From Micromonospora sp. NBC_01699 (GTDB lineage: Bacteria; Actinomycetota; Actinomycetes; Mycobacteriales; Micromonosporaceae): 64,000 nt of DNA. The notes under the pieces are model-generated. The model was not told the origin of the DNA and made no database searches. It saw only the letters and a list, made by a program, of their open reading frames with translations. A program made the position numbers and the translations under genes. Where the stretch lies: NCBI RefSeq assembly GCF_036250065.1, contig NZ_CP109199.1, positions 2,790,001-2,854,000 of the forward strand, in the 5' to 3' direction. Of this stretch, positions 1-64,000 are shown one piece after another; position 1 is the first letter of the stretch; the number at the start of each line of letters is the position of its first letter.

Positions 1-1
1 T

Positions 2-2116
2 CCTCAGGGCCCCCAGGGCGACGTGGGCGCTCAAGGCCCCCAGGGAATCCAGGGTGCCCAAGGCGTTCAGGGAGTTCAAGGCACCCAAGGCCCGCAGGGT
101 TCACAAGGTGTTCAGGGTTTCCAGGGTGATGTGGGTGCTCAAGGCTCCCAGGGCGTTCAAGGTGCTCAGGGTGTTCAGGGTCCTCAGGGAGTCCAGGGTG
201 TCCAGGGAGTTCAAGGCGCTCAGGGCGACACGGGCGCTCAAGGCTCGCAGGGTGTTCAGGGCTCCCAAGGCGCTCAGGGTTTCCAGGGTGATGTGGGTGC
301 TCAGGGCCCCCAAGGCATTCAGGGCTCCCAGGGCGATGTGGGTGCTCAGGGTCCTCAGGGTGTTCAGGGTCCTCAGGGAGTCCAGGGTGTCCAGGGAGTT
401 CAAGGCGCTCAGGGCGACACGGGCGCTCAAGGCTCGCAGGGTGTTCAGGGCTCCCAAGGCGTTCAGGGATTCCAGGGTGATGTGGGTGCCCAAGGCCCCC
501 AGGGTGTCCAGGGTGTTCAGGGCTCCCAGGGCGATGTCGGTGCTCAGGGTCCTCAGGGAGTCCAGGGTGTCCAAGGAGTTCAAGGCGCTCAGGGCGCTCA
601 AGGCCCCCAGGGGGTTCAGGGCGCTCAAGGGTTCCAGGGTGAGCAGGGCGACGTAGGCGTCCAAGGCCCCCAGGGCACGCAAGGCGTCCAAGGCGACGTG
701 GGTCCCCAGGGTGTTCAAGGTGCTCAAGGCTCACAGGGTGCTCAAGGCTTCCAGGGTGTTCAAGGCTTCCAGGGCGACGTGGGTCCTCAGGGCCCCCAGG
801 GTGTCCAAGGTGCTCAGGGCGATACGGGCGCTCAAGGCTCACAGGGTGCTCAAGGCCCACAGGGTGTTCAGGGCTTCCAGGGCGATGTGGGTGCTCAAGG
901 TCCCCAGGGTGTCCAAGGTGCTCAGGGCGATACGGGCGCTCAAGGCTCACAGGGTGCTCAAGGCCCACAGGGTGTTCAGGGCTTCCAGGGCGATGTGGGT
1001 GCTCAAGGTCCCCAGGGTGTTCAAGGTGTTCAGGGCACTCAGGGAATGCAGGGTGCCCAGGGGATTCAAGGTGCTCAGGGCGACGCGGGCGCTCAAGGCT
1101 CACAGGGCGCTCAAGGCTCACAGGGCGCTCAAGGCTCACAGGGCGCTCAAGGCTCACAGGGCGCTCAAGGCTCACAGGGCGCTCAAGGCTCACAGGGCGC
1201 TCAAGGCTCACAGGGCGCTCAAGGCTCACAGGGCGCTCAAGGCTCACAGGGCGCTCAAGGCTTCCAGGGCGACGTGGGTCCTCAGGGCCCCCAGGGTGTC
1301 CAAGGTGCTCAGGGCGATACGGGCGCTCAAGGCTCACAGGGTGCTCAAGGCTCACAGGGTGCTCAAGGCTCACAGGGTGCTCAAGGCCCACAGGGTGTTC
1401 AGGGCTTCCAGGGCGATGTGGGTGCTCAAGGTCCCCAGGGTGTTCAAGGTGTTCAGGGCACTCAGGGAATGCAGGGTGCCCAGGGGATTCAAGGTGCTCA
1501 AGGCGACATGGGCGCTCAAGGTGCTCAAGGCTTCCAGGGCGCTCAAGGCTTCCAGGGCGTCCAAGGTGTTCAAGGCTCACAAGGCGCTCAAGGCTTCCAG
1601 GGTGCTCAGGGTGACGTAGGTGCCCAAGGGGTTCAGGGTGCTCAAGGTTTCCAGGGCGCCCAGGGCGACACGGGTGCGCAAGGCACCCAGGGTGTCCAAG
1701 GCGCCCAGGGTGCGATGGGTTTGCAGGGCGTACAGGGACCGCAGGGGGACACGGGCGCGCAGGGATTGGCGGGCAATGGGATCGAGGCCGCGTACATTCA
1801 GGGTCCGCTGACCGTGATCGCGGACACCCCCGTCAATTTCGGGTGCCAGGCCGGAGACCTTGCTGTCGGAACCGGATATCAGCTCGCGAATGCGGGCGTC
1901 AACCCGGTGCTGATCCAGCCGCTCTCGGCCAGTGGCTACCAGTTCACCTTCACCGGTGGAGGTGCCGACATCTGGGTGTCCTGCATCTCACTCACCACGC
2001 CGGTGATGTTGAGAGCTCCGGCCAACACGTCGGGCCGGGCGACGGCCGACAGTAGCAAGTCCAGCCGGCCGAACGGTAAGCCGAAAAGCCCCGTTATCGT
2101 CGAGGAGGAAAAATGA
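2..2116 (+). CDS. Collagen-like Gly-X-Gln repeat protein, 5' end outside window
   Basis: The reading frame is open from base 2, in phase with the repeats, so the true start lies upstream; the GTG at 23 is an internal Val codon. About 590 residues are collagen-type Gly-X-Y triplets in which Y is nearly always Gln (GAQ, GVQ, GSQ, GPQ, GFQ), broken at intervals by GDV, GDT, GDA or GDM. Proline is confined to X positions. A non-repetitive tail of about 110 residues follows, with a compact hydrophobic part containing two Cys, then a charged Ser/Lys-rich end finishing VIVEEEK. Bacterial collagen-like proteins form trimeric surface stalks with a globular end domain; that role is inferred. No signal peptide can be judged. 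The TGA overlaps the next ATG (ATGA), so translation is coupled to the lipoprotein gene. Confidence 0.9.
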   Translation, partial: PQGPQGDVGAQGPQGIQGAQGVQGVQGTQGPQGSQGVQGFQGDVGAQGSQGVQGAQGVQGPQGVQGVQGVQGAQGDTGAQGSQGVQGSQGAQGFQGDVGAQGPQGIQGSQGDVGAQGPQGVQGPQGVQGVQGVQGAQGDTGAQGSQGVQGSQGVQGFQGDVGAQGPQGVQGVQGSQGDVGAQGPQGVQGVQGVQGAQGAQGPQGVQGAQGFQGEQGDVGVQGPQGTQGVQGDVGPQGVQGAQGSQGAQGFQGVQGFQGDVGPQGPQGVQGAQGDTGAQGSQGAQGPQGVQGFQGDVGAQGPQGVQGAQGDTGAQGSQGAQGPQGVQGFQGDVGAQGPQGVQGVQGTQGMQGAQGIQGAQGDAGAQGSQGAQGSQGAQGSQGAQGSQGAQGSQGAQGSQGAQGSQGAQGSQGAQGSQGAQGFQGDVGPQGPQGVQGAQGDTGAQGSQGAQGSQGAQGSQGAQGPQGVQGFQGDVGAQGPQGVQGVQGTQGMQGAQGIQGAQGDMGAQGAQGFQGAQGFQGVQGVQGSQGAQGFQGAQGDVGAQGVQGAQGFQGAQGDTGAQGTQGVQGAQGAMGLQGVQGPQGDTGAQGLAGNGIEAAYIQGPLTVIADTPVNFGCQAGDLAVGTGYQLANAGVNPVLIQPLSASGYQFTFTGGGADIWVSCISLTTPVMLRAPANTSGRATADSSKSSRPNGKPKSPVIVEEEK
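801..1016 (+). repeat. Perfect 108-bp tandem duplication in collagen gene
   Basis: Bases 801-908 and 909-1016 appear identical, each encoding 36 residues (12 triplets). This shows recent expansion by unequal recombination or slippage. Partial copies of the same block recur from about 1285, and a second block around 1008-1080 recurs near 1430-1500. Confidence 0.85.
1091..1252 (+). repeat. Nine perfect 18-bp tandem repeats in collagen gene
   Basis: The unit GCTCAAGGCTCACAGGGC occurs nine times without a mismatch and encodes the Ala-Gln-Gly-Ser-Gln-Gly cycle. Such an array can gain or lose units without leaving frame, so the length of this stalk segment is expected to vary between strains. Confidence 0.9.
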
Positions 2117-2745
2117 GTACGCGTCAGATCTTCGGGTCACTCGCCTGTGGTGCGGTCCTGCTGACCGGGGTCACGGCATGCAGCGAGGAGCCTGCTGACA
2201 AGCCGAAGACGAGCAGTTCGGGCAGCAGCAACAGCGACAAGGCGAATGGCGCCCCCAACACCGAAACCCCACCGGCGGAACTGCTGAATCTCGGTGTCGA
2301 GCAGGGGCAGGCCGGTGACTTCGACGCGGCGAAGGCGACCTTCGAGAAGGTGCTGGCCGCCGAGGCCAGCAACAAGTTCGCCTGGTTCAACCTGGGGTTC
2401 ATCGCCCATTCGCGCAACCAGTCCGACGAGGCGGTCAGCAACTATGACAAGGCGTTGGAGGCCGACGCCAACTACAAGCCGGCCCTCTACAACAAGGCCA
2501 TCGCCCTGGAGAGTAAGGCTCCGACGACGTCGATGGACATCTACCGCAGGGTCGTGTCGATCGATGACAAGTCGTCAACCGCCTACCTTCGCCTGGGCAT
2601 CCTGCTGTCCCAGTCCGGTGACGACAAGGGGGCGCGGGACGCTTTCAGGGCGGCGGTTCGGCTGGACAGCGGGCTCACCTCGGCGGTTCCGGCGAAGTAC
2701 CGCGCGGGCCTGACCACTCCGTCCTCCGCTCCTGCGGACAGGTGA
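2113..2745 (+). CDS. TPR-repeat lipoprotein
   Basis: A 210-aa protein with a lipoprotein signal: basic MSTRQ start, hydrophobic core and lipobox VTAC (Cys about residue 24), followed by a Ser/Lys/Asn-rich linker. Residues about 55-200 hold three to four tetratricopeptide repeats, recognisable from FAWFNLGFIAHSRN, YKPALYNKAIALE and TAYLRLGILLSQSGD. It should be anchored on the outer face of the membrane and act as a protein-binding scaffold. The ATG overlaps the stop of the collagen-like gene (ATGA) behind a strong GAGGAGGAA ribosome site, and its own TGA overlaps the GTG of the next gene. A role in export or assembly of the collagen-like protein is inferred from this coupling only. Confidence 0.85.
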   Translation: MSTRQIFGSLACGAVLLTGVTACSEEPADKPKTSSSGSSNSDKANGAPNTETPPAELLNLGVEQGQAGDFDAAKATFEKVLAAEASNKFAWFNLGFIAHSRNQSDEAVSNYDKALEADANYKPALYNKAIALESKAPTTSMDIYRRVVSIDDKSSTAYLRLGILLSQSGDDKGARDAFRAAVRLDSGLTSAVPAKYRAGLTTPSSAPADR

Positions 2746-4019
2746 TCGGTGCAATGCGTACGCCGCGTGTGACGGTTTTCACGGGGAGCAACCGTACCCG
2801 TTTCATCGACGAATGTTTCCGATCACTGGTCGCGCAGACCTTCACCGACTGGGAATGGGTGGTCATCCTGAACCAGGGGTCTCGTTGGCGGCCCGAGCGG
2901 CACGACGATCGGATCCGGCTCCTCGTCCAGGACAACCTGAACGGCGTTGGCGCCGTGAAGGGGTACGCCTGTGCCGAGGCGGCCGGGGACATCCTGGTGG
3001 AGCTTGACGACGACGATCTGCTCAGCAGCGACTGTCTGCAAGAAATTGTCGACGCCTTCGACGCCAATCCGGAGGTGGGGTTCGTCTACAGCGACACCGC
3101 GCAGATCCAGGAGGACGGCGGCCGCTGCGAAGACCGGTTCGCGAGTTCGTTCGGCTGGCGGCACTACGACGAGAGGGTGGACGGCCGCGAGGTGCTGGTC
3201 TGTCGGGCGTTGCCGCCGACGCCGCACAACGTGAGCTACATCTGGTACGCGCCGAACCATGTGCGGGCCTTCCGCCGGGACATCTACGAGAAGGTCGGCG
3301 GGTACGACGAGTCGCTCGACGTCGCGGACGACGCCGATCTCATGGCTCGGATCTACCAGGTGAGCGAGTTTCACCACATCCAGAAATGCCTGTACCTACA
3401 GCGCATCCACGGCAAGAACACGCAGCGCATTCCGGACGTCAACGCCCGCATCCAGCAGCGTACGGTGGAGATCTACGACCGGAACATCCAACAGAACGTG
3501 CTGACCTGGTCGCGGCGGCAGGGGCTCCTGGCACTCGACCTGGGTGCGGCCCACGGCAAGCCGGAGGGCTATCTCGGTCTGGACTACCACGACGGGTCGG
3601 GTGTGGACCTGGTCTGCGACATCACGAAGGGCGTCGACCTGCCGGACAACAGTGTCGGGGTCATTCGGGCGGTGGACTTCCTGGAACACATCCCGGACAA
3701 AATCTCACTGTTCAACGAGTTGTACCGACTGCTCGCCCCGAACGGGATGCTGTTGTCGCTGACCCCCAGCACCGACGGCCGGGGTGCCTATCAGGATCCG
3801 ACGCATGTGGCGTTCTACAACGAGAACTCGTTCTGGTACTTCACGGATGCCAACTACTCTCGGTTCGTACCCGAAATCAAATGCCGGTTCCAGGCGTCGC
3901 GGTTGGTCACGTACTTTCCGAGTGAATGGCACCAGACGCACAACATCCCGTACGTCTCCGCGAATCTCATCGCGATCAAGGACGACGCCCAACGCAACGG
4001 CGGCCTGCTGAACATCTGA
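2742..4019 (+). CDS. Fused GT2 glycosyltransferase and SAM-dependent methyltransferase
   Basis: A 425-aa protein. Residues about 8-230 are a GT-A family 2 glycosyltransferase: RVTVFTGSNR opening, the metal/nucleotide-sugar acidic run VELDDDDLL at 86-94, and the later acidic cluster DVADDADLMARIYQ. Residues about 262-415 resemble a type-11 class I methyltransferase: LALDLGAA glycine motif, LGLD acidic end of the second strand, DFLEHIPD and LLAPNGMLLSLTPS. The start is GTG 2742, overlapping the preceding stop (GTGA); ATG 2754 in the same frame is an alternative. Genetic coupling to the collagen-like protein makes that protein a plausible substrate, with Ser/Thr of GSQ and GDT triplets as possible acceptors; this is inference. 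It ends 2 bp from the convergent kinase-like gene. Confidence 0.85.
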   Translation: MIGAMRTPRVTVFTGSNRTRFIDECFRSLVAQTFTDWEWVVILNQGSRWRPERHDDRIRLLVQDNLNGVGAVKGYACAEAAGDILVELDDDDLLSSDCLQEIVDAFDANPEVGFVYSDTAQIQEDGGRCEDRFASSFGWRHYDERVDGREVLVCRALPPTPHNVSYIWYAPNHVRAFRRDIYEKVGGYDESLDVADDADLMARIYQVSEFHHIQKCLYLQRIHGKNTQRIPDVNARIQQRTVEIYDRNIQQNVLTWSRRQGLLALDLGAAHGKPEGYLGLDYHDGSGVDLVCDITKGVDLPDNSVGVIRAVDFLEHIPDKISLFNELYRLLAPNGMLLSLTPSTDGRGAYQDPTHVAFYNENSFWYFTDANYSRFVPEIKCRFQASRLVTYFPSEWHQTHNIPYVSANLIAIKDDAQRNGGLLNI

Positions 4020-4021
4020 CC

Positions 4022-4991
4022 TCACCCGGCGAGCAGTCGGGCGTGGGTCTCGTCGTCCGGCGCCGGTACGGTTGCCGACCGCCCGGCGACGGCCCGGCGG
4101 ATGGCGAGCCAGGCGGCACCGGCCGCCCCGTCCCCGGCCAGCACACCGGGTCGACCCAGCCAGGCAGCCAACCGTTGCTGGACACCGGCCCGGATCTCCG
4201 GCACCCCGGCCAGTACGCCACCGGCGAGCACCACCGGTCCGGGCGCCGGGTGCAGTGAGACCAGGGTGTCGGCCAGCCGGCGCGACGCGGTCTCCACGAT
4301 GTCCAGGGCCACCGGGTCGCCGGCCCGCGCGCACTCGGTGACCGCCGGTGCGATCGCCGCGACCCGGTCGCGGCCGAGTTCGTAGAACCGGGTCACGAAC
4401 GCGTCCGGCTCCCTCGCGCCGACCCGCCGGCAGACGGCCCGGACCAGTTCTCCCCGCTCGGCCTGTTTGTCCTGGTAGAGCGCTCGGGCGGTGGCCCTGG
4501 CGGCGGTCAGGCCGAGCCAGTAGCCGGAGCCCTCGTCGCCGAGCAGCCAGCCGAGGCCGTCGGCGATCCGGACCACGGCGCCCTCCCGGACGATCGCGGC
4601 TACCGCGCCGGTGCCGGCGATCAGCACCGTGCCGGTGTCGGCCGGGGTGCCGGCGGCGAACGCGACCACGGCGTCGCCGACCGGCCGCATCGGACAGCTC
4701 AGCCCGGCCCGGGACCACTGGTCGGCGTAGCCGGCGGCGACCTCGGGATCGTCCAGGCGCGACACGCCGGCCAGCCCGACCACGCCGCCGACGATCCGGT
4801 CCGGGTCGTGGCCGGTGAGCGCGGATCGGATCGCGGCGCCCAGCGCGGCGGCGGTGTCGGCCGGATCGGTGGTGATCGGGTTTCCGGCGCTGGCCCGACC
4901 CCGGCCCACTGTCCGGCCGTCCAGGGTGGCGAGGACCGCACGGGTCGCGGGTGCCACCGGCGTCGGCGCCGAGCACGAGGGGAGTGGTCAC
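4022..4991 (-). pseudogene. N-acetylglucosamine-kinase-like (BadF/BcrA ATPase) gene with one-base frameshift
   Basis: The body (311 codons from an internal GTG at 4957) is a BadF/BadG-type sugar kinase: AGNPITT near the N-terminus, VVGLAGVSR, LIAGTGAVAAI and LGDEGSGYWLG. It lacks the N-terminal phosphate-1 loop. That loop, VTTPLVLGADAGGT, is encoded immediately upstream from GTG 4991, but in another frame. Removing one base from the GGG at 4949-4951 (CCC in the coding sense) would restore DAGGTATRAVLATLDG, the expected kinase N-terminus. So either the gene is a recent pseudogene or the run of three is a sequencing error. The intact enzyme would phosphorylate GlcNAc or a related amino sugar after uptake, which fits the divergent transporter operon. 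Confidence 0.75.
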
Positions 4992-5045
4992 GTGCCGATG
5001 GTGCGGGCCGGCGGGCGTCCACCACAAGGGGATCGATCGAAAAAG

Positions 5046-5084
5046 TTAAACCTATTGACGTACGCGGCACAGTGGTCATAGTTT
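5046..5084 (+). promoter_or_regulatory. Probable promoter and operator of the amino-sugar operon
   Basis: TTGACG (5055-5060) and TAGTTT (5079-5084) are separated by 18 bp and lie about 35 bp before the regulator start. An imperfect inverted repeat, GTTAA-N5-TTGAC (5046-5060), overlaps the -35 box and could be the RpiR operator. AGTGGTC at 5071-5077 matches half of a DasR site, but the other half is missing. Confidence 0.5.
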
Positions 5085-5118
5085 TTCTCACCAACACGTA
5101 CCGGTGAAAGGAATGTTG

Positions 5119-6036
5119 ATGGAGGAGAGCGGACTGCTGGGCCGGGTGCGCACCGAGCTGAGCGCGCTGCCGGTCGCCCTACAGCGGGTCGCCGAGCAGA
5201 TCCTGATCGCCCCGGAGGAGGCCGCTCGGGCGACCATCATCGACCTGGCCGAGCGGGCCGGCACCTCCACCGCCACGGTCACCCGGTTCTGCCGGGTGTT
5301 CGGCTACCGTGGCTACGCCCAACTGCGGGTCGCCATCGCCACCGAGACCGGGCGGGCCGCCCAGGCCCGGTGGGACACCGACATCGACCGCGAGCTCGGT
5401 CCCGACGACCCCCTCGACCACCTGCTCGAAGTCGTCGCCAGTGCCGACGCGCGGGCCATCCAGGACACCGCCGGCCAGGTCGACCTCGCCGCCGTCGACC
5501 GGGTCGCGGCCGCCGTGGCGCAGGCCCAGCGGGTCGACCTGTTCGGCTTCGGCAGCTCCGGCAACGCCGCGCGGGAGATGGCCTTCCGGTTGGAACGCAT
5601 CCGGATTCCGGTCTGGCACCGCGCCGACGCGCACAGCGCGCTCACCAACGCCGCCCTGCTCGGCCCCGGTGACGTCGCGATCGGACTGTCGCACAGCGGG
5701 CGTACCCGCGAGGTGATCGAGGTGCTGTCCGAGGCCGCCGACCACGGCGCGCTCACCGTCGCGGTCACCTCGTTTCCCCGCTCGCCGCTGGCCGAGGTCG
5801 CCGACGTGGTCATGACGACCGCCGTACAGGAGACGACGTTCCGGCTGGCCGCGCTCTCGGCCCTGCATTCGCAACTGCTGGTGCTCGACCTGATCTACGT
5901 CGCGGTCGCGCAGCGGACGTACCAGCGGACCACCGAGGCGTTCGAGGTCACCGCACGGGCCGTCGATGCCCACCGGCTGCCGGACGAGTCGCAACGGGCG
6001 GCCCGTCGACGCGTCAAAACCACGGAGGGGTCATGA
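5119..6036 (+). CDS. MurR/RpiR-family transcriptional regulator with SIS domain
   Basis: The N-terminal HTH_6 domain (about residues 1-80) contains AERAGTSTATVTRFCRVFGY. The C-terminal SIS domain (about 110-260) contains LFGFGSSGNAA and IGLSHSGRTREVIEV, the phosphosugar-binding loops. Such proteins repress or activate sugar catabolic operons in response to a sugar phosphate. ATG 5119 is preferred because GAAAGGA lies 6 bp upstream; an in-frame GTG at 5104 lacks a ribosome site. It is the first gene of a five-gene operon, overlaps the next gene by ATGA, and is divergent from the GlcNAc-kinase-like gene. Confidence 0.88.
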   Translation: MEESGLLGRVRTELSALPVALQRVAEQILIAPEEAARATIIDLAERAGTSTATVTRFCRVFGYRGYAQLRVAIATETGRAAQARWDTDIDRELGPDDPLDHLLEVVASADARAIQDTAGQVDLAAVDRVAAAVAQAQRVDLFGFGSSGNAAREMAFRLERIRIPVWHRADAHSALTNAALLGPGDVAIGLSHSGRTREVIEVLSEAADHGALTVAVTSFPRSPLAEVADVVMTTAVQETTFRLAALSALHSQLLVLDLIYVAVAQRTYQRTTEAFEVTARAVDAHRLPDESQRAARRRVKTTEGS

Positions 6037-6794
6037 CCACCACCACCATCAGCGCACCGGCCTACGTCGACGTCGTCACCGCGGCGATCGGCCGGGTCAC
6101 CCGGACCCAGGCCGGCGGCGTACGGGCCGCAGCCGACCTGATCACCACGGCCCTCGACCAGGGCGGGGTGGTGCAGGCGTTCGGCTGCGGGCACTCCGAG
6201 GCACTGTCCATGGAGATCGCCGGGCGGGCCGGGGGACTGGTGCCCACCAACAGGATCGCGCTGCGGGACCTCGTCCTCTACGGCGGCGCCGACCGGGCCG
6301 TACTCGACGATCCGTACCTCGAACGAAACCCGGCGGTGGCCCACCGGCTGTACGAGCTGGCCCCGGTCAAGCCCGACGACGTCTTCGTGCTCACCTCCAA
6401 CTCCGGCGTCAACGGCGTCATCGTCGAGTTCGCCCTGCTGGTCAAGGACCATGGCCACCGGCTGATCGGGATCACCTCGCTCGACCACACCGCGCGGGTC
6501 GAGTCGAGGCACCCGTCGGGACGGCGACTGGCCGACATCGCCGACGTCGTACTCGACAACGGCGCGCCGTACGGCGATGCCGCCCTGCCCCTCCCCGGCG
6601 GCGGTGCCGTCGGGGCCATCTCGTCGATCACCGGAGCGCTGCTCGCCCAGCAGATAGTCACCGAGGTCGTCGCGCGCCTGCTCGACGCCGGCCAGACCCC
6701 GCCGATCTACCTGTCGGCGAACGTGCCCGGTGGCGACGCCCACAACAACGAACTAGAGGCGCGGTACGCCGGGCGTATCCGACGCACCGCCTAA
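6033..6794 (+). CDS. SIS-domain phosphosugar-binding protein (UPF0309-like)
   Basis: A 253-aa cytoplasmic protein with the SIS fold: VVQAFGCGHSEALSMEIAGR early and VFVLTSNSGVNGVIVEFAL in the second half. The length and sequence fit the UPF0309 group of sugar isomerases/phosphosugar-binding proteins often found with GlcNAc-type transporters. It overlaps the regulator by 4 bp (ATGA). It probably acts on the phosphorylated amino sugar delivered by the transporter and kinase; isomerase, deaminase or etherase activity cannot be chosen from the sequence. Confidence 0.82.
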   Translation: MTTTTISAPAYVDVVTAAIGRVTRTQAGGVRAAADLITTALDQGGVVQAFGCGHSEALSMEIAGRAGGLVPTNRIALRDLVLYGGADRAVLDDPYLERNPAVAHRLYELAPVKPDDVFVLTSNSGVNGVIVEFALLVKDHGHRLIGITSLDHTARVESRHPSGRRLADIADVVLDNGAPYGDAALPLPGGGAVGAISSITGALLAQQIVTEVVARLLDAGQTPPIYLSANVPGGDAHNNELEARYAGRIRRTA

Positions 6795-6814
6795 CAGAAG
6801 GCGAGGCCGCCGAC

Positions 6815-8233
6815 ATGGACCCCTCTTCCACCCCGGTCGTACGCCGTCCCAACCGACGCACCCTGCTCCGGGCCGCCACCATCGGGCTGGCCGCCCCGGT
6901 CCTGACCGGCTGCGTGACCGGTGCCGGTGACGAGAGCTCCACCAGCGCCAGGAGCGAGACCAGCGCCGACAACCCGCTCGGCGTACCCGAAAAGGCCCCG
7001 CTCGAAGTGGTCGTTTTCAAGGGCGGGTACGGCGACGACTACGCGATCAACGCCGAGAAGCTCTACGAGCAGCGGTACCCCAGTGCGACGGTCGACCACA
7101 AGGGCATCCAGAAGGTCGGCGAGGCGTTGCAGCCCCGGTTCGTCGCCGACACCCCGCCGGACGTGGTCGACAACACCGGCGCCGGCCGGCTCGACCTCGC
7201 CACCCTGGTCGCCGCGAAGAAGCTCACCGACCTGACCGAGCTGCTGGACGCGCCGTCGCTGCACGACCCGACCCGCAAGGTACGCGACACCCTGCTGCCG
7301 GGGGTGGTCGAGGATGGCACCCTCGACGGGAAGGTGTACTCGCTGAACTTCACCTACACCGCCTGGGGGCTGTGGTACTCCAAGCCGCAGTTCGACCGGC
7401 ACGGCTGGACCTACCCGAGCACCTGGGACGGCATGCTCGCGCTCTGCGCCGAGATCAAGAAGGCCGGCATCGCGCCCTGGACGTACCAGGGTAAGTATCC
7501 CGAGTATCTGAACGATCCGCTGCTCACGATGGCGGCCAAGGCGGGCGGACCGGACCTGGTCAAGGCCGTCGACAACCTCCAGCCCGGCGCGTGGAAGCAG
7601 CAGCCCCTGCTCGACGCGGCCACCGCCGTCGCCGAACTCGCCGGCCGGGGCTACCTGCTGTCCGGGTCCGAGGCGCTGTCGCACACCGAGGCACAGGCCG
7701 CCTGGTCGCAGGGGAAGGCGGCGATCATTCCGTGCGGGTCGTGGCTGGAGGCCGAGCAGAAGGGCGTCACCCCGGACGGCTTCGACATGGTGATGGCCGC
7801 CGTACCGACGCTCGGCGCCGGTGACAGGCTGCCGTACGGTGCCCTGCTGGCGGCCAGCAGCGAGTCGTTCCTGGTGCCGGCGAAGGCGAAGAACCCGCGC
7901 GGCGGGCTGGAGTTCCTCCGGATCCTGTTCTCCCAGCCGGCCGCCCGCAGGTTCGCCGAACTCAACAGCACCCTGCCCAGCGTTGCCGGGGCCACCGACG
8001 GCCTGACCGTCAGTAGTGGACTCGGCTCGGTCCGCGCCGCCGTCGCGGCCGCCGGGGCGAACACCTTCACCTACCGGTTCCGCACCTGGTATGCCCCGCT
8101 GGCCAAGGCCGTCGACGACGCCACCGGCGAACTCGCCACCCGCCGGGTCACCCCGGCCCAGTGGGCCGACCGGATCCAGCGGGCCGCCGACGCGCTGGCC
8201 AGGGACACCACCGTCGCCAAGTACACCCGGTAG
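6815..8233 (+). CDS. Sugar ABC transporter substrate-binding lipoprotein (NgcE-like, Tat)
   Basis: A 472-aa extracellular solute-binding protein. The N-terminus has a twin-arginine motif (NRRTLLRAATIGLAAPVL) leading into lipobox LTGC, so it is probably exported folded and lipidated. The rest reads as a family 1 sugar-binding protein with aromatic patches (YTAWGLWYSKPQFDRHGW, WTYQGKYPEYL). Overall similarity is to GlcNAc/chitobiose-binding proteins of actinomycetes. ATG 6815 is chosen because the signal follows directly; the frame stays open upstream but there reads as the wrong frame of the SIS gene. It is followed by two permease genes. Confidence 0.88.
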   Translation: MDPSSTPVVRRPNRRTLLRAATIGLAAPVLTGCVTGAGDESSTSARSETSADNPLGVPEKAPLEVVVFKGGYGDDYAINAEKLYEQRYPSATVDHKGIQKVGEALQPRFVADTPPDVVDNTGAGRLDLATLVAAKKLTDLTELLDAPSLHDPTRKVRDTLLPGVVEDGTLDGKVYSLNFTYTAWGLWYSKPQFDRHGWTYPSTWDGMLALCAEIKKAGIAPWTYQGKYPEYLNDPLLTMAAKAGGPDLVKAVDNLQPGAWKQQPLLDAATAVAELAGRGYLLSGSEALSHTEAQAAWSQGKAAIIPCGSWLEAEQKGVTPDGFDMVMAAVPTLGAGDRLPYGALLAASSESFLVPAKAKNPRGGLEFLRILFSQPAARRFAELNSTLPSVAGATDGLTVSSGLGSVRAAVAAAGANTFTYRFRTWYAPLAKAVDDATGELATRRVTPAQWADRIQRAADALARDTTVAKYTR

Positions 8234-8241
8234 GGCGGGTC

Positions 8242-9168
8242 ATGGCAGCCATGCGGCACGGCAAATACCGGTTCCTGGCCGGCGCGATCCTGCCCGGGCT
8301 GCTGTTGTACGCGGTGTTCGTGCTCTCCCCGTACGCGCAGGCGTTCTATCTGTCCCTGACCGACTGGACCGGGGTGTCGGGCGAGGTCGGCTTCGTCGGG
8401 CTGGACAACTTCCGGCGGCTGCTCGACGACCGGCTGTTCCTGTCGGCACTGCGCAACAACGGGCTGATGCTGCTGGTCGTACCGTTGGCCACCATCCTGC
8501 TCGGTCTGCTGCTCGCCGCGTTGGTCAACTTCGGCGGTCGGCGCGGCAGCACGGGACTGGCCGGGATCCGGGGCGGCGAGTTCTACAAGATCGCGTACTT
8601 CTTCCCGCAGTTGCTCTCGCTGCCGATCGTCGCCGTGCTCTGGCAGTTCGTCTACCACCCCAACGAGGGACTGCTCAACGGCTTCCTGCGTGCCGTCGGC
8701 CTGGACGCGCTGGCCCACGCCTGGCTCGGTGACCCCGCGTTGGCGCTCTCGGCGGTGATGGCGGTGCTGGTCTGGTCGTCGGTCGGCTTCTACATGGTGC
8801 TGTTCTCGGCCGCGATGGAGTCGATCCCGCGCGACGTGCTGGAGGCGGCCGTGCTCGACGGCGCCGGCCGGCTCGCCACCCTGCGCCGGATCATCGTGCC
8901 GCTGCTCTGGGACAACGTCCAGGTCGCGTTCGTCTACCTGGGCGTACTGGCCCTGGACGGGTTCGCGGTGGTGCAGGTGATGACCGCCGGTCCGGGCGGA
9001 CCGGACGGTGCCACCGAGGTGATCGGGCTCGGCCTTTACCGCAGTGCCTTCACGTACGGCAAGTTCGGTTACGCCGCCGCCATGGGCGTGACCCTGTTCT
9101 TCCTGACCCTCGCGTTCGCCGTGATCGCGCTGCGGGCCAGCCGACGGGAACGGGTGGAACTGTCATGA
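8242..9168 (+). CDS. Sugar ABC transporter permease 1 (MsmF/NgcF type)
   Basis: A 308-aa inner-membrane protein with about six transmembrane segments, starting near FLAGAILPGLLLYAVFVLSPY. The ATPase-contact EAA loop is visible as EAAVLDGAGRLATLRRIIVPLL. ATG 8242 follows the binding-protein stop by 8 bp; ATG 8251 is an alternative. Its stop overlaps the next permease (ATGA). No ATP-binding gene is present, as is usual for actinomycete sugar transporters that share an MsiK-type ATPase. Confidence 0.9.
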   Translation: MAAMRHGKYRFLAGAILPGLLLYAVFVLSPYAQAFYLSLTDWTGVSGEVGFVGLDNFRRLLDDRLFLSALRNNGLMLLVVPLATILLGLLLAALVNFGGRRGSTGLAGIRGGEFYKIAYFFPQLLSLPIVAVLWQFVYHPNEGLLNGFLRAVGLDALAHAWLGDPALALSAVMAVLVWSSVGFYMVLFSAAMESIPRDVLEAAVLDGAGRLATLRRIIVPLLWDNVQVAFVYLGVLALDGFAVVQVMTAGPGGPDGATEVIGLGLYRSAFTYGKFGYAAAMGVTLFFLTLAFAVIALRASRRERVELS

Positions 9169-10058
9169 CCGCGGTCGTCGACCGGCCGGCGCGACCGGCC
9201 ACCCGTGCCGAGCGGACCGATTCGTCGCCCCGGTCCGGGCGGGCCGGTGACGTCGCCGCCCACCTGTTCCTGGTCGGCTGGGCGGTGCTGGTCACCGTGC
9301 CGCTGCTCTGGGCGGTGGTCAGCTCGCTCAAGACCGACCGGGAGATCCTGACCAGCCCGTGGACGCCACCGGCCCAGCCGCAGTTTCACAACTGGTCCCG
9401 GGCCTGGACCGAGGCGTCGATCGGCTCCTACTTCGTCAACAGCGCGATAGTGGTCGGCACCGCACTCGTCCTGACCATGCTGCTCGGCTCGCTGGTGGCG
9501 TACGCGCTCGCCCGCTACACCTTCCCCGGCAATCGGCTGCTCTACTACCTGTTCGTCTCCGGCATCCTGTTCCCGGTGTTCCTCGCCCTGGTGCCGCTGT
9601 TCTTCGTGGTCAAGCAACTCGGGCTGCTCGGCACCTATCCGGGGCTGATCCTCGTCTACACCGCGTACGCGCTGCCGTTCACCGTGTTCTTCCTGCACTC
9701 GTTCTTCCGTACGCTGCCCACGGCGATCGCCGAGGCCGCCTTCATCGACGGCTGCTCGCACGCCGGGGTGTTCTTCCGGGTGATGCTGCCGTTGGCCCGG
9801 CCGGGCCTGGTCAGCATCGGGATCTTCAACTTCCTCGGGCTGTGGAACCAGTACCTGCTGCCGCTCGTGCTCAACCCCGACCCCGACCGGTACGTGCTCG
9901 CCCAGGGCCTCGCGGCGCTGTCGGTCAGCCAGGGCTACCGCAGCGACTGGAGTGGACTGTTCGCCGGTCTGACCATCGCGATGCTGCCGGTCCTCGCCGC
10001 GTACGTGCTCTTTCAGCGCCAGATCCGCTCCGGCCTCACCGCCGGTGCGGTGCGGTAG
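9165..10058 (+). CDS. Sugar ABC transporter permease 2 (MsmG/NgcG type)
   Basis: A 297-aa partner permease with about six transmembrane segments. The EAA loop reads EAAFIDGCSHAGVFFRVMLPL. An Arg-rich cytoplasmic N-terminus precedes the first membrane span (HLFLVGWAVLVTVPLLWAVV). Together with the preceding permease it would form the channel for an amino-sugar monomer or short oligosaccharide. Confidence 0.9.
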   Translation: MTAVVDRPARPATRAERTDSSPRSGRAGDVAAHLFLVGWAVLVTVPLLWAVVSSLKTDREILTSPWTPPAQPQFHNWSRAWTEASIGSYFVNSAIVVGTALVLTMLLGSLVAYALARYTFPGNRLLYYLFVSGILFPVFLALVPLFFVVKQLGLLGTYPGLILVYTAYALPFTVFFLHSFFRTLPTAIAEAAFIDGCSHAGVFFRVMLPLARPGLVSIGIFNFLGLWNQYLLPLVLNPDPDRYVLAQGLAALSVSQGYRSDWSGLFAGLTIAMLPVLAAYVLFQRQIRSGLTAGAVR

Positions 10059-10184
10059 CGCCCGCTTCCGCCTCGCCGCCGGGGCGGTGAGGTGACGCCC
10101 GCCCGGCTCTCCCGTCCGGCACCGCCACGGCCGACGACCGTCGTCCGGCCGTACCCATCCTTTGATCCATTGTGAGGAGACCCC

Positions 10185-11378
10185 GTGTCCACGAAACCCA
10201 CCGTGAGAAGTCTCGCGGCCGGTGCGGCGGCCGTCCTGGCCGCCGGAACGCTCGCCGGCATCACCGCGACCGCGTCCGCCGGCACCGCCCCGGCCGGCGC
10301 CCCCGCCATCGCCGCCAACTGCGGCGTGCTCTTCGACGACTTCGCCTACTCGTCGTCGTCCGACCCGGCGATCGCCGCCCGCAACTGGACCGTACGCACC
10401 AACTCCGGCGGTCCGGGCGTGCCCGGCGCGGCCTGGCCGGCGGCGAACGTCAGCTTCCCCACCGACGGCGGGCAGAAGGTCCTCCAGCTCACCGCCAAGA
10501 CCGACGGTACGGCCGGCGGCACCAGCCACGCCGAGTTCTTCCACCAGCGCAAGTTCTTCGAGGGCACCTACGCCAGCCGGGTCCGGTTCACCGACGCGCC
10601 CACGTCCGGCCCGGACGGTGACCGCCTGGTCGAGACGTTCTTCACCATCACCCCGCTGGACCGGCCGCTCGACCCGAACTACGGCGAGATCGACTTCGAG
10701 TACCTGCCGAACGGTGGCTGGGGTGAGCAGGGACCGATCTTCTACCAGACCACCTGGGAGACGTACCAGAACGAGCCGTGGCAGGCCGACAACACCCACA
10801 CCGCCCAGCGGACCAGCTTCAACGGCTGGCACGACCTGGTCTTCACGGTCGCCGACGGCCGGGTGAAGTACTTCGTCGACGGCGTGCAGGTCGCCGACCA
10901 CGGGGACCGCTACTACCCGGAAACCCCGATGTCGATCAACTTCAACCTGTGGTTCATCGACCTGCTGGGTCGTACCGGCACCGGGCTCGCGACGTACATC
11001 CAGCAGGTCGACTACCTCTACTACGCCGACCGGGAGGTGATCAGCACGGCCGAGGCGCGCAACCGGGTCACCGCGTACCGCACGGCGGGCACCAGCCACG
11101 TCGACACGGTGGGCGCCGGTGGCACCTGCACCACCACCCCGCCGACGACACCGACCACCCGCCCGCCGACCACTCCGCCGACCACCCGGCCGCCGACCAC
11201 TCCGCCGACGACCGCACCGCCGGCCAACTGCGCCGCCGCCCCGGCCTGGGACTGGGGGACCGTCTACCTGGAGGGTGCCCGAGTGAAGCACAACGGGCGG
11301 CTGTGGCAGGCCAACTGGTGGACCCAGGGCTCCGAGCCCGGCCTGACCGCACAGTGGCGCGACCTCGGTCGCTGCTGA
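10185..11378 (+). CDS. Secreted GH16-like glycoside hydrolase with CBM5/12 module
   Basis: A 397-aa secreted enzyme. A signal peptide covers about residues 1-44. The GH16 jelly-roll domain spans about 46-285, and the signature EIDFE supplies E168 (nucleophile), D170 and E172 (acid/base). A Thr/Pro linker (about 313-345) leads to a C-terminal CBM5/12 chitin-binding module marked by VYLEGARVKHNGRLWQANWW. GTG 10185 has GAGGAG 5 bp upstream. The linked amino-sugar transporter and the chitin-binding module suggest the enzyme works on chitin-containing cell walls, perhaps cutting the beta-glucan; GH16 itself is not a chitinase family. It is separated from the permeases by 126 bp with its own ribosome site. 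Confidence 0.85.
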   Translation: MSTKPTVRSLAAGAAAVLAAGTLAGITATASAGTAPAGAPAIAANCGVLFDDFAYSSSSDPAIAARNWTVRTNSGGPGVPGAAWPAANVSFPTDGGQKVLQLTAKTDGTAGGTSHAEFFHQRKFFEGTYASRVRFTDAPTSGPDGDRLVETFFTITPLDRPLDPNYGEIDFEYLPNGGWGEQGPIFYQTTWETYQNEPWQADNTHTAQRTSFNGWHDLVFTVADGRVKYFVDGVQVADHGDRYYPETPMSINFNLWFIDLLGRTGTGLATYIQQVDYLYYADREVISTAEARNRVTAYRTAGTSHVDTVGAGGTCTTTPPTTPTTRPPTTPPTTRPPTTPPTTAPPANCAAAPAWDWGTVYLEGARVKHNGRLWQANWWTQGSEPGLTAQWRDLGRC

Positions 11379-11419
11379 CATCCGTACGTCCGGCGGGCTC
11401 GGTTGCGCCGACGGCGGCG

Positions 11420-11470
11420 CGGGCTCTCCCGTCGTACCGGGTGGTGGGACCCGGTCGACGGGAGAGCCCG
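11420..11470. terminator. Strong bidirectional hairpin between convergent genes
   Basis: Perfect 15-bp outer arms (11420-11434 and 11456-11470) enclose a second 7-bp stem (ACCGGGT/ACCCGGT). There is no T-run, as is usual in actinomycetes. It lies between the stop codons of the GH16 and metallopeptidase genes and can serve both strands. Confidence 0.85.
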
Positions 11471-11490
11471 TCAGCGTGGAGGTGGGGCGT

Positions 11491-12384
11491 CTACCGGCCG
11501 GCGCCGAAGGTGTCGCAGGCGGTCGGGTCACCGGTGTCGAAACCCCGGCGGAACCACTCCTGGCGTTGGGCCGAGCTGCCGTGGGTGAACGCCGACTCGT
11601 CGATCCGGCCGCCCGAGCGTTCCTGGATGGCGTCGTCACCGATCGCGGCGGCGGTGTCCAGACCCTCCTGGATGTCCTGGTCGGAAATGCTGGTGAAGAT
11701 CTTCTCGCCCCGTTCGTCGGCGGTTCCGGTGGCGTTCTTCGCCCAGGCGCCCGCGTAACAGTCGGCTTGCAGTTCGAGTGCGACCGACAGTTCGTTCGCC
11801 TGCCCCGGATCGCGAGCCTGTTGCTTGCGCAGTTGCGCCTCGGTACCGAGCAGGTCCTGCACGTGGTGGCCGTATTCGTGGGCCAGCACATAGGGCTGGG
11901 CGAATTCGCCGGTCGCGCCGAGTTGTTCGGCCAACTGGCGGTAGAAGCTCAGGTCGATGTAGACAAGATCGTCGGCCGGGCAGTAGAACGGGCCGACGCC
12001 CGAGTCGGCCGCACCGCACCCGGTGTTCACCGCCTGTTCGAAGAAGACCGTGTCGGACTCGGTGTACGGCTTGTCGAACTTCTCCGGCATCGTCCGCTGC
12101 CACCAGGTCTGGATCGAGTTGACGTACAGCGTGTTGCGGCAGTCGAGCTGTTGCAGCGCGTCGTCGGCCGAGCACCGCTGTTCGATCGCGGTGTTGTCGC
12201 CCTGCTCGTCGCCGCTGGTCAGGGCGTTGAGCCCAAAGCCGCCGCCGACCAGCGCGACCAGCACGGTGACGATGACGCCGACCAGGCCGCCGCCACCGCC
12301 GAGGGAGAATCCGCCCGACCCGCCCGATCCACGTCGGTCCTCCACCTGGCTGGTGTCGATCTCCGCGTTCTCGTTCAGTTCCAT
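11491..12384 (-). CDS. YpfJ-type neutral zinc metallopeptidase
   Basis: A 297-aa protein with a cytoplasmic N-terminus, one transmembrane segment after a Gly-rich stretch (GGGGGLVGVIVTVLVALVGG), and an external peptidase domain. The zinc motif HEYGHH within YVLAHEYGHHVQDLLG gives the two His ligands and catalytic Glu, and YIDLSFYRQL is characteristic of the family. ATG 12384 has GGAG 5 bp upstream; the frame extends further but without a better start. Substrates are unknown for this family. It is transcribed alone, divergent from the flavoprotein gene. Confidence 0.88.
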   Translation of the reverse strand: MELNENAEIDTSQVEDRRGSGGSGGFSLGGGGGLVGVIVTVLVALVGGGFGLNALTSGDEQGDNTAIEQRCSADDALQQLDCRNTLYVNSIQTWWQRTMPEKFDKPYTESDTVFFEQAVNTGCGAADSGVGPFYCPADDLVYIDLSFYRQLAEQLGATGEFAQPYVLAHEYGHHVQDLLGTEAQLRKQQARDPGQANELSVALELQADCYAGAWAKNATGTADERGEKIFTSISDQDIQEGLDTAAAIGDDAIQERSGGRIDESAFTHGSSAQRQEWFRRGFDTGDPTACDTFGAGR

Positions 12385-12696
12385 CAGGACTCCAGTTCGA
12401 CGGGGACGGCACTGCCGACATGTCCGGATCTGCACTGGTGTGGCGGGGCTGAATCCGGATGGCGATGCGATACCCCGACGCCCTGATCGGTAATCCCGGT
12501 GCGAAAGCCCCGGGTCGTCGAGGCGGTATTCGGCCCGGTCGCCGACATGCTAGATTCCGCGCGTCCTTGTCCTCCTTCCGCGACGGTCCTCACGGTCGTC
12601 GCGCCCCCGCTGCGAAAAGCGCCGGTGGCTGGCGTCGGGCAGCGGGACGGCCGAGCAGTGGTGGCCGACAATACGCCGAAGGTGATGAATCAGCGC
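12385..12696. other. 312-bp divergent intergenic region
   Basis: It holds the promoters of the metallopeptidase (leftward) and the flavoprotein (rightward). A -10-like TAGATT at 12551 faces right but has no clear -35. No convincing gene, hairpin or repeat is visible. Confidence 0.5.
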
Positions 12697-14196
12697 ATGA
12701 CGAGAACACCCCACACAGTTGTCATCGGAGCGGGCCCGGCCGGCCTGACCGCGGCATACCAGCTGACCAAGCGCCAGGCTTCGGTCGAGGTGTTCGAGGC
12801 CGACGACCAGGTCGGTGGGATCAGTCGCACGGTGGAGCGCGAGGGCTGGCGTTTCGACATCGGTGGGCACCGGTTCTTCACCAAGGTCTCGTCGGTCGAG
12901 GCACTGTGGCACGAGATCCTGCCGGACTCCGACTTCCTGCTCCGGCCTCGGATGAGCCGGATCCACTACCGCGAGAAGCTGTTCGACTACCCGCTCAAGG
13001 CCGGCAACGCGCTGGGCAACCTCGGGGTGTTCGAGGCGGCCCGCTGCGTCGGCTCGTACCTGTGGGCCCAGGTCCGGCCGCCGAAGGACCAGAGCCACTT
13101 CGAGGGCTGGGTCACCGCCCGGTTCGGCAAACGGCTCTACTCGATCTTCTTCAAGACCTACACCGAGAAGCTGTGGGGCATCCCGGCGACCGAGTTGCAG
13201 GCCACCTGGGCGGCCCAGCGGATCAAGAACCTGTCGCTGGCCAACGCGGTGGTCAACGCCCTGATGCCGAAGCGGAACCAGAAGGACATCACCAGCCTGA
13301 TCGAGGAGTTCCAGTACCCGAAGTTCGGCCCCGGCATGATGTGGGAGCGGGCGGCCGAGCACGTGGCCAAGGCCGGCGGGGTGGTCACCCTGAACACCTG
13401 GGCCAGGACCGTGCACCGCGAGGACGGCCGGGCGGTCGCGGTGACCGTCGCCGACGCCGACGACGAGCGCCGGGTCGAGGCCGACCACGTCGTGTCGACC
13501 ATGCCGATCTCCGAGCTGATCAAGGTGATGGACCCGCCGGCCCCGGACGACGTACGGGCCGCCGCCGACGCGCTGCGCTACCGCGACTTCCTCACCATCG
13601 CCCTGGTGGTTCCGGAGGAGGCCGGCTTCCCGGACAACTGGATCTACGTGCACACCCCCGGTGTACGGGTCGGCCGGATCCAGAACTTCGGCTCGTGGTC
13701 GCCCTACCTGGTGCAGGACGGGTTCACCTGCCTCGGTCTGGAGTACTTCGTCAACGAGGGCGACGACCTGTGGGAGATGGCCGACGACGACCTGATCAAA
13801 CTCGGCACCGAGGAGTTGGAGCGGCTGCGGCTGGTCACCTCGGGTGCGGTCAGCGCCGGGTACGTGGTCCGGATGCCGAAGGCGTACCCGGTCTACGACG
13901 AGGGCTACGAGAACGCCGTCGACACCATCCGGCACTGGCTCGCCGAGGCGGTGCCGAACGTGCACCCGGTCGGCCGCAACGGCATGCACCGCTACAACAA
14001 CCAGGACCACTCGATGCTCACCGCGATGCTGACCGCGGAGAACATCCTCGACGGCACCACCCACGACGTGTGGCAGGTCAACGTCGAGGAGGAGTACCAC
14101 GAGGAGAAGGGCTCCGCCGGATCCGGGTCGTCGGGTTCGGGTGACCACGGCACCGGGCGGGCCGCTCCCGTGCTGCCGAAGCAGCCGGCGCGGTGA
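12697..14196 (+). CDS. NAD(P)/FAD-dependent oxidoreductase, UDP-galactopyranose-mutase-like
   Basis: A 499-aa flavoprotein. The dinucleotide-binding motif VVIGAGPAGLTAAYQL is at the extreme N-terminus, followed by the FAD-ribose Glu (VEVFEADDQVGGISR) and the DIGGHRFFTK motif typical of amine-oxidase/UDP-galactopyranose-mutase relatives. ATG 12697 is chosen because it places the Rossmann motif at the N-terminus; ATG 12685 is possible. The stop overlaps the GTG of the membrane protein gene (GTGA), so the two are coupled. A role in cell-envelope glycolipid synthesis is inferred from that pairing. The last 30 residues are Ser/Gly/Pro-rich and probably disordered. Confidence 0.82.
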   Translation: MTRTPHTVVIGAGPAGLTAAYQLTKRQASVEVFEADDQVGGISRTVEREGWRFDIGGHRFFTKVSSVEALWHEILPDSDFLLRPRMSRIHYREKLFDYPLKAGNALGNLGVFEAARCVGSYLWAQVRPPKDQSHFEGWVTARFGKRLYSIFFKTYTEKLWGIPATELQATWAAQRIKNLSLANAVVNALMPKRNQKDITSLIEEFQYPKFGPGMMWERAAEHVAKAGGVVTLNTWARTVHREDGRAVAVTVADADDERRVEADHVVSTMPISELIKVMDPPAPDDVRAAADALRYRDFLTIALVVPEEAGFPDNWIYVHTPGVRVGRIQNFGSWSPYLVQDGFTCLGLEYFVNEGDDLWEMADDDLIKLGTEELERLRLVTSGAVSAGYVVRMPKAYPVYDEGYENAVDTIRHWLAEAVPNVHPVGRNGMHRYNNQDHSMLTAMLTAENILDGTTHDVWQVNVEEEYHEEKGSAGSGSSGSGDHGTGRAAPVLPKQPAR

Positions 14197-15698
14197 CCAC
14201 GCTCGCCCCCGAGCCGCCCGCCCCCCGGTTGGAACGACTGCGGGGCTGGACCATCGGCCGGTTGGGGCGACTGCCGGGTGACGCCGGCCATCTGCTGCGC
14301 CGGCACTGGGTGCTGGTGCTGCTGCTGGTGGTCGGCGCCGCCCTGCGCGTGGTGGTCATGATCGGTTACAGCCCGGCCCTGTGGTATCAGGGCGACAGCC
14401 AGAGTTACCTGGGGTTGGCCTACTCGCACCAGCCCGGCAGCGTCCGACCGTACGGCTACAGCTTCTTTCTCAGCCTGCTGGTGGAGCTGCACTCGGTTCG
14501 GCGGATCATAGCGATCCAGCACCTGATGGGACTCGGCATCGTGGTCGCCGGGTACGTCTTCCTGCAACGCCGAGGGCTGTCCCGGCTGGTCTCCACCGTC
14601 GCCGTCACGCCGCTGCTGCTGGACGCCCGTACGGTTTCGGTCGAACACTTCCTGCTCGCCGAGACGCTGTTCACCTGTCTGCTCCTGACCGGGATGCTGG
14701 CGCTGACCTGGCGGCAGGCCCCCGGCTGGCTCGGGGTGCTGGTGGCCGGTGGGGCGTTCTCCTCGGCCGCGCTCACCCGCTCGATCGGGCTGGCCGCGCT
14801 CGCGGTGCCGGTGCTCTACCTGCTGCTGCGCCGGCTGAACTGGCGCCGTACGGGTGCCTTCCTCGTGGTCGTCGCGATCGCGCTCGGCGGTTACCTGGTC
14901 TGGTACCACAGCTACCACGGGCAGTACTCGTTCGGCACGTACGGATCCCGCTTCCTCTGGTCGCGGACGACAACCTTCGTCGACTGCGACCAGCTCGACC
15001 TGACCGCCGACGAGCGCCGGCTCTGCCCCGACCAGCCACTCGGCCGGCGACTTCCGCCGGACCTGTACCTGTGGGGCGAGGGCAGCAAGGCCGAGTACAC
15101 GCAGATGCCGGACGCGGTGTTCGGTAGCTTCGCCAGCAAGGCGATCCTCGCCCAACCCGGTGACTTCCTGGAGACGGTCGCGCTGGAGACGTGGCGGGCG
15201 ATCCGACCGGGGCCGTACCCGAACGAGCGGGTCGCCTGCGTCGCGAGCATCTGGGACTTCCCGGTCAGCGGAGACATGAGCTGCGTGCCGTACCTGGCAC
15301 CGGAGAACCCGGCCGTACGCCGCTTCGCCGGCCTCTCCGGCGAGTACGACCACCCGCTGATGGGCCCGCTGCACCGCTACTCGAAGGTGGCGACCGTACC
15401 GACGACCGGGGTGGCGCTCTGCTTCCTGCTGGTCCTGGTCCTGGCCTGCTACCGCCCCCGGGCGTCGACCCTGCGGGACCATCTCGACCCGCTGGCCTGG
15501 GTCGTGCTGGCGTTCGGCATGATCGTCGGGAGCGTGGCCACGTCGGCGATCGACCCCCGCTACACCGTTCCCTCGCTGCCCCTGGCGGTGATCGGGGCGG
15601 CGCTGGCCTGGCGACGCTTCCAGGTCGTGCGCCGTACGCCGACACCGGTCACCACCGTCGAGCCCGCCGGTGACGGTACGGTGACGCCGACCGGTTAA
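14193..15698 (+). CDS. Polytopic membrane protein, GT39/ArnT-like glycosyltransferase candidate
   Basis: A 501-aa protein with about nine to ten hydrophobic segments, beginning HWVLVLLLVVGAALRVVVMIG. A large external loop (about residues 250-390) carries four Cys. Asp-containing WYQGDSQSY after the first membrane span and the multi-spanning layout resemble lipid-carrier-dependent glycosyltransferases of the GT39/GT83 type, but no motif is decisive. It is coupled to the flavoprotein by GTGA, so the pair may make and transfer an envelope sugar. Confidence 0.7.
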   Translation: MTTLAPEPPAPRLERLRGWTIGRLGRLPGDAGHLLRRHWVLVLLLVVGAALRVVVMIGYSPALWYQGDSQSYLGLAYSHQPGSVRPYGYSFFLSLLVELHSVRRIIAIQHLMGLGIVVAGYVFLQRRGLSRLVSTVAVTPLLLDARTVSVEHFLLAETLFTCLLLTGMLALTWRQAPGWLGVLVAGGAFSSAALTRSIGLAALAVPVLYLLLRRLNWRRTGAFLVVVAIALGGYLVWYHSYHGQYSFGTYGSRFLWSRTTTFVDCDQLDLTADERRLCPDQPLGRRLPPDLYLWGEGSKAEYTQMPDAVFGSFASKAILAQPGDFLETVALETWRAIRPGPYPNERVACVASIWDFPVSGDMSCVPYLAPENPAVRRFAGLSGEYDHPLMGPLHRYSKVATVPTTGVALCFLLVLVLACYRPRASTLRDHLDPLAWVVLAFGMIVGSVATSAIDPRYTVPSLPLAVIGAALAWRRFQVVRRTPTPVTTVEPAGDGTVTPTG

Positions 15699-15709
15699 GG
15701 CTGACCCGT

Positions 15710-16768
15710 GTGACCATCGACGTGCACGGACACCTCAGCCCACCGGAGTCGAGGCGACGCTATCCGATGCCCCGCACGCTGGGGCAGATCGAAGAGATGA
15801 TCTCCGGCAAGCTGGCCCGTGGCGTACGGACCACCATCATCGGCAGCCCGGTCGGCGGTGGTGCGATGGTGCCGTTGCCCGGCGTCGACAACTACGCACA
15901 GGCCGAGGGCGACCTGGTCCGGCACGACGAGTGGCTGGCCGGACTGGTCGACCGGTACCCGGAGCGGCTGCGGGCGTACGTCTACGTCAACCCGTTCGGC
16001 GGCGCCGCGCACCTGGCCCGGGTCGCGCAGACCGTACGGCAGCCGCAGTTCGTCGGGCTGATCGCCAACACCAGCGTCGCCGGCCGGTACCTGGACGCAC
16101 CGGAGGCGGAGGACTTCTTCGCGCTGGCGGCGGAGGCGGACGTACCCGTACTGCTGCACCCGCCCGCGTCGCCGGCGGCCGGTGCGGGCCTGGACCACCT
16201 GTTGTTGATCGAGCAGTTGGGCCGGTTCGGCGACGTCACGATCGGGCTGGCCTGCTGCGTGCTCGGGGGCTGGTTGGACCGGTTCCCCGGGCTGAAGCTG
16301 ATCGGACCGACCGCCGGCGGCGCGCTCGGACTGCTCGCCGAGAAGCTGGACCGGATCACGACGCCGAGCCACTGGGACACCGACCCGGCGGCGCCCGCCG
16401 CCGGAGCGCCACCCGGTCCGGTGGGCCCACCCCGGCTGATGCGCCGGCTGACCGCGCTCGCCGCGCCGCCCAGCAGCTACCTGCGGCGGATCTGGGTGGA
16501 CACCGCCACCCCCAGCGCGACCGCTATCGACCTGGCACTGCGGACCTTCGGCCAGGACCGGGTGCTGTTCGGCACCGACTCGCCGCCGCTGCCGCACAGC
16601 GAACCGGGCGCCATCCTCGGCCTGCTCGACCAACTCGGCGTTTCCGTGGCGGTCCGGGACGCGGTCGGCGAGCAGAACGCCCTGGCCCTGTTCGGCGACG
16701 TCCTGCCGCCACCGCCGACGCGTACGCCGGCCATCGTCGCCGCGCCGCTCCCCGCCGCCCGCGACTGA
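15710..16768 (+). CDS. Amidohydrolase-2 family protein (ACMSD-like)
   Basis: A 352-aa TIM-barrel metal hydrolase or decarboxylase. The metal motif HGH occurs at residues 6-8 (VTIDVHGHLSPPESR), VPVLLHPPAS carries a mid-barrel His, and FGTDSPPLPHSEP supplies the C-terminal Asp. The order matches the aminocarboxymuconate-semialdehyde decarboxylase group, which contains decarboxylases and hydrolases of aromatic acids and lactones. GTG 15710 is used, 11 bp after the preceding stop and behind TAAGG. The substrate cannot be named. Confidence 0.8.
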   Translation: MTIDVHGHLSPPESRRRYPMPRTLGQIEEMISGKLARGVRTTIIGSPVGGGAMVPLPGVDNYAQAEGDLVRHDEWLAGLVDRYPERLRAYVYVNPFGGAAHLARVAQTVRQPQFVGLIANTSVAGRYLDAPEAEDFFALAAEADVPVLLHPPASPAAGAGLDHLLLIEQLGRFGDVTIGLACCVLGGWLDRFPGLKLIGPTAGGALGLLAEKLDRITTPSHWDTDPAAPAAGAPPGPVGPPRLMRRLTALAAPPSSYLRRIWVDTATPSATAIDLALRTFGQDRVLFGTDSPPLPHSEPGAILGLLDQLGVSVAVRDAVGEQNALALFGDVLPPPPTRTPAIVAAPLPAARD

Positions 16769-16855
16769 GCGCACAGCCCGATCGAAACTCGTCCGATGAA
16801 TCTGCCAGGGCGCCCGTAGTTTGATCCTTTCATCCCATCGATTGTGACCAACTCA

Positions 16856-16886
16856 TTGACAGACCTCGGATGTTTCGGGAAGATTA
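16856..16886 (+). promoter_or_regulatory. Probable fucosidase promoter
   Basis: A perfect TTGACA at 16856-16861 precedes an AT-rich AAGATTA (16880-16886) with 18 bp between. This would give a 5' UTR of about 75 bases. Confidence 0.45.
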
Positions 16887-16968
16887 TCGAGTCATTTCAA
16901 TCTCTCGAACATCCACCGTCGGCCGTCCGGGGGCCGCCGTGGATGGTGTGCGCGCAGGAGAGGGCACC

Positions 16969-19089
16969 ATGCGATCAGCATTCCGAATAGGACTGTCATT
17001 GCTCATCGCGATGGCGGCGACGGTCGTCATCCCATCGGCACCGGTCGTCGCCGCACCGGGCGACAATTACGTCGTCGATGACGCGTTGAGTGGTTCACGC
17101 ACCCGCTGGTTCGACGAGGCACGCTTCGGCATGTTCATCCACTTCGGCCCATACGCCGTCTACCAGGGCCAGTACGGAACGTGTCGCGAGGTCGAGTGGA
17201 TCAAGCGGCAGTGCAACATTCCGTGGAGCGACTACGAGGCCAAGGCCGCCACCTTCAACCCCGCGTCGTTCGACGCGAACGCGATCGTGCAGATGGCCAA
17301 ACAGGCAGGTCAGAAGTACATCGTCATCACCTCCAAGCACCACGACGGGTTCGCCATGTGGCCCACCAGGGTCAACCGGTGGAACCTGCGCGACCACTCC
17401 GGCTTCTCCCGCGACCTCCTGCGCGAACTCAAGGACGCCGCGACCGCCAACGGCATCAAACTCGGTTTCTACTACTCGATCTGGGACTGGCACGATCCGG
17501 ATTTTGTCGCGAACTTCCCGGCGTACATCACCAAGATGAAGGCGCAACTGCAAGAACTCGTGACCGGATACGATCCCGCGCTGCTGTGGTTCGACGGTGA
17601 GTGGACCGAGACCAACCCCACCAACCCGTGGTCGGAACAGAACGGCGAGGATCTGGAGCGGTTCGTTCGCGGCATCTCGCCCCAGGTCATCGTCAACAAC
17701 CGGATCGGCAAGCGCCGCCCGGTCGACGGCGACTACGGCACTCCCGAGCAGTCCCTCGCCGGCTCCCCGCCATCGGCTCAGTTGCAGGAAACCTGCATGA
17801 CCATCAACAACACCTGGGGGTACGCGGCCTGGGACACCAACTTCAAGTCACCGACCCAACTCGTACGCGACCTGGCCAGCGTGACGAGCAACGGCGCCAA
17901 CATGCTGCTCAACATCGGCCCGACCCCCACCGGTACGGTCACGGCGGGGCAGTCCGGTGCCCTGAACGGCGTCGGAACCTGGATGACCACCAACGGCGCG
18001 GCCATCACCGGCGCGGGCTACACGGGTCTGGTCGGCCAGCCCGCCTGGGGCAAGGTCACCCGCAAGGGCAACAAGCTCTATCTCATCGTCAACAACTGGG
18101 CCACGAACCTGCACCTCAGCCAACGGTCGCCGTTCACGGTCACCGGTGCGCGGGTGCTCGGCAGCGCGTCACCGGTGAGCGTGCGCGCGGCCGGTGACGG
18201 CTACGACTTCCTGCCGAGCGGCGGCGCCACCAACGCCATCGCCACCGTCATCGAGGCCGACATCACCACCCCCGCACCCACGGCGGTCGGCACCGGCTCC
18301 GGGCTCAAGGCAGAATTCTGGAACAACACCACCTTCACCGGTACGCCAGCGGTCACCCGTACGGATCCGACCGTCAACTACGCCTGGCGTTTCAGCGGCT
18401 CGCCCGCCGCCTCGATCGGCACCGACAACTTCGCCAGCCGCTGGACCGGCTCGATCGAGGCGCGGTACTCCGAGAGGTACACCTTCACCGCCGTATCGGA
18501 CGACACGGTCCGGCTGTGGATCGACGGACAACTCGTCATCGACAAAGCCGTACCCCACGCACCAGCCGTCGACCAGGGCAGCGTCACCCTCACCGCCGGC
18601 CGTCACGACATCCGCCTGGAACAGACCGACCAGAGCGGCTCGGCGTACATGAAGCTCATCTGGAGCAGCCCCAACACACCCGCCCAGGTCGTGCCGCGCT
18701 CGCAGCTCTATCCGAGCACCGGCTCGGTCCAGCGGTTGAACGACAACGTGGCGACGTACAGCAGTGGCTGGGCCGTCAGCAGCGCCCGCGGCTTCGGCGA
18801 CTTCAACGACGACGTGCACTACACGACCACCAACGGTGGGTCGTTCACCTACACGTTCAACGGCACCGGCATCGACTACCTGTCGGAGCGCAACTCCGAC
18901 CAGGGTCTGGTGGACATCTACCTCGACGGTGTCCTGCGGGCCACGGTGGACACCAGCAGCGGCACCCGGCTGACCCAGCAGGTCATCTACAGCGTGCGTG
19001 GACTGTCGCAGGGTTCGCACACCCTGCGCGGCGTCAAACGATCGGGTACGTACCTGCTCGTAGACCGCTTCGACGTGGTCACCCAGTAG
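16969..19089 (+). CDS. Secreted alpha-L-fucosidase (GH29) with PA14 module
   Basis: A 706-aa secreted enzyme with a signal peptide at about 1-33. The GH29 barrel spans about 40-430: RFGMFIHFGPYAVYQGQ, YIVITSKHHDGFAMWPT and the nucleophile region LLWFDGEW, where Asp is the expected catalytic nucleophile. A PA14-type sugar-binding domain follows (about 445-585; YTFTAVSDDTVRLWIDGQLV). The last 110 residues form a beta-rich module (FGDFNDDVHYTT, YLLVDRFDVV) of a type common in secreted actinomycete glycosidases. ATG 16969 has GGAGAGGG just upstream. It probably releases fucose from plant or host glycans outside the cell. No fucose transporter is adjacent. Confidence 0.92.
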   Translation: MRSAFRIGLSLLIAMAATVVIPSAPVVAAPGDNYVVDDALSGSRTRWFDEARFGMFIHFGPYAVYQGQYGTCREVEWIKRQCNIPWSDYEAKAATFNPASFDANAIVQMAKQAGQKYIVITSKHHDGFAMWPTRVNRWNLRDHSGFSRDLLRELKDAATANGIKLGFYYSIWDWHDPDFVANFPAYITKMKAQLQELVTGYDPALLWFDGEWTETNPTNPWSEQNGEDLERFVRGISPQVIVNNRIGKRRPVDGDYGTPEQSLAGSPPSAQLQETCMTINNTWGYAAWDTNFKSPTQLVRDLASVTSNGANMLLNIGPTPTGTVTAGQSGALNGVGTWMTTNGAAITGAGYTGLVGQPAWGKVTRKGNKLYLIVNNWATNLHLSQRSPFTVTGARVLGSASPVSVRAAGDGYDFLPSGGATNAIATVIEADITTPAPTAVGTGSGLKAEFWNNTTFTGTPAVTRTDPTVNYAWRFSGSPAASIGTDNFASRWTGSIEARYSERYTFTAVSDDTVRLWIDGQLVIDKAVPHAPAVDQGSVTLTAGRHDIRLEQTDQSGSAYMKLIWSSPNTPAQVVPRSQLYPSTGSVQRLNDNVATYSSGWAVSSARGFGDFNDDVHYTTTNGGSFTYTFNGTGIDYLSERNSDQGLVDIYLDGVLRATVDTSSGTRLTQQVIYSVRGLSQGSHTLRGVKRSGTYLLVDRFDVVTQ

Positions 19090-19096
19090 CGAAGGT

Positions 19097-19125
19097 AGCC
19101 GGCGGGGCCTCGCACCCCGCCGGCT
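19097..19125. terminator. Hairpin terminator between convergent genes
   Basis: Perfect 11-bp arms, AGCCGGCGGGG (19097-19107) and its complement (19115-19125), with a 7-base loop. They follow the fucosidase stop by 7 bp and also lie just beyond the end of the leftward HEAT-repeat gene. Confidence 0.8.
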
Positions 19126-19146
19126 CCCGGTCTCCGGCGCGGGACC

Positions 19147-21111
19147 CTAGCCGGCCGGCGGTACGTCGATCCGGGCGAGCGCCCCGGCGCACGCGGTCGG
19201 CCAGTCCTCGTCCTCGTCGACCGGGGAACCACCCCCGGTCGGCCCGTGCCGCTCCTGCTCGACCGCCGCTCGCAGCACCGGCACGGCTGCCCGCGCCGCC
19301 GGTCCGATGTCGGCCAGGCAGGCCAGCGCGACCCGTCCGTCCGGTCCGGTGCGCAGGTGTGGCAGCAGCGCCGGCACCACCGTGGTCGGGTCACCGGTGA
19401 GGTGCCAGTAGGCGACCGCCGACCCCACCGCGAGCGAGTCGTCGTCGGCCCCGAACCACGGGGGCAGCAGGTCGGCCAGTTCCACCGCCGCCGGCCCCAA
19501 CTCGGGCAGCAGGTCGACGGCGTGACCCCGGTCGGCCCGGCCGCCGTCGACCAGGATCTCCCGCAGTACGGGCAGCGCCGGAGCCGGATCCGCACCGATC
19601 CGCCAGACCGCACGGGCCGCGTTGACGCGTACGAACGGGTCGTCGTGCGCCAGCATCGGGTGCAGGTCGGGCAGTGCGTCGACGGCATCCGGCCCGAGGT
19701 CGCCGAGCACCCGCGTGGCGATGTGCGGGTGGGACACGCACTCCTGCCGCAGCAGCGGGACGACCTCGCCGGCCGGGGCGCCGGTGCCGGCGTACAGCCG
19801 ACCTATCGCCGAGATCAGGCTGATCCGGTTGTTGCCGGCCGGTGCCAGCGGGGCGAACCGGACCAGTGGGACGCGGCAGGCGTCGGCCCACGGTCCGACC
19901 AGCCTGATCGCCGCGTCCAGGCCGGACAGGTCAACCGGGTCGGCGGCGAGCCGTTCGGCGAGGTAGGTCGCGGCCCGAGGGTCGTGCAGTCGGCAGAGTG
20001 CGACGAGGGCGAAGGCGGCCGGCTCGTTCTGTCGTACCGGTTCCCGCCGCACCAGCGCCCACAGCTCGTCGGCGGCGGTCGCCGCGGCGTGACCGGAATC
20101 CGCCAGCAGGCTCGCCGCCCAGTATCGGACGTCCCGGTCCGGGTCGGACAGCCGGGCCGCCAGCGCCGGCCCGAGTTCGGTGGCGGCCGGCCGCCACTCC
20201 AGGATCGGGTGCTCCGCGGCGAAGACCGCGCCCTTGCGTACGTCGGCGCTGTCATGCCGCATCCAGCCCCGCAACAGCCGGATCCGCAGCTCCCACTGGT
20301 CGGCGAGCTGCTCGATCACCCACCGGAGCGGGTCGTCCCCGAGCGCGCTCCACGGCAGTGTCGACAGGGCGTCCAACGACGACGGGGTGTCGCGTTCCAG
20401 CACCGCCTCCACCCCGTCGGGCAGCGGGATCGCGGACTCGGTCGCCAGGTGCACGGCGACCAGCGCGGCCGCCAGCCGGGGCGGTGCCGCCGGATCGCCG
20501 AGCCAGCCGGTGATCAGCGGCGGGGTCGCGGTCCCGAGCCCACCGGCCGCCAGGATCAGGCCGGCCCGTACCAGTGGGCTGTCCTCCCGCCCGATCCGGT
20601 GCAGCATCACCGACGCGGCCGGGTCGGTCGGCTCGATACTGGCCCGCAGGGTGTACGCCGCATCGCCGCGCACCTCCTCCTCCGGCGCCGTGGTGAGCAG
20701 CCGCAGGTAGATCGGCGCACCCGCCGCCACCGCGGTCCGGGCGGCACGGGTCCAGGCCAACTCCTGCTCGATCCGGGCGGACAGCTCCGGGCTGTCGCGG
20801 ACCGTAGCCGGTTCGTAGTCCTGGTGGACGTCCGCGTACGAGGTGCCCTGGGCGATGGCCGCCAGCAGACCGAGCAGTCCGGTGGTGTCGGTGCCCGGCG
20901 CGTCCAGCAGCTCGACCAGGAACGGCACGGCGTACGCGGTGGCCTCGTACACCGTGCCCTGGTGCCAGATGTTGCCGAACAGGTCACCGAGCGCGTCGTC
21001 GTCGCCATCGGCCACGCCGCGCAGCAGCCCGGGTACGTCCGTCGCCTTACCGAAGGCGTGGTGCAGCTCATCCCAGGGCACATCGTCCAGTCCACTTAGC
21101 ACGGTGGACAC
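19147..21111 (-). CDS. HEAT-repeat protein
   Basis: A cytoplasmic protein of about 654 residues made of alpha-helical HEAT-like repeats, for example DRDVRYWAASLLADSGHAAA, DSADVRKGAVFAAEH and DPFVRVNAARAVWRIGADPA. It begins VSTVLSGLDDVPWDELHHAFG, a start typical of actinomycete HEAT-repeat proteins of unknown role. GTG 21111 is preferred; TTG 21156 is in frame and overlaps the stop of the upstream membrane-protein gene. No catalytic motif is visible; protein binding is the likely activity. It is probably cotranscribed with the YibE/F gene. Confidence 0.75.
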   Translation of the reverse strand: MSTVLSGLDDVPWDELHHAFGKATDVPGLLRGVADGDDDALGDLFGNIWHQGTVYEATAYAVPFLVELLDAPGTDTTGLLGLLAAIAQGTSYADVHQDYEPATVRDSPELSARIEQELAWTRAARTAVAAGAPIYLRLLTTAPEEEVRGDAAYTLRASIEPTDPAASVMLHRIGREDSPLVRAGLILAAGGLGTATPPLITGWLGDPAAPPRLAAALVAVHLATESAIPLPDGVEAVLERDTPSSLDALSTLPWSALGDDPLRWVIEQLADQWELRIRLLRGWMRHDSADVRKGAVFAAEHPILEWRPAATELGPALAARLSDPDRDVRYWAASLLADSGHAAATAADELWALVRREPVRQNEPAAFALVALCRLHDPRAATYLAERLAADPVDLSGLDAAIRLVGPWADACRVPLVRFAPLAPAGNNRISLISAIGRLYAGTGAPAGEVVPLLRQECVSHPHIATRVLGDLGPDAVDALPDLHPMLAHDDPFVRVNAARAVWRIGADPAPALPVLREILVDGGRADRGHAVDLLPELGPAAVELADLLPPWFGADDDSLAVGSAVAYWHLTGDPTTVVPALLPHLRTGPDGRVALACLADIGPAARAAVPVLRAAVEQERHGPTGGGSPVDEDEDWPTACAGALARIDVPPAG

Positions 21112-21152
21112 CGTACCCGAACCGCCCGACAGCCCGTCCCGGCCGCGGCCGG

Positions 21153-22496
21153 TCAACCCTGCTGACCGCCGACCGGCCGCACCAGCCCGGACCCGACCGG
21201 ATCGGGATCGCCCCGCTCCGGCCCGTTCACCGTCGTGGGTCCGTCCCCATCCGTCCCGTCGCCGTCGGCTGTGGGCGGTGCCGGGGGAGTGGGGCGCCCG
21301 ACCGCCTTGACCACGGCGACCGCCACCGCCGTGGTCAGCGGGATCGCCAGTACCAGGCCGATCGAGGCGACCAGCGTACGGACGATCTCCTCGGCGATCT
21401 GCGCGCTGGTCAGTACGGCGAGCACCGGCCGGTCGTACGCGTTGATCAGTAGCATGATCGGTAGCGCGGCGCCGGCGTACGCGAACGCGATGGTGTAGAC
21501 CGTCGACGCGATGTGGTCGCGGCCGATCTGCATCGCGCTGGTGAACAGCCGGCGGGCCGACCGGTCCGGGGCGAGCTGGTGCAGCTCCCAGACCGCCGAC
21601 GACTGGGTGATCGTGACGTCGTTGAGCACACCCAGCCCGGCCACGATGATGCCGCAGAGCACCACACCGGAGAGGTCGACCTGTCCGTTGTAGACGGCGA
21701 GGGTGATGCCGTCCGCGTCACCGAGCCCGGTCAGGTGTGCCGCGCCCGCCGCCCAGACGCCGAGCCCGGCGGTGGCCAGCAGACCGAACAGGGTCCCGGC
21801 CAGCGCCGTGGTGGTCCGGGCCGAGAAGCCGTGGGCGAGGTAGAGGACGACGAACATGATCGCCGCCGCCCCGACCAGGCCGACCAGCAGGCCGGACTCG
21901 CCGACCAGCAGTGCTGGCAGCATGAACTTGACGATCACCAGGTACGCGAAGCCGAGCCCGATCAGTGCCTTCAGCCCCCGCATCCGGGCCACCGCGACGA
22001 CGAGCAGGGCGAACACGGCGGCCAGGATGCCGATCGGCACCGTACGGGCGAAGTCGTAGAAGGCGTACATGGCCGGGCCGGTCTGGTGGTTGAAGACGCG
22101 TACGACCTTGATCCGGTCGCCGGCCTCAAGCCCGCTGCGGTACGACTCGGCCGGCACCTCCACGGTCACGATGCCGTCGCGTTCCGGACCGGTCTCCAGC
22201 CGCGCCTGCACGGTCGCGCAGGTGACCATCCGTGGCCCCGACTCCGGGCCGGTACGTTGTCCGGGCGCCGGACACTCGTACGGCGCCACGGTCTGCACCG
22301 TCGCCTCCGGATGACTGAGATCCCGCCCCGCCGTACCGGCCGCCGCCCCGGAAACCTCCCCGCCCCCCGGCCACAGCAAAACCAGCCCGACCAGCGTCGC
22401 CACCGCCATCGGCACCAGGATCAGGCTCAACAGCACCAACACCCGCCGCCGCACCCCAGCATCCGCAACCCCGCCCAACCCACCGTGCAAGTGCAT
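21153..22496 (-). CDS. YibE/F family membrane protein
   Basis: A 447-aa protein with an N-terminal membrane anchor (VLVLLSLILVPMAVATLVGL), an external domain of about 100 residues (VQARLETGPERDGIVTVEV) and about seven further transmembrane spans, including the conserved GVLNDVTITQSSAVWEL segment of the YibE/F family. Its C-terminus is Pro/Asp-rich. ATG 22496 has GGAGG 5 bp upstream. The function of this family is not established; transport has been proposed. Confidence 0.88.
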   Translation of the reverse strand: MHLHGGLGGVADAGVRRRVLVLLSLILVPMAVATLVGLVLLWPGGGEVSGAAAGTAGRDLSHPEATVQTVAPYECPAPGQRTGPESGPRMVTCATVQARLETGPERDGIVTVEVPAESYRSGLEAGDRIKVVRVFNHQTGPAMYAFYDFARTVPIGILAAVFALLVVAVARMRGLKALIGLGFAYLVIVKFMLPALLVGESGLLVGLVGAAAIMFVVLYLAHGFSARTTTALAGTLFGLLATAGLGVWAAGAAHLTGLGDADGITLAVYNGQVDLSGVVLCGIIVAGLGVLNDVTITQSSAVWELHQLAPDRSARRLFTSAMQIGRDHIASTVYTIAFAYAGAALPIMLLINAYDRPVLAVLTSAQIAEEIVRTLVASIGLVLAIPLTTAVAVAVVKAVGRPTPPAPPTADGDGTDGDGPTTVNGPERGDPDPVGSGLVRPVGGQQG

Positions 22497-22535
22497 CCAA
22501 GCCTCCAAATCCTGCTCCTACCCCCACCCAACCGC

Positions 22536-22596
22536 GTTGATCATGAAGTTAGCGACGCCCCGAGGCCCTCGGGGCGTCGCTAACTTCATGATCAAC
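22536..22596. terminator. Perfect 61-bp palindrome with C-rich/G-rich flanks
   Basis: Two 30-bp arms (22536-22565 and 22567-22596) are perfect complements around a single base. The outer halves are AT-containing (GTTGATCATGAAGTTAGCGA) and the inner part is GC-rich. The left flank is C-rich (from about 22516) and the right flank G-rich (to about 22620). It sits beyond the M14 peptidase stop and just upstream of the YibE/F gene. Termination is the likely role; it could also be a dispersed intergenic element. Confidence 0.75.
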
Positions 22597-22670
22597 GGAG
22601 TTCGGGGTGGGGGGGGGTGCGTGGCCGCCGACCCGGAGGGGCGGCGGCCACGCGGTGGGTGGTGGTGGGG

Positions 22671-25088
22671 TTAGCTCTTCGGGACGTTCAGGAGCTTTTC
22701 CTGTACGGTGCCGACGTTGCCGGCGATGTCGACGGTTAGCCAGCGGACCGTCGTCTTGGTGGTGATGGTGATTCGTTCCGGGCCTTCGCGGTAGCCGGCG
22801 AAGCCGAGCTTCAGCGACGCCGTGGTCGGCTCGCTGCCGTCCAGGGTGTAGTAGACGTTCGCCGCCTCGCTGGTGGTGAAGGTGAAGTCGGTGGTGCCGG
22901 CTCCCTTGCTCTTCACGACGAGTTCGGCCGTCGGCTTGGACTTGTCCGCCGCGTACGCCTTGGCCACCTCAAGGATCGCGATCTGGCCGGCGGAGAACTC
23001 CATGGCCTCCTCGTGACCCTCGCTGAAGTCCGGCTGGAAGCCGACCGCGTCCCACCGGTTCGTGGCCGGGTTGTACTTGTCCGCGCCGACCTCGAAGTTC
23101 CAGGCGATGATGCCCTTGTTGTACCAGTGCGCGTCGGCGCTGTTACCGGCCGCCGAGTAGAGCACGTCGGTGGTCGGGCCGGTACGACCCGGCCAGATCG
23201 CCGTACCCCGGTGCGACTGGACCGCGCTCAGGATCTTCGACGAGGCGTTCCAGAAGAAGTTCTCGGTGCCGAAGTCGGTCCGCGGCAGCACCTCGCGACC
23301 GGCCGTCTTGTACGCACCCGGCGCCCACATGAAGTACCCACCGTACGAGTGGGTGTTCATCGAGAACTTGATGTTCGGGTACGTGTTGATCAGCCAGTCC
23401 TCGTTCTTGGCCTCCGGCTCGGACTGCTCGCTCGGGCCGGCGTACGTGCCGCTGGTGCAGCTCGACGAGGCACCGTTGTAGCCGTCGAACAGCGAACCGG
23501 CGTTCTGGTTGCGGTTCAGGTCGACGCCCCACGAGTTGCGGTTCGCCGGGTCGGCGGCGTTCGCGGCGCAGTGGTTGGTCATGTTCTTACGCTGCGAGTT
23601 GAAGTCGTACATGCTGTAGTGCGCGCCGTCCGGGTTGACCACCGGCAGGATGAAGATGTCCAGGCCGTTGACCAGGTTGCGGGTCTTGGTGTCCCGCTCG
23701 TAGTTACGCAGCAGCCGCTCCGCGGTCTCCACACAGGTGATCGGGGTGACCCACTCGCGGGCGTGCTGCTGGCAGTAGAGGTACACACCCGGCTTGGAGC
23801 CGTCCTTGGCCCGGCCGATCCGCAGCGCCTTCATCTGGAACGGCTCACGGGAGATGCTCGCCGGGGCCTGGAGGTTGTCGCTGAGCCGGGTCACACCGGC
23901 CGCGGCGACCAGGCCGGTGCCCGCGTTGCCCCGGTAGGTGCTCGCGGTCAGCAGGGCCGAGGCGGCGGCGTCCGCGTTCAGCGCCGCGACCACCTGGGCG
24001 GCGGTGCTGGTCAGGGCGCCGGCGGCGTCGGTGGCCAGCGAGACCATCACGGTCTTACCGGCAACCAGTACGGTCAGCGCCTGGTTGGCCGCACCCGGGT
24101 TGACCAGCGACACAGTGGTGTCGTTGCCGCCCTCGTGCCCCCACGCCCGGGTGGTGACGTAGAAGGTGCTCGCCGCCGCGGTGCCGAACTGGGCCTGCGC
24201 CTGTCGGCGGTACCCGTTGGTCAGGTTCGGCAGGTCGATGATCTGCGTGATGTTCGGGAACTCGGCCGCGAGTCCGGTGATCCGCTCGGTGATCTCGGTC
24301 GGGTCCATGTAGTGGTCGACGAAGTCCGAGACGTAGTGCTCGCCCGGCGCCTCCTTCGGCTTGCCCAGCCACTGCGTCACCGACGCCTTGACGGTGCCGC
24401 CCTTGCTGCTGGTGAAGGTCACCTTGTTCGGTGCGGCGGTGCTGAGCGCCAGCGGCGAGGTGAACCGGTGGTACATGTACTCGCCGGCGTCGGTGAACCG
24501 GGCCATGGTGGCGGTGCCGCCGGAGGTCGGCGGGGTGTTCGTGCCGGTGTCCCAGCTCGCGTTGATCACCGTGGCGGAGTCGGCGCCCGCGTCGGACTTG
24601 ACCTCGAACGACAGGAACCGGTTGCCGTCCAGGCTGGTGAACCACTCGGCCCGCAGCACGGTCAGCTGGTCGGCCTCGACCGCCAGCGCGTCGACGGCCG
24701 CGATGGCGGCCTTGCGCTCGGCCACGTTGGCCCGGTAGTCGTCCTGGTCGGAGATCTTGCCCTGGACGTCGAAGCCCAGGTCACGCAGGGCCGCCGTCTC
24801 CTCTGGACTCAGTACGGCATGCACCTCGATGCCGTTCTCCAGCGGCTTGCTGTACTCGACGAGGTCGACACCGAGCTCGGCGAGCTTGTCGACCTCGCCC
24901 TTGTCTGCGGCGACGATGCGCATGAGCGCGACGCCGTTCTGTTCGGTGCTCGACTTGCGGGTCGGCTCCACCTGCCCGTTGTCGGCGGGGTTGGCGAGGC
25001 TCGGCAGCGCGCCCAGGACGAGCGCGGCGGGTACGGCGAGTAGTGCTACCAGTCGACTGACTCTGGCCGGTTTTCTGATACTCCTCAT
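22671..25088 (-). CDS. Secreted M14 zinc carboxypeptidase with inserted domain
   Basis: An 805-aa secreted enzyme. ATG 25088 has GGAGGAA 7 bp upstream and begins an Arg-rich signal peptide (to about residue 33). A pro-region follows. The catalytic domain has zinc ligands H442 and E445 (QQHAREW) and H580 (NTHSYGG), substrate residues in NPDG and DLNRNQ, and catalytic E666 (IAWNFEVGAD). It is split by about 105 residues (300-405; VMVSLATDAAGALTSTAAQV) resembling a beta-rich domain also seen in phage structural proteins. The C-terminus (about 715-805) is a small beta domain with VYYTLDGSEPT. It probably trims extracellular peptides. Confidence 0.9.
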   Translation of the reverse strand: MRSIRKPARVSRLVALLAVPAALVLGALPSLANPADNGQVEPTRKSSTEQNGVALMRIVAADKGEVDKLAELGVDLVEYSKPLENGIEVHAVLSPEETAALRDLGFDVQGKISDQDDYRANVAERKAAIAAVDALAVEADQLTVLRAEWFTSLDGNRFLSFEVKSDAGADSATVINASWDTGTNTPPTSGGTATMARFTDAGEYMYHRFTSPLALSTAAPNKVTFTSSKGGTVKASVTQWLGKPKEAPGEHYVSDFVDHYMDPTEITERITGLAAEFPNITQIIDLPNLTNGYRRQAQAQFGTAAASTFYVTTRAWGHEGGNDTTVSLVNPGAANQALTVLVAGKTVMVSLATDAAGALTSTAAQVVAALNADAAASALLTASTYRGNAGTGLVAAAGVTRLSDNLQAPASISREPFQMKALRIGRAKDGSKPGVYLYCQQHAREWVTPITCVETAERLLRNYERDTKTRNLVNGLDIFILPVVNPDGAHYSMYDFNSQRKNMTNHCAANAADPANRNSWGVDLNRNQNAGSLFDGYNGASSSCTSGTYAGPSEQSEPEAKNEDWLINTYPNIKFSMNTHSYGGYFMWAPGAYKTAGREVLPRTDFGTENFFWNASSKILSAVQSHRGTAIWPGRTGPTTDVLYSAAGNSADAHWYNKGIIAWNFEVGADKYNPATNRWDAVGFQPDFSEGHEEAMEFSAGQIAILEVAKAYAADKSKPTAELVVKSKGAGTTDFTFTTSEAANVYYTLDGSEPTTASLKLGFAGYREGPERITITTKTTVRWLTVDIAGNVGTVQEKLLNVPKS

Positions 25089-25320
25089 GAGAGGTTCCTC
25101 CGGTCGAGGCGTGCACGGAAACCGCCCACGGCAGGTCGATTGCCGGGGCGGCACGGGAAGATCACGCAGTTGCGCGAAGTGTGTTGTGCGTCGCATCGAG
25201 TTGTCAAGATTCACTGCTCCCCGGCCGATTGATCAATTTCCTGCCAGCGGCCGATCGTCGCAACCAGGCCCCCATAAGCCGGACCACAGATCAGCCAAAG
25301 GTCCCACCCCCTCTCCCTCC

Positions 25321-25380
25321 GCGATCTAGGGCAAATACGTGTGATCAGAGATCAACAAGCACGTATATGCCCTAGATCGC
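25321..25380. terminator. Long hairpin, copy A of a shared intergenic palindrome
   Basis: Two 21-bp arms (25321-25341 and 25360-25380) pair with one mismatch around an 18-base loop. The core GATCTAGGGCAAATACGTG recurs almost exactly at 33397. The left flank is C-rich; the right flank is a long G-rich run. It lies downstream of the leftward siderophore permease gene. Confidence 0.7.
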
Positions 25381-25481
25381 GGGCACGGGGGGCGGGCGCG
25401 GGCACGGGGGGCGGGGGCGGGGTGGGCGCGGGGGGCGGGGGGCGGGGTGGGCGCGGGGGGCGGGGGGCGGGGCGGGGGGGG
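25381..25481. other. G-rich low-complexity tract
   Basis: About 100 bp of G-runs separated by single C, T or A bases. It lies just past the stop of the leftward permease gene, so the mRNA 3' end would be strongly C-rich, with G-quadruplex potential on the + strand. No gene is present between 25089 and 25481. Confidence 0.6.
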
Positions 25482-26516
25482 TCAGGGGTGGGGGGTGGGG
25501 CGGCGGGTTAGGAGCCAGAGGAGGTAGGTGCCGCCTAGGGCGCCGGTGATGAGGCCTACGGGGATTTGGAAGGGGGCCAGGGCGCGCTGGGCGAGCAGGT
25601 CCGCACCGAGGAGGAGTAGTGCGCCCATCGCGGCCGACGGGGCGAGGGGCATGGATGGGGCGCGGGTGAGGCGGCGGGCCAGTTGTGGGGCGGCCAGGGC
25701 CAGGAAGCCGATCGGGCCGGCGGCGGTGATGGCGGCTGCGGCCAGCGTCACGCCGCACAGCAGCAGCATCAGCCGGCTCCGGTTGACCGGTACGCCGAGT
25801 CCGGCGGCGATGTCGTCGCCGAGTTCCAGGGCGCGCAGCCGGGGCCCGAGAACCATGGTGACCGGAACCAGTACGGCCAGCGCGATCACCAGCGGTACGA
25901 CGTGTCGCCAGGCGATGGCGTTGAGGCTGCCGAACAGCCACGTCTTGGCGGCCTGTGCCTGTTCGAGTTCGGCCCGGGTGAGCAGGTAGTCGTTGATCGA
26001 GGCGAGCATCGCGCCGATCCCGATGCCGACCAGGATCAGCCGCTGCCCGTGGATCCCCTGGGCGTACGCGAGCAGGTAGACGGCGATGGCGGTGGCGAAG
26101 CCGCCGATCAGCGTACCGAAGACGAGGGTGCCGGAGGTCTCGCCGACGACCAGGATGACCACGAGCGCGCCGGTGGCCGATCCGGTGGTGAAGCCGATGA
26201 TGTCCGGGCTGCCGAGGGGGTTGCGGGACAGGCTCTGGAAGATGGCGCCGGAGAGCCCGAGCGCCATCCCGACCAGGAGTGCGGCGACGGCGCGGGGCAG
26301 CCGCAGGTCGAGCACGACCAGCCGGCTGGTGCGGTCGCCGCTACCGGTCAGCACGTGCCACACCTGGGCGGGGCCGAGGGCGTACTCGCCGGTGGTCATG
26401 GTGACGGCCCAGATCGCGGCGCAGCCGAGCAGCAGCACGGCGACCGTGGCGGCGGACCGGCGGTGGTACCGGATGGCGATCCGACCGGGGCCGCGCAGCA
26501 CCCGGGGCGCGGTCAC
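25482..26516 (-). CDS. Siderophore ABC transporter permease (FecCD family) 2
   Basis: A 344-aa inner-membrane protein with about nine to ten transmembrane segments. FecCD signatures include LDLRLPRAVAALLVGMALGLSGAIFQ, NPLGSPDIIGFTTGSATGA and GPIGFLALAAPQLARRL. It pairs with the upstream permease, overlapping it by ATGA. The operon is iron-box controlled. No ATPase gene follows; the M14 peptidase gene is next after a terminator-like element. Confidence 0.92.
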   Translation of the reverse strand: MTAPRVLRGPGRIAIRYHRRSAATVAVLLLGCAAIWAVTMTTGEYALGPAQVWHVLTGSGDRTSRLVVLDLRLPRAVAALLVGMALGLSGAIFQSLSRNPLGSPDIIGFTTGSATGALVVILVVGETSGTLVFGTLIGGFATAIAVYLLAYAQGIHGQRLILVGIGIGAMLASINDYLLTRAELEQAQAAKTWLFGSLNAIAWRHVVPLVIALAVLVPVTMVLGPRLRALELGDDIAAGLGVPVNRSRLMLLLCGVTLAAAAITAAGPIGFLALAAPQLARRLTRAPSMPLAPSAAMGALLLLGADLLAQRALAPFQIPVGLITGALGGTYLLWLLTRRPTPHP

Positions 26517-27646
26517 GGTCGCCCGGCCCGGCGGCGTACGACCAGTCCGAGCAGGACCGGGGCGCCGACGAAGGCGGTGACGATGCCGACCTCAAGTTCG
26601 CCGGGCCGGGCCACCACCCGGCCGACGATGTCACTGGCCAGGACCAGGATCGGCGCGGTGAGCAGCGAGTACGGCAGCACCCAGCGCTGGTCGAGGCCGA
26701 CGATCAGGCGTACGGCGTGCGGGACCACCAGTCCGACGAAGCCGATCGGGCCGGCGGCTGCGGTGGCGGCGCCGCAGAGCAGGGTGACCGAGGTGAAGGC
26801 GACCAGGCGCATCCGTAGGGCCGACACGCCGAGGGCGCGGCCGACGTCGTCGCCGAGGGCCATCGCGTTGAGTTGGCGGGGCAGGGTGAGGGCGAGCAGT
26901 ACGCCGACGAGCAGGAACGGGGCGATCCGGCCGAGGGTCTGCGCGTCGCGGTTGTCCAGTGAGCCGACCACCCAGAACCGGTAGGAGTCGAAGGCGGTGG
27001 AGTTGAACATGGTGATGATGCCGGTGCAGGCGCCGAGGCTCGCGGAGAGTGCGGCGCCGGCGAGCACGAGCCGGATCTGTCCGGCGGGTCCGGCGGTGCG
27101 GCCACCGAGGCCGAAGACCACCAGGGCGGCGACGGCCGCGCCGAGGAAGGCGAACCAGACGTAGCCGGTCACCTGGGTGACGCCGAAGACGGCGATGGCG
27201 GTCACGACCGCGAAGGCGGCGCCGGCGTTGACCCCGAGGATGCCCGGATCGGCGAGCGGGTTGTTGGTCAGTGCCTGCATGACCGCGCCGGCCAGGCCGA
27301 GCGCCGCGCCGACCGCAACCCCGAGCATCGTACGGGGCATCCGCAGTTGCCAGACCACTATGGAGTCCCGGCTGCCGTCGCGGTGCCAGAGCACGTGCCA
27401 GACGTCGGGCAGGGCGATGGTCCGCGAGCCGAGTGCCACGCTCACCGTCACCAGCAGGACGAGCACCGCCCCGGCGATCAGCAGCCCGCCGATTCGGCCG
27501 CTCCAGAGTCGTCGCGCCGACGGTCCGACGACCGGCGCGGGCCCCCGGAGAGTGGGCGGCGGGGGTGGCGGCACCGTCGTGGCGACACCGGTCCGGCCGA
27601 GGGGCGCCGTGCCGGCGTCCGGACGTCTGCTGAGGTCAGGGGGCAC
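26513..27646 (-). CDS. Siderophore ABC transporter permease (FecCD family) 1
   Basis: A 377-aa permease with a Pro-rich cytoplasmic N-terminus (TVPPPPPPTLRGPAP) and about ten transmembrane spans. Signatures include LRMPRTMLGVAVGAALGLAG, NPLADPGILGVNAGAAFAVV and GPIGFVGLVVPHAVRL. GTG 27646 has no ribosome site. A TATTTT lies exactly 6 bases upstream, so a leaderless mRNA starting at the GTG is likely. Confidence 0.9.
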   Translation of the reverse strand: MPPDLSRRPDAGTAPLGRTGVATTVPPPPPPTLRGPAPVVGPSARRLWSGRIGGLLIAGAVLVLLVTVSVALGSRTIALPDVWHVLWHRDGSRDSIVVWQLRMPRTMLGVAVGAALGLAGAVMQALTNNPLADPGILGVNAGAAFAVVTAIAVFGVTQVTGYVWFAFLGAAVAALVVFGLGGRTAGPAGQIRLVLAGAALSASLGACTGIITMFNSTAFDSYRFWVVGSLDNRDAQTLGRIAPFLLVGVLLALTLPRQLNAMALGDDVGRALGVSALRMRLVAFTSVTLLCGAATAAAGPIGFVGLVVPHAVRLIVGLDQRWVLPYSLLTAPILVLASDIVGRVVARPGELEVGIVTAFVGAPVLLGLVVRRRAGRP

Positions 27647-27668
27647 GGCCAGAAAATATCATGAGCAC

Positions 27669-27688
27669 AGGTTAGGCTAAGCTAACCT
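27669..27688. promoter_or_regulatory. Iron box (IdeR/DmdR type) in divergent siderophore promoter
   Basis: The palindrome AGGTTAG-N6-CTAACCT matches the TTAGGTTAGGCTAACCTAA consensus closely. It lies in the 43-bp gap between two GTG starts (27646 leftward, 27690 rightward). TATTTT (leftward) and TAAGCT (27678-27683, rightward, inside the box) each stand 6 bases before their GTG. Iron-loaded repressor should shut off both directions. Confidence 0.88.
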
Positions 27689-27689
27689 G

Positions 27690-28745
27690 GTGATCTTGCT
27701 GAATTCGAAGGCCCGCTCGCGGACCCGTACCCTGTTTTTCGTCGCGGCCGTCGTCGCCGCCGTTGCGGTGACCGCCGGTTGCGCCGGCTCCTCCGAGCCG
27801 GAGGCGGCACCGGCCGCCGCCGCTTCGGCCGGGACTCCGACGAGCTTCACCGCGCCCCGCACCGTCCCCGCCGGGATGGGCAGCGACGCCGCCGACGGCG
27901 TCTTTCCCCGTACGGTCGGGCATTTTGCCGGTAGCACCAGTGTCCCCGCGCAGCCGGCCCGGGTCGTGGTGATCTCCACCGGGCAGCTCGACGGGTTGCT
28001 GACCCTGGGAATCGTGCCGGTCGCCGCCACCCGTGGTGACGACGCCGCCCTGGTGCCCGCCTACCTGACCACGGCCTTCCCCCGGTACGCCGGGCAGCTC
28101 GCCCAGATGAGCGACGTCGGCGGTCGGGGCGAGCCGAACCTGGAGGCGGTGGCGCAGGCCAAGCCGGACCTGATCCTGATGAACTCCTCGGTCCTGAAGG
28201 ACGACGTGTACAAGGCGGCGTCCGCGATCGCGCCGACGGTGGTGACCGAGGGGACCGGGGTCAACTGGAAGCAGGATTTCTTGTTGATCGCGGCGGCCGC
28301 CGGCCGGTCCGAGCAGGCGCGGGGGATCCTGGACACGTTCCACGCCGACGCCGCCGGACTCGGCCGCTCGCTGGACAAGCCGGCGACGGTCTCGTTCCTG
28401 CGGGTCAACGGCGACCGGACCCGGATCTTCGGGGTCGCGTCGTTCACCGGCAGCATCGCCGAGGACGCCGGCCTGGCCCGGCCGAAGAGCCAGCAGTTCG
28501 ACAAGACCTCGCAGGACATCAGCAACGAGCAGCTCGACCTGGCCGACGCGGACTGGTTGTTCTACGGGGTGCAGGGCGGCGGCGGCAAGGCCGGGGCGCT
28601 GACCGGGGCGCCGATCTGGCCGACGCTTGAGGCGGTCGTGGCGAAGCGGGCGGTCGCGGTCGACGACGACCCGTGGTACCTCAACGCCGGCCCGACCGCC
28701 GCGCGGGTGGTGCTGGACCAGCTTCGTACCAGCCTGAAGGGCTGA
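27690..28745 (+). CDS. Iron-siderophore ABC transporter binding lipoprotein
   Basis: A 351-aa periplasmic-binding protein of the FepB/FhuD class. The signal runs from an Arg/Lys start through VAAVVAAVAVTAGC (lipobox Cys about residue 32), followed by an Ala/Pro linker. Binding-fold motifs include RVVVISTGQLDGLLTLGIVPVA and the late WPTLEAVVAKRAVAVDDDPWYLNAGPTAA. GTG 27690 has no ribosome site and abuts the iron box, so the transcript is probably leaderless. It works with the divergent FecCD permeases. Confidence 0.9.
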   Translation: MILLNSKARSRTRTLFFVAAVVAAVAVTAGCAGSSEPEAAPAAAASAGTPTSFTAPRTVPAGMGSDAADGVFPRTVGHFAGSTSVPAQPARVVVISTGQLDGLLTLGIVPVAATRGDDAALVPAYLTTAFPRYAGQLAQMSDVGGRGEPNLEAVAQAKPDLILMNSSVLKDDVYKAASAIAPTVVTEGTGVNWKQDFLLIAAAAGRSEQARGILDTFHADAAGLGRSLDKPATVSFLRVNGDRTRIFGVASFTGSIAEDAGLARPKSQQFDKTSQDISNEQLDLADADWLFYGVQGGGGKAGALTGAPIWPTLEAVVAKRAVAVDDDPWYLNAGPTAARVVLDQLRTSLKG

Positions 28746-28804
28746 ATCGACCCGTCCACCCGGCGGGAGCCCATTCCGGCCGATGGTGAGGGCTATTTCA
28801 TTTG

Positions 28805-28823
28805 TGAGTGAGCGACTCACTCA
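28805..28823. promoter_or_regulatory. TetR operator
   Basis: A perfect inverted repeat TGAGTGAG-CGA-CTCACTCA, followed by a -10-like GTTAAT (28824-28829) and the regulator start at 28839. It is probably the autoregulatory site controlling the exporter operon. Confidence 0.85.
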
Positions 28824-28838
28824 GTTAATGTCGCCGCC

Positions 28839-29498
28839 GTGAACACCTCCCCCGCCAACGGGGTACCGCCCGGCCCGAGCCGACCGCCACAGTGCGGACC
28901 CGGCTCCGGCCGGGCTCGCCCGTTACCGCCCGACGAGCGGCGGGCCGCGCTGATCGCCGCCACCCTGCCCCTGGTCGGCGAGTACGGCACCAGGGTCACC
29001 ACCCGGCAGATCGCCGAGGCCGCGGGCGTCGCCGAGGGAACCATCTTCCGTGTCTTCCCGGACAAGCGGGCCCTCATCGAGGCGACGGTCGCCGCCGCGC
29101 TCGACCCCGAGCCGGACTGGACCGAGTTCGCGGAGGTCGACCCGACCCTGCCGCTCCGCGACCGGCTGGTCGAGGCGACCGGCATCATCCAGCGCCGGCT
29201 GCTCAGGGTGATCAACCTGGTCACCGCGCTCGGGCCGCACAGCCAGCCGCCCGACCGGGAGGCGCATCGGGCCACGGTCCGATCGACCAACGAGCGGATC
29301 CAGGCCGAGATCGCCCGGATCGTCGAACCGGACCACGACCAGTTTCGTTTCACCGTGGGAGAGGTGGCCCGGCTGCTCCGGCTGCTGGCCTTCTCCGGCT
29401 CCCATCCCATGATCACCGATGGTGATCCACTGACCGCGGAGCAGATCGTCTCCGTACTGCTCGACGGCGTTCGCCAACATCAGCCGGAACCGTCATGA
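28839..29498 (+). CDS. TetR-family repressor of the ABC exporter operon
   Basis: A 219-aa regulator. The HTH (about residues 27-75) reads TRQIAEAAGVAEGTIFRVFPDKRALIEATV, shown here only as family landmarks TRQIAEAAGVAEGTIF and FPDKRAL. The ligand domain follows. It starts at GTG 28839 a few bases after a -10-like box, so the mRNA is nearly leaderless. The perfect operator just upstream and the exporter genes 34 bp downstream point to drug- or metabolite-responsive control of its own operon. Confidence 0.88.
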   Translation: MNTSPANGVPPGPSRPPQCGPGSGRARPLPPDERRAALIAATLPLVGEYGTRVTTRQIAEAAGVAEGTIFRVFPDKRALIEATVAAALDPEPDWTEFAEVDPTLPLRDRLVEATGIIQRRLLRVINLVTALGPHSQPPDREAHRATVRSTNERIQAEIARIVEPDHDQFRFTVGEVARLLRLLAFSGSHPMITDGDPLTAEQIVSVLLDGVRQHQPEPS

Positions 29499-29532
29499 CC
29501 GGCCAACGCATCCATGATTCGGGGGGTCACCG

Positions 29533-31266
29533 ATGCTGACTCGTCTCCTGCGCACCTACCTACAGCCCTACCGGCGACCGCTCACCTACGTGGTGCTGCT
29601 GCAACTCGTCGGCACCATGGCCTCGCTCTACCTGCCCAGCCTCAACGCCGACATCATCGACCAGGGCATCGCCCGTGGCGACACCGACTACATCCTCCGG
29701 ATCGGCGGCTGGATGCTGCTGGTCAGCGGCGTACAGATCGCCTGCTCGATCGCGGCCGTGTACTTCGGGGCACGGACCGCGATGAGCTTCGGCCGGGACG
29801 TACGCACGGCGATCTTCGGCCGGGTGATGAGCTTCTCCGCCCGCGAGGTCGGCCAGTTCGGCGCCCCGTCGCTGATCACGCGGAACACCAACGACGTGCA
29901 GCAGGTGCAGATGCTCGTCGTGGTGAGCTGCACGTTGCTCGTCGCGGCCCCGATCACCTGCGTCGGCGGTGTGATCATGGCGATGCGCGAGGACGTCGGC
30001 CTCTCCTGGCTGATGGTCGTCTGCGTACCGGTGCTGATCGCGTCGATCGGCCTGATCATCCGCAGGATGGTGCCGCAGTTCCGGCTGATGCAGACCCGGA
30101 TCGACACGGTCAACCGGGTGCTGCGTGAGCAGATCACCGGCATCCGGGTGGTCCGCGCGTTCGTCCGGGAGCCGTACGAGACCCGCCGGTTCGACACCGC
30201 GAACGTCGACCTGACCGCGACCGCGCTGCGTACGGGCCGGTTGATGGCCCTGATCTTCCCGATCGTGATGCTGGTGCTCAACGCCTCCAGCGTCGCGGTG
30301 CTCTGGTTCGGGGCGTCCCGGGTCGACGCCGGCCAGATCCAGATCGGCGCGCTGACCGCCTTCCTGAGCTACCTGATGCTCACCCTGATGGCGGTCATGA
30401 TGGCGACCTTCATGCTGATGATGGTGCCGCGCGCGGCGGTCTGCGCCGACCGGATCGTCGAGGTGCTCGACACCCACTCTTCCGTCGTGCCGCCGTCCAG
30501 CCCGATCGCCGAGGTGACCAACCACGGCGAGTTGGAACTGCGCGACGTGCGGTTCCAGTACCCGGGCGCGGCGGCCCCCGTGCTGCGGGACATCTCGTTC
30601 CGTGCCCGCGCCGGGCAGACCACGGCGATCATCGGCAGCACCGGGGCGGGCAAGACCACCCTGCTCGGCCTGGTGCCCCGGCTCTTCGACGCCACCGGCG
30701 GCACGGTGCTGGTCGACGGGGTCGACGTACGCGAACTGTCCCCGGACATCCTGTGGCAGCGGATCGGGTTGGTGCCCCAGCGGCCGTACCTCTTCTCCGG
30801 CACGGTCGCCAGCAACCTGCGCTACGGCAACCCGGCCGCCACCGACGACGAACTCTGGACCAGCCTGGAGATCGCGCAGGCCCGCGACTTCGTCGAGGCG
30901 CTGCCCGAGGGACTGGACGCACCGGTCTCCCAGGGCGGAACGAACCTCTCCGGCGGGCAACGACAACGCCTGGCCATCGCCCGCGCACTGGTCCGCCAGC
31001 CGGAGATCTACCTGTTCGACGACTCGTTCTCCGCGCTCGACCTCGGCACCGACGCCCGGCTGCGGGCCGCGCTGCGGCCGGTCACCTCGGACGCCGCCGT
31101 GGTGATCGTCGCCCAGCGGGTCTCCACCATCATCGACGCCGACCAGATCATCGTGCTGGAGGACGGGGCGGTCGTCGGGATCGGCCGCCACCGGGAACTG
31201 ATCGACACCTGCCCCACCTACGCCGAGATCGTGGAATCCCAGCTCAGCGCGGCGGCGGTCGCATGA
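29533..31266 (+). CDS. Heterodimeric ABC exporter half-transporter A (degenerate ATP site)
   Basis: A 577-aa half-transporter: six-helix exporter membrane domain (about 1-300) plus ATPase (about 340-575). Walker A is GSTGAGKTT and the signature LSGGQRQRLAIARAL is canonical. Walker B ends LFDD, with Asp in place of the catalytic Glu, and the switch is VAQRVSTI, with Gln in place of His. This is the degenerate-site pattern of heterodimeric exporters such as TM287/288 or BmrCD. Its stop overlaps the partner start (ATGA). Confidence 0.92.
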   Translation: MLTRLLRTYLQPYRRPLTYVVLLQLVGTMASLYLPSLNADIIDQGIARGDTDYILRIGGWMLLVSGVQIACSIAAVYFGARTAMSFGRDVRTAIFGRVMSFSAREVGQFGAPSLITRNTNDVQQVQMLVVVSCTLLVAAPITCVGGVIMAMREDVGLSWLMVVCVPVLIASIGLIIRRMVPQFRLMQTRIDTVNRVLREQITGIRVVRAFVREPYETRRFDTANVDLTATALRTGRLMALIFPIVMLVLNASSVAVLWFGASRVDAGQIQIGALTAFLSYLMLTLMAVMMATFMLMMVPRAAVCADRIVEVLDTHSSVVPPSSPIAEVTNHGELELRDVRFQYPGAAAPVLRDISFRARAGQTTAIIGSTGAGKTTLLGLVPRLFDATGGTVLVDGVDVRELSPDILWQRIGLVPQRPYLFSGTVASNLRYGNPAATDDELWTSLEIAQARDFVEALPEGLDAPVSQGGTNLSGGQRQRLAIARALVRQPEIYLFDDSFSALDLGTDARLRAALRPVTSDAAVVIVAQRVSTIIDADQIIVLEDGAVVGIGRHRELIDTCPTYAEIVESQLSAAAVA

Positions 31267-33332
31267 GCAGCCAACCGGCACCAAACCAGACACGGAGTAC
31301 GGGGATGAGCCAGCAGACCACCGGTACCGCACCTGCCCGGTTGCCCGAAGCCGGGCGGCGCGGCGGTGGCCCACCCTGGATGGGCGCGGGCATGCCGGCC
31401 GAGAAGTCGATGAACTTCCTACCCTCGGCCAAGCGGTTACTGGGTCGGCTGCGGCCGCACCGGCTGCAACTGATCGGGGTGATCACGCTCGTCGTCGCCA
31501 GCGTCAGCCTCAGCGTCATCGGCCCGAAGATCCTCGGGCACGCCACCGACATCATCTTCTCCGGCGTCATCGGCAAGCAGTTGCCGCCGGGGACGACCAC
31601 GGAGCAGGCGGTCGAGGGGGCACGGGCGGCCGGCAACGACTCGTTGGCCGACATCATCGCCAAGGCGAACGTGCTGCCCGGGGTCGGCATCGACTTCGAC
31701 CGGCTCGGCCGGGTGCTGCTGCTGGTGATGATCCTCTTCGTCGGTGCCAGCCTGCTCTCCTGGCTGGCCGGCTACCTCCTCAACGGGGTGGTGCAGCGGA
31801 CCATCCGGCAGCTCCGGTCCGACGTCGAGGACAAGCTCAACCGGTTGCCGCTGCCGTACTTCGACGCGTCTCCCCGGGGTGAGCTGCTCAGCCGGGTGAC
31901 CAACGACATCGACAACATCTCCACGAGCTTGCAGCAGACGTTGAGCCAGCTGCTCACCTCGCTGCTGACAGTGGTCGGCGTGGTGGTCATGATGTTCGTG
32001 ATCTCACCCCTGCTGGCGGTGGTCGCGCTGGTCGCGGTGCCGCTGTCGGTCTGGGTGACCAAGCAGGTCGCCAAGCGCTCGCAGAAGCAGTTCGTCGCCC
32101 AGTGGAAGCACACCGGTGCGCTCAACGGCCAGATCGAGGAGGCGTTCACCGGCCACGAGCTGGTCAAGGTGTTCGGCCGGCAGCGCGAGATCGAGGCGTC
32201 CTTCGCCGCGAAGAACGACGAGCTGTTCAGGGCGAGCTTCGGCGCCCAGTTCGTCTCCGGCATCATCATGCCGTCGATGATGTTCATCGGGAACCTGAGC
32301 TACGTGGCGATCGCGGTGATCGGTGGCCTGCGGGTCGCCTCCGGCGCGATGAGCCTCGGTGACGTACAGGCGTTCATCCAGTACTCGCGGCAGTTCACCC
32401 AGCCGCTGACCCAGGTGGCGTCGATGGCGAACCTGCTCCAGTCCGGGGTCGCCTCGGCCGAGCGGGTCTTCGACCTCCTCGACGCGCAGGAGCAGAGCCA
32501 GGACCCGGCCCGGCCGGCGGAGCTGACCGACCGGCACGGCCGGGTCGAGTTCGAACGGGTCTCCTTCCGGTACGAGCACGACAAGCCGCTGATCGAGGAC
32601 CTGTCGCTGGTGGCCGAACCGGGTCACACGGTGGCCATCGTCGGACCCACCGGTGCCGGCAAGACGACGCTGGTCAACCTGGTGATGCGCTTCTACGAGC
32701 TGGACTCCGGCCGGATCACCCTGGACGGGGTCGACCTCACCGACCTGAGTCGGGACACGCTGCGCTCCGAGATCGGCATGGTGCTCCAGGACACCTGGCT
32801 GTTCGGCGGCACGATCCGGCAGAACATCGCGTACGGCAACCCGGAGGCGAGCGAGGAGGAGATCCTCGCCGCGGCGAAGGCGACCTTCGTCGACCGGTTC
32901 GTACGCAGCCTGCCCGACGGCTACGACACGATGATCGACGAGGAGGGCAGCAACGTCAGCGCGGGGGAGAAGCAGCTCATCACCATCGCCCGCGCGTTCC
33001 TGTCCAACCCGTCGCTGCTGATCCTGGACGAGGCGACGAGTTCGGTGGACACCCGTACCGAGGTGTTGTTGCAGCGGGCGATGGCCGCGCTGCGGTCGGA
33101 CCGGACCAGTTTCGTGATCGCGCACCGGCTGTCGACCATCCGCGACGCACACCTCATCCTGGTGATGGAGAGCGGCCGGATCGTGGAGCAGGGCACCCAC
33201 GCCGAACTGCTGGCCGCCGAGGGCGCCTACCACCGCCTCTACCACGCCCAGTTCTCCCAACCAGTAGCCGACATCGACGACCCCCTACCCACACCAACAG
33301 GCCCCGCCACCCCAATGCCGCGCCAGCGCTAA
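31263..33332 (+). CDS. Heterodimeric ABC exporter half-transporter B (catalytic ATP site)
   Basis: A 689-aa half-transporter with a Gly/Pro-rich N-terminal extension of about 55 residues. The membrane domain has a longer first external loop (about residues 105-150). The ATPase has Walker A GPTGAGKTT, Walker B LLILDEATSSVD with catalytic Glu, and the H-switch IAHRLSTI. Its signature is altered to VSAGEKQ. So its Walker site would pair with the canonical LSGGQ of half A to form the one active site. The C-terminal 20 residues are Pro-rich. Confidence 0.92.
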   Translation: MSSQPAPNQTRSTGMSQQTTGTAPARLPEAGRRGGGPPWMGAGMPAEKSMNFLPSAKRLLGRLRPHRLQLIGVITLVVASVSLSVIGPKILGHATDIIFSGVIGKQLPPGTTTEQAVEGARAAGNDSLADIIAKANVLPGVGIDFDRLGRVLLLVMILFVGASLLSWLAGYLLNGVVQRTIRQLRSDVEDKLNRLPLPYFDASPRGELLSRVTNDIDNISTSLQQTLSQLLTSLLTVVGVVVMMFVISPLLAVVALVAVPLSVWVTKQVAKRSQKQFVAQWKHTGALNGQIEEAFTGHELVKVFGRQREIEASFAAKNDELFRASFGAQFVSGIIMPSMMFIGNLSYVAIAVIGGLRVASGAMSLGDVQAFIQYSRQFTQPLTQVASMANLLQSGVASAERVFDLLDAQEQSQDPARPAELTDRHGRVEFERVSFRYEHDKPLIEDLSLVAEPGHTVAIVGPTGAGKTTLVNLVMRFYELDSGRITLDGVDLTDLSRDTLRSEIGMVLQDTWLFGGTIRQNIAYGNPEASEEEILAAAKATFVDRFVRSLPDGYDTMIDEEGSNVSAGEKQLITIARAFLSNPSLLILDEATSSVDTRTEVLLQRAMAALRSDRTSFVIAHRLSTIRDAHLILVMESGRIVEQGTHAELLAAEGAYHRLYHAQFSQPVADIDDPLPTPTGPATPMPRQR

Positions 33333-33396
33333 CCCCCCACCCCCCCCGAGCCCCCCACGTGACCCCACCCCCCGCGCCACCGCCCCCCTCGCCCGT

Positions 33397-33452
33397 GATC
33401 TAGGGCAAATGCGTGTTAGATGATCTCTAATCACACGTATTTGCCCTAGATC
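33397..33452. terminator. Long hairpin, copy B of a shared intergenic palindrome
   Basis: Two 20-bp arms (33397-33416 and 33433-33452) pair with one mismatch around a 16-base loop. The core is that of 25321-25380. It is flanked on the left by C-runs from 33333 and on the right by G-runs to 33492, and lies exactly between two convergent genes, so each mRNA would end C-rich then hairpin. Confidence 0.78.
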
Positions 33453-33492
33453 GACGGGGTGGGGGTGCGGCGGCGCGGGGGGTGGGGTGGGG

Positions 33493-36400
33493 TTAGGAGA
33501 CCTGGGTTAGGCGCCAGCGTTGGTTGGCGGCGGCGCCGCAGGACCACTGGATGAGGGTGGCGCCGTCGGTGAGGGAGTTGCCGTTGACGTCGAGGCAGAG
33601 GCCGGAGTGGGCGGCTCGGAACTCGTACACGCCGGTGGATGTTGCCACCGGCTGCCACCGCTGATTTGCGGCGGTGCCGCAGGTGGTCTGGGTGACTCCG
33701 GTGCCGTTGGTGGTGCCCGCGCCGGTCACCGTCATGCACTTTCCGCTGTGTACGGCCCTGAGCTGCACCGTGCCACCGCCGGCGTCGACCGCCTGCCAGC
33801 GCTGGTTGGTGCCGCCGGTCGCCGCCCACTGGTGCACCACCGCACCGTCGGCGGTGGACTGCGCGTTGACGTCGGCGAGTTTGCCACTGTGCGTGGCGGT
33901 GAGCGTCCAGGTCCGGCCGGCGATGCCACCCGACGGGGTGGTGCCGACACCGGCGCCGCCGAAGGTGAACGAGTCGAGGTCGAAGTTGTTCTCGACCGAC
34001 GACTTGAACACCATGTACAGCCTGTGCGTACCGGCCAGGGCGCTGACCGGTACGGCGGGCTGGGAGACGTACGTGTCCCAGCCGCCGGTGGCGGCCACCG
34101 GTGCGGTGGCGAGCAGTTGACCGGTGGGCGAGTCGGCCCGCAGTTCGATCGAGCCACCGCCGGTCGGGCTGGACAGCCGGTAGCTGACCGAGTTGATCCC
34201 CTGCACGCTCATCGGATCGAACATGATCCAGTCGTTGTTGCTGACGTCGCCGATCCGCTTGCCGCTCTCCGCCCCGGCCTGGTCGATCACCCGGATGCCG
34301 GACTGGCCGGTGAAGTACTCGGCCTGCTTGTGCTTCGGTTGCAGGATCGTGTTGGCGTAGCCGGTCAGCCGGGCCACCGACCCGGCGCCGTTGTCCTGGT
34401 AGCGGGCGTTGAGTACGTAGTACAGGTTCGCCCCGTCCGGGTGCCCGCCGAGCAGTTCGGTGGAGACGGTGCCGGAGCAGCCGGCGTAGTCACTCGTCGG
34501 GTGCTGGTGGTCGTCGTGCCCGAGGGCGGGGTTCATGAAGACCTGCGTGCAGTTGACCGCGCCGTCCTCCGGGTCGCTCACCGACACGCTGTAGCCGACC
34601 TGCTGGCCGAAGTCGAGCATGCCGCCGTTGGGAGGCCCGGTGATGGTGACCGTCGGTGCCGTGTTGCCGACCGTGATCGGTACGTTGGCGAAGGCGCTCT
34701 TGCCGGTGTTGTCGGTGACGGTCAGCCGGGCGGTGATGTTGCCGTTGGCGGTGTAGACCCGCGACGGGTTGGCCGCGGTCGAGTCGGTGCTGCCGTTCCC
34801 GTCGAAGTCCCAGGCGTACGTGATGACGTCACCCGGATCGGGATCGTACGAGCCGGCGCTGGAGAACTGCACGGTCAGCGGCGTACGGCCGTTGTTCGGG
34901 GTGGCGGTGGCCTTGGCGATCGGCGACCGGTCGCCGCTGGAATAGTCGATCCGGTAGAGCCCGGAGTCGTTGTTGCCGCCGCCGAAGTTCGCTCCCCACT
35001 CCAGTACGTAGAGCGAGCCGTCCGGTCCGAACCGCATGTCCATCGGCTTGTTGAAGAACGCGCTCGGCAGGAACGGGTTGATCTTCACCAGGGCGCCGTT
35101 GGCGTCGTAGTGGATTTCCTTGACGTAGTTGCGGGCCCACTCGTAGAAGAAGTGCACCCCGTTGTAGTACGCGGGGAACTTCGTCGGCGAGGTGGACGCG
35201 GCGTTGTACCGGTAGACCGGTCCACCCATCGGGGCGGCGCCGCCCTCGCCCAGCTCGGGGAACTGCGGCGAGACGCCGTAGCCGTACCAGACCTGGGGTT
35301 GGACCAGCGGGGGCAGGGTGGTGAGCCCGGTGTTGTTCGGCGAGTTGTTGACCGGGGCGTTGCAGTTGAACTTCGCCCCGACCACTCCGGTGTCCGGGTT
35401 GTACGGCGCGTACGCCTGGTTGTTGCCGTGGCAGAACGGCCAGCCGAAGTTGCCGGCCTGCTTGATCACGTTGATCTCGACCAGCCCCTCGGGGCCCCGG
35501 TTGGTGGTCGGACCGCCCCGGTCGGGGCCGTAGTCGGCCATGTTGATCCAGCCGGTCTGCGGGTCCACCTGGAAGCGGAACGGGTTACGGAAGCCCATCG
35601 CGTAGATCTCCGGCCGGGTGTTCGCCGTACCGGGGGCGAACAGGTTGCCGCTCGGGATGGTGTAGGTGCCGCCGGCCTCCGGGTGGATCCGCAGGATCTT
35701 GCCGCGCAGGTCGTTGGTGTTGCCGGCGGACCGGGCCGCGTCCAGGAACGAGCGGCCCGAGCGCCAGTCCAGCGGCGCGTAGCCCTGCCAGGCCGGGTCG
35801 TAGTTCGGGGGCGTGTCGTCGCCGACCGACAGATAGAGGTTGCCGCCGGGGCCGAAGGCGACGTACCCGCCGGTGTGGCCGGGTTCCGGGTTGGTCCGCG
35901 ACCGGTACGCCGGCACGTCGAGCAGAACCCGTTCGCTGGCCGGGTCGAGGGTGTCGCCGTTGACGGTGAACCGGGACAGCCGGTTGATGTCGGTGGTCGC
36001 GGCCGACGGCGAGTAGTAGAGGTAGATCCACTTGTTGGTGCCGAAGTTCGGGTCGAGGGCCATCCCGACCAGACCGTCCTCGCCGCCGGTGTAGACGCTC
36101 AATGAGCCGGCGGTGACCGTGGAGTTGTTCGACGGCTTGAAGATCTTCAGTTGTCCGCCGCGTTGGGCGTAGAAGACACGACCGTCGGCGGCGATGTCGA
36201 CCGCCATCGGGTCGACGGTGTTCTCGTCCAGCGCCACCTTCTCGAAGTTGCCCCAGACCGTACCGCCGCAGTCGCCGGGCTTGTCCCCGGCGGCCCACTG
36301 CACCCCGCCGAGCAGGTGCTGACGGAACAGCGGTTCGCTGTACGAGGAGGCGGCGTGACCCATGGCGGTGGTCCACACCCGGCCGCCCTCGGCCTCCCGG

Positions 36401-37044
36401 CACCAGGAGATCGGGTGGTCGGCGCCCATCGCCGCCCCGCCCGGGTTGTACGTCCGCTCGTCTGCGGTGACCAGCACGTGTACGTTGCCGCGCGGGTTGC
36501 GGTCGAAGTTGTACCACTCCTCGCTGCGGTTCCACCGGTCCGGTAGGCCGACCGTCGACGGGTGTGCCTTGTCAGCGACGTTGGCCGTGCCGGGCAGTAC
36601 GCCGGGGGAGTGCTCCGGCATGTGCGCGCCGCCGTTGACCAGGTTGTCCCACCAGGGGTAGGTGGTGTCGATGCCCATGTCGGTGGCGTTGTGGATGGCG
36701 GCGATGCCGCCGCCGGCGGCCACGTACCCCTGGATCGCCTGGCGTTGGGCGTCGTTGTCCCAGACCATGCCGGAGGTCTGGAACATGATCACCACGTCGA
36801 AGGTGGCGAGGTTGGCCGGGGTGAAGACCGCCGAGTCCTCGGAGGCGACGACGGTGAAGCCGTTCTCGGCCGCGAGCTGGTTGAACATGGTGATGCCGGC
36901 CGGAATCGAGTCGTGCCGGTAGCCGGCGGTCTCGGAGAAGAGCAGCGCGCGGAACGGTGCGGCCGCTGCCGGTCGGGCCGGTAGTACGAAGAACGTGAGG
37001 ACCACTGCGGACAGGGTGACCAATGCTGAGAAACGGCGACGCAT
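33493..37044 (-). CDS. Secreted ThuA / PQQ-type sugar dehydrogenase / PKD / CBM6-like / ricin protein
   Basis: A 1183-aa secreted multidomain protein. ATG 37044 has AAAGGAG 5 bp upstream and starts a signal peptide (to about residue 28). Domains in order: ThuA-like (about 30-245, FRALLFSETAGYRHDS); beta-propeller GSDH-type dehydrogenase (about 255-655; VGMALDPNFGTNKWIYLYYS and GYVAFGPGGNLYLSVGDD); PKD domain (about 715-805; YDPDPGDVITYAWDFDGNG); a linker domain; a CBM6-like module (about 905-1035); and a ricin-type beta-trefoil (about 1050-1183) with repeated HSGK/NQRW motifs. It probably binds polysaccharide and oxidises an exposed sugar; substrate unknown. It has its own promoter and is followed by a composite terminator. 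Confidence 0.9.
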   Translation of the reverse strand: MRRRFSALVTLSAVVLTFFVLPARPAAAAPFRALLFSETAGYRHDSIPAGITMFNQLAAENGFTVVASEDSAVFTPANLATFDVVIMFQTSGMVWDNDAQRQAIQGYVAAGGGIAAIHNATDMGIDTTYPWWDNLVNGGAHMPEHSPGVLPGTANVADKAHPSTVGLPDRWNRSEEWYNFDRNPRGNVHVLVTADERTYNPGGAAMGADHPISWCREAEGGRVWTTAMGHAASSYSEPLFRQHLLGGVQWAAGDKPGDCGGTVWGNFEKVALDENTVDPMAVDIAADGRVFYAQRGGQLKIFKPSNNSTVTAGSLSVYTGGEDGLVGMALDPNFGTNKWIYLYYSPSAATTDINRLSRFTVNGDTLDPASERVLLDVPAYRSRTNPEPGHTGGYVAFGPGGNLYLSVGDDTPPNYDPAWQGYAPLDWRSGRSFLDAARSAGNTNDLRGKILRIHPEAGGTYTIPSGNLFAPGTANTRPEIYAMGFRNPFRFQVDPQTGWINMADYGPDRGGPTTNRGPEGLVEINVIKQAGNFGWPFCHGNNQAYAPYNPDTGVVGAKFNCNAPVNNSPNNTGLTTLPPLVQPQVWYGYGVSPQFPELGEGGAAPMGGPVYRYNAASTSPTKFPAYYNGVHFFYEWARNYVKEIHYDANGALVKINPFLPSAFFNKPMDMRFGPDGSLYVLEWGANFGGGNNDSGLYRIDYSSGDRSPIAKATATPNNGRTPLTVQFSSAGSYDPDPGDVITYAWDFDGNGSTDSTAANPSRVYTANGNITARLTVTDNTGKSAFANVPITVGNTAPTVTITGPPNGGMLDFGQQVGYSVSVSDPEDGAVNCTQVFMNPALGHDDHQHPTSDYAGCSGTVSTELLGGHPDGANLYYVLNARYQDNGAGSVARLTGYANTILQPKHKQAEYFTGQSGIRVIDQAGAESGKRIGDVSNNDWIMFDPMSVQGINSVSYRLSSPTGGGSIELRADSPTGQLLATAPVAATGGWDTYVSQPAVPVSALAGTHRLYMVFKSSVENNFDLDSFTFGGAGVGTTPSGGIAGRTWTLTATHSGKLADVNAQSTADGAVVHQWAATGGTNQRWQAVDAGGGTVQLRAVHSGKCMTVTGAGTTNGTGVTQTTCGTAANQRWQPVATSTGVYEFRAAHSGLCLDVNGNSLTDGATLIQWSCGAAANQRWRLTQVS

Positions 37045-37143
37045 GCCGTCTCCTTTCGGCGGGCGGTGGTGGTGGTCGTTGGAACGCGTCGCCGAACGGG
37101 GGACCGTCCCCCACGCATTCGTTTCGCTCCACCAGGCTGCCGT

Positions 37144-37164
37144 TATCAATCGTCAAAAGTCAAT
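37144..37164 (-). promoter_or_regulatory. Three 7-bp direct repeats in the ThuA-gene promoter
   Basis: On the minus strand the bases read ATTGACT-TTTGACG-ATTGATA, three head-to-tail heptamers. They fall between a TTAGGA (-35-like) and TGATAA (-10-like) spaced 17 bp, about 100 bp before the gene. This looks like a repressor or activator site. Confidence 0.45.
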
Positions 37165-37213
37165 GTCCTAATTTTCATTTCTCCACTGTGGATAGAACAA
37201 ACACGCAGGTGGT

Positions 37214-37245
37214 GGCCGCCCGGCGACACTGATCGCCGGGCGGCC
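37214..37245 (-). terminator. Hairpin terminator after the sugar isomerase gene
   Basis: Perfect 13-bp arms, 37214-37226 and 37233-37245, with a 6-base loop, 16 bp past the isomerase stop. This separates the sugar-uptake operon from the ThuA gene. Confidence 0.82.
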
Positions 37246-37261
37246 GGGCTGTCGGCGCCGG

Positions 37262-38143
37262 TCAGTTCGCGGCCCGAGCCGGCGTCTCCCGCCTGGCCAG
37301 CAACGCGCGCAGGAACGCCAGTCCCCCGGTCGCCAGTTCGTCCTGAGTCGGCGCGAGTGGTCGCCAGATCGCCGCCGCGGTCGCGATCGTACGGTTCTCC
37401 GACGTGAACGACTCGATGCACAGCGGCCCCGCGTAACCCACCTCGGCCAACGCGTCGACAATTCCGGGCCAGTCGAAATGGTCGCTGCCGGGCGCACCCC
37501 GGTCGTTCGCGCAGACCTGCACATGCGCCAACCAACGACCGGCGCGGCGCAACGCGGCGGGTAGGTCGCGCTCCTCGATGTTCAGGTGGAACGTGTCCAG
37601 CGCCAGCCCGAGACCGGGGCTGTCCACCGCCTCCACCACCTCCAGGCCCTGCTCGACGGTGTTCACCAGGCTCGTCTCGAACCGGTTCAGCGGTTCCAGG
37701 GCGAGCGTGACCCGGTGGGCCGCCGCCTCGTCGGCGAGCGGGCGCAGCCGTTCGACCAGCCGCCGGATCGTCGTCCGCCGGCCGGTCGGGTCGAGGTGCC
37801 AGGTCCGCCCGACCGGGGCGTAGATCGGCCCGGCGACCACCCGGGCGCCGATCCGGGCCGCCGCTCGGACACAGGTCCGCAGGTAGTCGGCGGTGTTCGC
37901 GGCCACGTCGGGGTCGTCGGTCACCAGGTCCCGGCCGGGCGGCATCACCGCGCAGGTGGTGGCGCCGAGTCCGAGCGAGGCCAGCAGGTCCGCCGTACGT
38001 CCGGGGTCCCAGTCGCCCGGCGACTCGATCGGGAGTTCGATCGTGTCGAAGCCCCAGGCGGCGATCCGGGGGGCGAGCGCGGCGAGCCGTTCGTCGGTGA
38101 GCGGGGAGACCCAGATCCAGGTGTTGGCGCCGATGGCGTACAC
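37262..38143 (-). CDS. Sugar phosphate isomerase/epimerase (TIM barrel)
   Basis: A 293-aa protein of the AP-endonuclease-2/xylose-isomerase-like TIM-barrel family. Metal-ligand Glu/His positions are seen in VTLALEPLNRFET, GLALDTFHLNIEE, HVQVCANDRGAPGSDHFDW and LCIESFT. This matches the tagatose/psicose 3-epimerase or hexulose isomerase group. GTG 38143 has GGAAGGAG close upstream. As the last gene of the RbsABC-like operon, it probably converts the imported sugar. Confidence 0.85.
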   Translation of the reverse strand: MYAIGANTWIWVSPLTDERLAALAPRIAAWGFDTIELPIESPGDWDPGRTADLLASLGLGATTCAVMPPGRDLVTDDPDVAANTADYLRTCVRAAARIGARVVAGPIYAPVGRTWHLDPTGRRTTIRRLVERLRPLADEAAAHRVTLALEPLNRFETSLVNTVEQGLEVVEAVDSPGLGLALDTFHLNIEERDLPAALRRAGRWLAHVQVCANDRGAPGSDHFDWPGIVDALAEVGYAGPLCIESFTSENRTIATAAAIWRPLAPTQDELATGGLAFLRALLARRETPARAAN

Positions 38144-38207
38144 GGTGCTCCTTCCGGTGGGTGCGGGCCCGGCGGCGTGCCACCGCCGGGCCCGGCCGAC
38201 GACGTGG

Positions 38208-39404
38208 CTACTTACCGCCCCAGACGGTGGGGAAGCCGGGCATCTTCTCGCAGCCGCAGAGGGCGTAGTGCAGCGGCGGCATGTCCGGCAACACGTACTG
38301 GGACAGGTTGGCGTCGGTGATGGTCGGCTGCGGCAGCACCCACTCCTTCGGCACCTGCTTGCCGGCGAGGATGTCCAGCGCCGCGATGACCGGCGTACGC
38401 CACTGGTAGGTCGGGTACGTCGCGGCGATCCCGGTCAGTTTCTTCTCCTGCCAGATCTTCAGGAAGTCCTGCTGGTCCTCGCCGTTGATCGGCGGGATCT
38501 CCGCGCCGGCGTCCTCGAACGCCTCGATCGCCGCGACCGTGGTGGCACCGGCGTCCATCCAGACTCCGTCGATCGAGCCGAACCGTTCGATGTAGTCGTT
38601 CACGATGGTCTTCACCTTGGCCGCGTCGCCGTCGGTGAACTCCACCCCGACCACGTTCGCGTCCGCCTGGTCGAAGATCACCTTCGCCGCCGACCAGCGG
38701 GTCTCCAGTACGTCCACGCCGGGCAGGATGCGCAGGGCGAGGATCTTCCCGCCCTTCTTGACCTTCTCCACCAGGAACTCGGCGGCGGTCGCGCCGAACG
38801 CGTACCCGCCGATCGGGTGGATGAAGGTGGTGGGGCAGTCGGTCTCGACGCCCCGGTCGAAGACCACCACCGGCAGCCCCGCCGCGCACGCCTTCTCCAC
38901 CGCCGGGGTGAGCGCCTTGGTCGTGTTCGGCGACACGATCAGCGCGCTGCACTTCTTGCCGGCGATCAGCCCCTCGATGTCACTGATCTGCTTCTCGTCC
39001 TTGCCCTCGGCGTCGACCGCGGTGAGCGTGACCCCCGGATGCAGCTTCGCCTCGGCCTGCATGGTGGTCCAGCCGACCTGCCGCCACGGGTTGTTCACCG
39101 CCGCGTTGGAGAAGCAGATGGTGTGCGGGCCGGATTTGGTGAACTTCGCCGTGTCGGTGAGCTGCGGGGCGATGGCCTGCAACCACGGCGAGTCGGCCGG
39201 GCCGGTGGCGGCCACGTCCCGCTGGCTGATCTGCTCGTCGTAGTCGGCCTGGACGAAGAACGACGACTGGCTGCCGGTGCCGCTGCCGGCCGGTCCGCCG
39301 TCGCCCTCCGCCCCGTCGTCGGGGGCGGTGGAGTTGCAGCCGGCCAGGGCCAGCGCCGCCGCCGCGCCGAGCGCGACGCGGCGCAGTGTGGTGGTGGAAC
39401 GCAT
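38208..39404 (-). CDS. Sugar ABC transporter binding lipoprotein (RbsB/LacI-like)
   Basis: A 398-aa lipoprotein with lipobox ALAGC (Cys about residue 23) and an Asp/Gly/Ser linker. The body is a periplasmic-binding-protein-like domain of the ribose-binding class: HTICFSNAAVNNPWRQVGW, ALIVSPNTTKALTPAVE, GLPVVVFDRGV and DGVWMDAGATTVAAIEAF. It is followed by the isomerase and preceded by two RbsC-type permeases. Ligand unknown; the isomerase suggests a ketose, polyol or rare sugar. Confidence 0.9.
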   Translation of the reverse strand: MRSTTTLRRVALGAAAALALAGCNSTAPDDGAEGDGGPAGSGTGSQSSFFVQADYDEQISQRDVAATGPADSPWLQAIAPQLTDTAKFTKSGPHTICFSNAAVNNPWRQVGWTTMQAEAKLHPGVTLTAVDAEGKDEKQISDIEGLIAGKKCSALIVSPNTTKALTPAVEKACAAGLPVVVFDRGVETDCPTTFIHPIGGYAFGATAAEFLVEKVKKGGKILALRILPGVDVLETRWSAAKVIFDQADANVVGVEFTDGDAAKVKTIVNDYIERFGSIDGVWMDAGATTVAAIEAFEDAGAEIPPINGEDQQDFLKIWQEKKLTGIAATYPTYQWRTPVIAALDILAGKQVPKEWVLPQPTITDANLSQYVLPDMPPLHYALCGCEKMPGFPTVWGGK

Positions 39405-39458
39405 CGGGCCTTTCTCCTTCCGGTTCGGGAACTGCGGATGGGACCTGACCCGCCGTGG

Positions 39459-40469
39459 TCAGCCCGATCGGCGCATCCTGCGTGCCGCGTACGCGGCCGC
39501 GCCGATGATGATCACGCCCTGCACCACCTGCCGGAGCGACTGGGCAAGGCCGAACTGGTTGAGCAGTGAGAAGAGGGCCTGCAACGTGAGCGCGCCGGCG
39601 ATCGCCGCACCCACGCTGCCGCGCCCGCCGCCGAGCACCGCGCCGCCGAGCACGACGGCGGCGATGGCCTGGAACTCGTAGCCGACCCCGGCCTCGGCGG
39701 TCACACCGGTGGCGCCGCCGAGCAGGATGCCGGCCACCACCGCGCAGAGCGCGGAGATGACGAACGCGGTCGTACGCACCCGGCGTACGTCCACTCCGGA
39801 CAGGGCGGCGGCGCGCTGGTTGCCGCCGGCCGCGTAGACCTGGTGGCCGAACCGGCTGTGCCCCAGCAGCAGCCACAGTCCGACCCCGACCGCGACGAGG
39901 ACCAGCAGCGCGTACGGCAGGATGTTCAGGCCGGGCAGGCCCTCGATGCCGCGCCGGCCCAGCTGCCGGAAGTTGTCGGCCAGCGATCCGCGCGGCGCGC
40001 CACCGGACCAGAGGAACACCGCACCGTTGAGTACCAGCAGCATGCCCAGCGTGGCGATGAACGACGGCACCCGCAGTCGGGTGGTGACCACGCCGTTGAC
40101 CAGGCCGACCAGCACCCCGCCGGCCAGCAGCAGGCCGATCAGCCACCAGGTGTTGGCCGGGTCGCCGTCGGAGAGCTGGGCGGCGACCACCACGACGGCG
40201 GTGACCAGCGCGCCGACCGACAGGTCGAACTCGCCGGAGATGATCACGTAGACCTGGCCGGCGGCGAGGATCGCCAGCGGGGCCGAGCGACGCAGGAAGC
40301 CGACGAACGAGTCGGGCTCGATGAAGACCGGGTTGCGCCAGGTCAGGACCGCGATCACGACGAGCAGGATGATCCAGATCGGGGGCACGGCCCGCAGTGC
40401 GGTCACCGCCCGCCGCCCGGCGGCCTCCTTCGACGGTACGACCGGAGCCGGTTGCTCGGTGACGCTCAC
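39459..40469 (-). CDS. Sugar ABC transporter permease (RbsC type) 2
   Basis: A 336-aa permease with about eight to ten transmembrane spans. RbsC-family landmarks are GQVYVIISGEFDLSVGA, NGVVTTRLRVPSFIATLGM and VGYEFQAIAAVVLGGAVLGGG. GTG 40469 overlaps the preceding TGA (GTGA). The two different permeases in this operon probably form a heterodimer. Confidence 0.92.
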   Translation of the reverse strand: MSVTEQPAPVVPSKEAAGRRAVTALRAVPPIWIILLVVIAVLTWRNPVFIEPDSFVGFLRRSAPLAILAAGQVYVIISGEFDLSVGALVTAVVVVAAQLSDGDPANTWWLIGLLLAGGVLVGLVNGVVTTRLRVPSFIATLGMLLVLNGAVFLWSGGAPRGSLADNFRQLGRRGIEGLPGLNILPYALLVLVAVGVGLWLLLGHSRFGHQVYAAGGNQRAAALSGVDVRRVRTTAFVISALCAVVAGILLGGATGVTAEAGVGYEFQAIAAVVLGGAVLGGGRGSVGAAIAGALTLQALFSLLNQFGLAQSLRQVVQGVIIIGAAAYAARRMRRSG

Positions 40470-41467
40470 AGTCCCGCCTCGTCCCGCTGGGTGCGCAGCG
40501 CGTACAGGGCGACCGCGCCGACGATGATGACGCCCCGGATCAGGGTCTTGAGGAAGGCGTTCACCTCGTACTGGTTGAACACCTGGTCGATGACGGCCAG
40601 GATCAGCACCCCGGCGAGGGTGCCCGCCACGGTGCCCCGGCCACCGGCGAGTGCCGTACCGCCGACCACCGCCGCGGCGATCGACTCCAGGTCGTACCCG
40701 CCGTCGGTGCCGACCCACGGTGCACCCGAGCGGAGCCGACTGACCAGGAACAACCCGGTCAGTACGGCGGTCACGCTGCACAGCACGTGGGCGGTGACGA
40801 TCACCCGCGCGGACCGTACGCCGGACAGCCGGGCGGCTTCCTCGCTGCCGCCGACGGCGTAGAGGTGGTAGCCGAACCGGGTGTGCCGCAGCACCCACCA
40901 GGCGCCGCCGACCACGGCCAGCAGCAGCATCACCGAGACCGGCACCGGTCCGACGGCGTTGTAGCCCAGCCCCTGGAAGGCGCGCGGCACCGACCCGGTG
41001 AAGTTGGTGAACAGGGCGTTGAGGATGCCGCTGATGACCAGCGAGGTGCCCAGCGTGGCGATGAAGGCGTTGACCTTCAGACCGGTGATGACCAGCCCGT
41101 TGACCAGTCCGATCACCACCCCGAGGGCGAGCGTGACCAGCACGCCGAGCACCATCCGGTCCGGGTCGCCCTGCATCACGAAGGACGCCGCGACGGCGGT
41201 GACGCCGACGGTGTACGCCACCGACAGGTCCAGCGAGCCACCGATCAGGACGATGGTCTGGCCGACCGCCACCAGGCCGAGCGCCACCGACCGGACGGCC
41301 ATGTTCTGTAGGTTGCTGACCGTCAGGAAGTCGCCGCCGTCGAGTTCGACCAGCAACCAGGCCACGGCGAAGACGCCGCCGAAGACGAGCCACACCGGGG
41401 CGCTGGCGAAACCGCCGCGGATCACCCCGGTCCGGCCGAGGGTGGGGGAGAGGGTCTGCGCGGTCAT
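40466..41467 (-). CDS. Sugar ABC transporter permease (RbsC type) 1
   Basis: A 333-aa permease with the same family marks as its partner: GQTIVLIGGSLDLSVAY, NGLVITGLKVNAFIATLGT and YDLESIAAAVVGGTALAGG. ATG 41467 overlaps the ATPase stop (ATGA), and its stop overlaps the next permease. Confidence 0.92.
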   Translation of the reverse strand: MTAQTLSPTLGRTGVIRGGFASAPVWLVFGGVFAVAWLLVELDGGDFLTVSNLQNMAVRSVALGLVAVGQTIVLIGGSLDLSVAYTVGVTAVAASFVMQGDPDRMVLGVLVTLALGVVIGLVNGLVITGLKVNAFIATLGTSLVISGILNALFTNFTGSVPRAFQGLGYNAVGPVPVSVMLLLAVVGGAWWVLRHTRFGYHLYAVGGSEEAARLSGVRSARVIVTAHVLCSVTAVLTGLFLVSRLRSGAPWVGTDGGYDLESIAAAVVGGTALAGGRGTVAGTLAGVLILAVIDQVFNQYEVNAFLKTLIRGVIIVGAVALYALRTQRDEAGL

Positions 41468-43008
41468 CGGGCGGCGCCTTCCGTCGTGGCGAGCAGCATG
41501 ATCTCGGCCTCGCTGGCACCGGCCGGGAGGGTGCCGGCGATGGTGCCGTGCCGCATCACCGCTATCCGGTCGGCCATCCCGATCACCTCGGGCAGTTCGG
41601 AGGAGATCATCAGGATCGCCACCCCGCTCGTCGCCAGCTCGCGCATCAGCTCGTGGATGCTGGCCTTGGCGCCGACGTCGATTCCCCGGGTCGGCTCGTC
41701 GAAGATCAGTACGGTCGCGCCGGTGGCCAGCCACTTGGCCAGCACCACCTTCTGCTGGTTGCCGCCGGACAGGTAGCGCACCTCCCGGTGCGGGGCGCCG
41801 CCGCGCAACTGCACCCGCTCCAGCAGGTCCCGTACGGAGGCCGTGGTCGCCCGGGTGCCGCCGGTGCCGCGCCGACCGGCCGAGCCCATCGCCCGGATCG
41901 CGAGCAGACTGTTGTCGCGTACGGACAGCGGCAGCACCAGGCCCTCGCTCTTGCGGTCCTCGGTCAGCAGGCCGATGCCGCACCGGATCGCCTGCCGGGG
42001 CGAGCGCAGCGTACGGGCCCGCCCGTCGATGGTCAGCGTGCCGGCGGCCAGCCGGGTGGCGCCGAAGAGCAGCTTGGCCAGTTCGGTGCGGCCCGACCCC
42101 TCCAGCCCGGCCAGGCCGACGATCTCGCCGGCCCGCAGTTCGAGGTCGACGTCGTGCAGGATGCCGGCGGCACCGCCGCGCAGGGCCAACCGGGTGGCCC
42201 CGACCTGCTCCGGTGTGGCCCGGGGCGGGAAGTAGTGGTCGAGTTCCCGCCCGACCATGAGCTGTACGAGCCGGCGGGTGTCGACCCGCGCGGTGTCCAC
42301 GGTGTCGACCCGCCGACCGTCCTTGAGTACGGTGATCCGGTCGGTCAGGTCGAAGATCTCCTTGAGCCGGTGCGAGATGTAGAGCACGGTCAGGCCGTTG
42401 TCGCGCAGTCGTCGGATTCGGGCGAACAGCGCGTCGACCTCGTGCGGTGAGAGCGCGGCGGTGGGTTCGTCCAGCACCAGGATGCGGGGTTCGAAGGAGA
42501 GCGCCTTGGCGATCTCGACCAGTTGCTGCTGGGCGACCGGCAGCCGGCCGACCGGGGTACGCGCGGCGATGACGTCGGCGGCGCCGAGGGTGGCGAGCAG
42601 TTCGGTGGCGGCGGTCTCCATCGCGCGCCGGTCGACGCCGAGCCGTCGGCGTGGTTCCCGGCCGAGGAAGATGTTTTCCGCGACGGTCCGCTCGGGCAGC
42701 AGGTTGAGTTCCTGGTGCACGATGCTGACGCCCTTTTCCAGGGCCTGCCGGGGGTGGCCGAACTGCACCTCGGCGCCGTCGATCACTATTGTCCCGTCGT
42801 CCGGCTGGTACGCCCCGACGAGCACCTTCATCAGTGTCGACTTGCCGGCGCCGTTCTCGCCCATCACGGCGTGGATCTCGCCACGGTGGCATTCGAGATC
42901 GACCCGATCGAGCACGGTCACCCCGAAGAACCGCTTGGTGATGCCGCTCATTCGCAGCATGACCTGGTCGGATGCGCCGTCCATCGCCGCTGTGTGTGCG
43001 TCCGTCAT
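41464..43008 (-). CDS. Sugar ABC transporter ATP-binding protein (RbsA type, two ATPase domains)
   Basis: A 514-aa duplicated ATPase. Domain 1 has Walker A GENGAGKST, signature LPVAQQQLVEIAKAL and Walker B ILVLDEPTAAL. Domain 2 has an altered P-loop (GLEGSGRTEL), signature LSGGNQQKVVLAKWL and Walker B VLIFDEPTRGID. This one-good, one-degenerate layout is normal for RbsA/XylG. ATG 43008 is chosen about 31 bases after the predicted transcription start; ATG 42984 is possible. Confidence 0.92.
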   Translation of the reverse strand: MTDAHTAAMDGASDQVMLRMSGITKRFFGVTVLDRVDLECHRGEIHAVMGENGAGKSTLMKVLVGAYQPDDGTIVIDGAEVQFGHPRQALEKGVSIVHQELNLLPERTVAENIFLGREPRRRLGVDRRAMETAATELLATLGAADVIAARTPVGRLPVAQQQLVEIAKALSFEPRILVLDEPTAALSPHEVDALFARIRRLRDNGLTVLYISHRLKEIFDLTDRITVLKDGRRVDTVDTARVDTRRLVQLMVGRELDHYFPPRATPEQVGATRLALRGGAAGILHDVDLELRAGEIVGLAGLEGSGRTELAKLLFGATRLAAGTLTIDGRARTLRSPRQAIRCGIGLLTEDRKSEGLVLPLSVRDNSLLAIRAMGSAGRRGTGGTRATTASVRDLLERVQLRGGAPHREVRYLSGGNQQKVVLAKWLATGATVLIFDEPTRGIDVGAKASIHELMRELATSGVAILMISSELPEVIGMADRIAVMRHGTIAGTLPAGASEAEIMLLATTEGAAR

Positions 43009-43045
43009 CCACGCCACCCCCGCATCCGGCGACCCTTGGCATCGA

Positions 43046-43074
43046 AGACTAGGCATTGATGACGGTCGTGTAAA
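43046..43074 (-). promoter_or_regulatory. Promoter of the RbsABC-like operon
   Basis: On the minus strand TTTACA (43069-43074) and TAGTCT (43046-43051) are separated by exactly 17 bp. The predicted start gives a 5' UTR of about 31 bases. Confidence 0.65.
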
Positions 43075-43077
43075 GCG

Positions 43078-43125
43078 AAAGTTACGTACTGGGTCGTAAA
43101 ACTTTTGTACCCGCAACCAAAAGTT
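43078..43125. promoter_or_regulatory. AAAGTT half-site operator array
   Basis: AACTTTTG (43100-43107) and CAAAAGTT (43118-43125) form a perfect inverted repeat with a 10-bp spacer. A further AAAGTT (43078-43083) abuts the -35 box. The layout suits a sugar-responsive ROK or LacI-type regulator, but no such gene is in the window. Confidence 0.6.
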
Positions 43126-43235
43126 GATGTGATCCTTAAGGAAAGAATGTCCCGGTTAGTAGCATTGATGCCTCTTGATGTTCTGCAAGACGAAGATCAA
43201 TGTCCGGTCCGGGGTACGCGCCGATAGGCGGCAAA

Positions 43236-43283
43236 CGACGACGATGCCCCCGAACCCGGTTAGGTTCGGGGGCATCGTCGTCG
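43236..43283. terminator. Strong hairpin after the ABC-2 permease gene
   Basis: Perfect 21-bp arms (43236-43256 and 43263-43283) with a 6-base loop, 40 bp past the stop of the leftward permease gene. The other bases of 43009-43322 hold only the sugar-operon control region. Confidence 0.88.
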
Positions 43284-43322
43284 GATCGGTGCGGCTCGCC
43301 GATTGCTCAGGATTCGTGTCCG

Positions 43323-44174
43323 TTACGCGTCGCGGCGCTTGAGCATGATCGCGGCGGCGGCGAGGGCGGCCACGACGTAGCCGGCGAAGACCGCCAGTCC
43401 GGCCCACGGGCCGAGCATGCCCGCGCCCGGTGTGACCGCCATGAACGACTCCCCGGCGTGCGACGGCAGGTACGGTCCGACCGCGTCGTTCCAACTGCTC
43501 GGCAGCAGCGGGAAGAGACCGGGCACCACCAGCATGGCACCGAACAGGGCACCGATCGCGGCGGCGGTCCCGCGCAGCAGCGCACCGAGGGCCACGCCGA
43601 GCAGGCCGACGCCGGTCAGGTAGACGGCTCCGCCGATCACCGCCCGGAACACGCCCGAGTCGAGCACGCTGACGCCCTGCGCGCCCAGGATCTCCTGGCC
43701 GCCGAAGAACGCGGCCAGCACCGCGACCAGCATGGCGACCAGGGTCACCCCGCCGAACACGATCGACTTGCCCCACAGCACCGGCAGTCGCCGGGGTACG
43801 GCGGCCAGCGTGGCCCGGATCATGCCGGTGGAGTACTCGCTGGCCACGAAGAGCACCCCGAGCACGCCGACGATCAGTTGGCCGAGCTGTACCCCGCCGA
43901 GGCTGGAGCCGACCGGGTCGCTGGTGCCGCCGGGACCGAGGTCCATCGACTCACCGCCGATGCTGCCGGACACCACCCCGGTGAAGAGCAGGCCGAGCGC
44001 GACCACGATGGCGGCGGCGGCGAGCAGACCGGCCACGGTCGACCGCAGCGACCGCAGCTTGATCCATTCGGAGCGGACGACGCGGGCGAGGGTGACCCGA
44101 CCGGGCGCGGCGGTGCGCGTACGGGGCGTGGCGGTGGTGGCCGCCAGCCGGGGTTCGAGGATCGCGGTGCTCAT
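43323..44174 (-). CDS. ABC-2 type transporter permease
   Basis: A 283-aa membrane protein with six hydrophobic spans in the ABC-2 pattern: cytoplasmic RVVRSEWIKLRSLRSTVAGL lead, a Gly/Asp-rich external loop (about 70-95), and a FVASEYSTGMIRATLAAVPRR coupling helix typical of actinomycete drug or lantibiotic exporters. It starts at ATG 44174, overlapping the ATPase stop by one base (TGATG). Confidence 0.88.
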   Translation of the reverse strand: MSTAILEPRLAATTATPRTRTAAPGRVTLARVVRSEWIKLRSLRSTVAGLLAAAAIVVALGLLFTGVVSGSIGGESMDLGPGGTSDPVGSSLGGVQLGQLIVGVLGVLFVASEYSTGMIRATLAAVPRRLPVLWGKSIVFGGVTLVAMLVAVLAAFFGGQEILGAQGVSVLDSGVFRAVIGGAVYLTGVGLLGVALGALLRGTAAAIGALFGAMLVVPGLFPLLPSSWNDAVGPYLPSHAGESFMAVTPGAGMLGPWAGLAVFAGYVVAALAAAAIMLKRRDA

Positions 44175-45109
44175 CAGGCCGCCTTTCCGGCGAGTACGGG
44201 CTCGTGGCTGGTCGCGGAGTACTCGACCGAGTCGTGGGTCAGCTCCATGAACGCCTCCTCCAGCGAGGCCTGCTGCACGGAAAGCTCGTGCAGGGTGACG
44301 CCGGCCAGGGCGGCCCGCTCACCGATCTGCTCGGTGCTGAGCCCGGAGACCTCCAGCACGCCGCGTTCGGCGCTGCTGATCGTCACGTCCGGGCCGACGA
44401 GCAGTTCGCTGAGCAGGTGCGACTGCGGGGAGCGGACGCGGATTCGACTGCCGGAGGACAGTTCGCAGAACTTGTCCATCGGCACGTCCGCGATCAGGCG
44501 GCCCCTGCCGACCACCACCAGGTGTTCGGCGGTCAACGCCATCTCGCTCATCAGGTGCGAGGAGATGAAAACGGTACGACCCTCGGCGGCCAGCCCCTTG
44601 AGCAGGTTGCGGATCCACCGCACGCCCTCGGGGTCGAGCCCGTTGACCGGCTCGTCGAGCAGGACCGTGTGTGGGTCGCCGAGCAGCGCGGAGGCGATGC
44701 CGAGGCGCTGGCCCATGCCCAGGGAGAAGCCGCCGGCCCGCTTGCGGGCGACCTCGTGCAGGCCGACCAGGTCGATCACCTCGTCCACCCGGCGTTTCGG
44801 GATTCCGGTGGTGGCGGCCATGGCGAGCAGGTGGTGGTACGCCGACCGCCCGGTGTGTACCGCCTTCGCCTCCAGCAGCGCGCCGATCTCGTTCAGTGGC
44901 GCGGCGTGGTCGGCGTACCGGCGGCCGTTCACGGTCACCGAGCCCGAGGTGGGTGCGTCCAGACCGACGATCATCCGCATGGTGGTGGACTTGCCAGCAC
45001 CATTCGGACCCAGGAAGCCGGTGACGATGCCGGGCCGTACGGTGAAGCTCAGATCGTCGACGGCGACCTTGTCGCCGTACCGCTTGCCCAGGTTCTTGAC
45101 TTCGATCAT
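44174..45109 (-). CDS. ABC transporter ATP-binding protein (DrrA/CcmA type)
   Basis: A 311-aa ATPase: Walker A GPNGAGKST, signature SLGMGQRLGIASALLG, Walker B VLLDEPVNGLDPEG, and H-switch ISSHLMSEM. The C-terminal 90 residues form the regulatory extension usual in this class. ATG 45109 has GGAGGAG upstream. With the ABC-2 permease it forms an exporter, probably for a drug or antimicrobial peptide, under the adjacent two-component system. Confidence 0.9.
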   Translation of the reverse strand: MIEVKNLGKRYGDKVAVDDLSFTVRPGIVTGFLGPNGAGKSTTMRMIVGLDAPTSGSVTVNGRRYADHAAPLNEIGALLEAKAVHTGRSAYHHLLAMAATTGIPKRRVDEVIDLVGLHEVARKRAGGFSLGMGQRLGIASALLGDPHTVLLDEPVNGLDPEGVRWIRNLLKGLAAEGRTVFISSHLMSEMALTAEHLVVVGRGRLIADVPMDKFCELSSGSRIRVRSPQSHLLSELLVGPDVTISSAERGVLEVSGLSTEQIGERAALAGVTLHELSVQQASLEEAFMELTHDSVEYSATSHEPVLAGKAA

Positions 45110-45205
45110 GGTCGGCTGCTCCTCCACGGGGCGGTGCCGCGTGCAGCGGCGCATGGGGTCAACCATCGCTTTTGCTCGGGGTGTGCGTCGTCATCTGCCC
45201 GTAGA

Positions 45206-45227
45206 CACCTGACGTACTACGAAGGTG
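45206..45227. promoter_or_regulatory. Inverted repeat upstream of the ABC-2 exporter
   Basis: CACCT-N12-AGGTG encloses GTA-C-TAC, giving a near-symmetric site within the 136-bp gap between the response-regulator gene and the ATPase gene. It is the best candidate binding site for the adjacent NarL-type regulator. Confidence 0.5.
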
Positions 45228-45245
45228 GTATATCGGACTGCTTAC

Positions 45246-45923
45246 TCAACGTGACGGCGGGTCGCTGGCGCGTACCAGACCGCTCTGGTACGCGATCACC
45301 ACGAGCTGGGCCCGGTCCCGCGCGCCGAGCTTGGTCATCGCCCGGTTGACGTGCGTCTTCGCGGTCAGGGGCGAGACCACGAGCCGTTCGGCGATCTCGT
45401 CGTTGGACAGCCCGGCGGCCACCAGTATCAGCACCTCGCGCTCACGCTCGGTGAGAAGATCCAGCCGTGCCGGCACGGTGGCGGAATCCTCCGGCTGGGA
45501 CAGGAACCGGGCGATCAGGCCCTTGGTGGCCACCGGGGAGAGCAGCGCGTCCCCCCGCGCCACCACCCGGATCGCGTCCAACAGTTCGGCCGGGTCGACA
45601 CCCTTGCCGAGGAAGCCGCTCGCGCCGGCCCGGAGCGCCTGGAGGACGTACTCGTCCACCTCGAACGTGGTCAGGATCAGCACCCGTACGCCGGACAGGT
45701 TCTCGTCCTCGGTGATCTGTCGGGTTGCGCCCAGGCCGTCCAGATCCGGCATCCGGATGTCCATCAGCACCACATCGGCCCGCGTCGTCCGGGCCAGCGC
45801 GACCGCCTCCAGACCGGTGGTCGCCTCGCCCACCACCTCAAGATCCGGGGCGGAGTCGACCAGCACCCGGAATCCGGCCCGGATCAGGTTCTGGTCGTCG
45901 GCCAGCAGCACCCGGATCGTCAT
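45246..45923 (-). CDS. NarL/LuxR-family response regulator
   Basis: A 225-aa regulator. The receiver domain has acidic DD at the start (LLADDQN), phospho-acceptor Asp in VVLMDIRMPD and Lys in FLGKGV. The C-terminal LuxR HTH reads LTEREREVLILVAAGLSNDE and AKTHVNRAMTKL. ATG 45923 overlaps the kinase stop (ATGA). It probably controls the ABC-2 exporter genes just downstream. Confidence 0.93.
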   Translation of the reverse strand: MTIRVLLADDQNLIRAGFRVLVDSAPDLEVVGEATTGLEAVALARTTRADVVLMDIRMPDLDGLGATRQITEDENLSGVRVLILTTFEVDEYVLQALRAGASGFLGKGVDPAELLDAIRVVARGDALLSPVATKGLIARFLSQPEDSATVPARLDLLTEREREVLILVAAGLSNDEIAERLVVSPLTAKTHVNRAMTKLGARDRAQLVVIAYQSGLVRASDPPSR

Positions 45924-47104
45924 GAGCTCTCCTGCCGCGCGGGCAGCACGGCCCGTACCCGGAAGCCGCCCGGCACCGGCCCGGCGTGCATCGTGCCGCC
46001 GACCGCCGTCACCCGCTCCCGCATGCCGAGCAGCCCGTGCCCGGTGCCCGCCGCCGGGTCGGCCGCCGGCTGTCCGGGCCGGGCGTCGTTCTCGACCACG
46101 ATGGTCAGCTCGTCCGGTTGGTACCCCAGTCGGACCTGCGCGGACTCGCCGCCGTGTTTGTGCACGTTCGTCAGCGCCTCCTGCACCACCCGGTACGCGG
46201 CCAGGTCCACCGCCGGCGCCAGCGGGTACGGCTGGCCCGACAGCCGCCACTTCACCGCCAGCCCGGTCCCGTGGAACGAGTCGACCAGTTCCTGTAGCCG
46301 GTTCAGGGTGGGGGCCGGCTCGGTCGGCGCGGCGGCGTCGTCGGACTGGCGCAGTACGCCCAGCACCGTCCCGAGTTCGTCCAGCGCCGCCCGTCCCGCC
46401 TGCCGTACGTGCCCGAGTGCCTGCTCGGCCGCCTCCGGATTGGTACGCAGCACGTGTCCGGCCACCCCGGCCTGGACGTTGATCAGGGCGATGTTGTGCG
46501 CCATCACGTCGTGCAGGTCCCGGGCGATCCGCAGCCGGTCCTCGGCGACCCGCCGCCGGGCCTCCTCCTCCCGGCTCTGCTCGGCCCTGGTGGCGCGTTC
46601 CTCGACGGCGACGATGTAGTCCCGGTGGTTGCGGACGGCGTCACCGACGGCGGTGGCCAGCCCGCTCCAGAGGGCCAGCACGATCTTCTCCGAGTCGAGC
46701 CAGGACCCCTTGGACGAGGAGTAGACGGCCCCGACGACCAGGAGCAGGGCGGTGAAGGTGCCGGCGATGACTGCGGTGGCCCGGTTCGTCGTCACGGCGA
46801 CGGTGTAGACGGCGATCACGACCGCGAAGGTGGCGAGGTTGCGCGCGGCGCCGAACGCGATCGACGCCGCCGTGGCGGCACTACAGAACGCGAGCACCGG
46901 CAGCGGCCAGCGGCGGCGCAGCGCGACGGCGGTACAGACGAGCGCGCTGAACGCGATCTCGCCCGCGTTCAGTTCGCCCCGGGTGGGGGCGGGGTCCACC
47001 AGCGGCTCGCCGATGCTGATCGCGAACAGCCCGACGGCGGCAGCGGCATCAAGGGCATAGGGGTGGAACCGGGCTGTCCGCCGCCACCACCCCATATCCC
47101 ACAT
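45920..47104 (-). CDS. Sensor histidine kinase (HisKA_3 family)
   Basis: A 394-aa membrane kinase with about four to five transmembrane spans in the N-terminal 150 residues and little external sequence, as in intramembrane-sensing kinases. The phospho-accepting His lies in RIARDLHDVMAHNIALI. The ATP-binding domain has VVENDARPG and GHGLLGMRERV. ATG 47104 is used; ATG 47095 is possible. The small external loops and linked ABC exporter suggest sensing of envelope stress or a membrane-active drug. Confidence 0.9.
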   Translation of the reverse strand: MWDMGWWRRTARFHPYALDAAAAVGLFAISIGEPLVDPAPTRGELNAGEIAFSALVCTAVALRRRWPLPVLAFCSAATAASIAFGAARNLATFAVVIAVYTVAVTTNRATAVIAGTFTALLLVVGAVYSSSKGSWLDSEKIVLALWSGLATAVGDAVRNHRDYIVAVEERATRAEQSREEEARRRVAEDRLRIARDLHDVMAHNIALINVQAGVAGHVLRTNPEAAEQALGHVRQAGRAALDELGTVLGVLRQSDDAAAPTEPAPTLNRLQELVDSFHGTGLAVKWRLSGQPYPLAPAVDLAAYRVVQEALTNVHKHGGESAQVRLGYQPDELTIVVENDARPGQPAADPAAGTGHGLLGMRERVTAVGGTMHAGPVPGGFRVRAVLPARQESS

Positions 47105-47108
47105 ACCG

Positions 47109-47121
47109 TGACGTTACGTCA
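47109..47121. promoter_or_regulatory. TGACGT-T-ACGTCA palindrome before the kinase gene
   Basis: A perfect 6-bp inverted repeat around one base, only 4 bp upstream of the kinase ATG and overlapping a -35-like TTGACG on the minus strand. It may be an operator. Confidence 0.4.
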
Positions 47122-47328
47122 ACGTCGGGTGAGCCCGCCCCGCTCACCTCGCGGATCACCTCCCGGAATCAGCGCCTACGAGCGGTTTATCGGACATACC
47201 GGTGATGTGACCTCCGTCCCGCCCGGCGCGCCGGAGCTGCCCGCTGTCCCCGCCGGACCGCGATCCGGGCCAGCCCCTCCAGCATGGGCGGGAACGTACC
47301 GCAGACCACCGACAGGGAATCCGGAACC

Positions 47329-47367
47329 GCACGGGGTGCGCCCCTCCAATCGGGACGCACCCCGTGC
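47329..47367 (-). terminator. Hairpin terminator after the small gene at 47423
   Basis: Arms 47329-47344 and 47352-47367 pair with one mismatch around a 7-base loop; the outer 12 bp are perfect. The rest of 47122-47328 shows no gene or clear signal. Confidence 0.82.
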
Positions 47368-47422
47368 TCCGCGGGTCAGGTCGACCTTCCCGCGCGTACG
47401 GCTGACGGCCCCCCGTGTGGCC

Positions 47423-47854
47423 TCAGTCCGCGATCAGTTGCACTCCCCGCTGGTTGGCGCGTTCCCGCTGCCGGCGGACGAGGTAGGTACCGGGCGCGAT
47501 GCCGCTCCCGCCGTGCTCCGGATGAATGAGGTACGCCGGCCGAATCGCCCGGAGTACGCCGATGGCCAGCAGTTGGTCGTCCCGGACGTCGACCGTCCAC
47601 TGGCAGGCGCCGGGATCGGCGACCAGCGTGTGCGGGTTGCCGCCGCCCGCGCCGCGCAGCAGTTCCACCCCGGTCGGCGGCACCGGGCGCCACCGCGCGT
47701 GCGCGGCCACGGTGACGTCGTCCAGCATCCCGAGCGGGATGACGATCAGGTCGCCCTGGGCCTGTAGCCCGTCGACGACCGGGATCGTCACCTGCCGCTC
47801 CAGATGTTCCAGCACGTCCAGACCGCTACGCCGGGTCAGGTCAGCAAGATTCAT
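47423..47854 (-). CDS. Small conserved protein paired with DUF6745 gene
   Basis: A 143-aa soluble protein I cannot assign a function. It contains QGDLIVIPLG near residue 37 and ends GTYLVRRQRERANQRGVQLIAD, resembling a group of small actinomycete proteins ending in a V-x-RQRE...VAD motif. ATG 47854 is preferred, with AGAGGT 7 bp upstream; ATG 47860 and GTG 47863 are too close to that site. It follows the DUF6745 gene by 18 bp and is surely cotranscribed, so the two probably act together. Confidence 0.7.
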   Translation of the reverse strand: MNLADLTRRSGLDVLEHLERQVTIPVVDGLQAQGDLIVIPLGMLDDVTVAAHARWRPVPPTGVELLRGAGGGNPHTLVADPGACQWTVDVRDDQLLAIGVLRAIRPAYLIHPEHGGSGIAPGTYLVRRQRERANQRGVQLIAD

Positions 47855-47872
47855 GGTCATCACCTCTGGGGT

Positions 47873-49126
47873 TCAGGTTCGGCGGAGAAGACTGGAGTAC
47901 TGCGTCCCGGACAGCCCGTACGACCAGCCGGCGGCTGCCACCGGGTCATCGATGTCCGCGGGCACGCTGAGCCCGTAGCGGCGCCGGTGGCCGTCGCGCT
48001 CGACCGAGCCGTTGACGGCCAGCAGCACCCGGGCCGGGGGCCCCCAGAGCTGTCGGGGCAGGTCATAGAGCTGGAGTTCGCAGCCGGGATTGCCGGGGTC
48101 GGCCGCGACCGCCACCAGGTCGAGTCCGGCCTGGTCGGCGTACGTGTCCCAGCCGATCCGCTCGATCGCGCAGCGGCGTACCTCGACGTTGCGTTCGGCG
48201 AGGATCCGTTCGACGGCCGGCGCGTTGATCACCCAGTCCGGCACCGGGGTGCCGTGCCAGACGTACGCGCCGGTCCCGTCGGCGTACCGGATCGCCAGCG
48301 CCCCCGGATGGTGCGTACGCGTCTCGCCGTGCCACCCGCCGGGAGCCGACTCGGTGTGCACCTCGGCGGTCCGTCCGGTGATGACACACCGCCCCTGAAG
48401 CGGCCACCACCACCCGCAGGAGCGGGTAATGGCCGCCCACAGGCCGAGCTGTTCGATGTCGTCGGCGCCGAACGTACGCCGGCCCAACCGCTGCCGGACG
48501 TCGTAGTGCGCGACCCAGTGCACGTCGTGCTGGCCGTACCAGCCCAGGCCGTTGAACCGCTCCAACCTCGGTGCCAGCGCGGTCCGCAGCGGGATGCGTA
48601 CCCCGTCGCCCACCGACCGTCGCAGCGAGTCGCGGACACCGACGTCGAGCAGATCTTCGAGCCCGACGCCGGAGGCCAGCGCCTCCAGCGGCGGTCGCGT
48701 CCTGGCGAGCCGCTGGTCGGCCGTCAACTCCCACCAGTTGTCGGACGCCGACGAGGTGCGCCGGTCCATCGATGTCCGAAGCTGGTGGGCGAGGTTGACC
48801 AGGGCGATCGCGACGTCCCAGGACCGGCCCGCGTCCGTGGACGCGCACCTCCGCAGGTCGATCGGTGCTCCGGTGACCGGCAGCAGGTCGATCGCCTGTT
48901 GTGGTGAGTCGACCCAGTCGAATCGCGGTGGCGGCCTGCCGATGAGTCCGTACAGTTCGCCGATCGCCGCCTCAGCGGTGGCGCGGTCGGCCGGTGCGGT
49001 CGAGAGACCGTGTTCGGTCCACTCCGACCGAATCGCGGCGGCAGCCTGCCAGCGTTCCAGGTCGAGGGCCACATCACGTGGGTTTCCCTTGCGGCGCAAC
49101 TGTCGCCGCCGGGTACGCGCGTTCAC
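47873..49126 (-). CDS. DUF6745-like protein
   Basis: A 417-aa soluble protein resembling the DUF6745 family: EWTEHGLSTAPADRATAEAA near the N-terminus, GLGWYGQHDVHWVAHYD and ITGRTAEVHTESA in the middle. Function unknown. An N-terminal Arg-rich stretch (MNARTRRRQLRRKG) may bind nucleic acid or only be basic. GTG 49126 lacks a clear ribosome site, but a 15-codon ORF (MARMIDRKGFDALAR) ends in a TGA overlapping that GTG, which could couple its translation. It is followed by the small gene at 47423. Confidence 0.72.
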   Translation of the reverse strand: MNARTRRRQLRRKGNPRDVALDLERWQAAAAIRSEWTEHGLSTAPADRATAEAAIGELYGLIGRPPPRFDWVDSPQQAIDLLPVTGAPIDLRRCASTDAGRSWDVAIALVNLAHQLRTSMDRRTSSASDNWWELTADQRLARTRPPLEALASGVGLEDLLDVGVRDSLRRSVGDGVRIPLRTALAPRLERFNGLGWYGQHDVHWVAHYDVRQRLGRRTFGADDIEQLGLWAAITRSCGWWWPLQGRCVITGRTAEVHTESAPGGWHGETRTHHPGALAIRYADGTGAYVWHGTPVPDWVINAPAVERILAERNVEVRRCAIERIGWDTYADQAGLDLVAVAADPGNPGCELQLYDLPRQLWGPPARVLLAVNGSVERDGHRRRYGLSVPADIDDPVAAAGWSYGLSGTQYSSLLRRT

Positions 49127-49224
49127 CGCGCGAGGGCGTCAAAGCCCTTTCTGTCGATCATGCGGGCCATGTTGTCAGGGATTCCCGAGCCAGGCAAGCG
49201 CAATTCCGGGGCTGTACCTGTTCG

Positions 49225-49265
49225 CCGGTACCGGCGCCCGGCTTCGCGCCGGACGCCGGTACCGG
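49225..49265 (-). terminator. Hairpin terminator after the alpha/beta hydrolase gene
   Basis: Arms of 18 bp (49225-49242 and 49248-49265) pair with one mismatch around loop TTCGC, just 5 bp past the hydrolase stop. It separates that gene from the DUF6745 operon. Confidence 0.85.
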
Positions 49266-49270
49266 ATGGG

Positions 49271-50029
49271 TCAGGGCCGGCCGAGGTGGCGGGACAGGAA
49301 CGTGTCGTCCAACCCGACCCACCGGACGCTTCGGTGGTCGCCCGGGTTCGCGTGCAACGTCTTCTCCGCCGAGGCGAACGCGTCGAACAACGCGAGCCCG
49401 GACGAACGGTCGACGTGCTCGTCGTCCCACGGCAGCAGGAACTGGACCGGCACGGTGATCTGCCGCGCGGCCACGAGCACCGGTTCGTCCACGGGGAACC
49501 CACCGCCGAAGATCGCGGCGGTGATCCGGGGCTCGGCCGCGGCCAGCCGTACCCCGATCGCCGTGCCCATCGCGATGCCCCCGCCGTATCCGACCGGCGC
49601 GTCCGGGCCGATCTGCGGCAACGCTTGCAGGGCGTCCAGCGTCGCCTGCCATTCCGGTATGGCCCGTTCCGCGAGCGCGGCCATGAAGCGGACGCTGGCC
49701 GCCGCGAACCGCGGGGTGTCACCCGCCGTCACAGCCTCCCTGATCTCCGTACGGGCCTGCTCGTCCTCGACCGTACGCGGGCGGTCGCCGTGTCCCGGCG
49801 CGTCGATCGCGACGACGTTGAATCCCCACGTGGCCGCAGTGTGCAGGGCGCGGGCCCGAAGCCCCGGCGCCTTCTTGTGCATGCCGCCGTTGTGCCCCAC
49901 GAGCACGATCGGGGCATGATCGGCGCCGGATACGGGTGCCCAGAGCACACCCGGGATCTCGCCCACGAGGAAGTCGCGTTCGATGACACCGTCGGACGAG
50001 GTCTCAGCGGTGAAACGTACAGAATGCAT
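49271..50029 (-). CDS. Alpha/beta-hydrolase fold protein lacking the nucleophile Ser
   Basis: A 252-aa protein of the dienelactone-hydrolase-like alpha/beta fold: oxyanion-region VLVGHNGGMHKK, VVAIDAPGHGDR, the acid region LLPWDDEHVD (D202/D203) and the base H232 in NPGDHRSV. The nucleophile elbow reads G-I-A-M-G, so Ala153 (codon at 49571-49573, GCG) stands where G-x-S-x-G needs Ser. A single base change from TCG would explain it. It may be a non-catalytic binder. It sits behind a leader ORF and hairpin and has GAAAGG 9 bp before its ATG. Confidence 0.82.
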   Translation of the reverse strand: MHSVRFTAETSSDGVIERDFLVGEIPGVLWAPVSGADHAPIVLVGHNGGMHKKAPGLRARALHTAATWGFNVVAIDAPGHGDRPRTVEDEQARTEIREAVTAGDTPRFAAASVRFMAALAERAIPEWQATLDALQALPQIGPDAPVGYGGGIAMGTAIGVRLAAAEPRITAAIFGGGFPVDEPVLVAARQITVPVQFLLPWDDEHVDRSSGLALFDAFASAEKTLHANPGDHRSVRWVGLDDTFLSRHLGRP

Positions 50030-50043
50030 GGTTTAGTGCCTTT

Positions 50044-50072
50044 CGGGAGTGCCATCCTGATGGGCGCTCCCG
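50044..50072 (-). promoter_or_regulatory. 5' UTR hairpin before the hydrolase ribosome site
   Basis: CGGGAG...CTCCCG arms with an inner CCATC/GATGG pair form a compact hairpin (one bulged base). It lies between the leader ORF stop (50085) and the GAAAGG ribosome site. It could be an attenuator or translation switch. Confidence 0.5.
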
Positions 50073-50084
50073 GCGACGGTTACG

Positions 50085-50135
50085 TCAGCCGCCCGTCCGT
50101 GACGGGAGGGAGCACCACGTGCGAACTGCGTTCAC
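50085..50135 (-). CDS. 16-residue upstream leader peptide ORF
   Basis: GTG 50135 is preceded by GAGGAGGTGA with 5 bp spacing, close to an ideal ribosome site and stronger than those of most genes here. The peptide reads MNAVRTWCSLPSRTGG, then TGA. It is followed within 13 bases by the hairpin and then by the hydrolase gene, the usual order of a translation-dependent attenuator. The signal it would sense is unknown; Trp-Cys in the middle is the only notable run. Confidence 0.5.
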   Translation of the reverse strand: MNAVRTWCSLPSRTGG

Positions 50136-50177
50136 GGGTCTCACCTCCTCGGCCGGGTCACGGATCCGGGGCCACGC

Positions 50178-50208
50178 TATCAACCCGGCCGCACTGCCGG
50201 CCAGTCAA
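50178..50208 (-). promoter_or_regulatory. Possible promoter of the leader-hydrolase unit
   Basis: On the minus strand TTGACT (50203-50208) and TTGATA (50178-50183) are separated by 19 bp, about 40 bp before the leader GTG. The spacing is slightly long. Confidence 0.4.
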
Positions 50209-50287
50209 TTACCCTCGGCCACGCGTGCACGCTCCGGCTCGATCCCGAGAGCCGTCGAGCTCGTTCGCCAGAGCCGGATCCATTGAG

Positions 50288-50572
50288 TCAGACCGATCGG
50301 AGTCGGCGCCGGACCGGGGGATCCGCGACCCAGCCGACGAACCGGGCGTCGGCCTGCTCCCGGCTCAGGTCGTCCAGGTCGTCCACCGCCCGGTCCCGGA
50401 ATCGTCCCATCACCTCGACCAGTTGCCGCCGGTTGTGCCGGTACAGCGTCCACATCCGCCGCCGGAACACCTGGCACGGCCATTCCTCGGCGTCGTCGCG
50501 GCACCGCCAGTCCTCGCCCGGCCGGTGCGGTGACCCCATCGGGTCGTCGGCACCCTCGTGCTTCCCGGTCAC
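50288..50572 (-). CDS. Small Trp/Cys-motif protein of 94 aa
   Basis: A 94-aa soluble protein of unknown function. It has DWRCRDDAEEWPCQVFRRRM, where two W-x-C/W-P-C motifs may bind a metal or cofactor, followed by a charged helical part (RHNRRQLVEVMGRFRDRAVD). Its ATG overlaps the stop of the HTH regulator gene (ATGA), so the two are translated together. Similar small proteins sit beside such regulators in other actinomycetes, from memory of the pattern only. Confidence 0.75.
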   Translation of the reverse strand: MTGKHEGADDPMGSPHRPGEDWRCRDDAEEWPCQVFRRRMWTLYRHNRRQLVEVMGRFRDRAVDDLDDLSREQADARFVGWVADPPVRRRLRSV

Positions 50573-51780
50573 ACCCGCACCCCCATCCGGTCGGCCAACT
50601 CCGTCACCATCGCCGGCGGCACGCCCCTGGTCCGCCGGAGGATCCCGGTCATCACGTCATGCGCGACCGGCCGGCCACGGATCTCGGCCGGAGCGTGCTG
50701 CTCGGCCTCCACCAGCGCCTTCCCGGCGCGGGTCAGGTCCCCGAGCAGTACGTGACCGCGAGCCACGTCGAGCAGGTGCTGCGCCCGACGTTCCGGCGGC
50801 AGTGCGTCGAACAGCCGCCGGTTCAGACCCCGGTGGATCGTCACCGCCTGCCGGCCCTCGCTCAACTCGACCGCCGCCGCCGCACGGTGCAGCTCGACGT
50901 TCGTCGGACCGAACGATGTCCAGTACCGGTTCGCGTCCGCGCCCAACCTGGCGGCGGCCACCGTCGCCTCCCGGAGCAGTTCCCGCACGCTCGCATCGTC
51001 GCCCATCCGCGCCGCCGCCATCGTTGCCTGCAACAGCAGCGACCCGTACACCGAGACGCGGTTGGGGTCCGACCAGGTCGGACCGTCCGGCGCGAGCCGA
51101 TGGGCCATGACGACGTTCGCCTCGAACGCGGCGCGGTCGTCACCGGCCGCGAGCAGGGCGTTGGCGAACCGGGTCGTGCCGGTCCCGGCCAGCAGCGGAT
51201 CGTCCGCGTACGGTGCGAGCGCGATCGACCGCTCGGCGGTGAGCCGGGCCAGGTCGAAGGCGCCCAGCTTGCGCGCCACCGACGAACTGACCTGGTATAC
51301 CTGCCCGAGCAGACGCGCGGCCGTCACGGCACCGTCGCCGGTGTGGCAGACCTGCGCCGCCCCGGCCCGCCGCAGCAGCGTCGGCAGCGCCGGGACCAGC
51401 GTGTCGTACCGGGCATGCTGGAACGTCAGCCACGCGTGCCCGACCGCGCGGGCCAACTCGTCCAGCGCCGGGCCGGAACTCTCTGGCAGGGCGGCCGGAG
51501 CGTAGCGGGCGAGAGCCGCCCGCAGCGGCTCCAGGTCGATCGGGTCGGTCGGGGTTACCTTCGCAGTGCTCGACTTACGGCCGAGCAGGGTGTCCACACT
51601 GACCTGTAGCACCGTGGCCAACTCGTGCAGGGTCGAGAACTTGTCCAGTCGGCGCTCGCCCCGCTCGACCTTGTCGACCCAGCTTTTCGATTTTCCAATC
51701 CGGTCGGCGAACACCTGCTGGGACATCTTCCGCCGCCCCCGCCAGTAGGCCACCCGACGACCCACCGGTAACTCCTCCAC
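50569..51780 (-). CDS. XRE-family HTH regulator with helical C-terminal domain
   Basis: A 403-aa regulator. The N-terminal XRE HTH (about residues 5-65) includes VAYWRGRRKMSQQVFADRIG and KSWVDKVERGERRLDKF. The rest is Ala-rich and helical, probably TPR-like, typical of regulators that bind a small ligand or peptide. GTG 51780 is chosen because it starts 4 bp after the stop of the 65-aa peptide gene and gives the usual N-terminus (VEELPVGRRVAYW); ATG 51852 is in frame. It overlaps the 94-aa gene downstream. Confidence 0.82.
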   Translation of the reverse strand: MEELPVGRRVAYWRGRRKMSQQVFADRIGKSKSWVDKVERGERRLDKFSTLHELATVLQVSVDTLLGRKSSTAKVTPTDPIDLEPLRAALARYAPAALPESSGPALDELARAVGHAWLTFQHARYDTLVPALPTLLRRAGAAQVCHTGDGAVTAARLLGQVYQVSSSVARKLGAFDLARLTAERSIALAPYADDPLLAGTGTTRFANALLAAGDDRAAFEANVVMAHRLAPDGPTWSDPNRVSVYGSLLLQATMAAARMGDDASVRELLREATVAAARLGADANRYWTSFGPTNVELHRAAAAVELSEGRQAVTIHRGLNRRLFDALPPERRAQHLLDVARGHVLLGDLTRAGKALVEAEQHAPAEIRGRPVAHDVMTGILRRTRGVPPAMVTELADRMGVRV

Positions 51781-51784
51781 CGTC

Positions 51785-51982
51785 TCACGCCGGGTGGTTG
51801 CGCCGGACGCGACCGGAAACCCCGACCGCGAAGGACTCGATCGGTAACGCATTGTCCGCCGTACCAAATCGGCCGACGTTTCGCGGACGCCGCCGGGTGC
51901 CGGGGGCCGGCGGAAGGTCCGGGGCCATTTCAGCCGGCAGCGGTACGGGGGTGACGGGTTGGTTGTCGTCGTGGTTCGACAT
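51785..51982 (-). CDS. 65-residue Pro-rich peptide of unknown function
   Basis: ATG 51982 has a near-ideal GAGAGGAG 6 bp upstream, which is the main evidence that it is real. The product begins MSNHDDNQPVTPVPLPAEM, a Pro-rich acidic half, then a basic RRRPRN hinge and a more ordered half (VGRFGTADNALPIESFAVG) ending RVRRNHPA. No signal peptide or family is recognised. Its stop is 4 bp from the HTH gene start, so it is the first gene of a three-gene operon. It could be the peptide ligand, a regulatory micro-protein, or a precursor peptide; nothing proves any of these. Confidence 0.65.
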   Translation of the reverse strand: MSNHDDNQPVTPVPLPAEMAPDLPPAPGTRRRPRNVGRFGTADNALPIESFAVGVSGRVRRNHPA

Positions 51983-52220
51983 ATCTGTCTCCTCTCGTGA
52001 ATGGAAGGGGCCGCCCCGCCGCATATTCGGGTTGGGGGAGAGCGCGGAGCGGCCCCGCAGTCCCGCCCGGGTTTTGCCGTGAACTCCGAGCGGTTCCGCT
52101 AGTGACACTCTGTTGTGGCTGGGCTTACTGTCGGAATGCTTCCGGCCTGAACCGAGGATTGCCGGGCCGCCCGTATGCCACCCCCGAGTCGATCTACAAA
52201 AGACAAGAGAGGTCGAGAAC

Positions 52221-53018
52221 GTGAGTTTGTCTCCCTATGAATTTCTCCTGCGCGAACTGAGGCAGGCCCGGATCGACGCCGGGCTGACTCAGGAAGCGCT
52301 GGGCGAGCGGATCCACTTCTCGGCCCAGAAGGTGAGCGCCGTCGAGACCGGCCGCGCACCGCTGACCAGCGAATTCGTCCAGCTCGTGGACGACGCGGTC
52401 GGCGCCCGTGGCCGGCTGGTACGCATGTGGGACGACTTCGTGAAGGACGGAGCCGCACCCAACTGGCTCCTTGAGTGGATCGAGTTCGAACGAACAGCGA
52501 CGTTGCTCCGGTGGTTCGAGCCTTCGCTCGTCCCCGGACTACTCCAGACCGAGGCGTACGCCCGCGCGGTGCTCAGCGTGGGCGGGCGGTATTCAGAGCA
52601 GAAAATTGGTCAACTTCTGGCGTCTCGGATGGAGCGACAGGCAATCTTGCACCGCGAGCAGCCGCCCAAGCTCGTCGCCGTGATCGACGCCATGGTGTTG
52701 CGGCGGGCGGTGGGCCCGGCTGCCGTGATGATGGAGCAGTTCGAGCATCTTTGTCAGATGGCCAGCATGTCGCACATCCACCTGCACGTGATCCCAGAGA
52801 CGGTCGGCATGCACGAGGGTCTTGCCGGTGGCTTCATCCTGGCCAAGGGGCCCGAGGGCGAGGCCGCGCATCTAGACAATCCGGTGCGTGCGCATGTGAC
52901 CGACCGCGCTGCGGACCTGGATATGCTTCAGGACAGGTGGGAAAGTATCCGAAGCGATGCGGCTCCCAGCCGGGAGACCGTAGACCTGATCCAGGAAGTG
53001 GCGAAGACATGGACCTGA
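52221..53018 (+). CDS. Scr1-family XRE regulator (DUF5753)
   Basis: A 265-aa regulator. The N-terminal HTH (about 5-65) contains LRQARIDAGLTQEALGERIH and KVSAVETGRAPLT. The DUF5753 domain follows (WFEPSLVPGLLQTEAYARAV, VIDAMVLRR, HIHLHVIPETVG). GTG 52221 has AGAGG 8 bp upstream. It overlaps the first DUF397 gene by 10 bp. This pairing is widespread in actinomycetes and has been linked with development and antibiotic production. Confidence 0.92.
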   Translation: MSLSPYEFLLRELRQARIDAGLTQEALGERIHFSAQKVSAVETGRAPLTSEFVQLVDDAVGARGRLVRMWDDFVKDGAAPNWLLEWIEFERTATLLRWFEPSLVPGLLQTEAYARAVLSVGGRYSEQKIGQLLASRMERQAILHREQPPKLVAVIDAMVLRRAVGPAAVMMEQFEHLCQMASMSHIHLHVIPETVGMHEGLAGGFILAKGPEGEAAHLDNPVRAHVTDRAADLDMLQDRWESIRSDAAPSRETVDLIQEVAKTWT

Positions 53019-53197
53019 CCGGTGCCGTCTGGCGGAAGTCGACCCGTAGTAACAACGGTGGTTCGACCTGTGTCGAGGTGGCGAGGAACCTTCCCGGTGT
53101 CGTCGGCGTGCGGGACAGCAAGGACCCGAGCGGTCCGGCGCTGACGTTCGTCCCGGACGCGTGGCGCGCGTTCGTCGGCCTGACAAAGCAGCGCTGA
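53009..53197 (+). CDS. DUF397 protein, copy 1
   Basis: A 62-aa protein with the DUF397 pattern: WRKSTRSNNGGSTCVEVA, VVGVRDSKDP, LTFVPDAWRAFV. It starts inside the end of the Scr1-like gene. DUF397 proteins are small partners or antagonists of these regulators. Confidence 0.93.
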   Translation: MDLTGAVWRKSTRSNNGGSTCVEVARNLPGVVGVRDSKDPSGPALTFVPDAWRAFVGLTKQR

Positions 53198-53221
53198 CCG
53201 ACTCCAGGAGGTGGCGAAGAG

Positions 53222-53410
53222 ATGGACCTGACCGGTGCCGTCTGGCGGAAGTCGACCCGTAGTGACAACGGGGGCTCGACCTGTGTCGAGGTGGCGAGGA
53301 ACCTTCCCGGCGTCGTTGGCGTGCGGGACAGCAAGGACCCGAGCGGTCCGGCGCTGACGTTCGTCCCGGACGCCTGGCGCGCGTTCGTGACCCTCGCCAA
53401 GCATCACTGA
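53222..53410 (+). CDS. DUF397 protein, copy 2
   Basis: A 62-aa near-duplicate of the gene 213 bp upstream; the two proteins differ at five positions (N15D and four near the C-terminus). Its ribosome region (CCAGGAGGTGGCGAAGAG) is also a copy of the sequence before copy 1, with a better match. Tandem duplication may adjust dosage or allow a second partner. Confidence 0.93.
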   Translation: MDLTGAVWRKSTRSDNGGSTCVEVARNLPGVVGVRDSKDPSGPALTFVPDAWRAFVTLAKHH

Positions 53411-53424
53411 CATGTTTCACGCGA

Positions 53425-53464
53425 CGCCCCGTGCCGGTTCGGAACGGGGCGGGGCGGGGCGTCG
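53425..53464 (+). terminator. Hairpin terminator after the DUF397 genes
   Basis: CGCCCCGTGCCG (53425-53436) pairs with 53440-53451 with one mismatch and a 3-base loop. An alternative outer stem, CGACGCCCC (53422-53430) with GGGGCGTCG (53456-53464), is also possible. Confidence 0.75.
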
Positions 53465-53477
53465 TTGCGTCCGAGCG

Positions 53478-54179
53478 CTAGACAACCTTGGCAAGCGCCT
53501 CGGCTGCCAGCGCACCGACGAACAACACTCCGAGTCTTGAGCTTTCCTGGTCGTCGCCCCGGACCACCGTCACCGACGACACCACGTGGTCCCTGGCGAT
53601 GTACGCGTCGCAGGCGATGTATGCCTCGCCACCGTCGGCGGGAGTGGTGCTGTAGCAGAAACCGAAGCGAGCCTCAGTACGCGGATACCGTGGCAGTTCC
53701 ACCGGGCCCAGGACTTTCACCTGGTCACCGGAATCCTCGTACTCCTTGCACCCTTCGACCGCCGCCTTCACCTGATCGATCACAACAGCAGCCGTGGTGG
53801 TGCCGTACGCGTGGGTGATGTTCCGTACCCACCAGCCCTCGCTCGCCCACGTCCGGAGATGGCTCCGGCGCGCTCGATCCGAATCGGCTGCGATGCTCTT
53901 GCCGCACACATCGGTGGTGGTGTAGAGCTCCGAGTCATCCGACGAGGGCGAACGTGGCCCTTCGAGTATCGCCAGGGCACCCGGGGCAATTATCGCCGCG
54001 TCCGCTCGTTCCTGTACGAACGAGGGGATCGGCCTCGGCGTGGGCGAGCCGGATGAGGGCGTCGTCACCGACGTGCCGCTGGGCGTGGCCGAACCCTTCG
54101 GATCGGAGGCGCAACCACCCTGTACGAGGACGGCCATCGCGATGATGACGACCCCTGTCCGGACCCGGCGAGTGGGCAT
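53478..54179 (-). CDS. Lipoprotein of unknown function
   Basis: A 233-aa lipoprotein. ATG 54179 has AGGAGGG 4-5 bp upstream; the signal ends in lipobox QGGC (Cys about residue 23), followed by a Ser/Thr/Pro linker. The mature domain has three Cys (VCGKSIAADS, EGCKEYED, FGFCYST) and AFV-type beta strands and ends with a hydrophobic SRLGVLFVGALAAEALAKVV stretch. No family is recognised; it resembles the small exported lipoproteins common in this phylum. It is divergent from the HEAT-repeat gene with only 36 bp between. Confidence 0.72.
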   Translation of the reverse strand: MPTRRVRTGVVIIAMAVLVQGGCASDPKGSATPSGTSVTTPSSGSPTPRPIPSFVQERADAAIIAPGALAILEGPRSPSSDDSELYTTTDVCGKSIAADSDRARRSHLRTWASEGWWVRNITHAYGTTTAAVVIDQVKAAVEGCKEYEDSGDQVKVLGPVELPRYPRTEARFGFCYSTTPADGGEAYIACDAYIARDHVVSSVTVVRGDDQESSRLGVLFVGALAAEALAKVV

Positions 54180-54215
54180 CAGGCCCTCCTGTTGATCAAA
54201 CTTGCGCGACCCGCC

Positions 54216-55220
54216 ATGCTACTGACGCAGCACCGGACGAACCCCGGGGGGTGCTGGACCTGGCTCGTCAAGGCACTGGCGGGGCGGGGGCGGGTAGCGG
54301 CCGAACTGGCCGGTATACAGTCAACCTCCCCCGACCCCAGGGTACGGGCCACGGCCTGTGACCTGCTCGGCCTCGTCAGTGAGGTGCACGAGCAGGCCCG
54401 CGAGGACGCGGCGACCCTCCTGATATCGCTGCTGGAGACCGAGGTCGACGGGGACGTGCATTGGTCCATTGCCCGCGCGCTGGGCGCCACCGGGGATCCC
54501 CGCGCCATCCCGGTGCTGGTCAGGCTCGCCCGGCACGACGATTCCGACGTACGGCATCGGGTTGCGTGTTCCCTGCCCGCCGCGATCGGTGATGCTGTCG
54601 ACGGTCCCGGCGTGGACGCGTTGGTTGGTTTGTGTGCCGACCCCGACCGGGAGGTACGCAACTGGGCGACGTTCGGGCTCGGCTGGCAGACCAACGCCGA
54701 CGGAGATCTCGTTCGGCAGGTCCTCCGGGAGCGCACCGCTGACGGCTACAGCGAGGTACGTGAGGAAGGTGTCCGGGGCCTGGCCAGGCGGCGGGACCCA
54801 GGCGCGCTTCCGCTGCTGGCCGGGATGTTGGCGCAGGAGAGCGCCCACGTCATGAGTTTCGACGCGGCGGCGTTCCTGGGCGATCCGGCGTTGCTGCCGC
54901 TGCTGGAGAAGTTCGATCCCGCCGATCGCGGTGTGGCCGACGCGCTGCGGGAGTGCGATCCGGTCCTCCGGGCCCGCCGGGACGCGTTCGCCTCCACCCT
55001 GTTCGACGCCCTGCACGCGCGTCTGCCCGAGGCCGAGATCGCGCTGTACGCCGAGCGTTTCGAAATCGGCCTGCACCTCGACGTCGCTCTCCCGCCGCAC
55101 GGTGGCCAACCGGCGCAGTGGTGGGTGGACGGCCTGATGGCCCACGCCGGAGGCGATCCTGAAATGGCGGCACAATTCGTCATCCGCGACCTGTCGGCGG
55201 GACCGACTGTCGGTGTGTAG
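54216..55220 (+). CDS. HEAT-repeat protein
   Basis: A protein of about 334 residues with HEAT-type helical repeats in the first 230 residues: GDPRAIPVLVRLARHDDSDV, DPDREVRNWATFGLGWQ and YSEVREEGVRGLARRRDPGA. The C-terminal 90 residues differ. It is cytoplasmic and probably a binding scaffold. ATG 54216 is chosen; TTG 54192 is in frame but falls in the ribosome site of the divergent gene. It is followed 129 bp later by the cysteine-hydrolase-like gene. Confidence 0.72.
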   Translation: MLLTQHRTNPGGCWTWLVKALAGRGRVAAELAGIQSTSPDPRVRATACDLLGLVSEVHEQAREDAATLLISLLETEVDGDVHWSIARALGATGDPRAIPVLVRLARHDDSDVRHRVACSLPAAIGDAVDGPGVDALVGLCADPDREVRNWATFGLGWQTNADGDLVRQVLRERTADGYSEVREEGVRGLARRRDPGALPLLAGMLAQESAHVMSFDAAAFLGDPALLPLLEKFDPADRGVADALRECDPVLRARRDAFASTLFDALHARLPEAEIALYAERFEIGLHLDVALPPHGGQPAQWWVDGLMAHAGGDPEMAAQFVIRDLSAGPTVGV

Positions 55221-55349
55221 TCGTTGTCTCCCATACGACTCGTGCGGCCGTCGTCGCAGTGGCGCGGCTATACATACCTGAGCCGCGTACGCGGTGAGAG
55301 GTTGAGCGCGGCAATCCCTCCCCAGACCGCGCAGTTCGAGGAGTGCACC

Positions 55350-56069
55350 ATGACCGAGGCAGTTCACACAGTCATCAAGACGAAGGCGCAGATCATGGCC
55401 GACGTACAGGACGCCATCGATGCTTCGGTGCTGGTGAACGTGGTGGTGGCCAACCCGTGGAACACGCTGAACCAGAACAATCTGGTGACACAGAACGGGT
55501 TCACCGCCTGGGCGCCGGCCCTCATGGGCCCCGGTGCCCAGATGAAACCCCTGACCAGCCAGATCAAGCTCGGGTTGGACCTCGCACTTCGGGACAAGAG
55601 CGATCTGGAGATCTACGCCGCCCTCGGGAGGGCGTACCTGCGAATGGGGAACGAGCGCCTCCTCGCGGCGAAGAAGACGCCGGCCATCGGCACGTGCCTG
55701 GACATCTGTTGCCTGGCGGTGGCACTCCTGGGCTCGCAGTTCCGGGCGCTGTTCAACCCGACCAGCACCATCGAGGTGGTTCTCATGGCCACCATGGGGG
55801 AGGCCGCGCACGCCCTGATCGTGGTGGACCGCGCGCAGGACGGCACGCTGAGCGACCATGCGACGTGGGGCCCGAACGCCTTCGTCGTGGACCAGTGGTA
55901 CGCGCTCCAGCGCAACGGTCTGCCGGGGTCCCGGGCGGTCAAGGACATCGATCCGAACGGCGCATTCTACGACCCGAGTTTCATCCCGTTCCTCACCGTG
56001 AGCAGGCTCCACAAGCCGGTCGTCCTGGCCCGGAAGGGCATCTTCACCGCGCACGACCTCATTTCCTGA
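55350..56069 (+). CDS. Possible papain-like cysteine hydrolase, family unknown
   Basis: A 239-aa protein with GAGGAG 6 bp before ATG 55350. I do not recognise the family. Three spaced motifs suggest a Cys-His-Asp triad of the papain/C58 type: C116 in AIGTCLDICCLAVALLG, H154 in EAAHALIVVDR, and D181 in WGPNAFVVDQWYA. The order and spacing match bacterial proteins with the pattern G-x-C, then H-x-hydrophobic, then D-x-W. The N-terminal 100 residues are helical. There is no signal peptide. It converges on the serine hydrolase gene with 19 bp between. Confidence 0.6.
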   Translation: MTEAVHTVIKTKAQIMADVQDAIDASVLVNVVVANPWNTLNQNNLVTQNGFTAWAPALMGPGAQMKPLTSQIKLGLDLALRDKSDLEIYAALGRAYLRMGNERLLAAKKTPAIGTCLDICCLAVALLGSQFRALFNPTSTIEVVLMATMGEAAHALIVVDRAQDGTLSDHATWGPNAFVVDQWYALQRNGLPGSRAVKDIDPNGAFYDPSFIPFLTVSRLHKPVVLARKGIFTAHDLIS

Positions 56070-56088
56070 GAACGAGGAAGTTCGCGGG

Positions 56089-58128
56089 TCACTTCGGCGA
56101 CATCAACGCGTGACCGGGCCGGTAGGCGGTCGAACAGTCCGAGTCCTTCGTGGCGGAGGTCTCGCAGGCTGGCACCGGGGGGACGGGTGAGGCGACCGGC
56201 TTCGGTCCGGCCGTCCACCCGTCCGGCTGGAACAGCGCGGCGTCGGCCGGTCGGCGGTCGTCGAAGAGCACACCCCGCGGCCCGGTCACGCGTACGGCGT
56301 TGACGTGGACGCCGCGGCCGTGGGGTTCCGGGCCGGTGGTGTAGCGCCAGCGGACCTCGGTTGTCCCGGCGGGCAGGTGTGCCGACGCCCGCAACCACTG
56401 CTGGCCCTCGAAGCCGGAGAACGCCCCGTCGGTCTGCCAACTCCGACCGCCGACCCGCAGCGAGAGCGGAACCCGCTGCCAGGTCACGCCGCCGTCCGAG
56501 GACGCCTCCACCGCGCCGGTGTCGGTGTCGGCGGTGTCGTACCAGAGGGCGAACGACAGCTCCGCTCCACGAGCGGGTACGGCGATCGGGACGGTCAGCG
56601 TGGCATTGGTGTTGCTGGCCGTACCGGCGAACCAGTCGGTTCCGCGCTGCTCCGGGCGTACGGGAAGGGCAAGGGCGAGATCGGTGGCGACCGCCGCCCG
56701 CGACGGGTTGTTGTTGCCCCAGTTGCGGCTCGGGTGCACCCGGTTGGTCAGCAGGATGACGAACGACCGCGACAGCGGGTCGATGACGATCGAGGTGCCG
56801 GTGAATCCGGTGTGTCCGGCCGTCACCGGCGAGCTGAGCGCCCCCATGTACCGGCGCTGGTCCAACTCGAAGCCCAGCCCGTGCGCGTGGCCGAGGAACG
56901 TCTGGTTGTAGTTGGTGAACAGCTCCCGCACCGATTCCTCGGAGAGGATCCGGGTGCCCTCGTAGTCTCCGCCGTTGAGCAGCGTCTGCCCGAGTATGGC
57001 CAGGTCGTGGGCGGTGGAGAAGACGCCCGCGTGGCCGGACACCCCGCCCAGGCAGTACGCGTTCTCGTCGTGCACGCTGCCCCACACCAGTCCCCGGCCG
57101 ATCGACCGCTGGTACTCCTCGGCGGCGATGCGCGGCTTGAGCGACGCGGGCGGGTTGAACATCGTCTCGGTCATCCCGAGCGGCCCGGTGATCTGCTCGG
57201 CGATCACCCGGTCGAGGGTCTGCCCGGTGACGGTGGCGATCACCTGGCCCAGCGTCATCATGTTCATGTCGCTGTAGAGGAAGACCGTGCCCGGTGGTGC
57301 GAACGGCTTCACCGCGTACACGGCGGCCCAGCGTTCGTCGTTGTTCGCGTACGCGCAGAGCGACGGGTCCGGGTCGGCGGGCAGCCCGGAGGTGTGGGTG
57401 AGCAGGTTGAGGATGGTGATGTTTCCCTTGCCGTTCGCGGCGAACGCCGGGATGTACTGCGCGACCGGGGTTCTGAGCCCGATCCGACCGGCCTGGATGA
57501 GCTGGACGGCGGCGATCGAGGTGAACAGTTTGGTCATCGAGGCGACGTCGAAGATGGTGTTCGTCCGCATCGCGATCCGCTCGGCCGGCGGCAACTCGGT
57601 CGGCTTGTCGTCGGAGTAGCGCAGCGCGTACCCCACGGCGTCGTGGGCGACGATGACGCCGTCGCGCGCGGCCAGCGCGACCGCGCCGGCATATTCGGGG
57701 TACGTCGGCGACGGTTGCAGGTAGCCGGCGATGTCGACGGCGATCTGGTCGATCCATCGGGGATCGAGACCGACCTGTTCGGCGGTGCCGTAGCGCAGTG
57801 TCTGCGCCGGGTGGGCGAACCGGATGTCGGCGCTGGTGACCGTGGGCGGAACACTGGTCACCGAGGGCGGCACGACCCGGAACGCGGGCGGCACGTCGGC
57901 GACCTGGGGTGGGGCTTCGGTGACCTCCAGCGATCCGTCCGTGGTCACGGGTGGCGCGTCGGTGACGGCGGGCGGCGTGTCGGTGCCCCCGGGTGCGTGG
58001 ATTGGCGTGTTCGCCCCGGCGGGCGCGCTGACGGCGGTCGGGCCCGCACCGGCGGGCGCGCTGACGGCGGTCAGGCCGGCGACGGTGACGAGGGTCGCCA
58101 GGGCGCGCAGCGTACGTCCGAGTTTCAT
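56089..58128 (-). CDS. Secreted serine hydrolase (beta-lactamase class C/esterase fold)
   Basis: A 679-aa secreted protein. ATG 58128 has GGAGG 6 bp upstream. The signal peptide is followed by a low-complexity Pro/Val/Thr region (about 30-100) with a duplicated TAVSAPAGA. The hydrolase domain (about 105-500) has S197-x-x-K200 (SMTK), Y285-S-D287 (YSDMN) and HTGFTGTS in the KTG position. The C-terminal domain (about 505-640) is a beta sandwich of the kind seen beside M6 peptidases. It probably acts on cell-wall peptides or esters outside the cell. Confidence 0.88.
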   Translation of the reverse strand: MKLGRTLRALATLVTVAGLTAVSAPAGAGPTAVSAPAGANTPIHAPGGTDTPPAVTDAPPVTTDGSLEVTEAPPQVADVPPAFRVVPPSVTSVPPTVTSADIRFAHPAQTLRYGTAEQVGLDPRWIDQIAVDIAGYLQPSPTYPEYAGAVALAARDGVIVAHDAVGYALRYSDDKPTELPPAERIAMRTNTIFDVASMTKLFTSIAAVQLIQAGRIGLRTPVAQYIPAFAANGKGNITILNLLTHTSGLPADPDPSLCAYANNDERWAAVYAVKPFAPPGTVFLYSDMNMMTLGQVIATVTGQTLDRVIAEQITGPLGMTETMFNPPASLKPRIAAEEYQRSIGRGLVWGSVHDENAYCLGGVSGHAGVFSTAHDLAILGQTLLNGGDYEGTRILSEESVRELFTNYNQTFLGHAHGLGFELDQRRYMGALSSPVTAGHTGFTGTSIVIDPLSRSFVILLTNRVHPSRNWGNNNPSRAAVATDLALALPVRPEQRGTDWFAGTASNTNATLTVPIAVPARGAELSFALWYDTADTDTGAVEASSDGGVTWQRVPLSLRVGGRSWQTDGAFSGFEGQQWLRASAHLPAGTTEVRWRYTTGPEPHGRGVHVNAVRVTGPRGVLFDDRRPADAALFQPDGWTAGPKPVASPVPPVPACETSATKDSDCSTAYRPGHALMSPK

Positions 58129-58340
58129 CGACTGCCTCCGCGATTCGGTCAGCGGAATCGTCGGAGTGCGCCGAACGGGTGGCACTCGTGGCGATTCATC
58201 ACGCTTCGTGACGCAGAGCCTATGCATGGCAAATGGGTCGACTTGGCCGTTTGGCGAAGGTTGCTCACATCGGGTCGCGCCGGCCGAACCACGGCCGGAC
58301 AGTCGACGGGGTCGGGGTCGGGAGCGTTCGGCAGGCAGCC

Positions 58341-58613
58341 TCAGGCGGCCAGGGGCGCTGTCGGTGCACGGTCCTGCGCGGAAGCTGGTCCGCCGAGCGC
58401 CTCGGGGGCGAGCCAGCCGTGGTGGGCGGCGATGGCGCCGAGCGCGCACCGGTTGGGTGCACCGACCCGGTCCATCAGCCGGCGCAACTGTCGCTGCATG
58501 GTCCGTACGGCGACGAAGAGATCCGCCGCTATCTGCTCGTCGCTGTGGTCGGCGATGATCAGGTGGACGATCCGACGTTCGCGGTCGCTGATCGGGCCGC
58601 GCTCGTCCGGCAT
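58341..58613 (-). CDS. Stand-alone LuxR-type HTH protein
   Basis: A 90-aa protein that is little more than a LuxR HTH: ISDRERRIVHLIIADHSDEQ and VRTMQRQLRRLMDRVGAPNR. It has no receiver or ligand domain. ATG 58613 has GGGGAGG 5 bp upstream and is much better than ATG 58634 or 58637. It may act as a small DNA-binding regulator or an antagonist of a full-length LuxR protein. A GATCT-CT-AGATC palindrome lies about 60 bp upstream. Confidence 0.78.
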   Translation of the reverse strand: MPDERGPISDRERRIVHLIIADHSDEQIAADLFVAVRTMQRQLRRLMDRVGAPNRCALGAIAAHHGWLAPEALGGPASAQDRAPTAPLAA

Positions 58614-58841
58614 GGCAACCTCCCCGTAGGTCATCATGTCTGCTCGCCGCTGGTCCGGTGGTCACTGAGCGACGATCTCTAGATCATCGTGGGTGACGAT
58701 TCGGGAGTCAAGCGCCCTGACATTCTGGCGTCAACGTCTCGAACCGCCCTTCCCGTGCGCCGTACCCGTCTCTAGGCTCCACGCTCGTGACGGCCCCGCC
58801 GACGGGTGGGGGACCGACGAACCTATGGTGGAGGCGATTCC

Positions 58842-59663
58842 ATGCGGGGGCGAAAGTTCAACCTGGTCCGGATGCTCGGCACGTCCACGGTGCTGACCGG
58901 TCTGCTGCTCGGCCTGATGGCGGCACCGGCCTCGGCCGGACGCGCGGGTTCCCCGAGCGCCGCCGACGAGGCGCAGCGGGCTCGGGCCACCGGCGCGGCG
59001 GTGGAGATCGCCGGTCTGCGTACGGACACCCAGCGGGTCTACGCCAACCCGGACGGGACCAGGCGGGCGGTGTTCTCGGTACCCGCCGAGCAAGCCGCGG
59101 CGATCGACGGGATCTGGTCGGGTACGGCGAGCTGGACCTCGATCAGCAGTCAGTACCCGAACCAGTCGTACTGGATGGACAGTGTCGCCCGGGTCGGCTA
59201 TCTCTCCGACATCGGCTCGACCGGGGTGTGGCGTTCGATCTTCCAGTTCGACACGTCGGCGGTGCAGGGGAAGATCATCGACAGCGCGGCGTTCCGGGTC
59301 ACCCTCGCCCACTCCTGGTCCTGCCAGTCCACGCCGGTGCAGCTCTGGCAGACCGCCGCGATCGACGCCTCGACGACCTGGACCAGCCACGCGGGTTCCT
59401 GGCCGGCGCTGCTCGCCCAGGCCAATGGCGCCGCGAACAGCACCTGCGGTCAGCCGCAGCAGAACATGTCGTTCTCCGGCACCGCCCTGCGTGACCTGGT
59501 CCAGCAGGGCGCGTCCACCGCCAATCCGACCGCCACCGTCGGACTGCGCGCCGCGAGCGAGACCGCGCAGGCCCAGTGGAAGCGGTTCACCCCCAGCACC
59601 GCGCGGCTTGAGGTCGTCTACTCGGAGCCGCTGCCGCTCGCGTCGGGCACCACCCTGTCCTAG
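58842..59663 (+). CDS. Secreted DNRLRE-like protein, possibly an internally deleted remnant
   Basis: A 273-aa secreted protein with GGAGG 8 bp before ATG 58842 and a signal peptide to about residue 32. Residues about 55-85 (TQRVYANPDGTRRAVFSVPA) match the N-terminus of very large actinomycete surface proteins of the RHS/LamG group. Residues about 95-265 match the later DNRLRE domain (WRSIFQFDTSAVQGKIIDSA and the closing ARLEVVYSE). The several hundred residues usually between them are missing, and the protein ends where fibronectin or LamG modules would start. Confidence 0.7.
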   Translation: MRGRKFNLVRMLGTSTVLTGLLLGLMAAPASAGRAGSPSAADEAQRARATGAAVEIAGLRTDTQRVYANPDGTRRAVFSVPAEQAAAIDGIWSGTASWTSISSQYPNQSYWMDSVARVGYLSDIGSTGVWRSIFQFDTSAVQGKIIDSAAFRVTLAHSWSCQSTPVQLWQTAAIDASTTWTSHAGSWPALLAQANGAANSTCGQPQQNMSFSGTALRDLVQQGASTANPTATVGLRAASETAQAQWKRFTPSTARLEVVYSEPLPLASGTTLS

Positions 59664-59680
59664 TCGGAGCGTCGCACCCA

Positions 59681-59716
59681 GCGCCCCCGCCCCGGTGGTC
59701 CCGGGCGCGGGGGCGC
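59681..59716. terminator. Hairpin terminator between convergent genes
   Basis: GCGCCCCCGC (59681-59690) pairs with 59707-59716 around an inner CCCGG/CCGGG stem. It lies between the DNRLRE-like and TetR stops. Confidence 0.78.
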
Positions 59717-59727
59717 GTTCGACCGGG

Positions 59728-60807
59728 TCAGGCCGGGCCCTGGCTCGACGCGGCGGCGTGGCAGGCGCCCCAGCCGTCCGCGCGGGCGACGATCCGGCCG
59801 CCGCGGACCGCGACGGCGGTCTCGGTGGCGTCGCTGACCGACGGTACGCCGGCCGCCGCCGCCAGAACGCCGTCCCGATCGTGTACGACCTGTAGCCGTG
59901 GCCAGTCCGACGGCCGGATCGCCTGGCGCAGGCAGGCCCGCAGCTCCGCGACGGTGAGCCGGGCCAGCGGCGCCAACTCGTCCGGGGTGCCGCTGACCAG
60001 GACCGCGGTGACGTCGGCGCCGGGCGGTGCGGCGCGTACCGCCTCCTCGATCGCGGAGAGCCGGTGCAGGCCGAGGATCGCGATCACCCCGTTGCCGTCG
60101 AGCCGCGCGGGTTCGTCGCGCAGGGCGTCGGTCGCGGCCGGCGGCGACCAGGGTTCGTCGGCGGGTCGCGCCCGTGGGATCTGGGTGAGGTGGGGTGCGT
60201 CCCACCGGTCGTCCAGGTCGAGGTCGGCCACCTGGGCGCAGGCGCTGACCACACCGAACGGCTCCACGAAGCCGGGCGCGGCGGCGGCCAGTTGGCTCGC
60301 GCCGTGCAGGGTGGTGAGCGCGGCCTCGGCCACCCTTACCCGACGACCGGCCGGTGTTCCGGCGCGATGCAGCCGTTCCAGGGCGAGCCCGAGCACTATC
60401 GCGTCCAGGTGCACCAACTGGGTGTAGGGCAGCCGGGTCCGCTCGGCGGCGAGGATCTCCGGGATCAGGTCGGCGCCGAGCCGGGCGGTGCCGGAGGAGT
60501 CGGTGGCGAGCGGGAGTCGGGCGAGCCAGGCGCGGGCGAACTCGGCGAGTGCCGTACGCGGTGAGTCGCCCGGATCCCGGTACGGCGGCTCGGGTGCCCG
60601 CTCGACCTCGTCGGCCAGTACGGCGAAGTAGAGCGCCTGCTTGCCGGGGAAGTTGGAGTAGACCGCGCCCCGGGTGAGTTCGGCGCGTTCGGCGATGCTG
60701 TCGATCTTCGCGTCCCGGAACCCGCGCTCGACGAACTCGTCCCGGGCGGCGGCGAGCACCCTCGCCCGGTTGCGCTCCTGCGTCTGCGCCCTGCTGAGCC
60801 GACCCAT
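59728..60807 (-). CDS. TetR-family regulator with C-terminal extension
   Basis: A 359-aa protein, much longer than a usual TetR of about 200. The HTH (about 15-60) reads ERGFRDAKIDSIAERAELTR and GAVYSNFPGKQAL. After the ligand domain, about 150 extra residues resemble a thioredoxin-like fold (LQVVHDRDGVLAAAAGVPSV, AVAVRGGRIVARADGWG) without a visible CxxC. ATG 60807 has GAGGAG 4 bp upstream. It is divergent from the P450 gene across a perfect operator. Confidence 0.85.
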   Translation of the reverse strand: MGRLSRAQTQERNRARVLAAARDEFVERGFRDAKIDSIAERAELTRGAVYSNFPGKQALYFAVLADEVERAPEPPYRDPGDSPRTALAEFARAWLARLPLATDSSGTARLGADLIPEILAAERTRLPYTQLVHLDAIVLGLALERLHRAGTPAGRRVRVAEAALTTLHGASQLAAAAPGFVEPFGVVSACAQVADLDLDDRWDAPHLTQIPRARPADEPWSPPAATDALRDEPARLDGNGVIAILGLHRLSAIEEAVRAAPPGADVTAVLVSGTPDELAPLARLTVAELRACLRQAIRPSDWPRLQVVHDRDGVLAAAAGVPSVSDATETAVAVRGGRIVARADGWGACHAAASSQGPA

Positions 60808-60884
60808 CGTTCTCCTCACCCCGCGGCGGTCGCCGCCGGTCCACTCCGCGCGTTGCCACCCGACGTTGCCGGGTGTGCCGATTC

Positions 60885-60920
60885 AAGATACCGTCACCAT
60901 TCAGATGATCCCATCATCTG
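60885..60920. promoter_or_regulatory. TetR/P450 divergent operator
   Basis: A perfect inverted repeat, CAGATGAT-CCC-ATCATCTG (60902-60920). A leftward -10-like TATCTT lies at 60885-60890, so the repeat would cover the TetR-gene -35 region. Further CATCTG half-sites follow near 60928 and 60949 toward the P450 gene. Confidence 0.82.
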
Positions 60921-60962
60921 TGGCGACCATCTGAGACTGTCCCGAGAACATCTGCGATTGGA

Positions 60963-62192
60963 GTGCCGTTGACCAGCACCGATCACCGGGGGAACGCCGT
61001 ACCCGAGATCAACCTGACCGACGCCGAGGTGCTGCACGACCCCTTCACCGCGTACGGCGACGCGCGCGAACGGTCGCCTCTGGCCCTGATCCAGGCACCC
61101 GGATTCGGGCCCATCTGGGCGTTCACCCGGCACGAGGAGGCCAGGGCGATGCTCGCTGACCCGAGGTTCGAGCTGACCGCCGCCAGTTACGCCCGTCCGG
61201 ACGTACCCGAACACTGCCTGGCCTATCTGCGGACGATGCAGGAAATGGACGGCCCGGAGCACCTGCGGCTGCGCCGGCTGGTGTCGCCCGCGTTCACCGC
61301 CCGCCGGGCGGCCGGGTTCCGGCCCCGGATCGAACCGATCGTCGACCGGCTCCTCGACGACCTGGCCGAGCGGGCGGCGCAGGCCGGCGACGGGGTGGTG
61401 GACCTGCTGCTGCACTTCGCCCGGCCGCTGCCGATGGACGTCATCTGCGAACTGGTCGGCATCCCCGAGCACGACCGTCCGCGGTGGAGGGAGTGGGGCG
61501 CGGCGGTCGCCACCGGCTGGGGACAGGCGTTCGTCGAGGCGATCCCGCAGATCATGGCCGGCGCCGAGGCGGCGGTCGCGCACCGCCGGGCCGAGCCCGG
61601 CGACGACCTCGTCTCGGAGCTGATCCGGATCCGGGAGCAGGACGGCGACCGGCTCGACGACACCGAGCTGGTCACCCTGGTCTGGCACCTCGTCCTCGCC
61701 GGCCAGACCCCGACCAACCTCGTCGCCAACGCGGTCGAGACCCTGCTCGCCCACCCCGGCCAACTCGCCGCCCTGCGGCGGAACCCGGACCTGATGCCGC
61801 GCGCGGTGGAGGAACTGACCCGCTGGGCCGGACCGCAGCTGATGACCATACCCCGGTACGCGCGCGAGGACGTCGAGGTCGCCGGGGTGCTGGTCGGCAA
61901 GGGCGAAGCGGTCACCGCCGTGATCGCCGCCGCCAACCGCGACCCGCGCGCCTTTCCCGACCCGGAGACGCTCGACCTGAGCCGTCCCGCCGAAGGGGCG
62001 GCCCACCTCGGGTACGCCCACGGCCCGCACTTCTGCCTCGGTGCGGCACTCGCCCGTACCCAGGTCGAGGTGGCGCTCACCCGGCTGCTGCGCCGCTTCC
62101 CCGACCTCGCGTTCGCCGGCTCGCCGACCCAGCCCGGCTGGCTACCCGATCCCGGCACCCGGCGGCTCGCGGCACTGCCCGTCACCCTCTGA
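60963..62192 (+). CDS. Cytochrome P450 with unusual I-helix
   Basis: A 409-aa soluble bacterial P450. The haem-Cys motif is HGPHFCLGAALAR (C358), preceded by Tyr-Ala where most have Phe-Gly. The K-helix E-x-x-R is E284-R287 (EELTR). The I-helix oxygen-activation motif, normally A-G-x-[DE]-[TS], reads A246-G-Q-T-P-T251, without the acid. GTG 60963 is used; TTG 60969 has the better-placed TGGAG. No ferredoxin gene is adjacent. Control by the divergent TetR suggests a role in detoxifying or modifying an inducing compound. Confidence 0.9.
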   Translation: MPLTSTDHRGNAVPEINLTDAEVLHDPFTAYGDARERSPLALIQAPGFGPIWAFTRHEEARAMLADPRFELTAASYARPDVPEHCLAYLRTMQEMDGPEHLRLRRLVSPAFTARRAAGFRPRIEPIVDRLLDDLAERAAQAGDGVVDLLLHFARPLPMDVICELVGIPEHDRPRWREWGAAVATGWGQAFVEAIPQIMAGAEAAVAHRRAEPGDDLVSELIRIREQDGDRLDDTELVTLVWHLVLAGQTPTNLVANAVETLLAHPGQLAALRRNPDLMPRAVEELTRWAGPQLMTIPRYAREDVEVAGVLVGKGEAVTAVIAAANRDPRAFPDPETLDLSRPAEGAAHLGYAHGPHFCLGAALARTQVEVALTRLLRRFPDLAFAGSPTQPGWLPDPGTRRLAALPVTL

Positions 62193-62273
62193 ACCCCACC
62201 CCGGCGCGGCGCCCCGTACGCGCTGCGCCGGGGGGTCACCGGATCGGGGCGGCCGCTGTTTATGATCATCGCC

Positions 62274-63224
62274 ATGTCCGTCGCCCCGACCCTGGCCCCC
62301 ACCGTGGACCCGGCCGCCGCCTACCCCGAATTCGCCCGTCTGGCCACCGCCCTGCGGGACCTGGACTGGGACGGCGTGCGAGCGGTGGTCGACGGGCAGG
62401 AACCCGCGGCGCGTACCCGACTGATCCGGTTGGCCGGCGAGCTTTCGGAGGGCGGCGTGTTACCCCGGCCCCGGTTGACGGCCGAGCCGGGCGACACGCT
62501 CGCCGCCGCGCTGCTGGCCGGGCGGCGGATCAAGACGGCGTGGGACATCCGTACCGGGGCCCGGGCCGCGGATGTCAGCCGGGACCAGTTCGACCGCTTC
62601 CACGCGATCCTGCGTACGGCCGAACAACTGCTGATCGACGCCGCCGCCTACGACCCGAGCGACCCGGCGGTCTGGGTGCAGCGGCTCGTCACGGCGCGGG
62701 GACTCGGACTCGGCCAGTCGGAGGCCCGTCGCCGGTACGACCGGCTGTCCGAGTACGACCCGCACCACCTGCCCGGACAGTCCCAGCTCCTCCAGCAGAT
62801 CGCGCCGAAGTGGGGCGGCTCGCTGGAGACGATGCACGCCTTCGCCCGTACGCAGATGCTGGCGGCGCCGGAGGGGGCACCGAACGCGCTGCTGGTCCTG
62901 GAGGCGCACCTCGAACACTGGCTCGACCTGCCCGGCGCCGACCAGGGCAGGTACTTCACCGACGGCCGGGTACGGGAGGAGATCCGGGAGGCGGCGGCCC
63001 GCTCGGTGCTGCACCCGGCGTACCGGCGCACCGTCGGGTGGGTCACCGTGGAGAACTACTTCGCCTTCATGTTCGGCATGATCGACGACGAGGTCGCGGC
63101 GGCCCGACACTTCACCGCCGTCGGACACCTGGTGAGCGAATCACCCTGGGAATATCTCGGCAACCCGCTCACGGTCTTCACCCGGCGCCGCGACCGGGCG
63201 CTCAGGAGAGGTAGCGCACGATGA
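62274..63224 (+). CDS. Protein of unknown function coupled to an M16-like peptidase, probably leaderless
   Basis: A 316-aa soluble protein, mostly helical, with ARRRYDRLSEYDPHHLPGQS and GMIDDEVAAARHFTAVGHLV; no family is assigned. A TATGAT box at 62261-62266 stands 7 bases before ATG 62274, so the mRNA is probably leaderless; ATG 62262 lies within that box. Its TGA overlaps the M16 gene start (ATGA), so the two are translated together. Confidence 0.72.
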   Translation: MSVAPTLAPTVDPAAAYPEFARLATALRDLDWDGVRAVVDGQEPAARTRLIRLAGELSEGGVLPRPRLTAEPGDTLAAALLAGRRIKTAWDIRTGARAADVSRDQFDRFHAILRTAEQLLIDAAAYDPSDPAVWVQRLVTARGLGLGQSEARRRYDRLSEYDPHHLPGQSQLLQQIAPKWGGSLETMHAFARTQMLAAPEGAPNALLVLEAHLEHWLDLPGADQGRYFTDGRVREEIREAAARSVLHPAYRRTVGWVTVENYFAFMFGMIDDEVAAARHFTAVGHLVSESPWEYLGNPLTVFTRRRDRALRRGSAR

Positions 63225-64000
63225 TTCGCCAGACCGAGGTCGACGGCGTACCGACCCTGCTCGCCGGCACCACCGGGCCGATGCACGCCGGGTTGATGTT
63301 CCGGGTCGGGCAGGCCGACGAGACCCTCGCCCGGCGGGGCATCACCCACCTGCTCGAACACCTGGTGCTCTTCCCGACCGGGGTCGCCGACTACCACTAC
63401 AACGGCGCCACCGGCAACGTCATCACCTACTTCCACCTCCAGGGCTCCGCCAGGGACATCAGCACCTTCCTGGTCGGGGTCTGCGAATCCCTGCGCAACC
63501 TCGCCGGCGAGCGGCTGGAGACCGAGAAGACCATTTTGCGTACGGAGTGGAGCTCCCGGTCCCACTCGGCCACCGACCCGATGCCGCTGTGGCGGTACGG
63601 CGCCCGTGACTACGGCCTGGTGAGCTACCCCGAGTGGGGGCTGTCCGGGCTGACCACCGACGACCTGCGGGACTGGGTCGCCCGGTACTTCACCCGGGAG
63701 AACGCCGTGCTCTGGATCGCCGGTGACGAGGTACCGCCGGGGCTGACGCTCGACCTGCCGTCGGGCCGGCGCCAGCCGGTGCCGGTGGCGTCCTCGGCGT
63801 TGCCGGCCACCCCGGCGTTCTTCCGCGGCCCGTCACGGGCGACCGGGTGGGATGCGGTGGTGCCGAGCAACGCCGCCGCCAGCGTGTTCACCGGCGTACT
63901 CGAACGGGATCTGTTCCGCAGTCTGCGGCAGCGGGGCGGGCTGTCGTACACGGCGGCGGCGAACCACGACCCGCGCGGCGACGGGTTCGCCGTGATCACC
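63221..64000 (+). CDS. M16-family (pitrilysin/insulinase-like) peptidase, 3' end outside window
   Basis: The frame is open from ATG 63221 to the window end, giving the first 260 residues. The inverted zinc motif H-L-L-E-H occurs near residue 44 (GITHLLEHLVLF), followed by the downstream acidic ligand region RLETEKTILRTEW. Later FRSLRQRGGLSYTAAA resembles the M16 second-half motif. No signal peptide is seen, so it may be cytoplasmic. It is coupled to the helical protein before it by ATGA. Confidence 0.82.
   Translation, partial: MIRQTEVDGVPTLLAGTTGPMHAGLMFRVGQADETLARRGITHLLEHLVLFPTGVADYHYNGATGNVITYFHLQGSARDISTFLVGVCESLRNLAGERLETEKTILRTEWSSRSHSATDPMPLWRYGARDYGLVSYPEWGLSGLTTDDLRDWVARYFTRENAVLWIAGDEVPPGLTLDLPSGRRQPVPVASSALPATPAFFRGPSRATGWDAVVPSNAAASVFTGVLERDLFRSLRQRGGLSYTAAANHDPRGDGFAVIT

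Follow-up and report, generated by a model that had tools for sequence, protein, structure and literature searches.

In BclA, the collagen-like glycoprotein of the Bacillus exosporium, glycans sit on the threonines of Gly-X-Thr triplets. BclA is described as carrying rhamnose and a methylated sugar (PMC6947953, PMC10050317), and Gram-positive collagens are reported to favour Thr at the Y position (48.3%; PMC8968730). On the phage side, a paper on freshwater actinophages puts forward phage DNA protection or host cell-wall modification as the role of phage glycosyltransferases (PMC10202952). Here we examine a 64,000 bp stretch of the genome of the soil bacterium Micromonospora sp. NBC_01699 (G000:C1:2790001-2854000), referred to as the window, in which a collagen-like gene is followed by a gene for a fused glycosyltransferase and methyltransferase.

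The three-gene locus in Micromonospora

Three overlapping ORFs were identified on the same (+) strand at the left edge of the window: a collagen-like protein (2-2116), a TPR lipoprotein (2113-2745) and the fusion enzyme (2742-4019). The initial annotation had described them as joined by 4-bp stop-start overlaps, and these were found, as ATGA at the collagen/TPR junction and GTGA at the TPR/fusion junction. Since an in-frame ATG at 2754 is also a possible start of the fusion, the second overlap depends on the GTG start. The same 4-bp overlap is possible in 38 of the 55 loci having a TPR gene just upstream of the fusion, and it is thus beyond chance; the collagen-TPR overlap was detected in 12 of 35 testable loci, 9 of them in Micromonosporaceae. 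We infer that the three genes are translationally coupled, and they would also be co-transcribed. The GlcNAc-kinase-like/RpiR/SIS/transport genes from 4022 onward were excluded from the unit, as the next gene lies on the opposite strand and genes of this kind were absent among the recurrent neighbour families inspected.

The collagen ORF is open at the left edge, so that the window holds its C-terminal 704 aa (PF01391, E 2.6e-97). The full gene encodes about 811 aa and begins some 320 bases beyond the window's left edge, near 2789681 of G000:C1, where an upstream ATG (L006:5681) is followed by a signal-peptide-like segment, as judged by eye; with the PF01391 match, this points to an exported collagen-like protein. 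The full ORF comprises 207 Gly-X-Y triplets, 84% with Gln and 3% with Thr at Y. Its C-terminal non-collagen domain and basic tail (1781-2113, +) have two Cys, and the consensus of 74 aligned C-termini of linked collagens shows the pattern C..GD.A.G.G. The TPR protein (210 aa) matched several Pfam TPR models and, by eye, has a lipobox, VTAC, at residues 20-23, as would be expected from a surface lipoprotein. Streptomyces members of the TPR family have an N-terminal hydrophobic segment (by eye) in place of the lipobox.

The fusion enzyme (425 aa) consists of a GT-A/GT2 half at about residues 8-230 (2763-3431, +) and a predicted class I SAM methyltransferase half at about residues 258-415 (3513-3986, +). 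Glycos_transf_2 (PF00535) matched residues 17-117 with 46.1 bits, against a cut-off of 23.3, while Methyltransf_11 and Methyltransf_23 both exceeded their cut-offs within residues 258-346. Among the 83 bacterial fusions, the E-x-D-x-DD motif is kept in all, V-x-DD-x-D(L/I)M in 78, and the SAM-binding first strand D-(L/V/I)-G-x-(A/G)-(H/N), as a strict pattern, in 67. The AlphaFold model of the fusion (pLDDT 87.5) matched GT-A folds in Foldseek, with an E value of 1e-14 to chondroitin polymerase; 40 sequences were included in the structure alignment and L022 was omitted. No export signal was visible in the fusion.

Association of the fusion family with collagen genes

A collagen gene was found near the fusion in 79 of the 83 bacterial loci, within the stretch retrieved around each, which strongly supports a widespread fusion family associated with collagen genes. 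The tie between enzyme and collagen had been proposed from this locus, with homologues consistently away from collagen genes named as evidence against it, and such a pattern did not occur. Of the four loci without collagen, three (L032, L058 and L062) have sequence ending near the fusion; in L041, from Frankia, no collagen was detected in the 10 kb lying upstream of the fusion, nor in the 7.8 kb downstream of it. The gene order varies by genus: in Micromonospora the collagen precedes the fusion on the same strand, and in most Streptomyces loci it is convergent and downstream. As the order is shuffled between genera, the linkage is more than synteny. The three-gene arrangement looked for elsewhere was recovered in its collagen link, and with a TPR family member in 58 of 83 loci (none seen in 25), but not as a fixed order.

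In an even sample of 250 Micromonosporaceae genomes, 21 have the fusion, and a collagen gene adjoins it in all 21. A sample of 396 genomes from the phylum yielded six, with a collagen alongside in five, although in one of these its neighbour is just a split, distant GT half; the remaining genome is cut by a contig end. When 150 genomes of the order were searched for the fusion at E <= 1e-60, the only match was the genome of origin. PF01391 at E <= 1e-20 gave no match in these 150 genomes, not even in the genome of origin, and this threshold was discarded as too strict. At 1e-7 it matched in 129 of the 250 family genomes, and we rejected it as a test of presence because many matches were GC-rich frame artefacts or Pro-type collagens.

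The family is not restricted to the actinomycete setting proposed at first: it is abundant in viruses, and a plasmid of Peribacillus (Bacillota) encodes a GT-only relative, matching at 36% over the GT half, whose gene is flanked by collagen genes. Whole viral records were searched for the longest 50 of 77 with Gly-X-Gln collagens, 50 of 80 with mixed-Y collagens and 50 of 80 with Thr-rich collagens, while the remaining ones were examined within their loci only. The enzyme or its GT half was detected in 32/50 Gly-X-Gln records (both halves in 21) vs 0/50 mixed-Y records (Fisher 2.5e-13). Only 1/50 Thr-rich records had either, and its Gln share is the highest among the 80 of that set. With near-duplicates grouped, the counts were 24/38, 0/44 and 1/48 (Fisher 3e-11 and 1.5e-10), statistics that correct for near-duplicate records alone and still contain deeper kinship. 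The window's own collagen served as the query for the Gly-X-Gln set, whose records are longer (median 68 kb vs 38 and 37 kb), and the Thr-rich set was drawn with a generic peptide, in place of an L177-derived query that gave no usable loci. The records are fragments, and 18 of the 50 searched Gly-X-Gln records gave no enzyme match. Starting from the enzyme, 80 of 108 viral fusion loci were without a collagen ORF in the retrieved stretch, and the 28 with one form 18 groups after near-duplicates are joined. In a midpoint-rooted enzyme tree the bacterial members are nested inside viral diversity, which makes it possible that bacteria acquired the stalk module by capture from phages.

The Y-position residue and the possible site of modification

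In 75 of 78 linked collagens the most frequent Y residue is Gln, with a median share of 0.67. For this count each locus was represented by its largest Gly-X-Y ORF, which was available for 78 of 83 loci and in 30 of them is truncated at an end of the retrieved stretch. Low Gln shares were seen in L024, L046, L049 and G389. In unlinked Micromonosporaceae collagen tracts, the Gln share has a median of 0.02 and a maximum of 0.43, and Y is mostly Pro, Thr or Lys; these controls are 47 rows that include three duplicate pairs (L124/L165, L130/L163 and L137/L164) as well as several tracts that are short or frame artefacts; no tract came from L143, L161 or L162. The comparison shows, at the level of sequence, that the fusion family goes with collagens having Gln at Y, both in bacteria and in viruses.

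We therefore have a candidate function to offer, which we consider likely: a dedicated modifier of Gly-X-Gln collagen that adds an O-methylated sugar prior to export, while the TPR protein serves as the anchor at the surface. Together, the three genes would supply both a secreted collagen-like stalk and its decoration. The fusion enzyme would recognise the Gly-X-Gln triple helix as its target and glycosylate the collagen in the cytoplasm, its methyltransferase half would O-methylate and so cap the sugar, and the TPR protein would hold or assemble the stalk at the cell surface.

As for the attachment site, the GSQ/GDT residues suggested initially are not general sites, because five complete linked tracts contain no Ser or Thr; one L178 ORF comes close to this, with 118/118 triplets of Gly-X-Gln and a single Thr. 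In all five cases, however, the C-terminal domain after the tract contains both Ser and Thr. It is thus a serious possibility, though not one that we favour, that Ser/Thr are O-glycosylated as in BclA (PMC6947953, PMC10050317), on triplets where available and otherwise on the linker or C-terminal domain, the Y-position Gln being only helix-stabilising and inherited with the module. Thr is often the second-ranking Y residue in linked collagens, distant enzyme relatives accompany Thr- or Ser-rich collagens (G620 and LR756501), and the linked collagen of L078, whose fusion is 60% identical, has Thr at 60% of Y, all of which fit this reading; the near absence of the enzyme from records with Thr-rich viral collagens does not, nor does the finding that the Thr-rich Micromonosporaceae collagens fetched all came from genomes without a fusion match. 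A bolder proposal, which we make tentatively and rate as rather unlikely, places the O-methylated sugar on the side-chain amide of the Y-position Gln, where it would replace hydroxyproline or glycosylated Thr in phage tail fibres and bacterial stalks alike.

At least one dTDP-rhamnose (rml) gene was identified in 23 of the 83 fusion loci (22 from Streptomyces and one from Micromonospora), two or more in 20 and all four in 14, and none in the stretch retrieved around the window's locus. In the one set checked by NCBIfam, RmlC fell short of its cut-off (153.5 bits vs 155.75) and the other three passed. Since rml genes lie near the collagen in 22 Streptomyces loci, rhamnose is suggested there, and the sugar donor at these loci is probably dTDP-L-rhamnose; to this extent the earlier comparison with BclA gains support, its GSQ/GDT part apart. 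The rml genes serve polysaccharides too, the nearest solved GT folds are those of polysaccharide and teichoic-acid enzymes, and the weak NCBIfam matches of the fusion are mostly to polysaccharide enzymes. Perhaps, then, the substrate of the enzyme is a cell-surface polysaccharide or glycolipid, with the collagen a mere neighbour in a surface-structure locus, yet we find this improbable: the linkage tracks both the collagen and the residue at its Y position, the enzyme and collagen are paired in viruses as well, and among the families that recur as neighbours, those for which a role is plausible are TPR, rml and a GT2-TPR family.

PrmC methylates the Gln amide in the GGQ motif of release factors, and an (N/D)PP(Y/F/W) (NPPY-like) motif is the hallmark of amide methyltransferases of this kind. 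That the methyltransferase half acts in this fashion on the side-chain amide of Gln, instead of on a sugar, is highly improbable, since the motif was found in the second half of 0/83 fusions and the methyltransferase is fused to a glycosyltransferase, even though no side chain is more constant than Gln in the linked collagens.

Implications and comparison with known systems

If the fusion is a modifier of Gly-X-Gln collagen, microbial collagens gain a dedicated modifying enzyme, predictable from the collagen sequence by its Gln at Y, in bacteria and phages. This would bear on how prokaryotic collagens are stabilised or protected without hydroxyproline and on the targets of phage-encoded glycosyltransferases. 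Decoration of microbial collagens may be more frequent than expected and may use an unexpected site, and the family is a possible source of enzymes for decorating recombinant bacterial collagens.

The exosporium collagen glycoproteins such as BclA resemble the predicted product in being surface collagens bearing sugars, but the Y residue here is Gln instead of the Thr of Gly-X-Thr, a single fused enzyme occurs with a TPR anchor, and an exosporium is not known here. In Mimivirus, too, a viral collagen is served by a single bifunctional enzyme; compared by description, it is a hydroxylase and glycosyltransferase acting on Lys, by the title of its report as cited in PMC8968730, whereas the present enzyme joins a glycosyltransferase to a methyltransferase and goes with collagen tracts in which Lys is rare. 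SpsA of Bacillus subtilis, a GT2 enzyme with solved dTDP complexes, and RmlT of Listeria were among the GT-A structure matches (SpsA in its dTDP-bound form), with 12-19% identity over the aligned part and the match limited to the GT half. A full-length homologue is SCRM01_090 of Synechococcus phage S-CRM01 (38% over 97%), annotated in its record as methyltransferase / glycosyl transferase, the record naming no substrate. Two collagen tail fibres are encoded by this phage, and Gln occupies the Y position in 82/135 and 40/60 of their triplets; it differs from the Micromonospora locus in that the collagens are tail fibres and not a bacterial stalk, and the enzyme gene lies about 50 kb away from them.

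Collagen-like, TPR and fusion genes in the window

The initial annotation had described three overlapping genes, and this was right. The left edge of the window falls within the first, a collagen-like gene (2-2116, plus strand, continuing left of the window; Pfam Collagen), which overlaps through ATGA with a TPR protein gene (2113-2745, plus strand; Pfam TPR repeats, lipobox present). This in turn overlaps through GTGA with the gene of the GT2 glycosyltransferase-methyltransferase fusion (2742-4019, plus strand; Pfam Glycos_transf_2, then Methyltransf_11/23). In the genome, where the window spans 2790001-2854000, the collagen ORF has an ATG about 320 bases left of the window, followed by a segment that by eye resembles a signal peptide; in full it holds 207 Gly-X-Y triplets, with Gln at Y in 84%, and its C-terminal domain has two cysteines. 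Next to the module, at 4022-9168, a minus-strand GlcNAc-kinase-like gene is followed by genes for an RpiR-type regulator, a SIS-type protein and sugar-transport-like functions; they probably form a cluster for amino-sugar uptake with no relation to the module.

Across 83 bacterial loci, 154 of the 425 fusion positions, in both halves, were at least 97% conserved. The motif E-x-D-x-DD was present in all 83 and V-x-DD-x-D(L/I)M in 78, while the strict SAM-motif pattern was found in 67 and (F/V/H)(L/M)EH in 71; the motif of PrmC is NPPY. The AlphaFold model had a mean pLDDT of 87.5 and was poor at residues 1-4 and 346-357. Its best PDB matches in Foldseek were GT-A enzymes, namely chondroitin polymerase, a Leptospira GT, WrtF and SpsA (also with dTDP), and RmlT was among the matches at rank 45. 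As no export signal was seen in its sequence, the enzyme is expected to be cytoplasmic. One stop inside the matched stretch of the fusion reading was observed in L022:10001-11260, L105 and L094 (Micromonospora).

Linkage of the fusion to collagen genes in bacteria

The 83 loci comprised our own, two congeners and the best 80 of 166 relatives (59-95% identity) from a scan of genome contigs; they are not independent, because close relatives are included and L009 and L067 lie on one contig. The best 80 came from Micromonospora, Plantactinospora, Streptomyces, Kitasatospora, Frankia, Saccharothrix, Acidimicrobiia, Solirubrobacterales and other actinobacterial MAGs. A Gly-X-Y ORF was identified in 78 loci (in 30 of them cut at the end of the stretch read, often a contig end), and L042 had an additional short collagen gene, placed between rmlB and rmlC. 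The proposed link between the enzyme and a collagen substrate is thus now well supported, with collagen in 79/83 bacterial loci. Three of the four others had short flanks, with the sequence stopping 1,071 (L032) or 104 bases (L058) downstream of the fusion or starting 439 bases upstream of it (L062); L041 was the sole locus without collagen despite long flanks. In Micromonospora the order was collagen-TPR-fusion on one strand, and in most Streptomyces loci the fusion faces a convergent collagen gene.

In an even Micromonosporaceae sample, 21 of 250 genomes had the fusion (E <= 1e-60), each with an adjoining collagen gene. In the phylum sample it was found in 6 of 396 genomes (E <= 1e-30), including what seem to be those of L062 and L078, and collagen adjoined it in five; the sequence of the sixth (G536) is cut some 440 bases upstream of the fusion. 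Among the five, G620 has a distant, split enzyme: a GT-half relative without the MT half (L177:1820-3079, minus strand, 33% identical) lies beside a very long Thr-rich collagen-like ORF (L177:3010-7419, 1470 aa), and an MT-half relative is on another contig.

Neighbour families were obtained by clustering genes called with our own simple caller in the 83 loci. A TPR protein occurred in 58, directly upstream on the same strand in 55, and several conserved flanking genes also recurred. The dTDP-rhamnose (rml) families were represented by RmlA in 20 loci, RmlC in 19, RmlD in 17 and RmlB in 17, with at least one in 23 loci (22 Streptomyces and one Micromonospora lupini), at least two in 20 and all four in 14. 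The collagen gene lay between rmlB and rmlC in 13 rml loci, plus L042. In L031, rmlA, B and D exceeded the NCBIfam cut-offs and rmlC was slightly under. As 12 of the 23 rml loci have flanking families in common, the rml linkage does not represent 23 independent events; these families were absent from L031, L034, L040 and L073, among others of the 23. A GT2-TPR family, with TPR-like repeats after GT2 by eye, was near the module in 10/83 loci (e.g. L048:5818-6933 and L024:3011-4096), and is weakly SunS-like (42 bits vs a cut-off of 350).

The residue at position Y

Gln was the top Y residue in 75 of the 78 linked collagens (median share 0.67), the exceptions to Gln being L078 (60% Thr), L024, L046 and L049. 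Among Micromonosporaceae collagens not beside the fusion, the median Gln share was 0.02 and the maximum 0.43, in 47 rows that include 3 duplicate pairs and some artefacts, chosen through PF01391, which favours Pro; many had Pro at Y and others Thr/Lys/Gln mixtures. The difference between linked (80 rows) and unlinked shares gave a Mann-Whitney p of 2e-19, with relatedness ignored. Within fusion-bearing genomes, the unlinked tract was Pro-rich whereas the linked one was Gln-rich at nine loci (L116, L117, L118, L119, L121, L139, L141, L142 and L144), which lie on a different contig or over 1.5 Mb away.

Two other collagen types were observed in Micromonosporaceae. A separate unlinked Pro-rich gene has Gly-Ser-Pro/Gly-Ala-Pro type repeats (L116-L119, L121, L123, L127, L133, L138, L141, L144), and Thr/Lys/Gln-mixed genes occur in genomes without a fusion match (L147, L149-L152, L154-L157, L160, L163-L165).

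The suggestion that sugars are attached at GSQ/GDT residues did not hold as a general rule. Five complete linked tracts had no Ser or Thr from the first to the last triplet (L033, 46 triplets; L056, 13; L059, 42; L071, 44; L073, 29), with rml genes near three of them (L033, L059 and L073), and one of the two collagen ORFs of L178 had Gly-X-Gln in 118/118 triplets and a single Thr. O-glycosylation within the triplets therefore cannot be general; sites in the flanking domains are possible. The most economical reading is that the enzyme recognises Gln-type triple helices. That the sugar may be attached to Gln itself is a bold proposal.

Viral and plasmid relatives

IMG/VR scans yielded 108 enzyme loci (28 relatives plus the best 80 of 308), of which 28, or 18 groups after near-duplicates, had an ORF with 10 or more Gly-X-Y triplets nearby; Gln was on top in 27 and one was a poly-Gly artefact. 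No such ORF was found within the stretch read around the other 80. We also gathered viral contigs by collagen type with one method: Gly-X-Gln (77 loci, sampled with the window's own collagen as query), mixed Lys/Gln/Thr (80) and Thr-rich (80). The GT half was found within 14/77, 0/80 and 0/80 locus stretches, respectively, and both halves within 9/77 Gly-X-Gln stretches. In whole records (50 longest per group), the enzyme or GT half was detected in 32/50 Gly-X-Gln, 0/50 mixed and 1/50 Thr-rich. Taken by itself the empty mixed result would show nothing, the Gly-X-Gln search being its positive counterpart; the sole Thr-rich positive (L472) has a Gln share of 0.35, the highest of its 80. Both halves were in 21 Gly-X-Gln records, one pieced from two contig ends. 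Fisher p was 2.5e-13 for 32/50 vs 0/50 and 6.6e-8 for both halves (21/50 vs 0/50). With near-duplicates grouped, the counts were 24/38 (17 with both halves), 0/44 and 1/48, with p of 3e-11 (vs 0/44), 1.8e-7 (both halves) and 1.5e-10 (vs 1/48), deeper relatedness being uncorrected. The records are fragments with median lengths of 68, 38 and 37 kb; among those of at least 40 kb, the counts were 30/44 Gly-X-Gln vs 0/23 mixed.

Viral hits shared 30-58% identity with the query (68% for one short piece); clustering of 110 viral enzymes at 70% gave 36 clusters. On a midpoint-rooted tree with weak support at some deep nodes (0.31, 0.34), 82 bacterial enzymes fell within a clade of 89 that is itself nested in the viral part of the tree, and parsimony required at least five virus/bacterium changes.

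Matches were found in 12 phage records, two of them from S-CRM01; this phage encodes a full-length homologue (38%) and, about 50 kb away, two collagen tail fibres in which 82/135 and 40/60 triplets have Gln at Y. A more distant relative, LR756501 (30%, GT half), had Ser-rich collagens in the stretch read. None of 14 matching plasmid records reached 80% query coverage, the best GT-half relatives being from Peribacillus (36%) and Priestia (34%). The Priestia gene had only a 12-triplet collagen remnant close by, and a further collagen encoded by the same plasmid was not Gln-rich. In Peribacillus, collagen genes flank the relative on both sides (Gln at Y in 147/199 and 256/286 triplets), and a BclB-related gene is near; three further collagen ORFs on the plasmid had 94/108, 26/28 and 13/14. 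With its five or more Gly-X-Gln collagen ORFs, together with pseudaminic-acid genes and several glycosyltransferases, this plasmid, NZ_CP133765.1 (L183, L189), appears to carry a locus for spore-surface glycoproteins.

In the open-licence PMC literature searched, mostly at the level of listed entries, we found no description of the enzyme-collagen pair and no Gly-X-Gln terms among the matches listed; Gln-glycosylation phrases gave one match, whose excerpt concerns chemical synthesis. What stands out as new is that one enzyme family is paired with Gly-X-Gln collagens in both bacteria and viruses.
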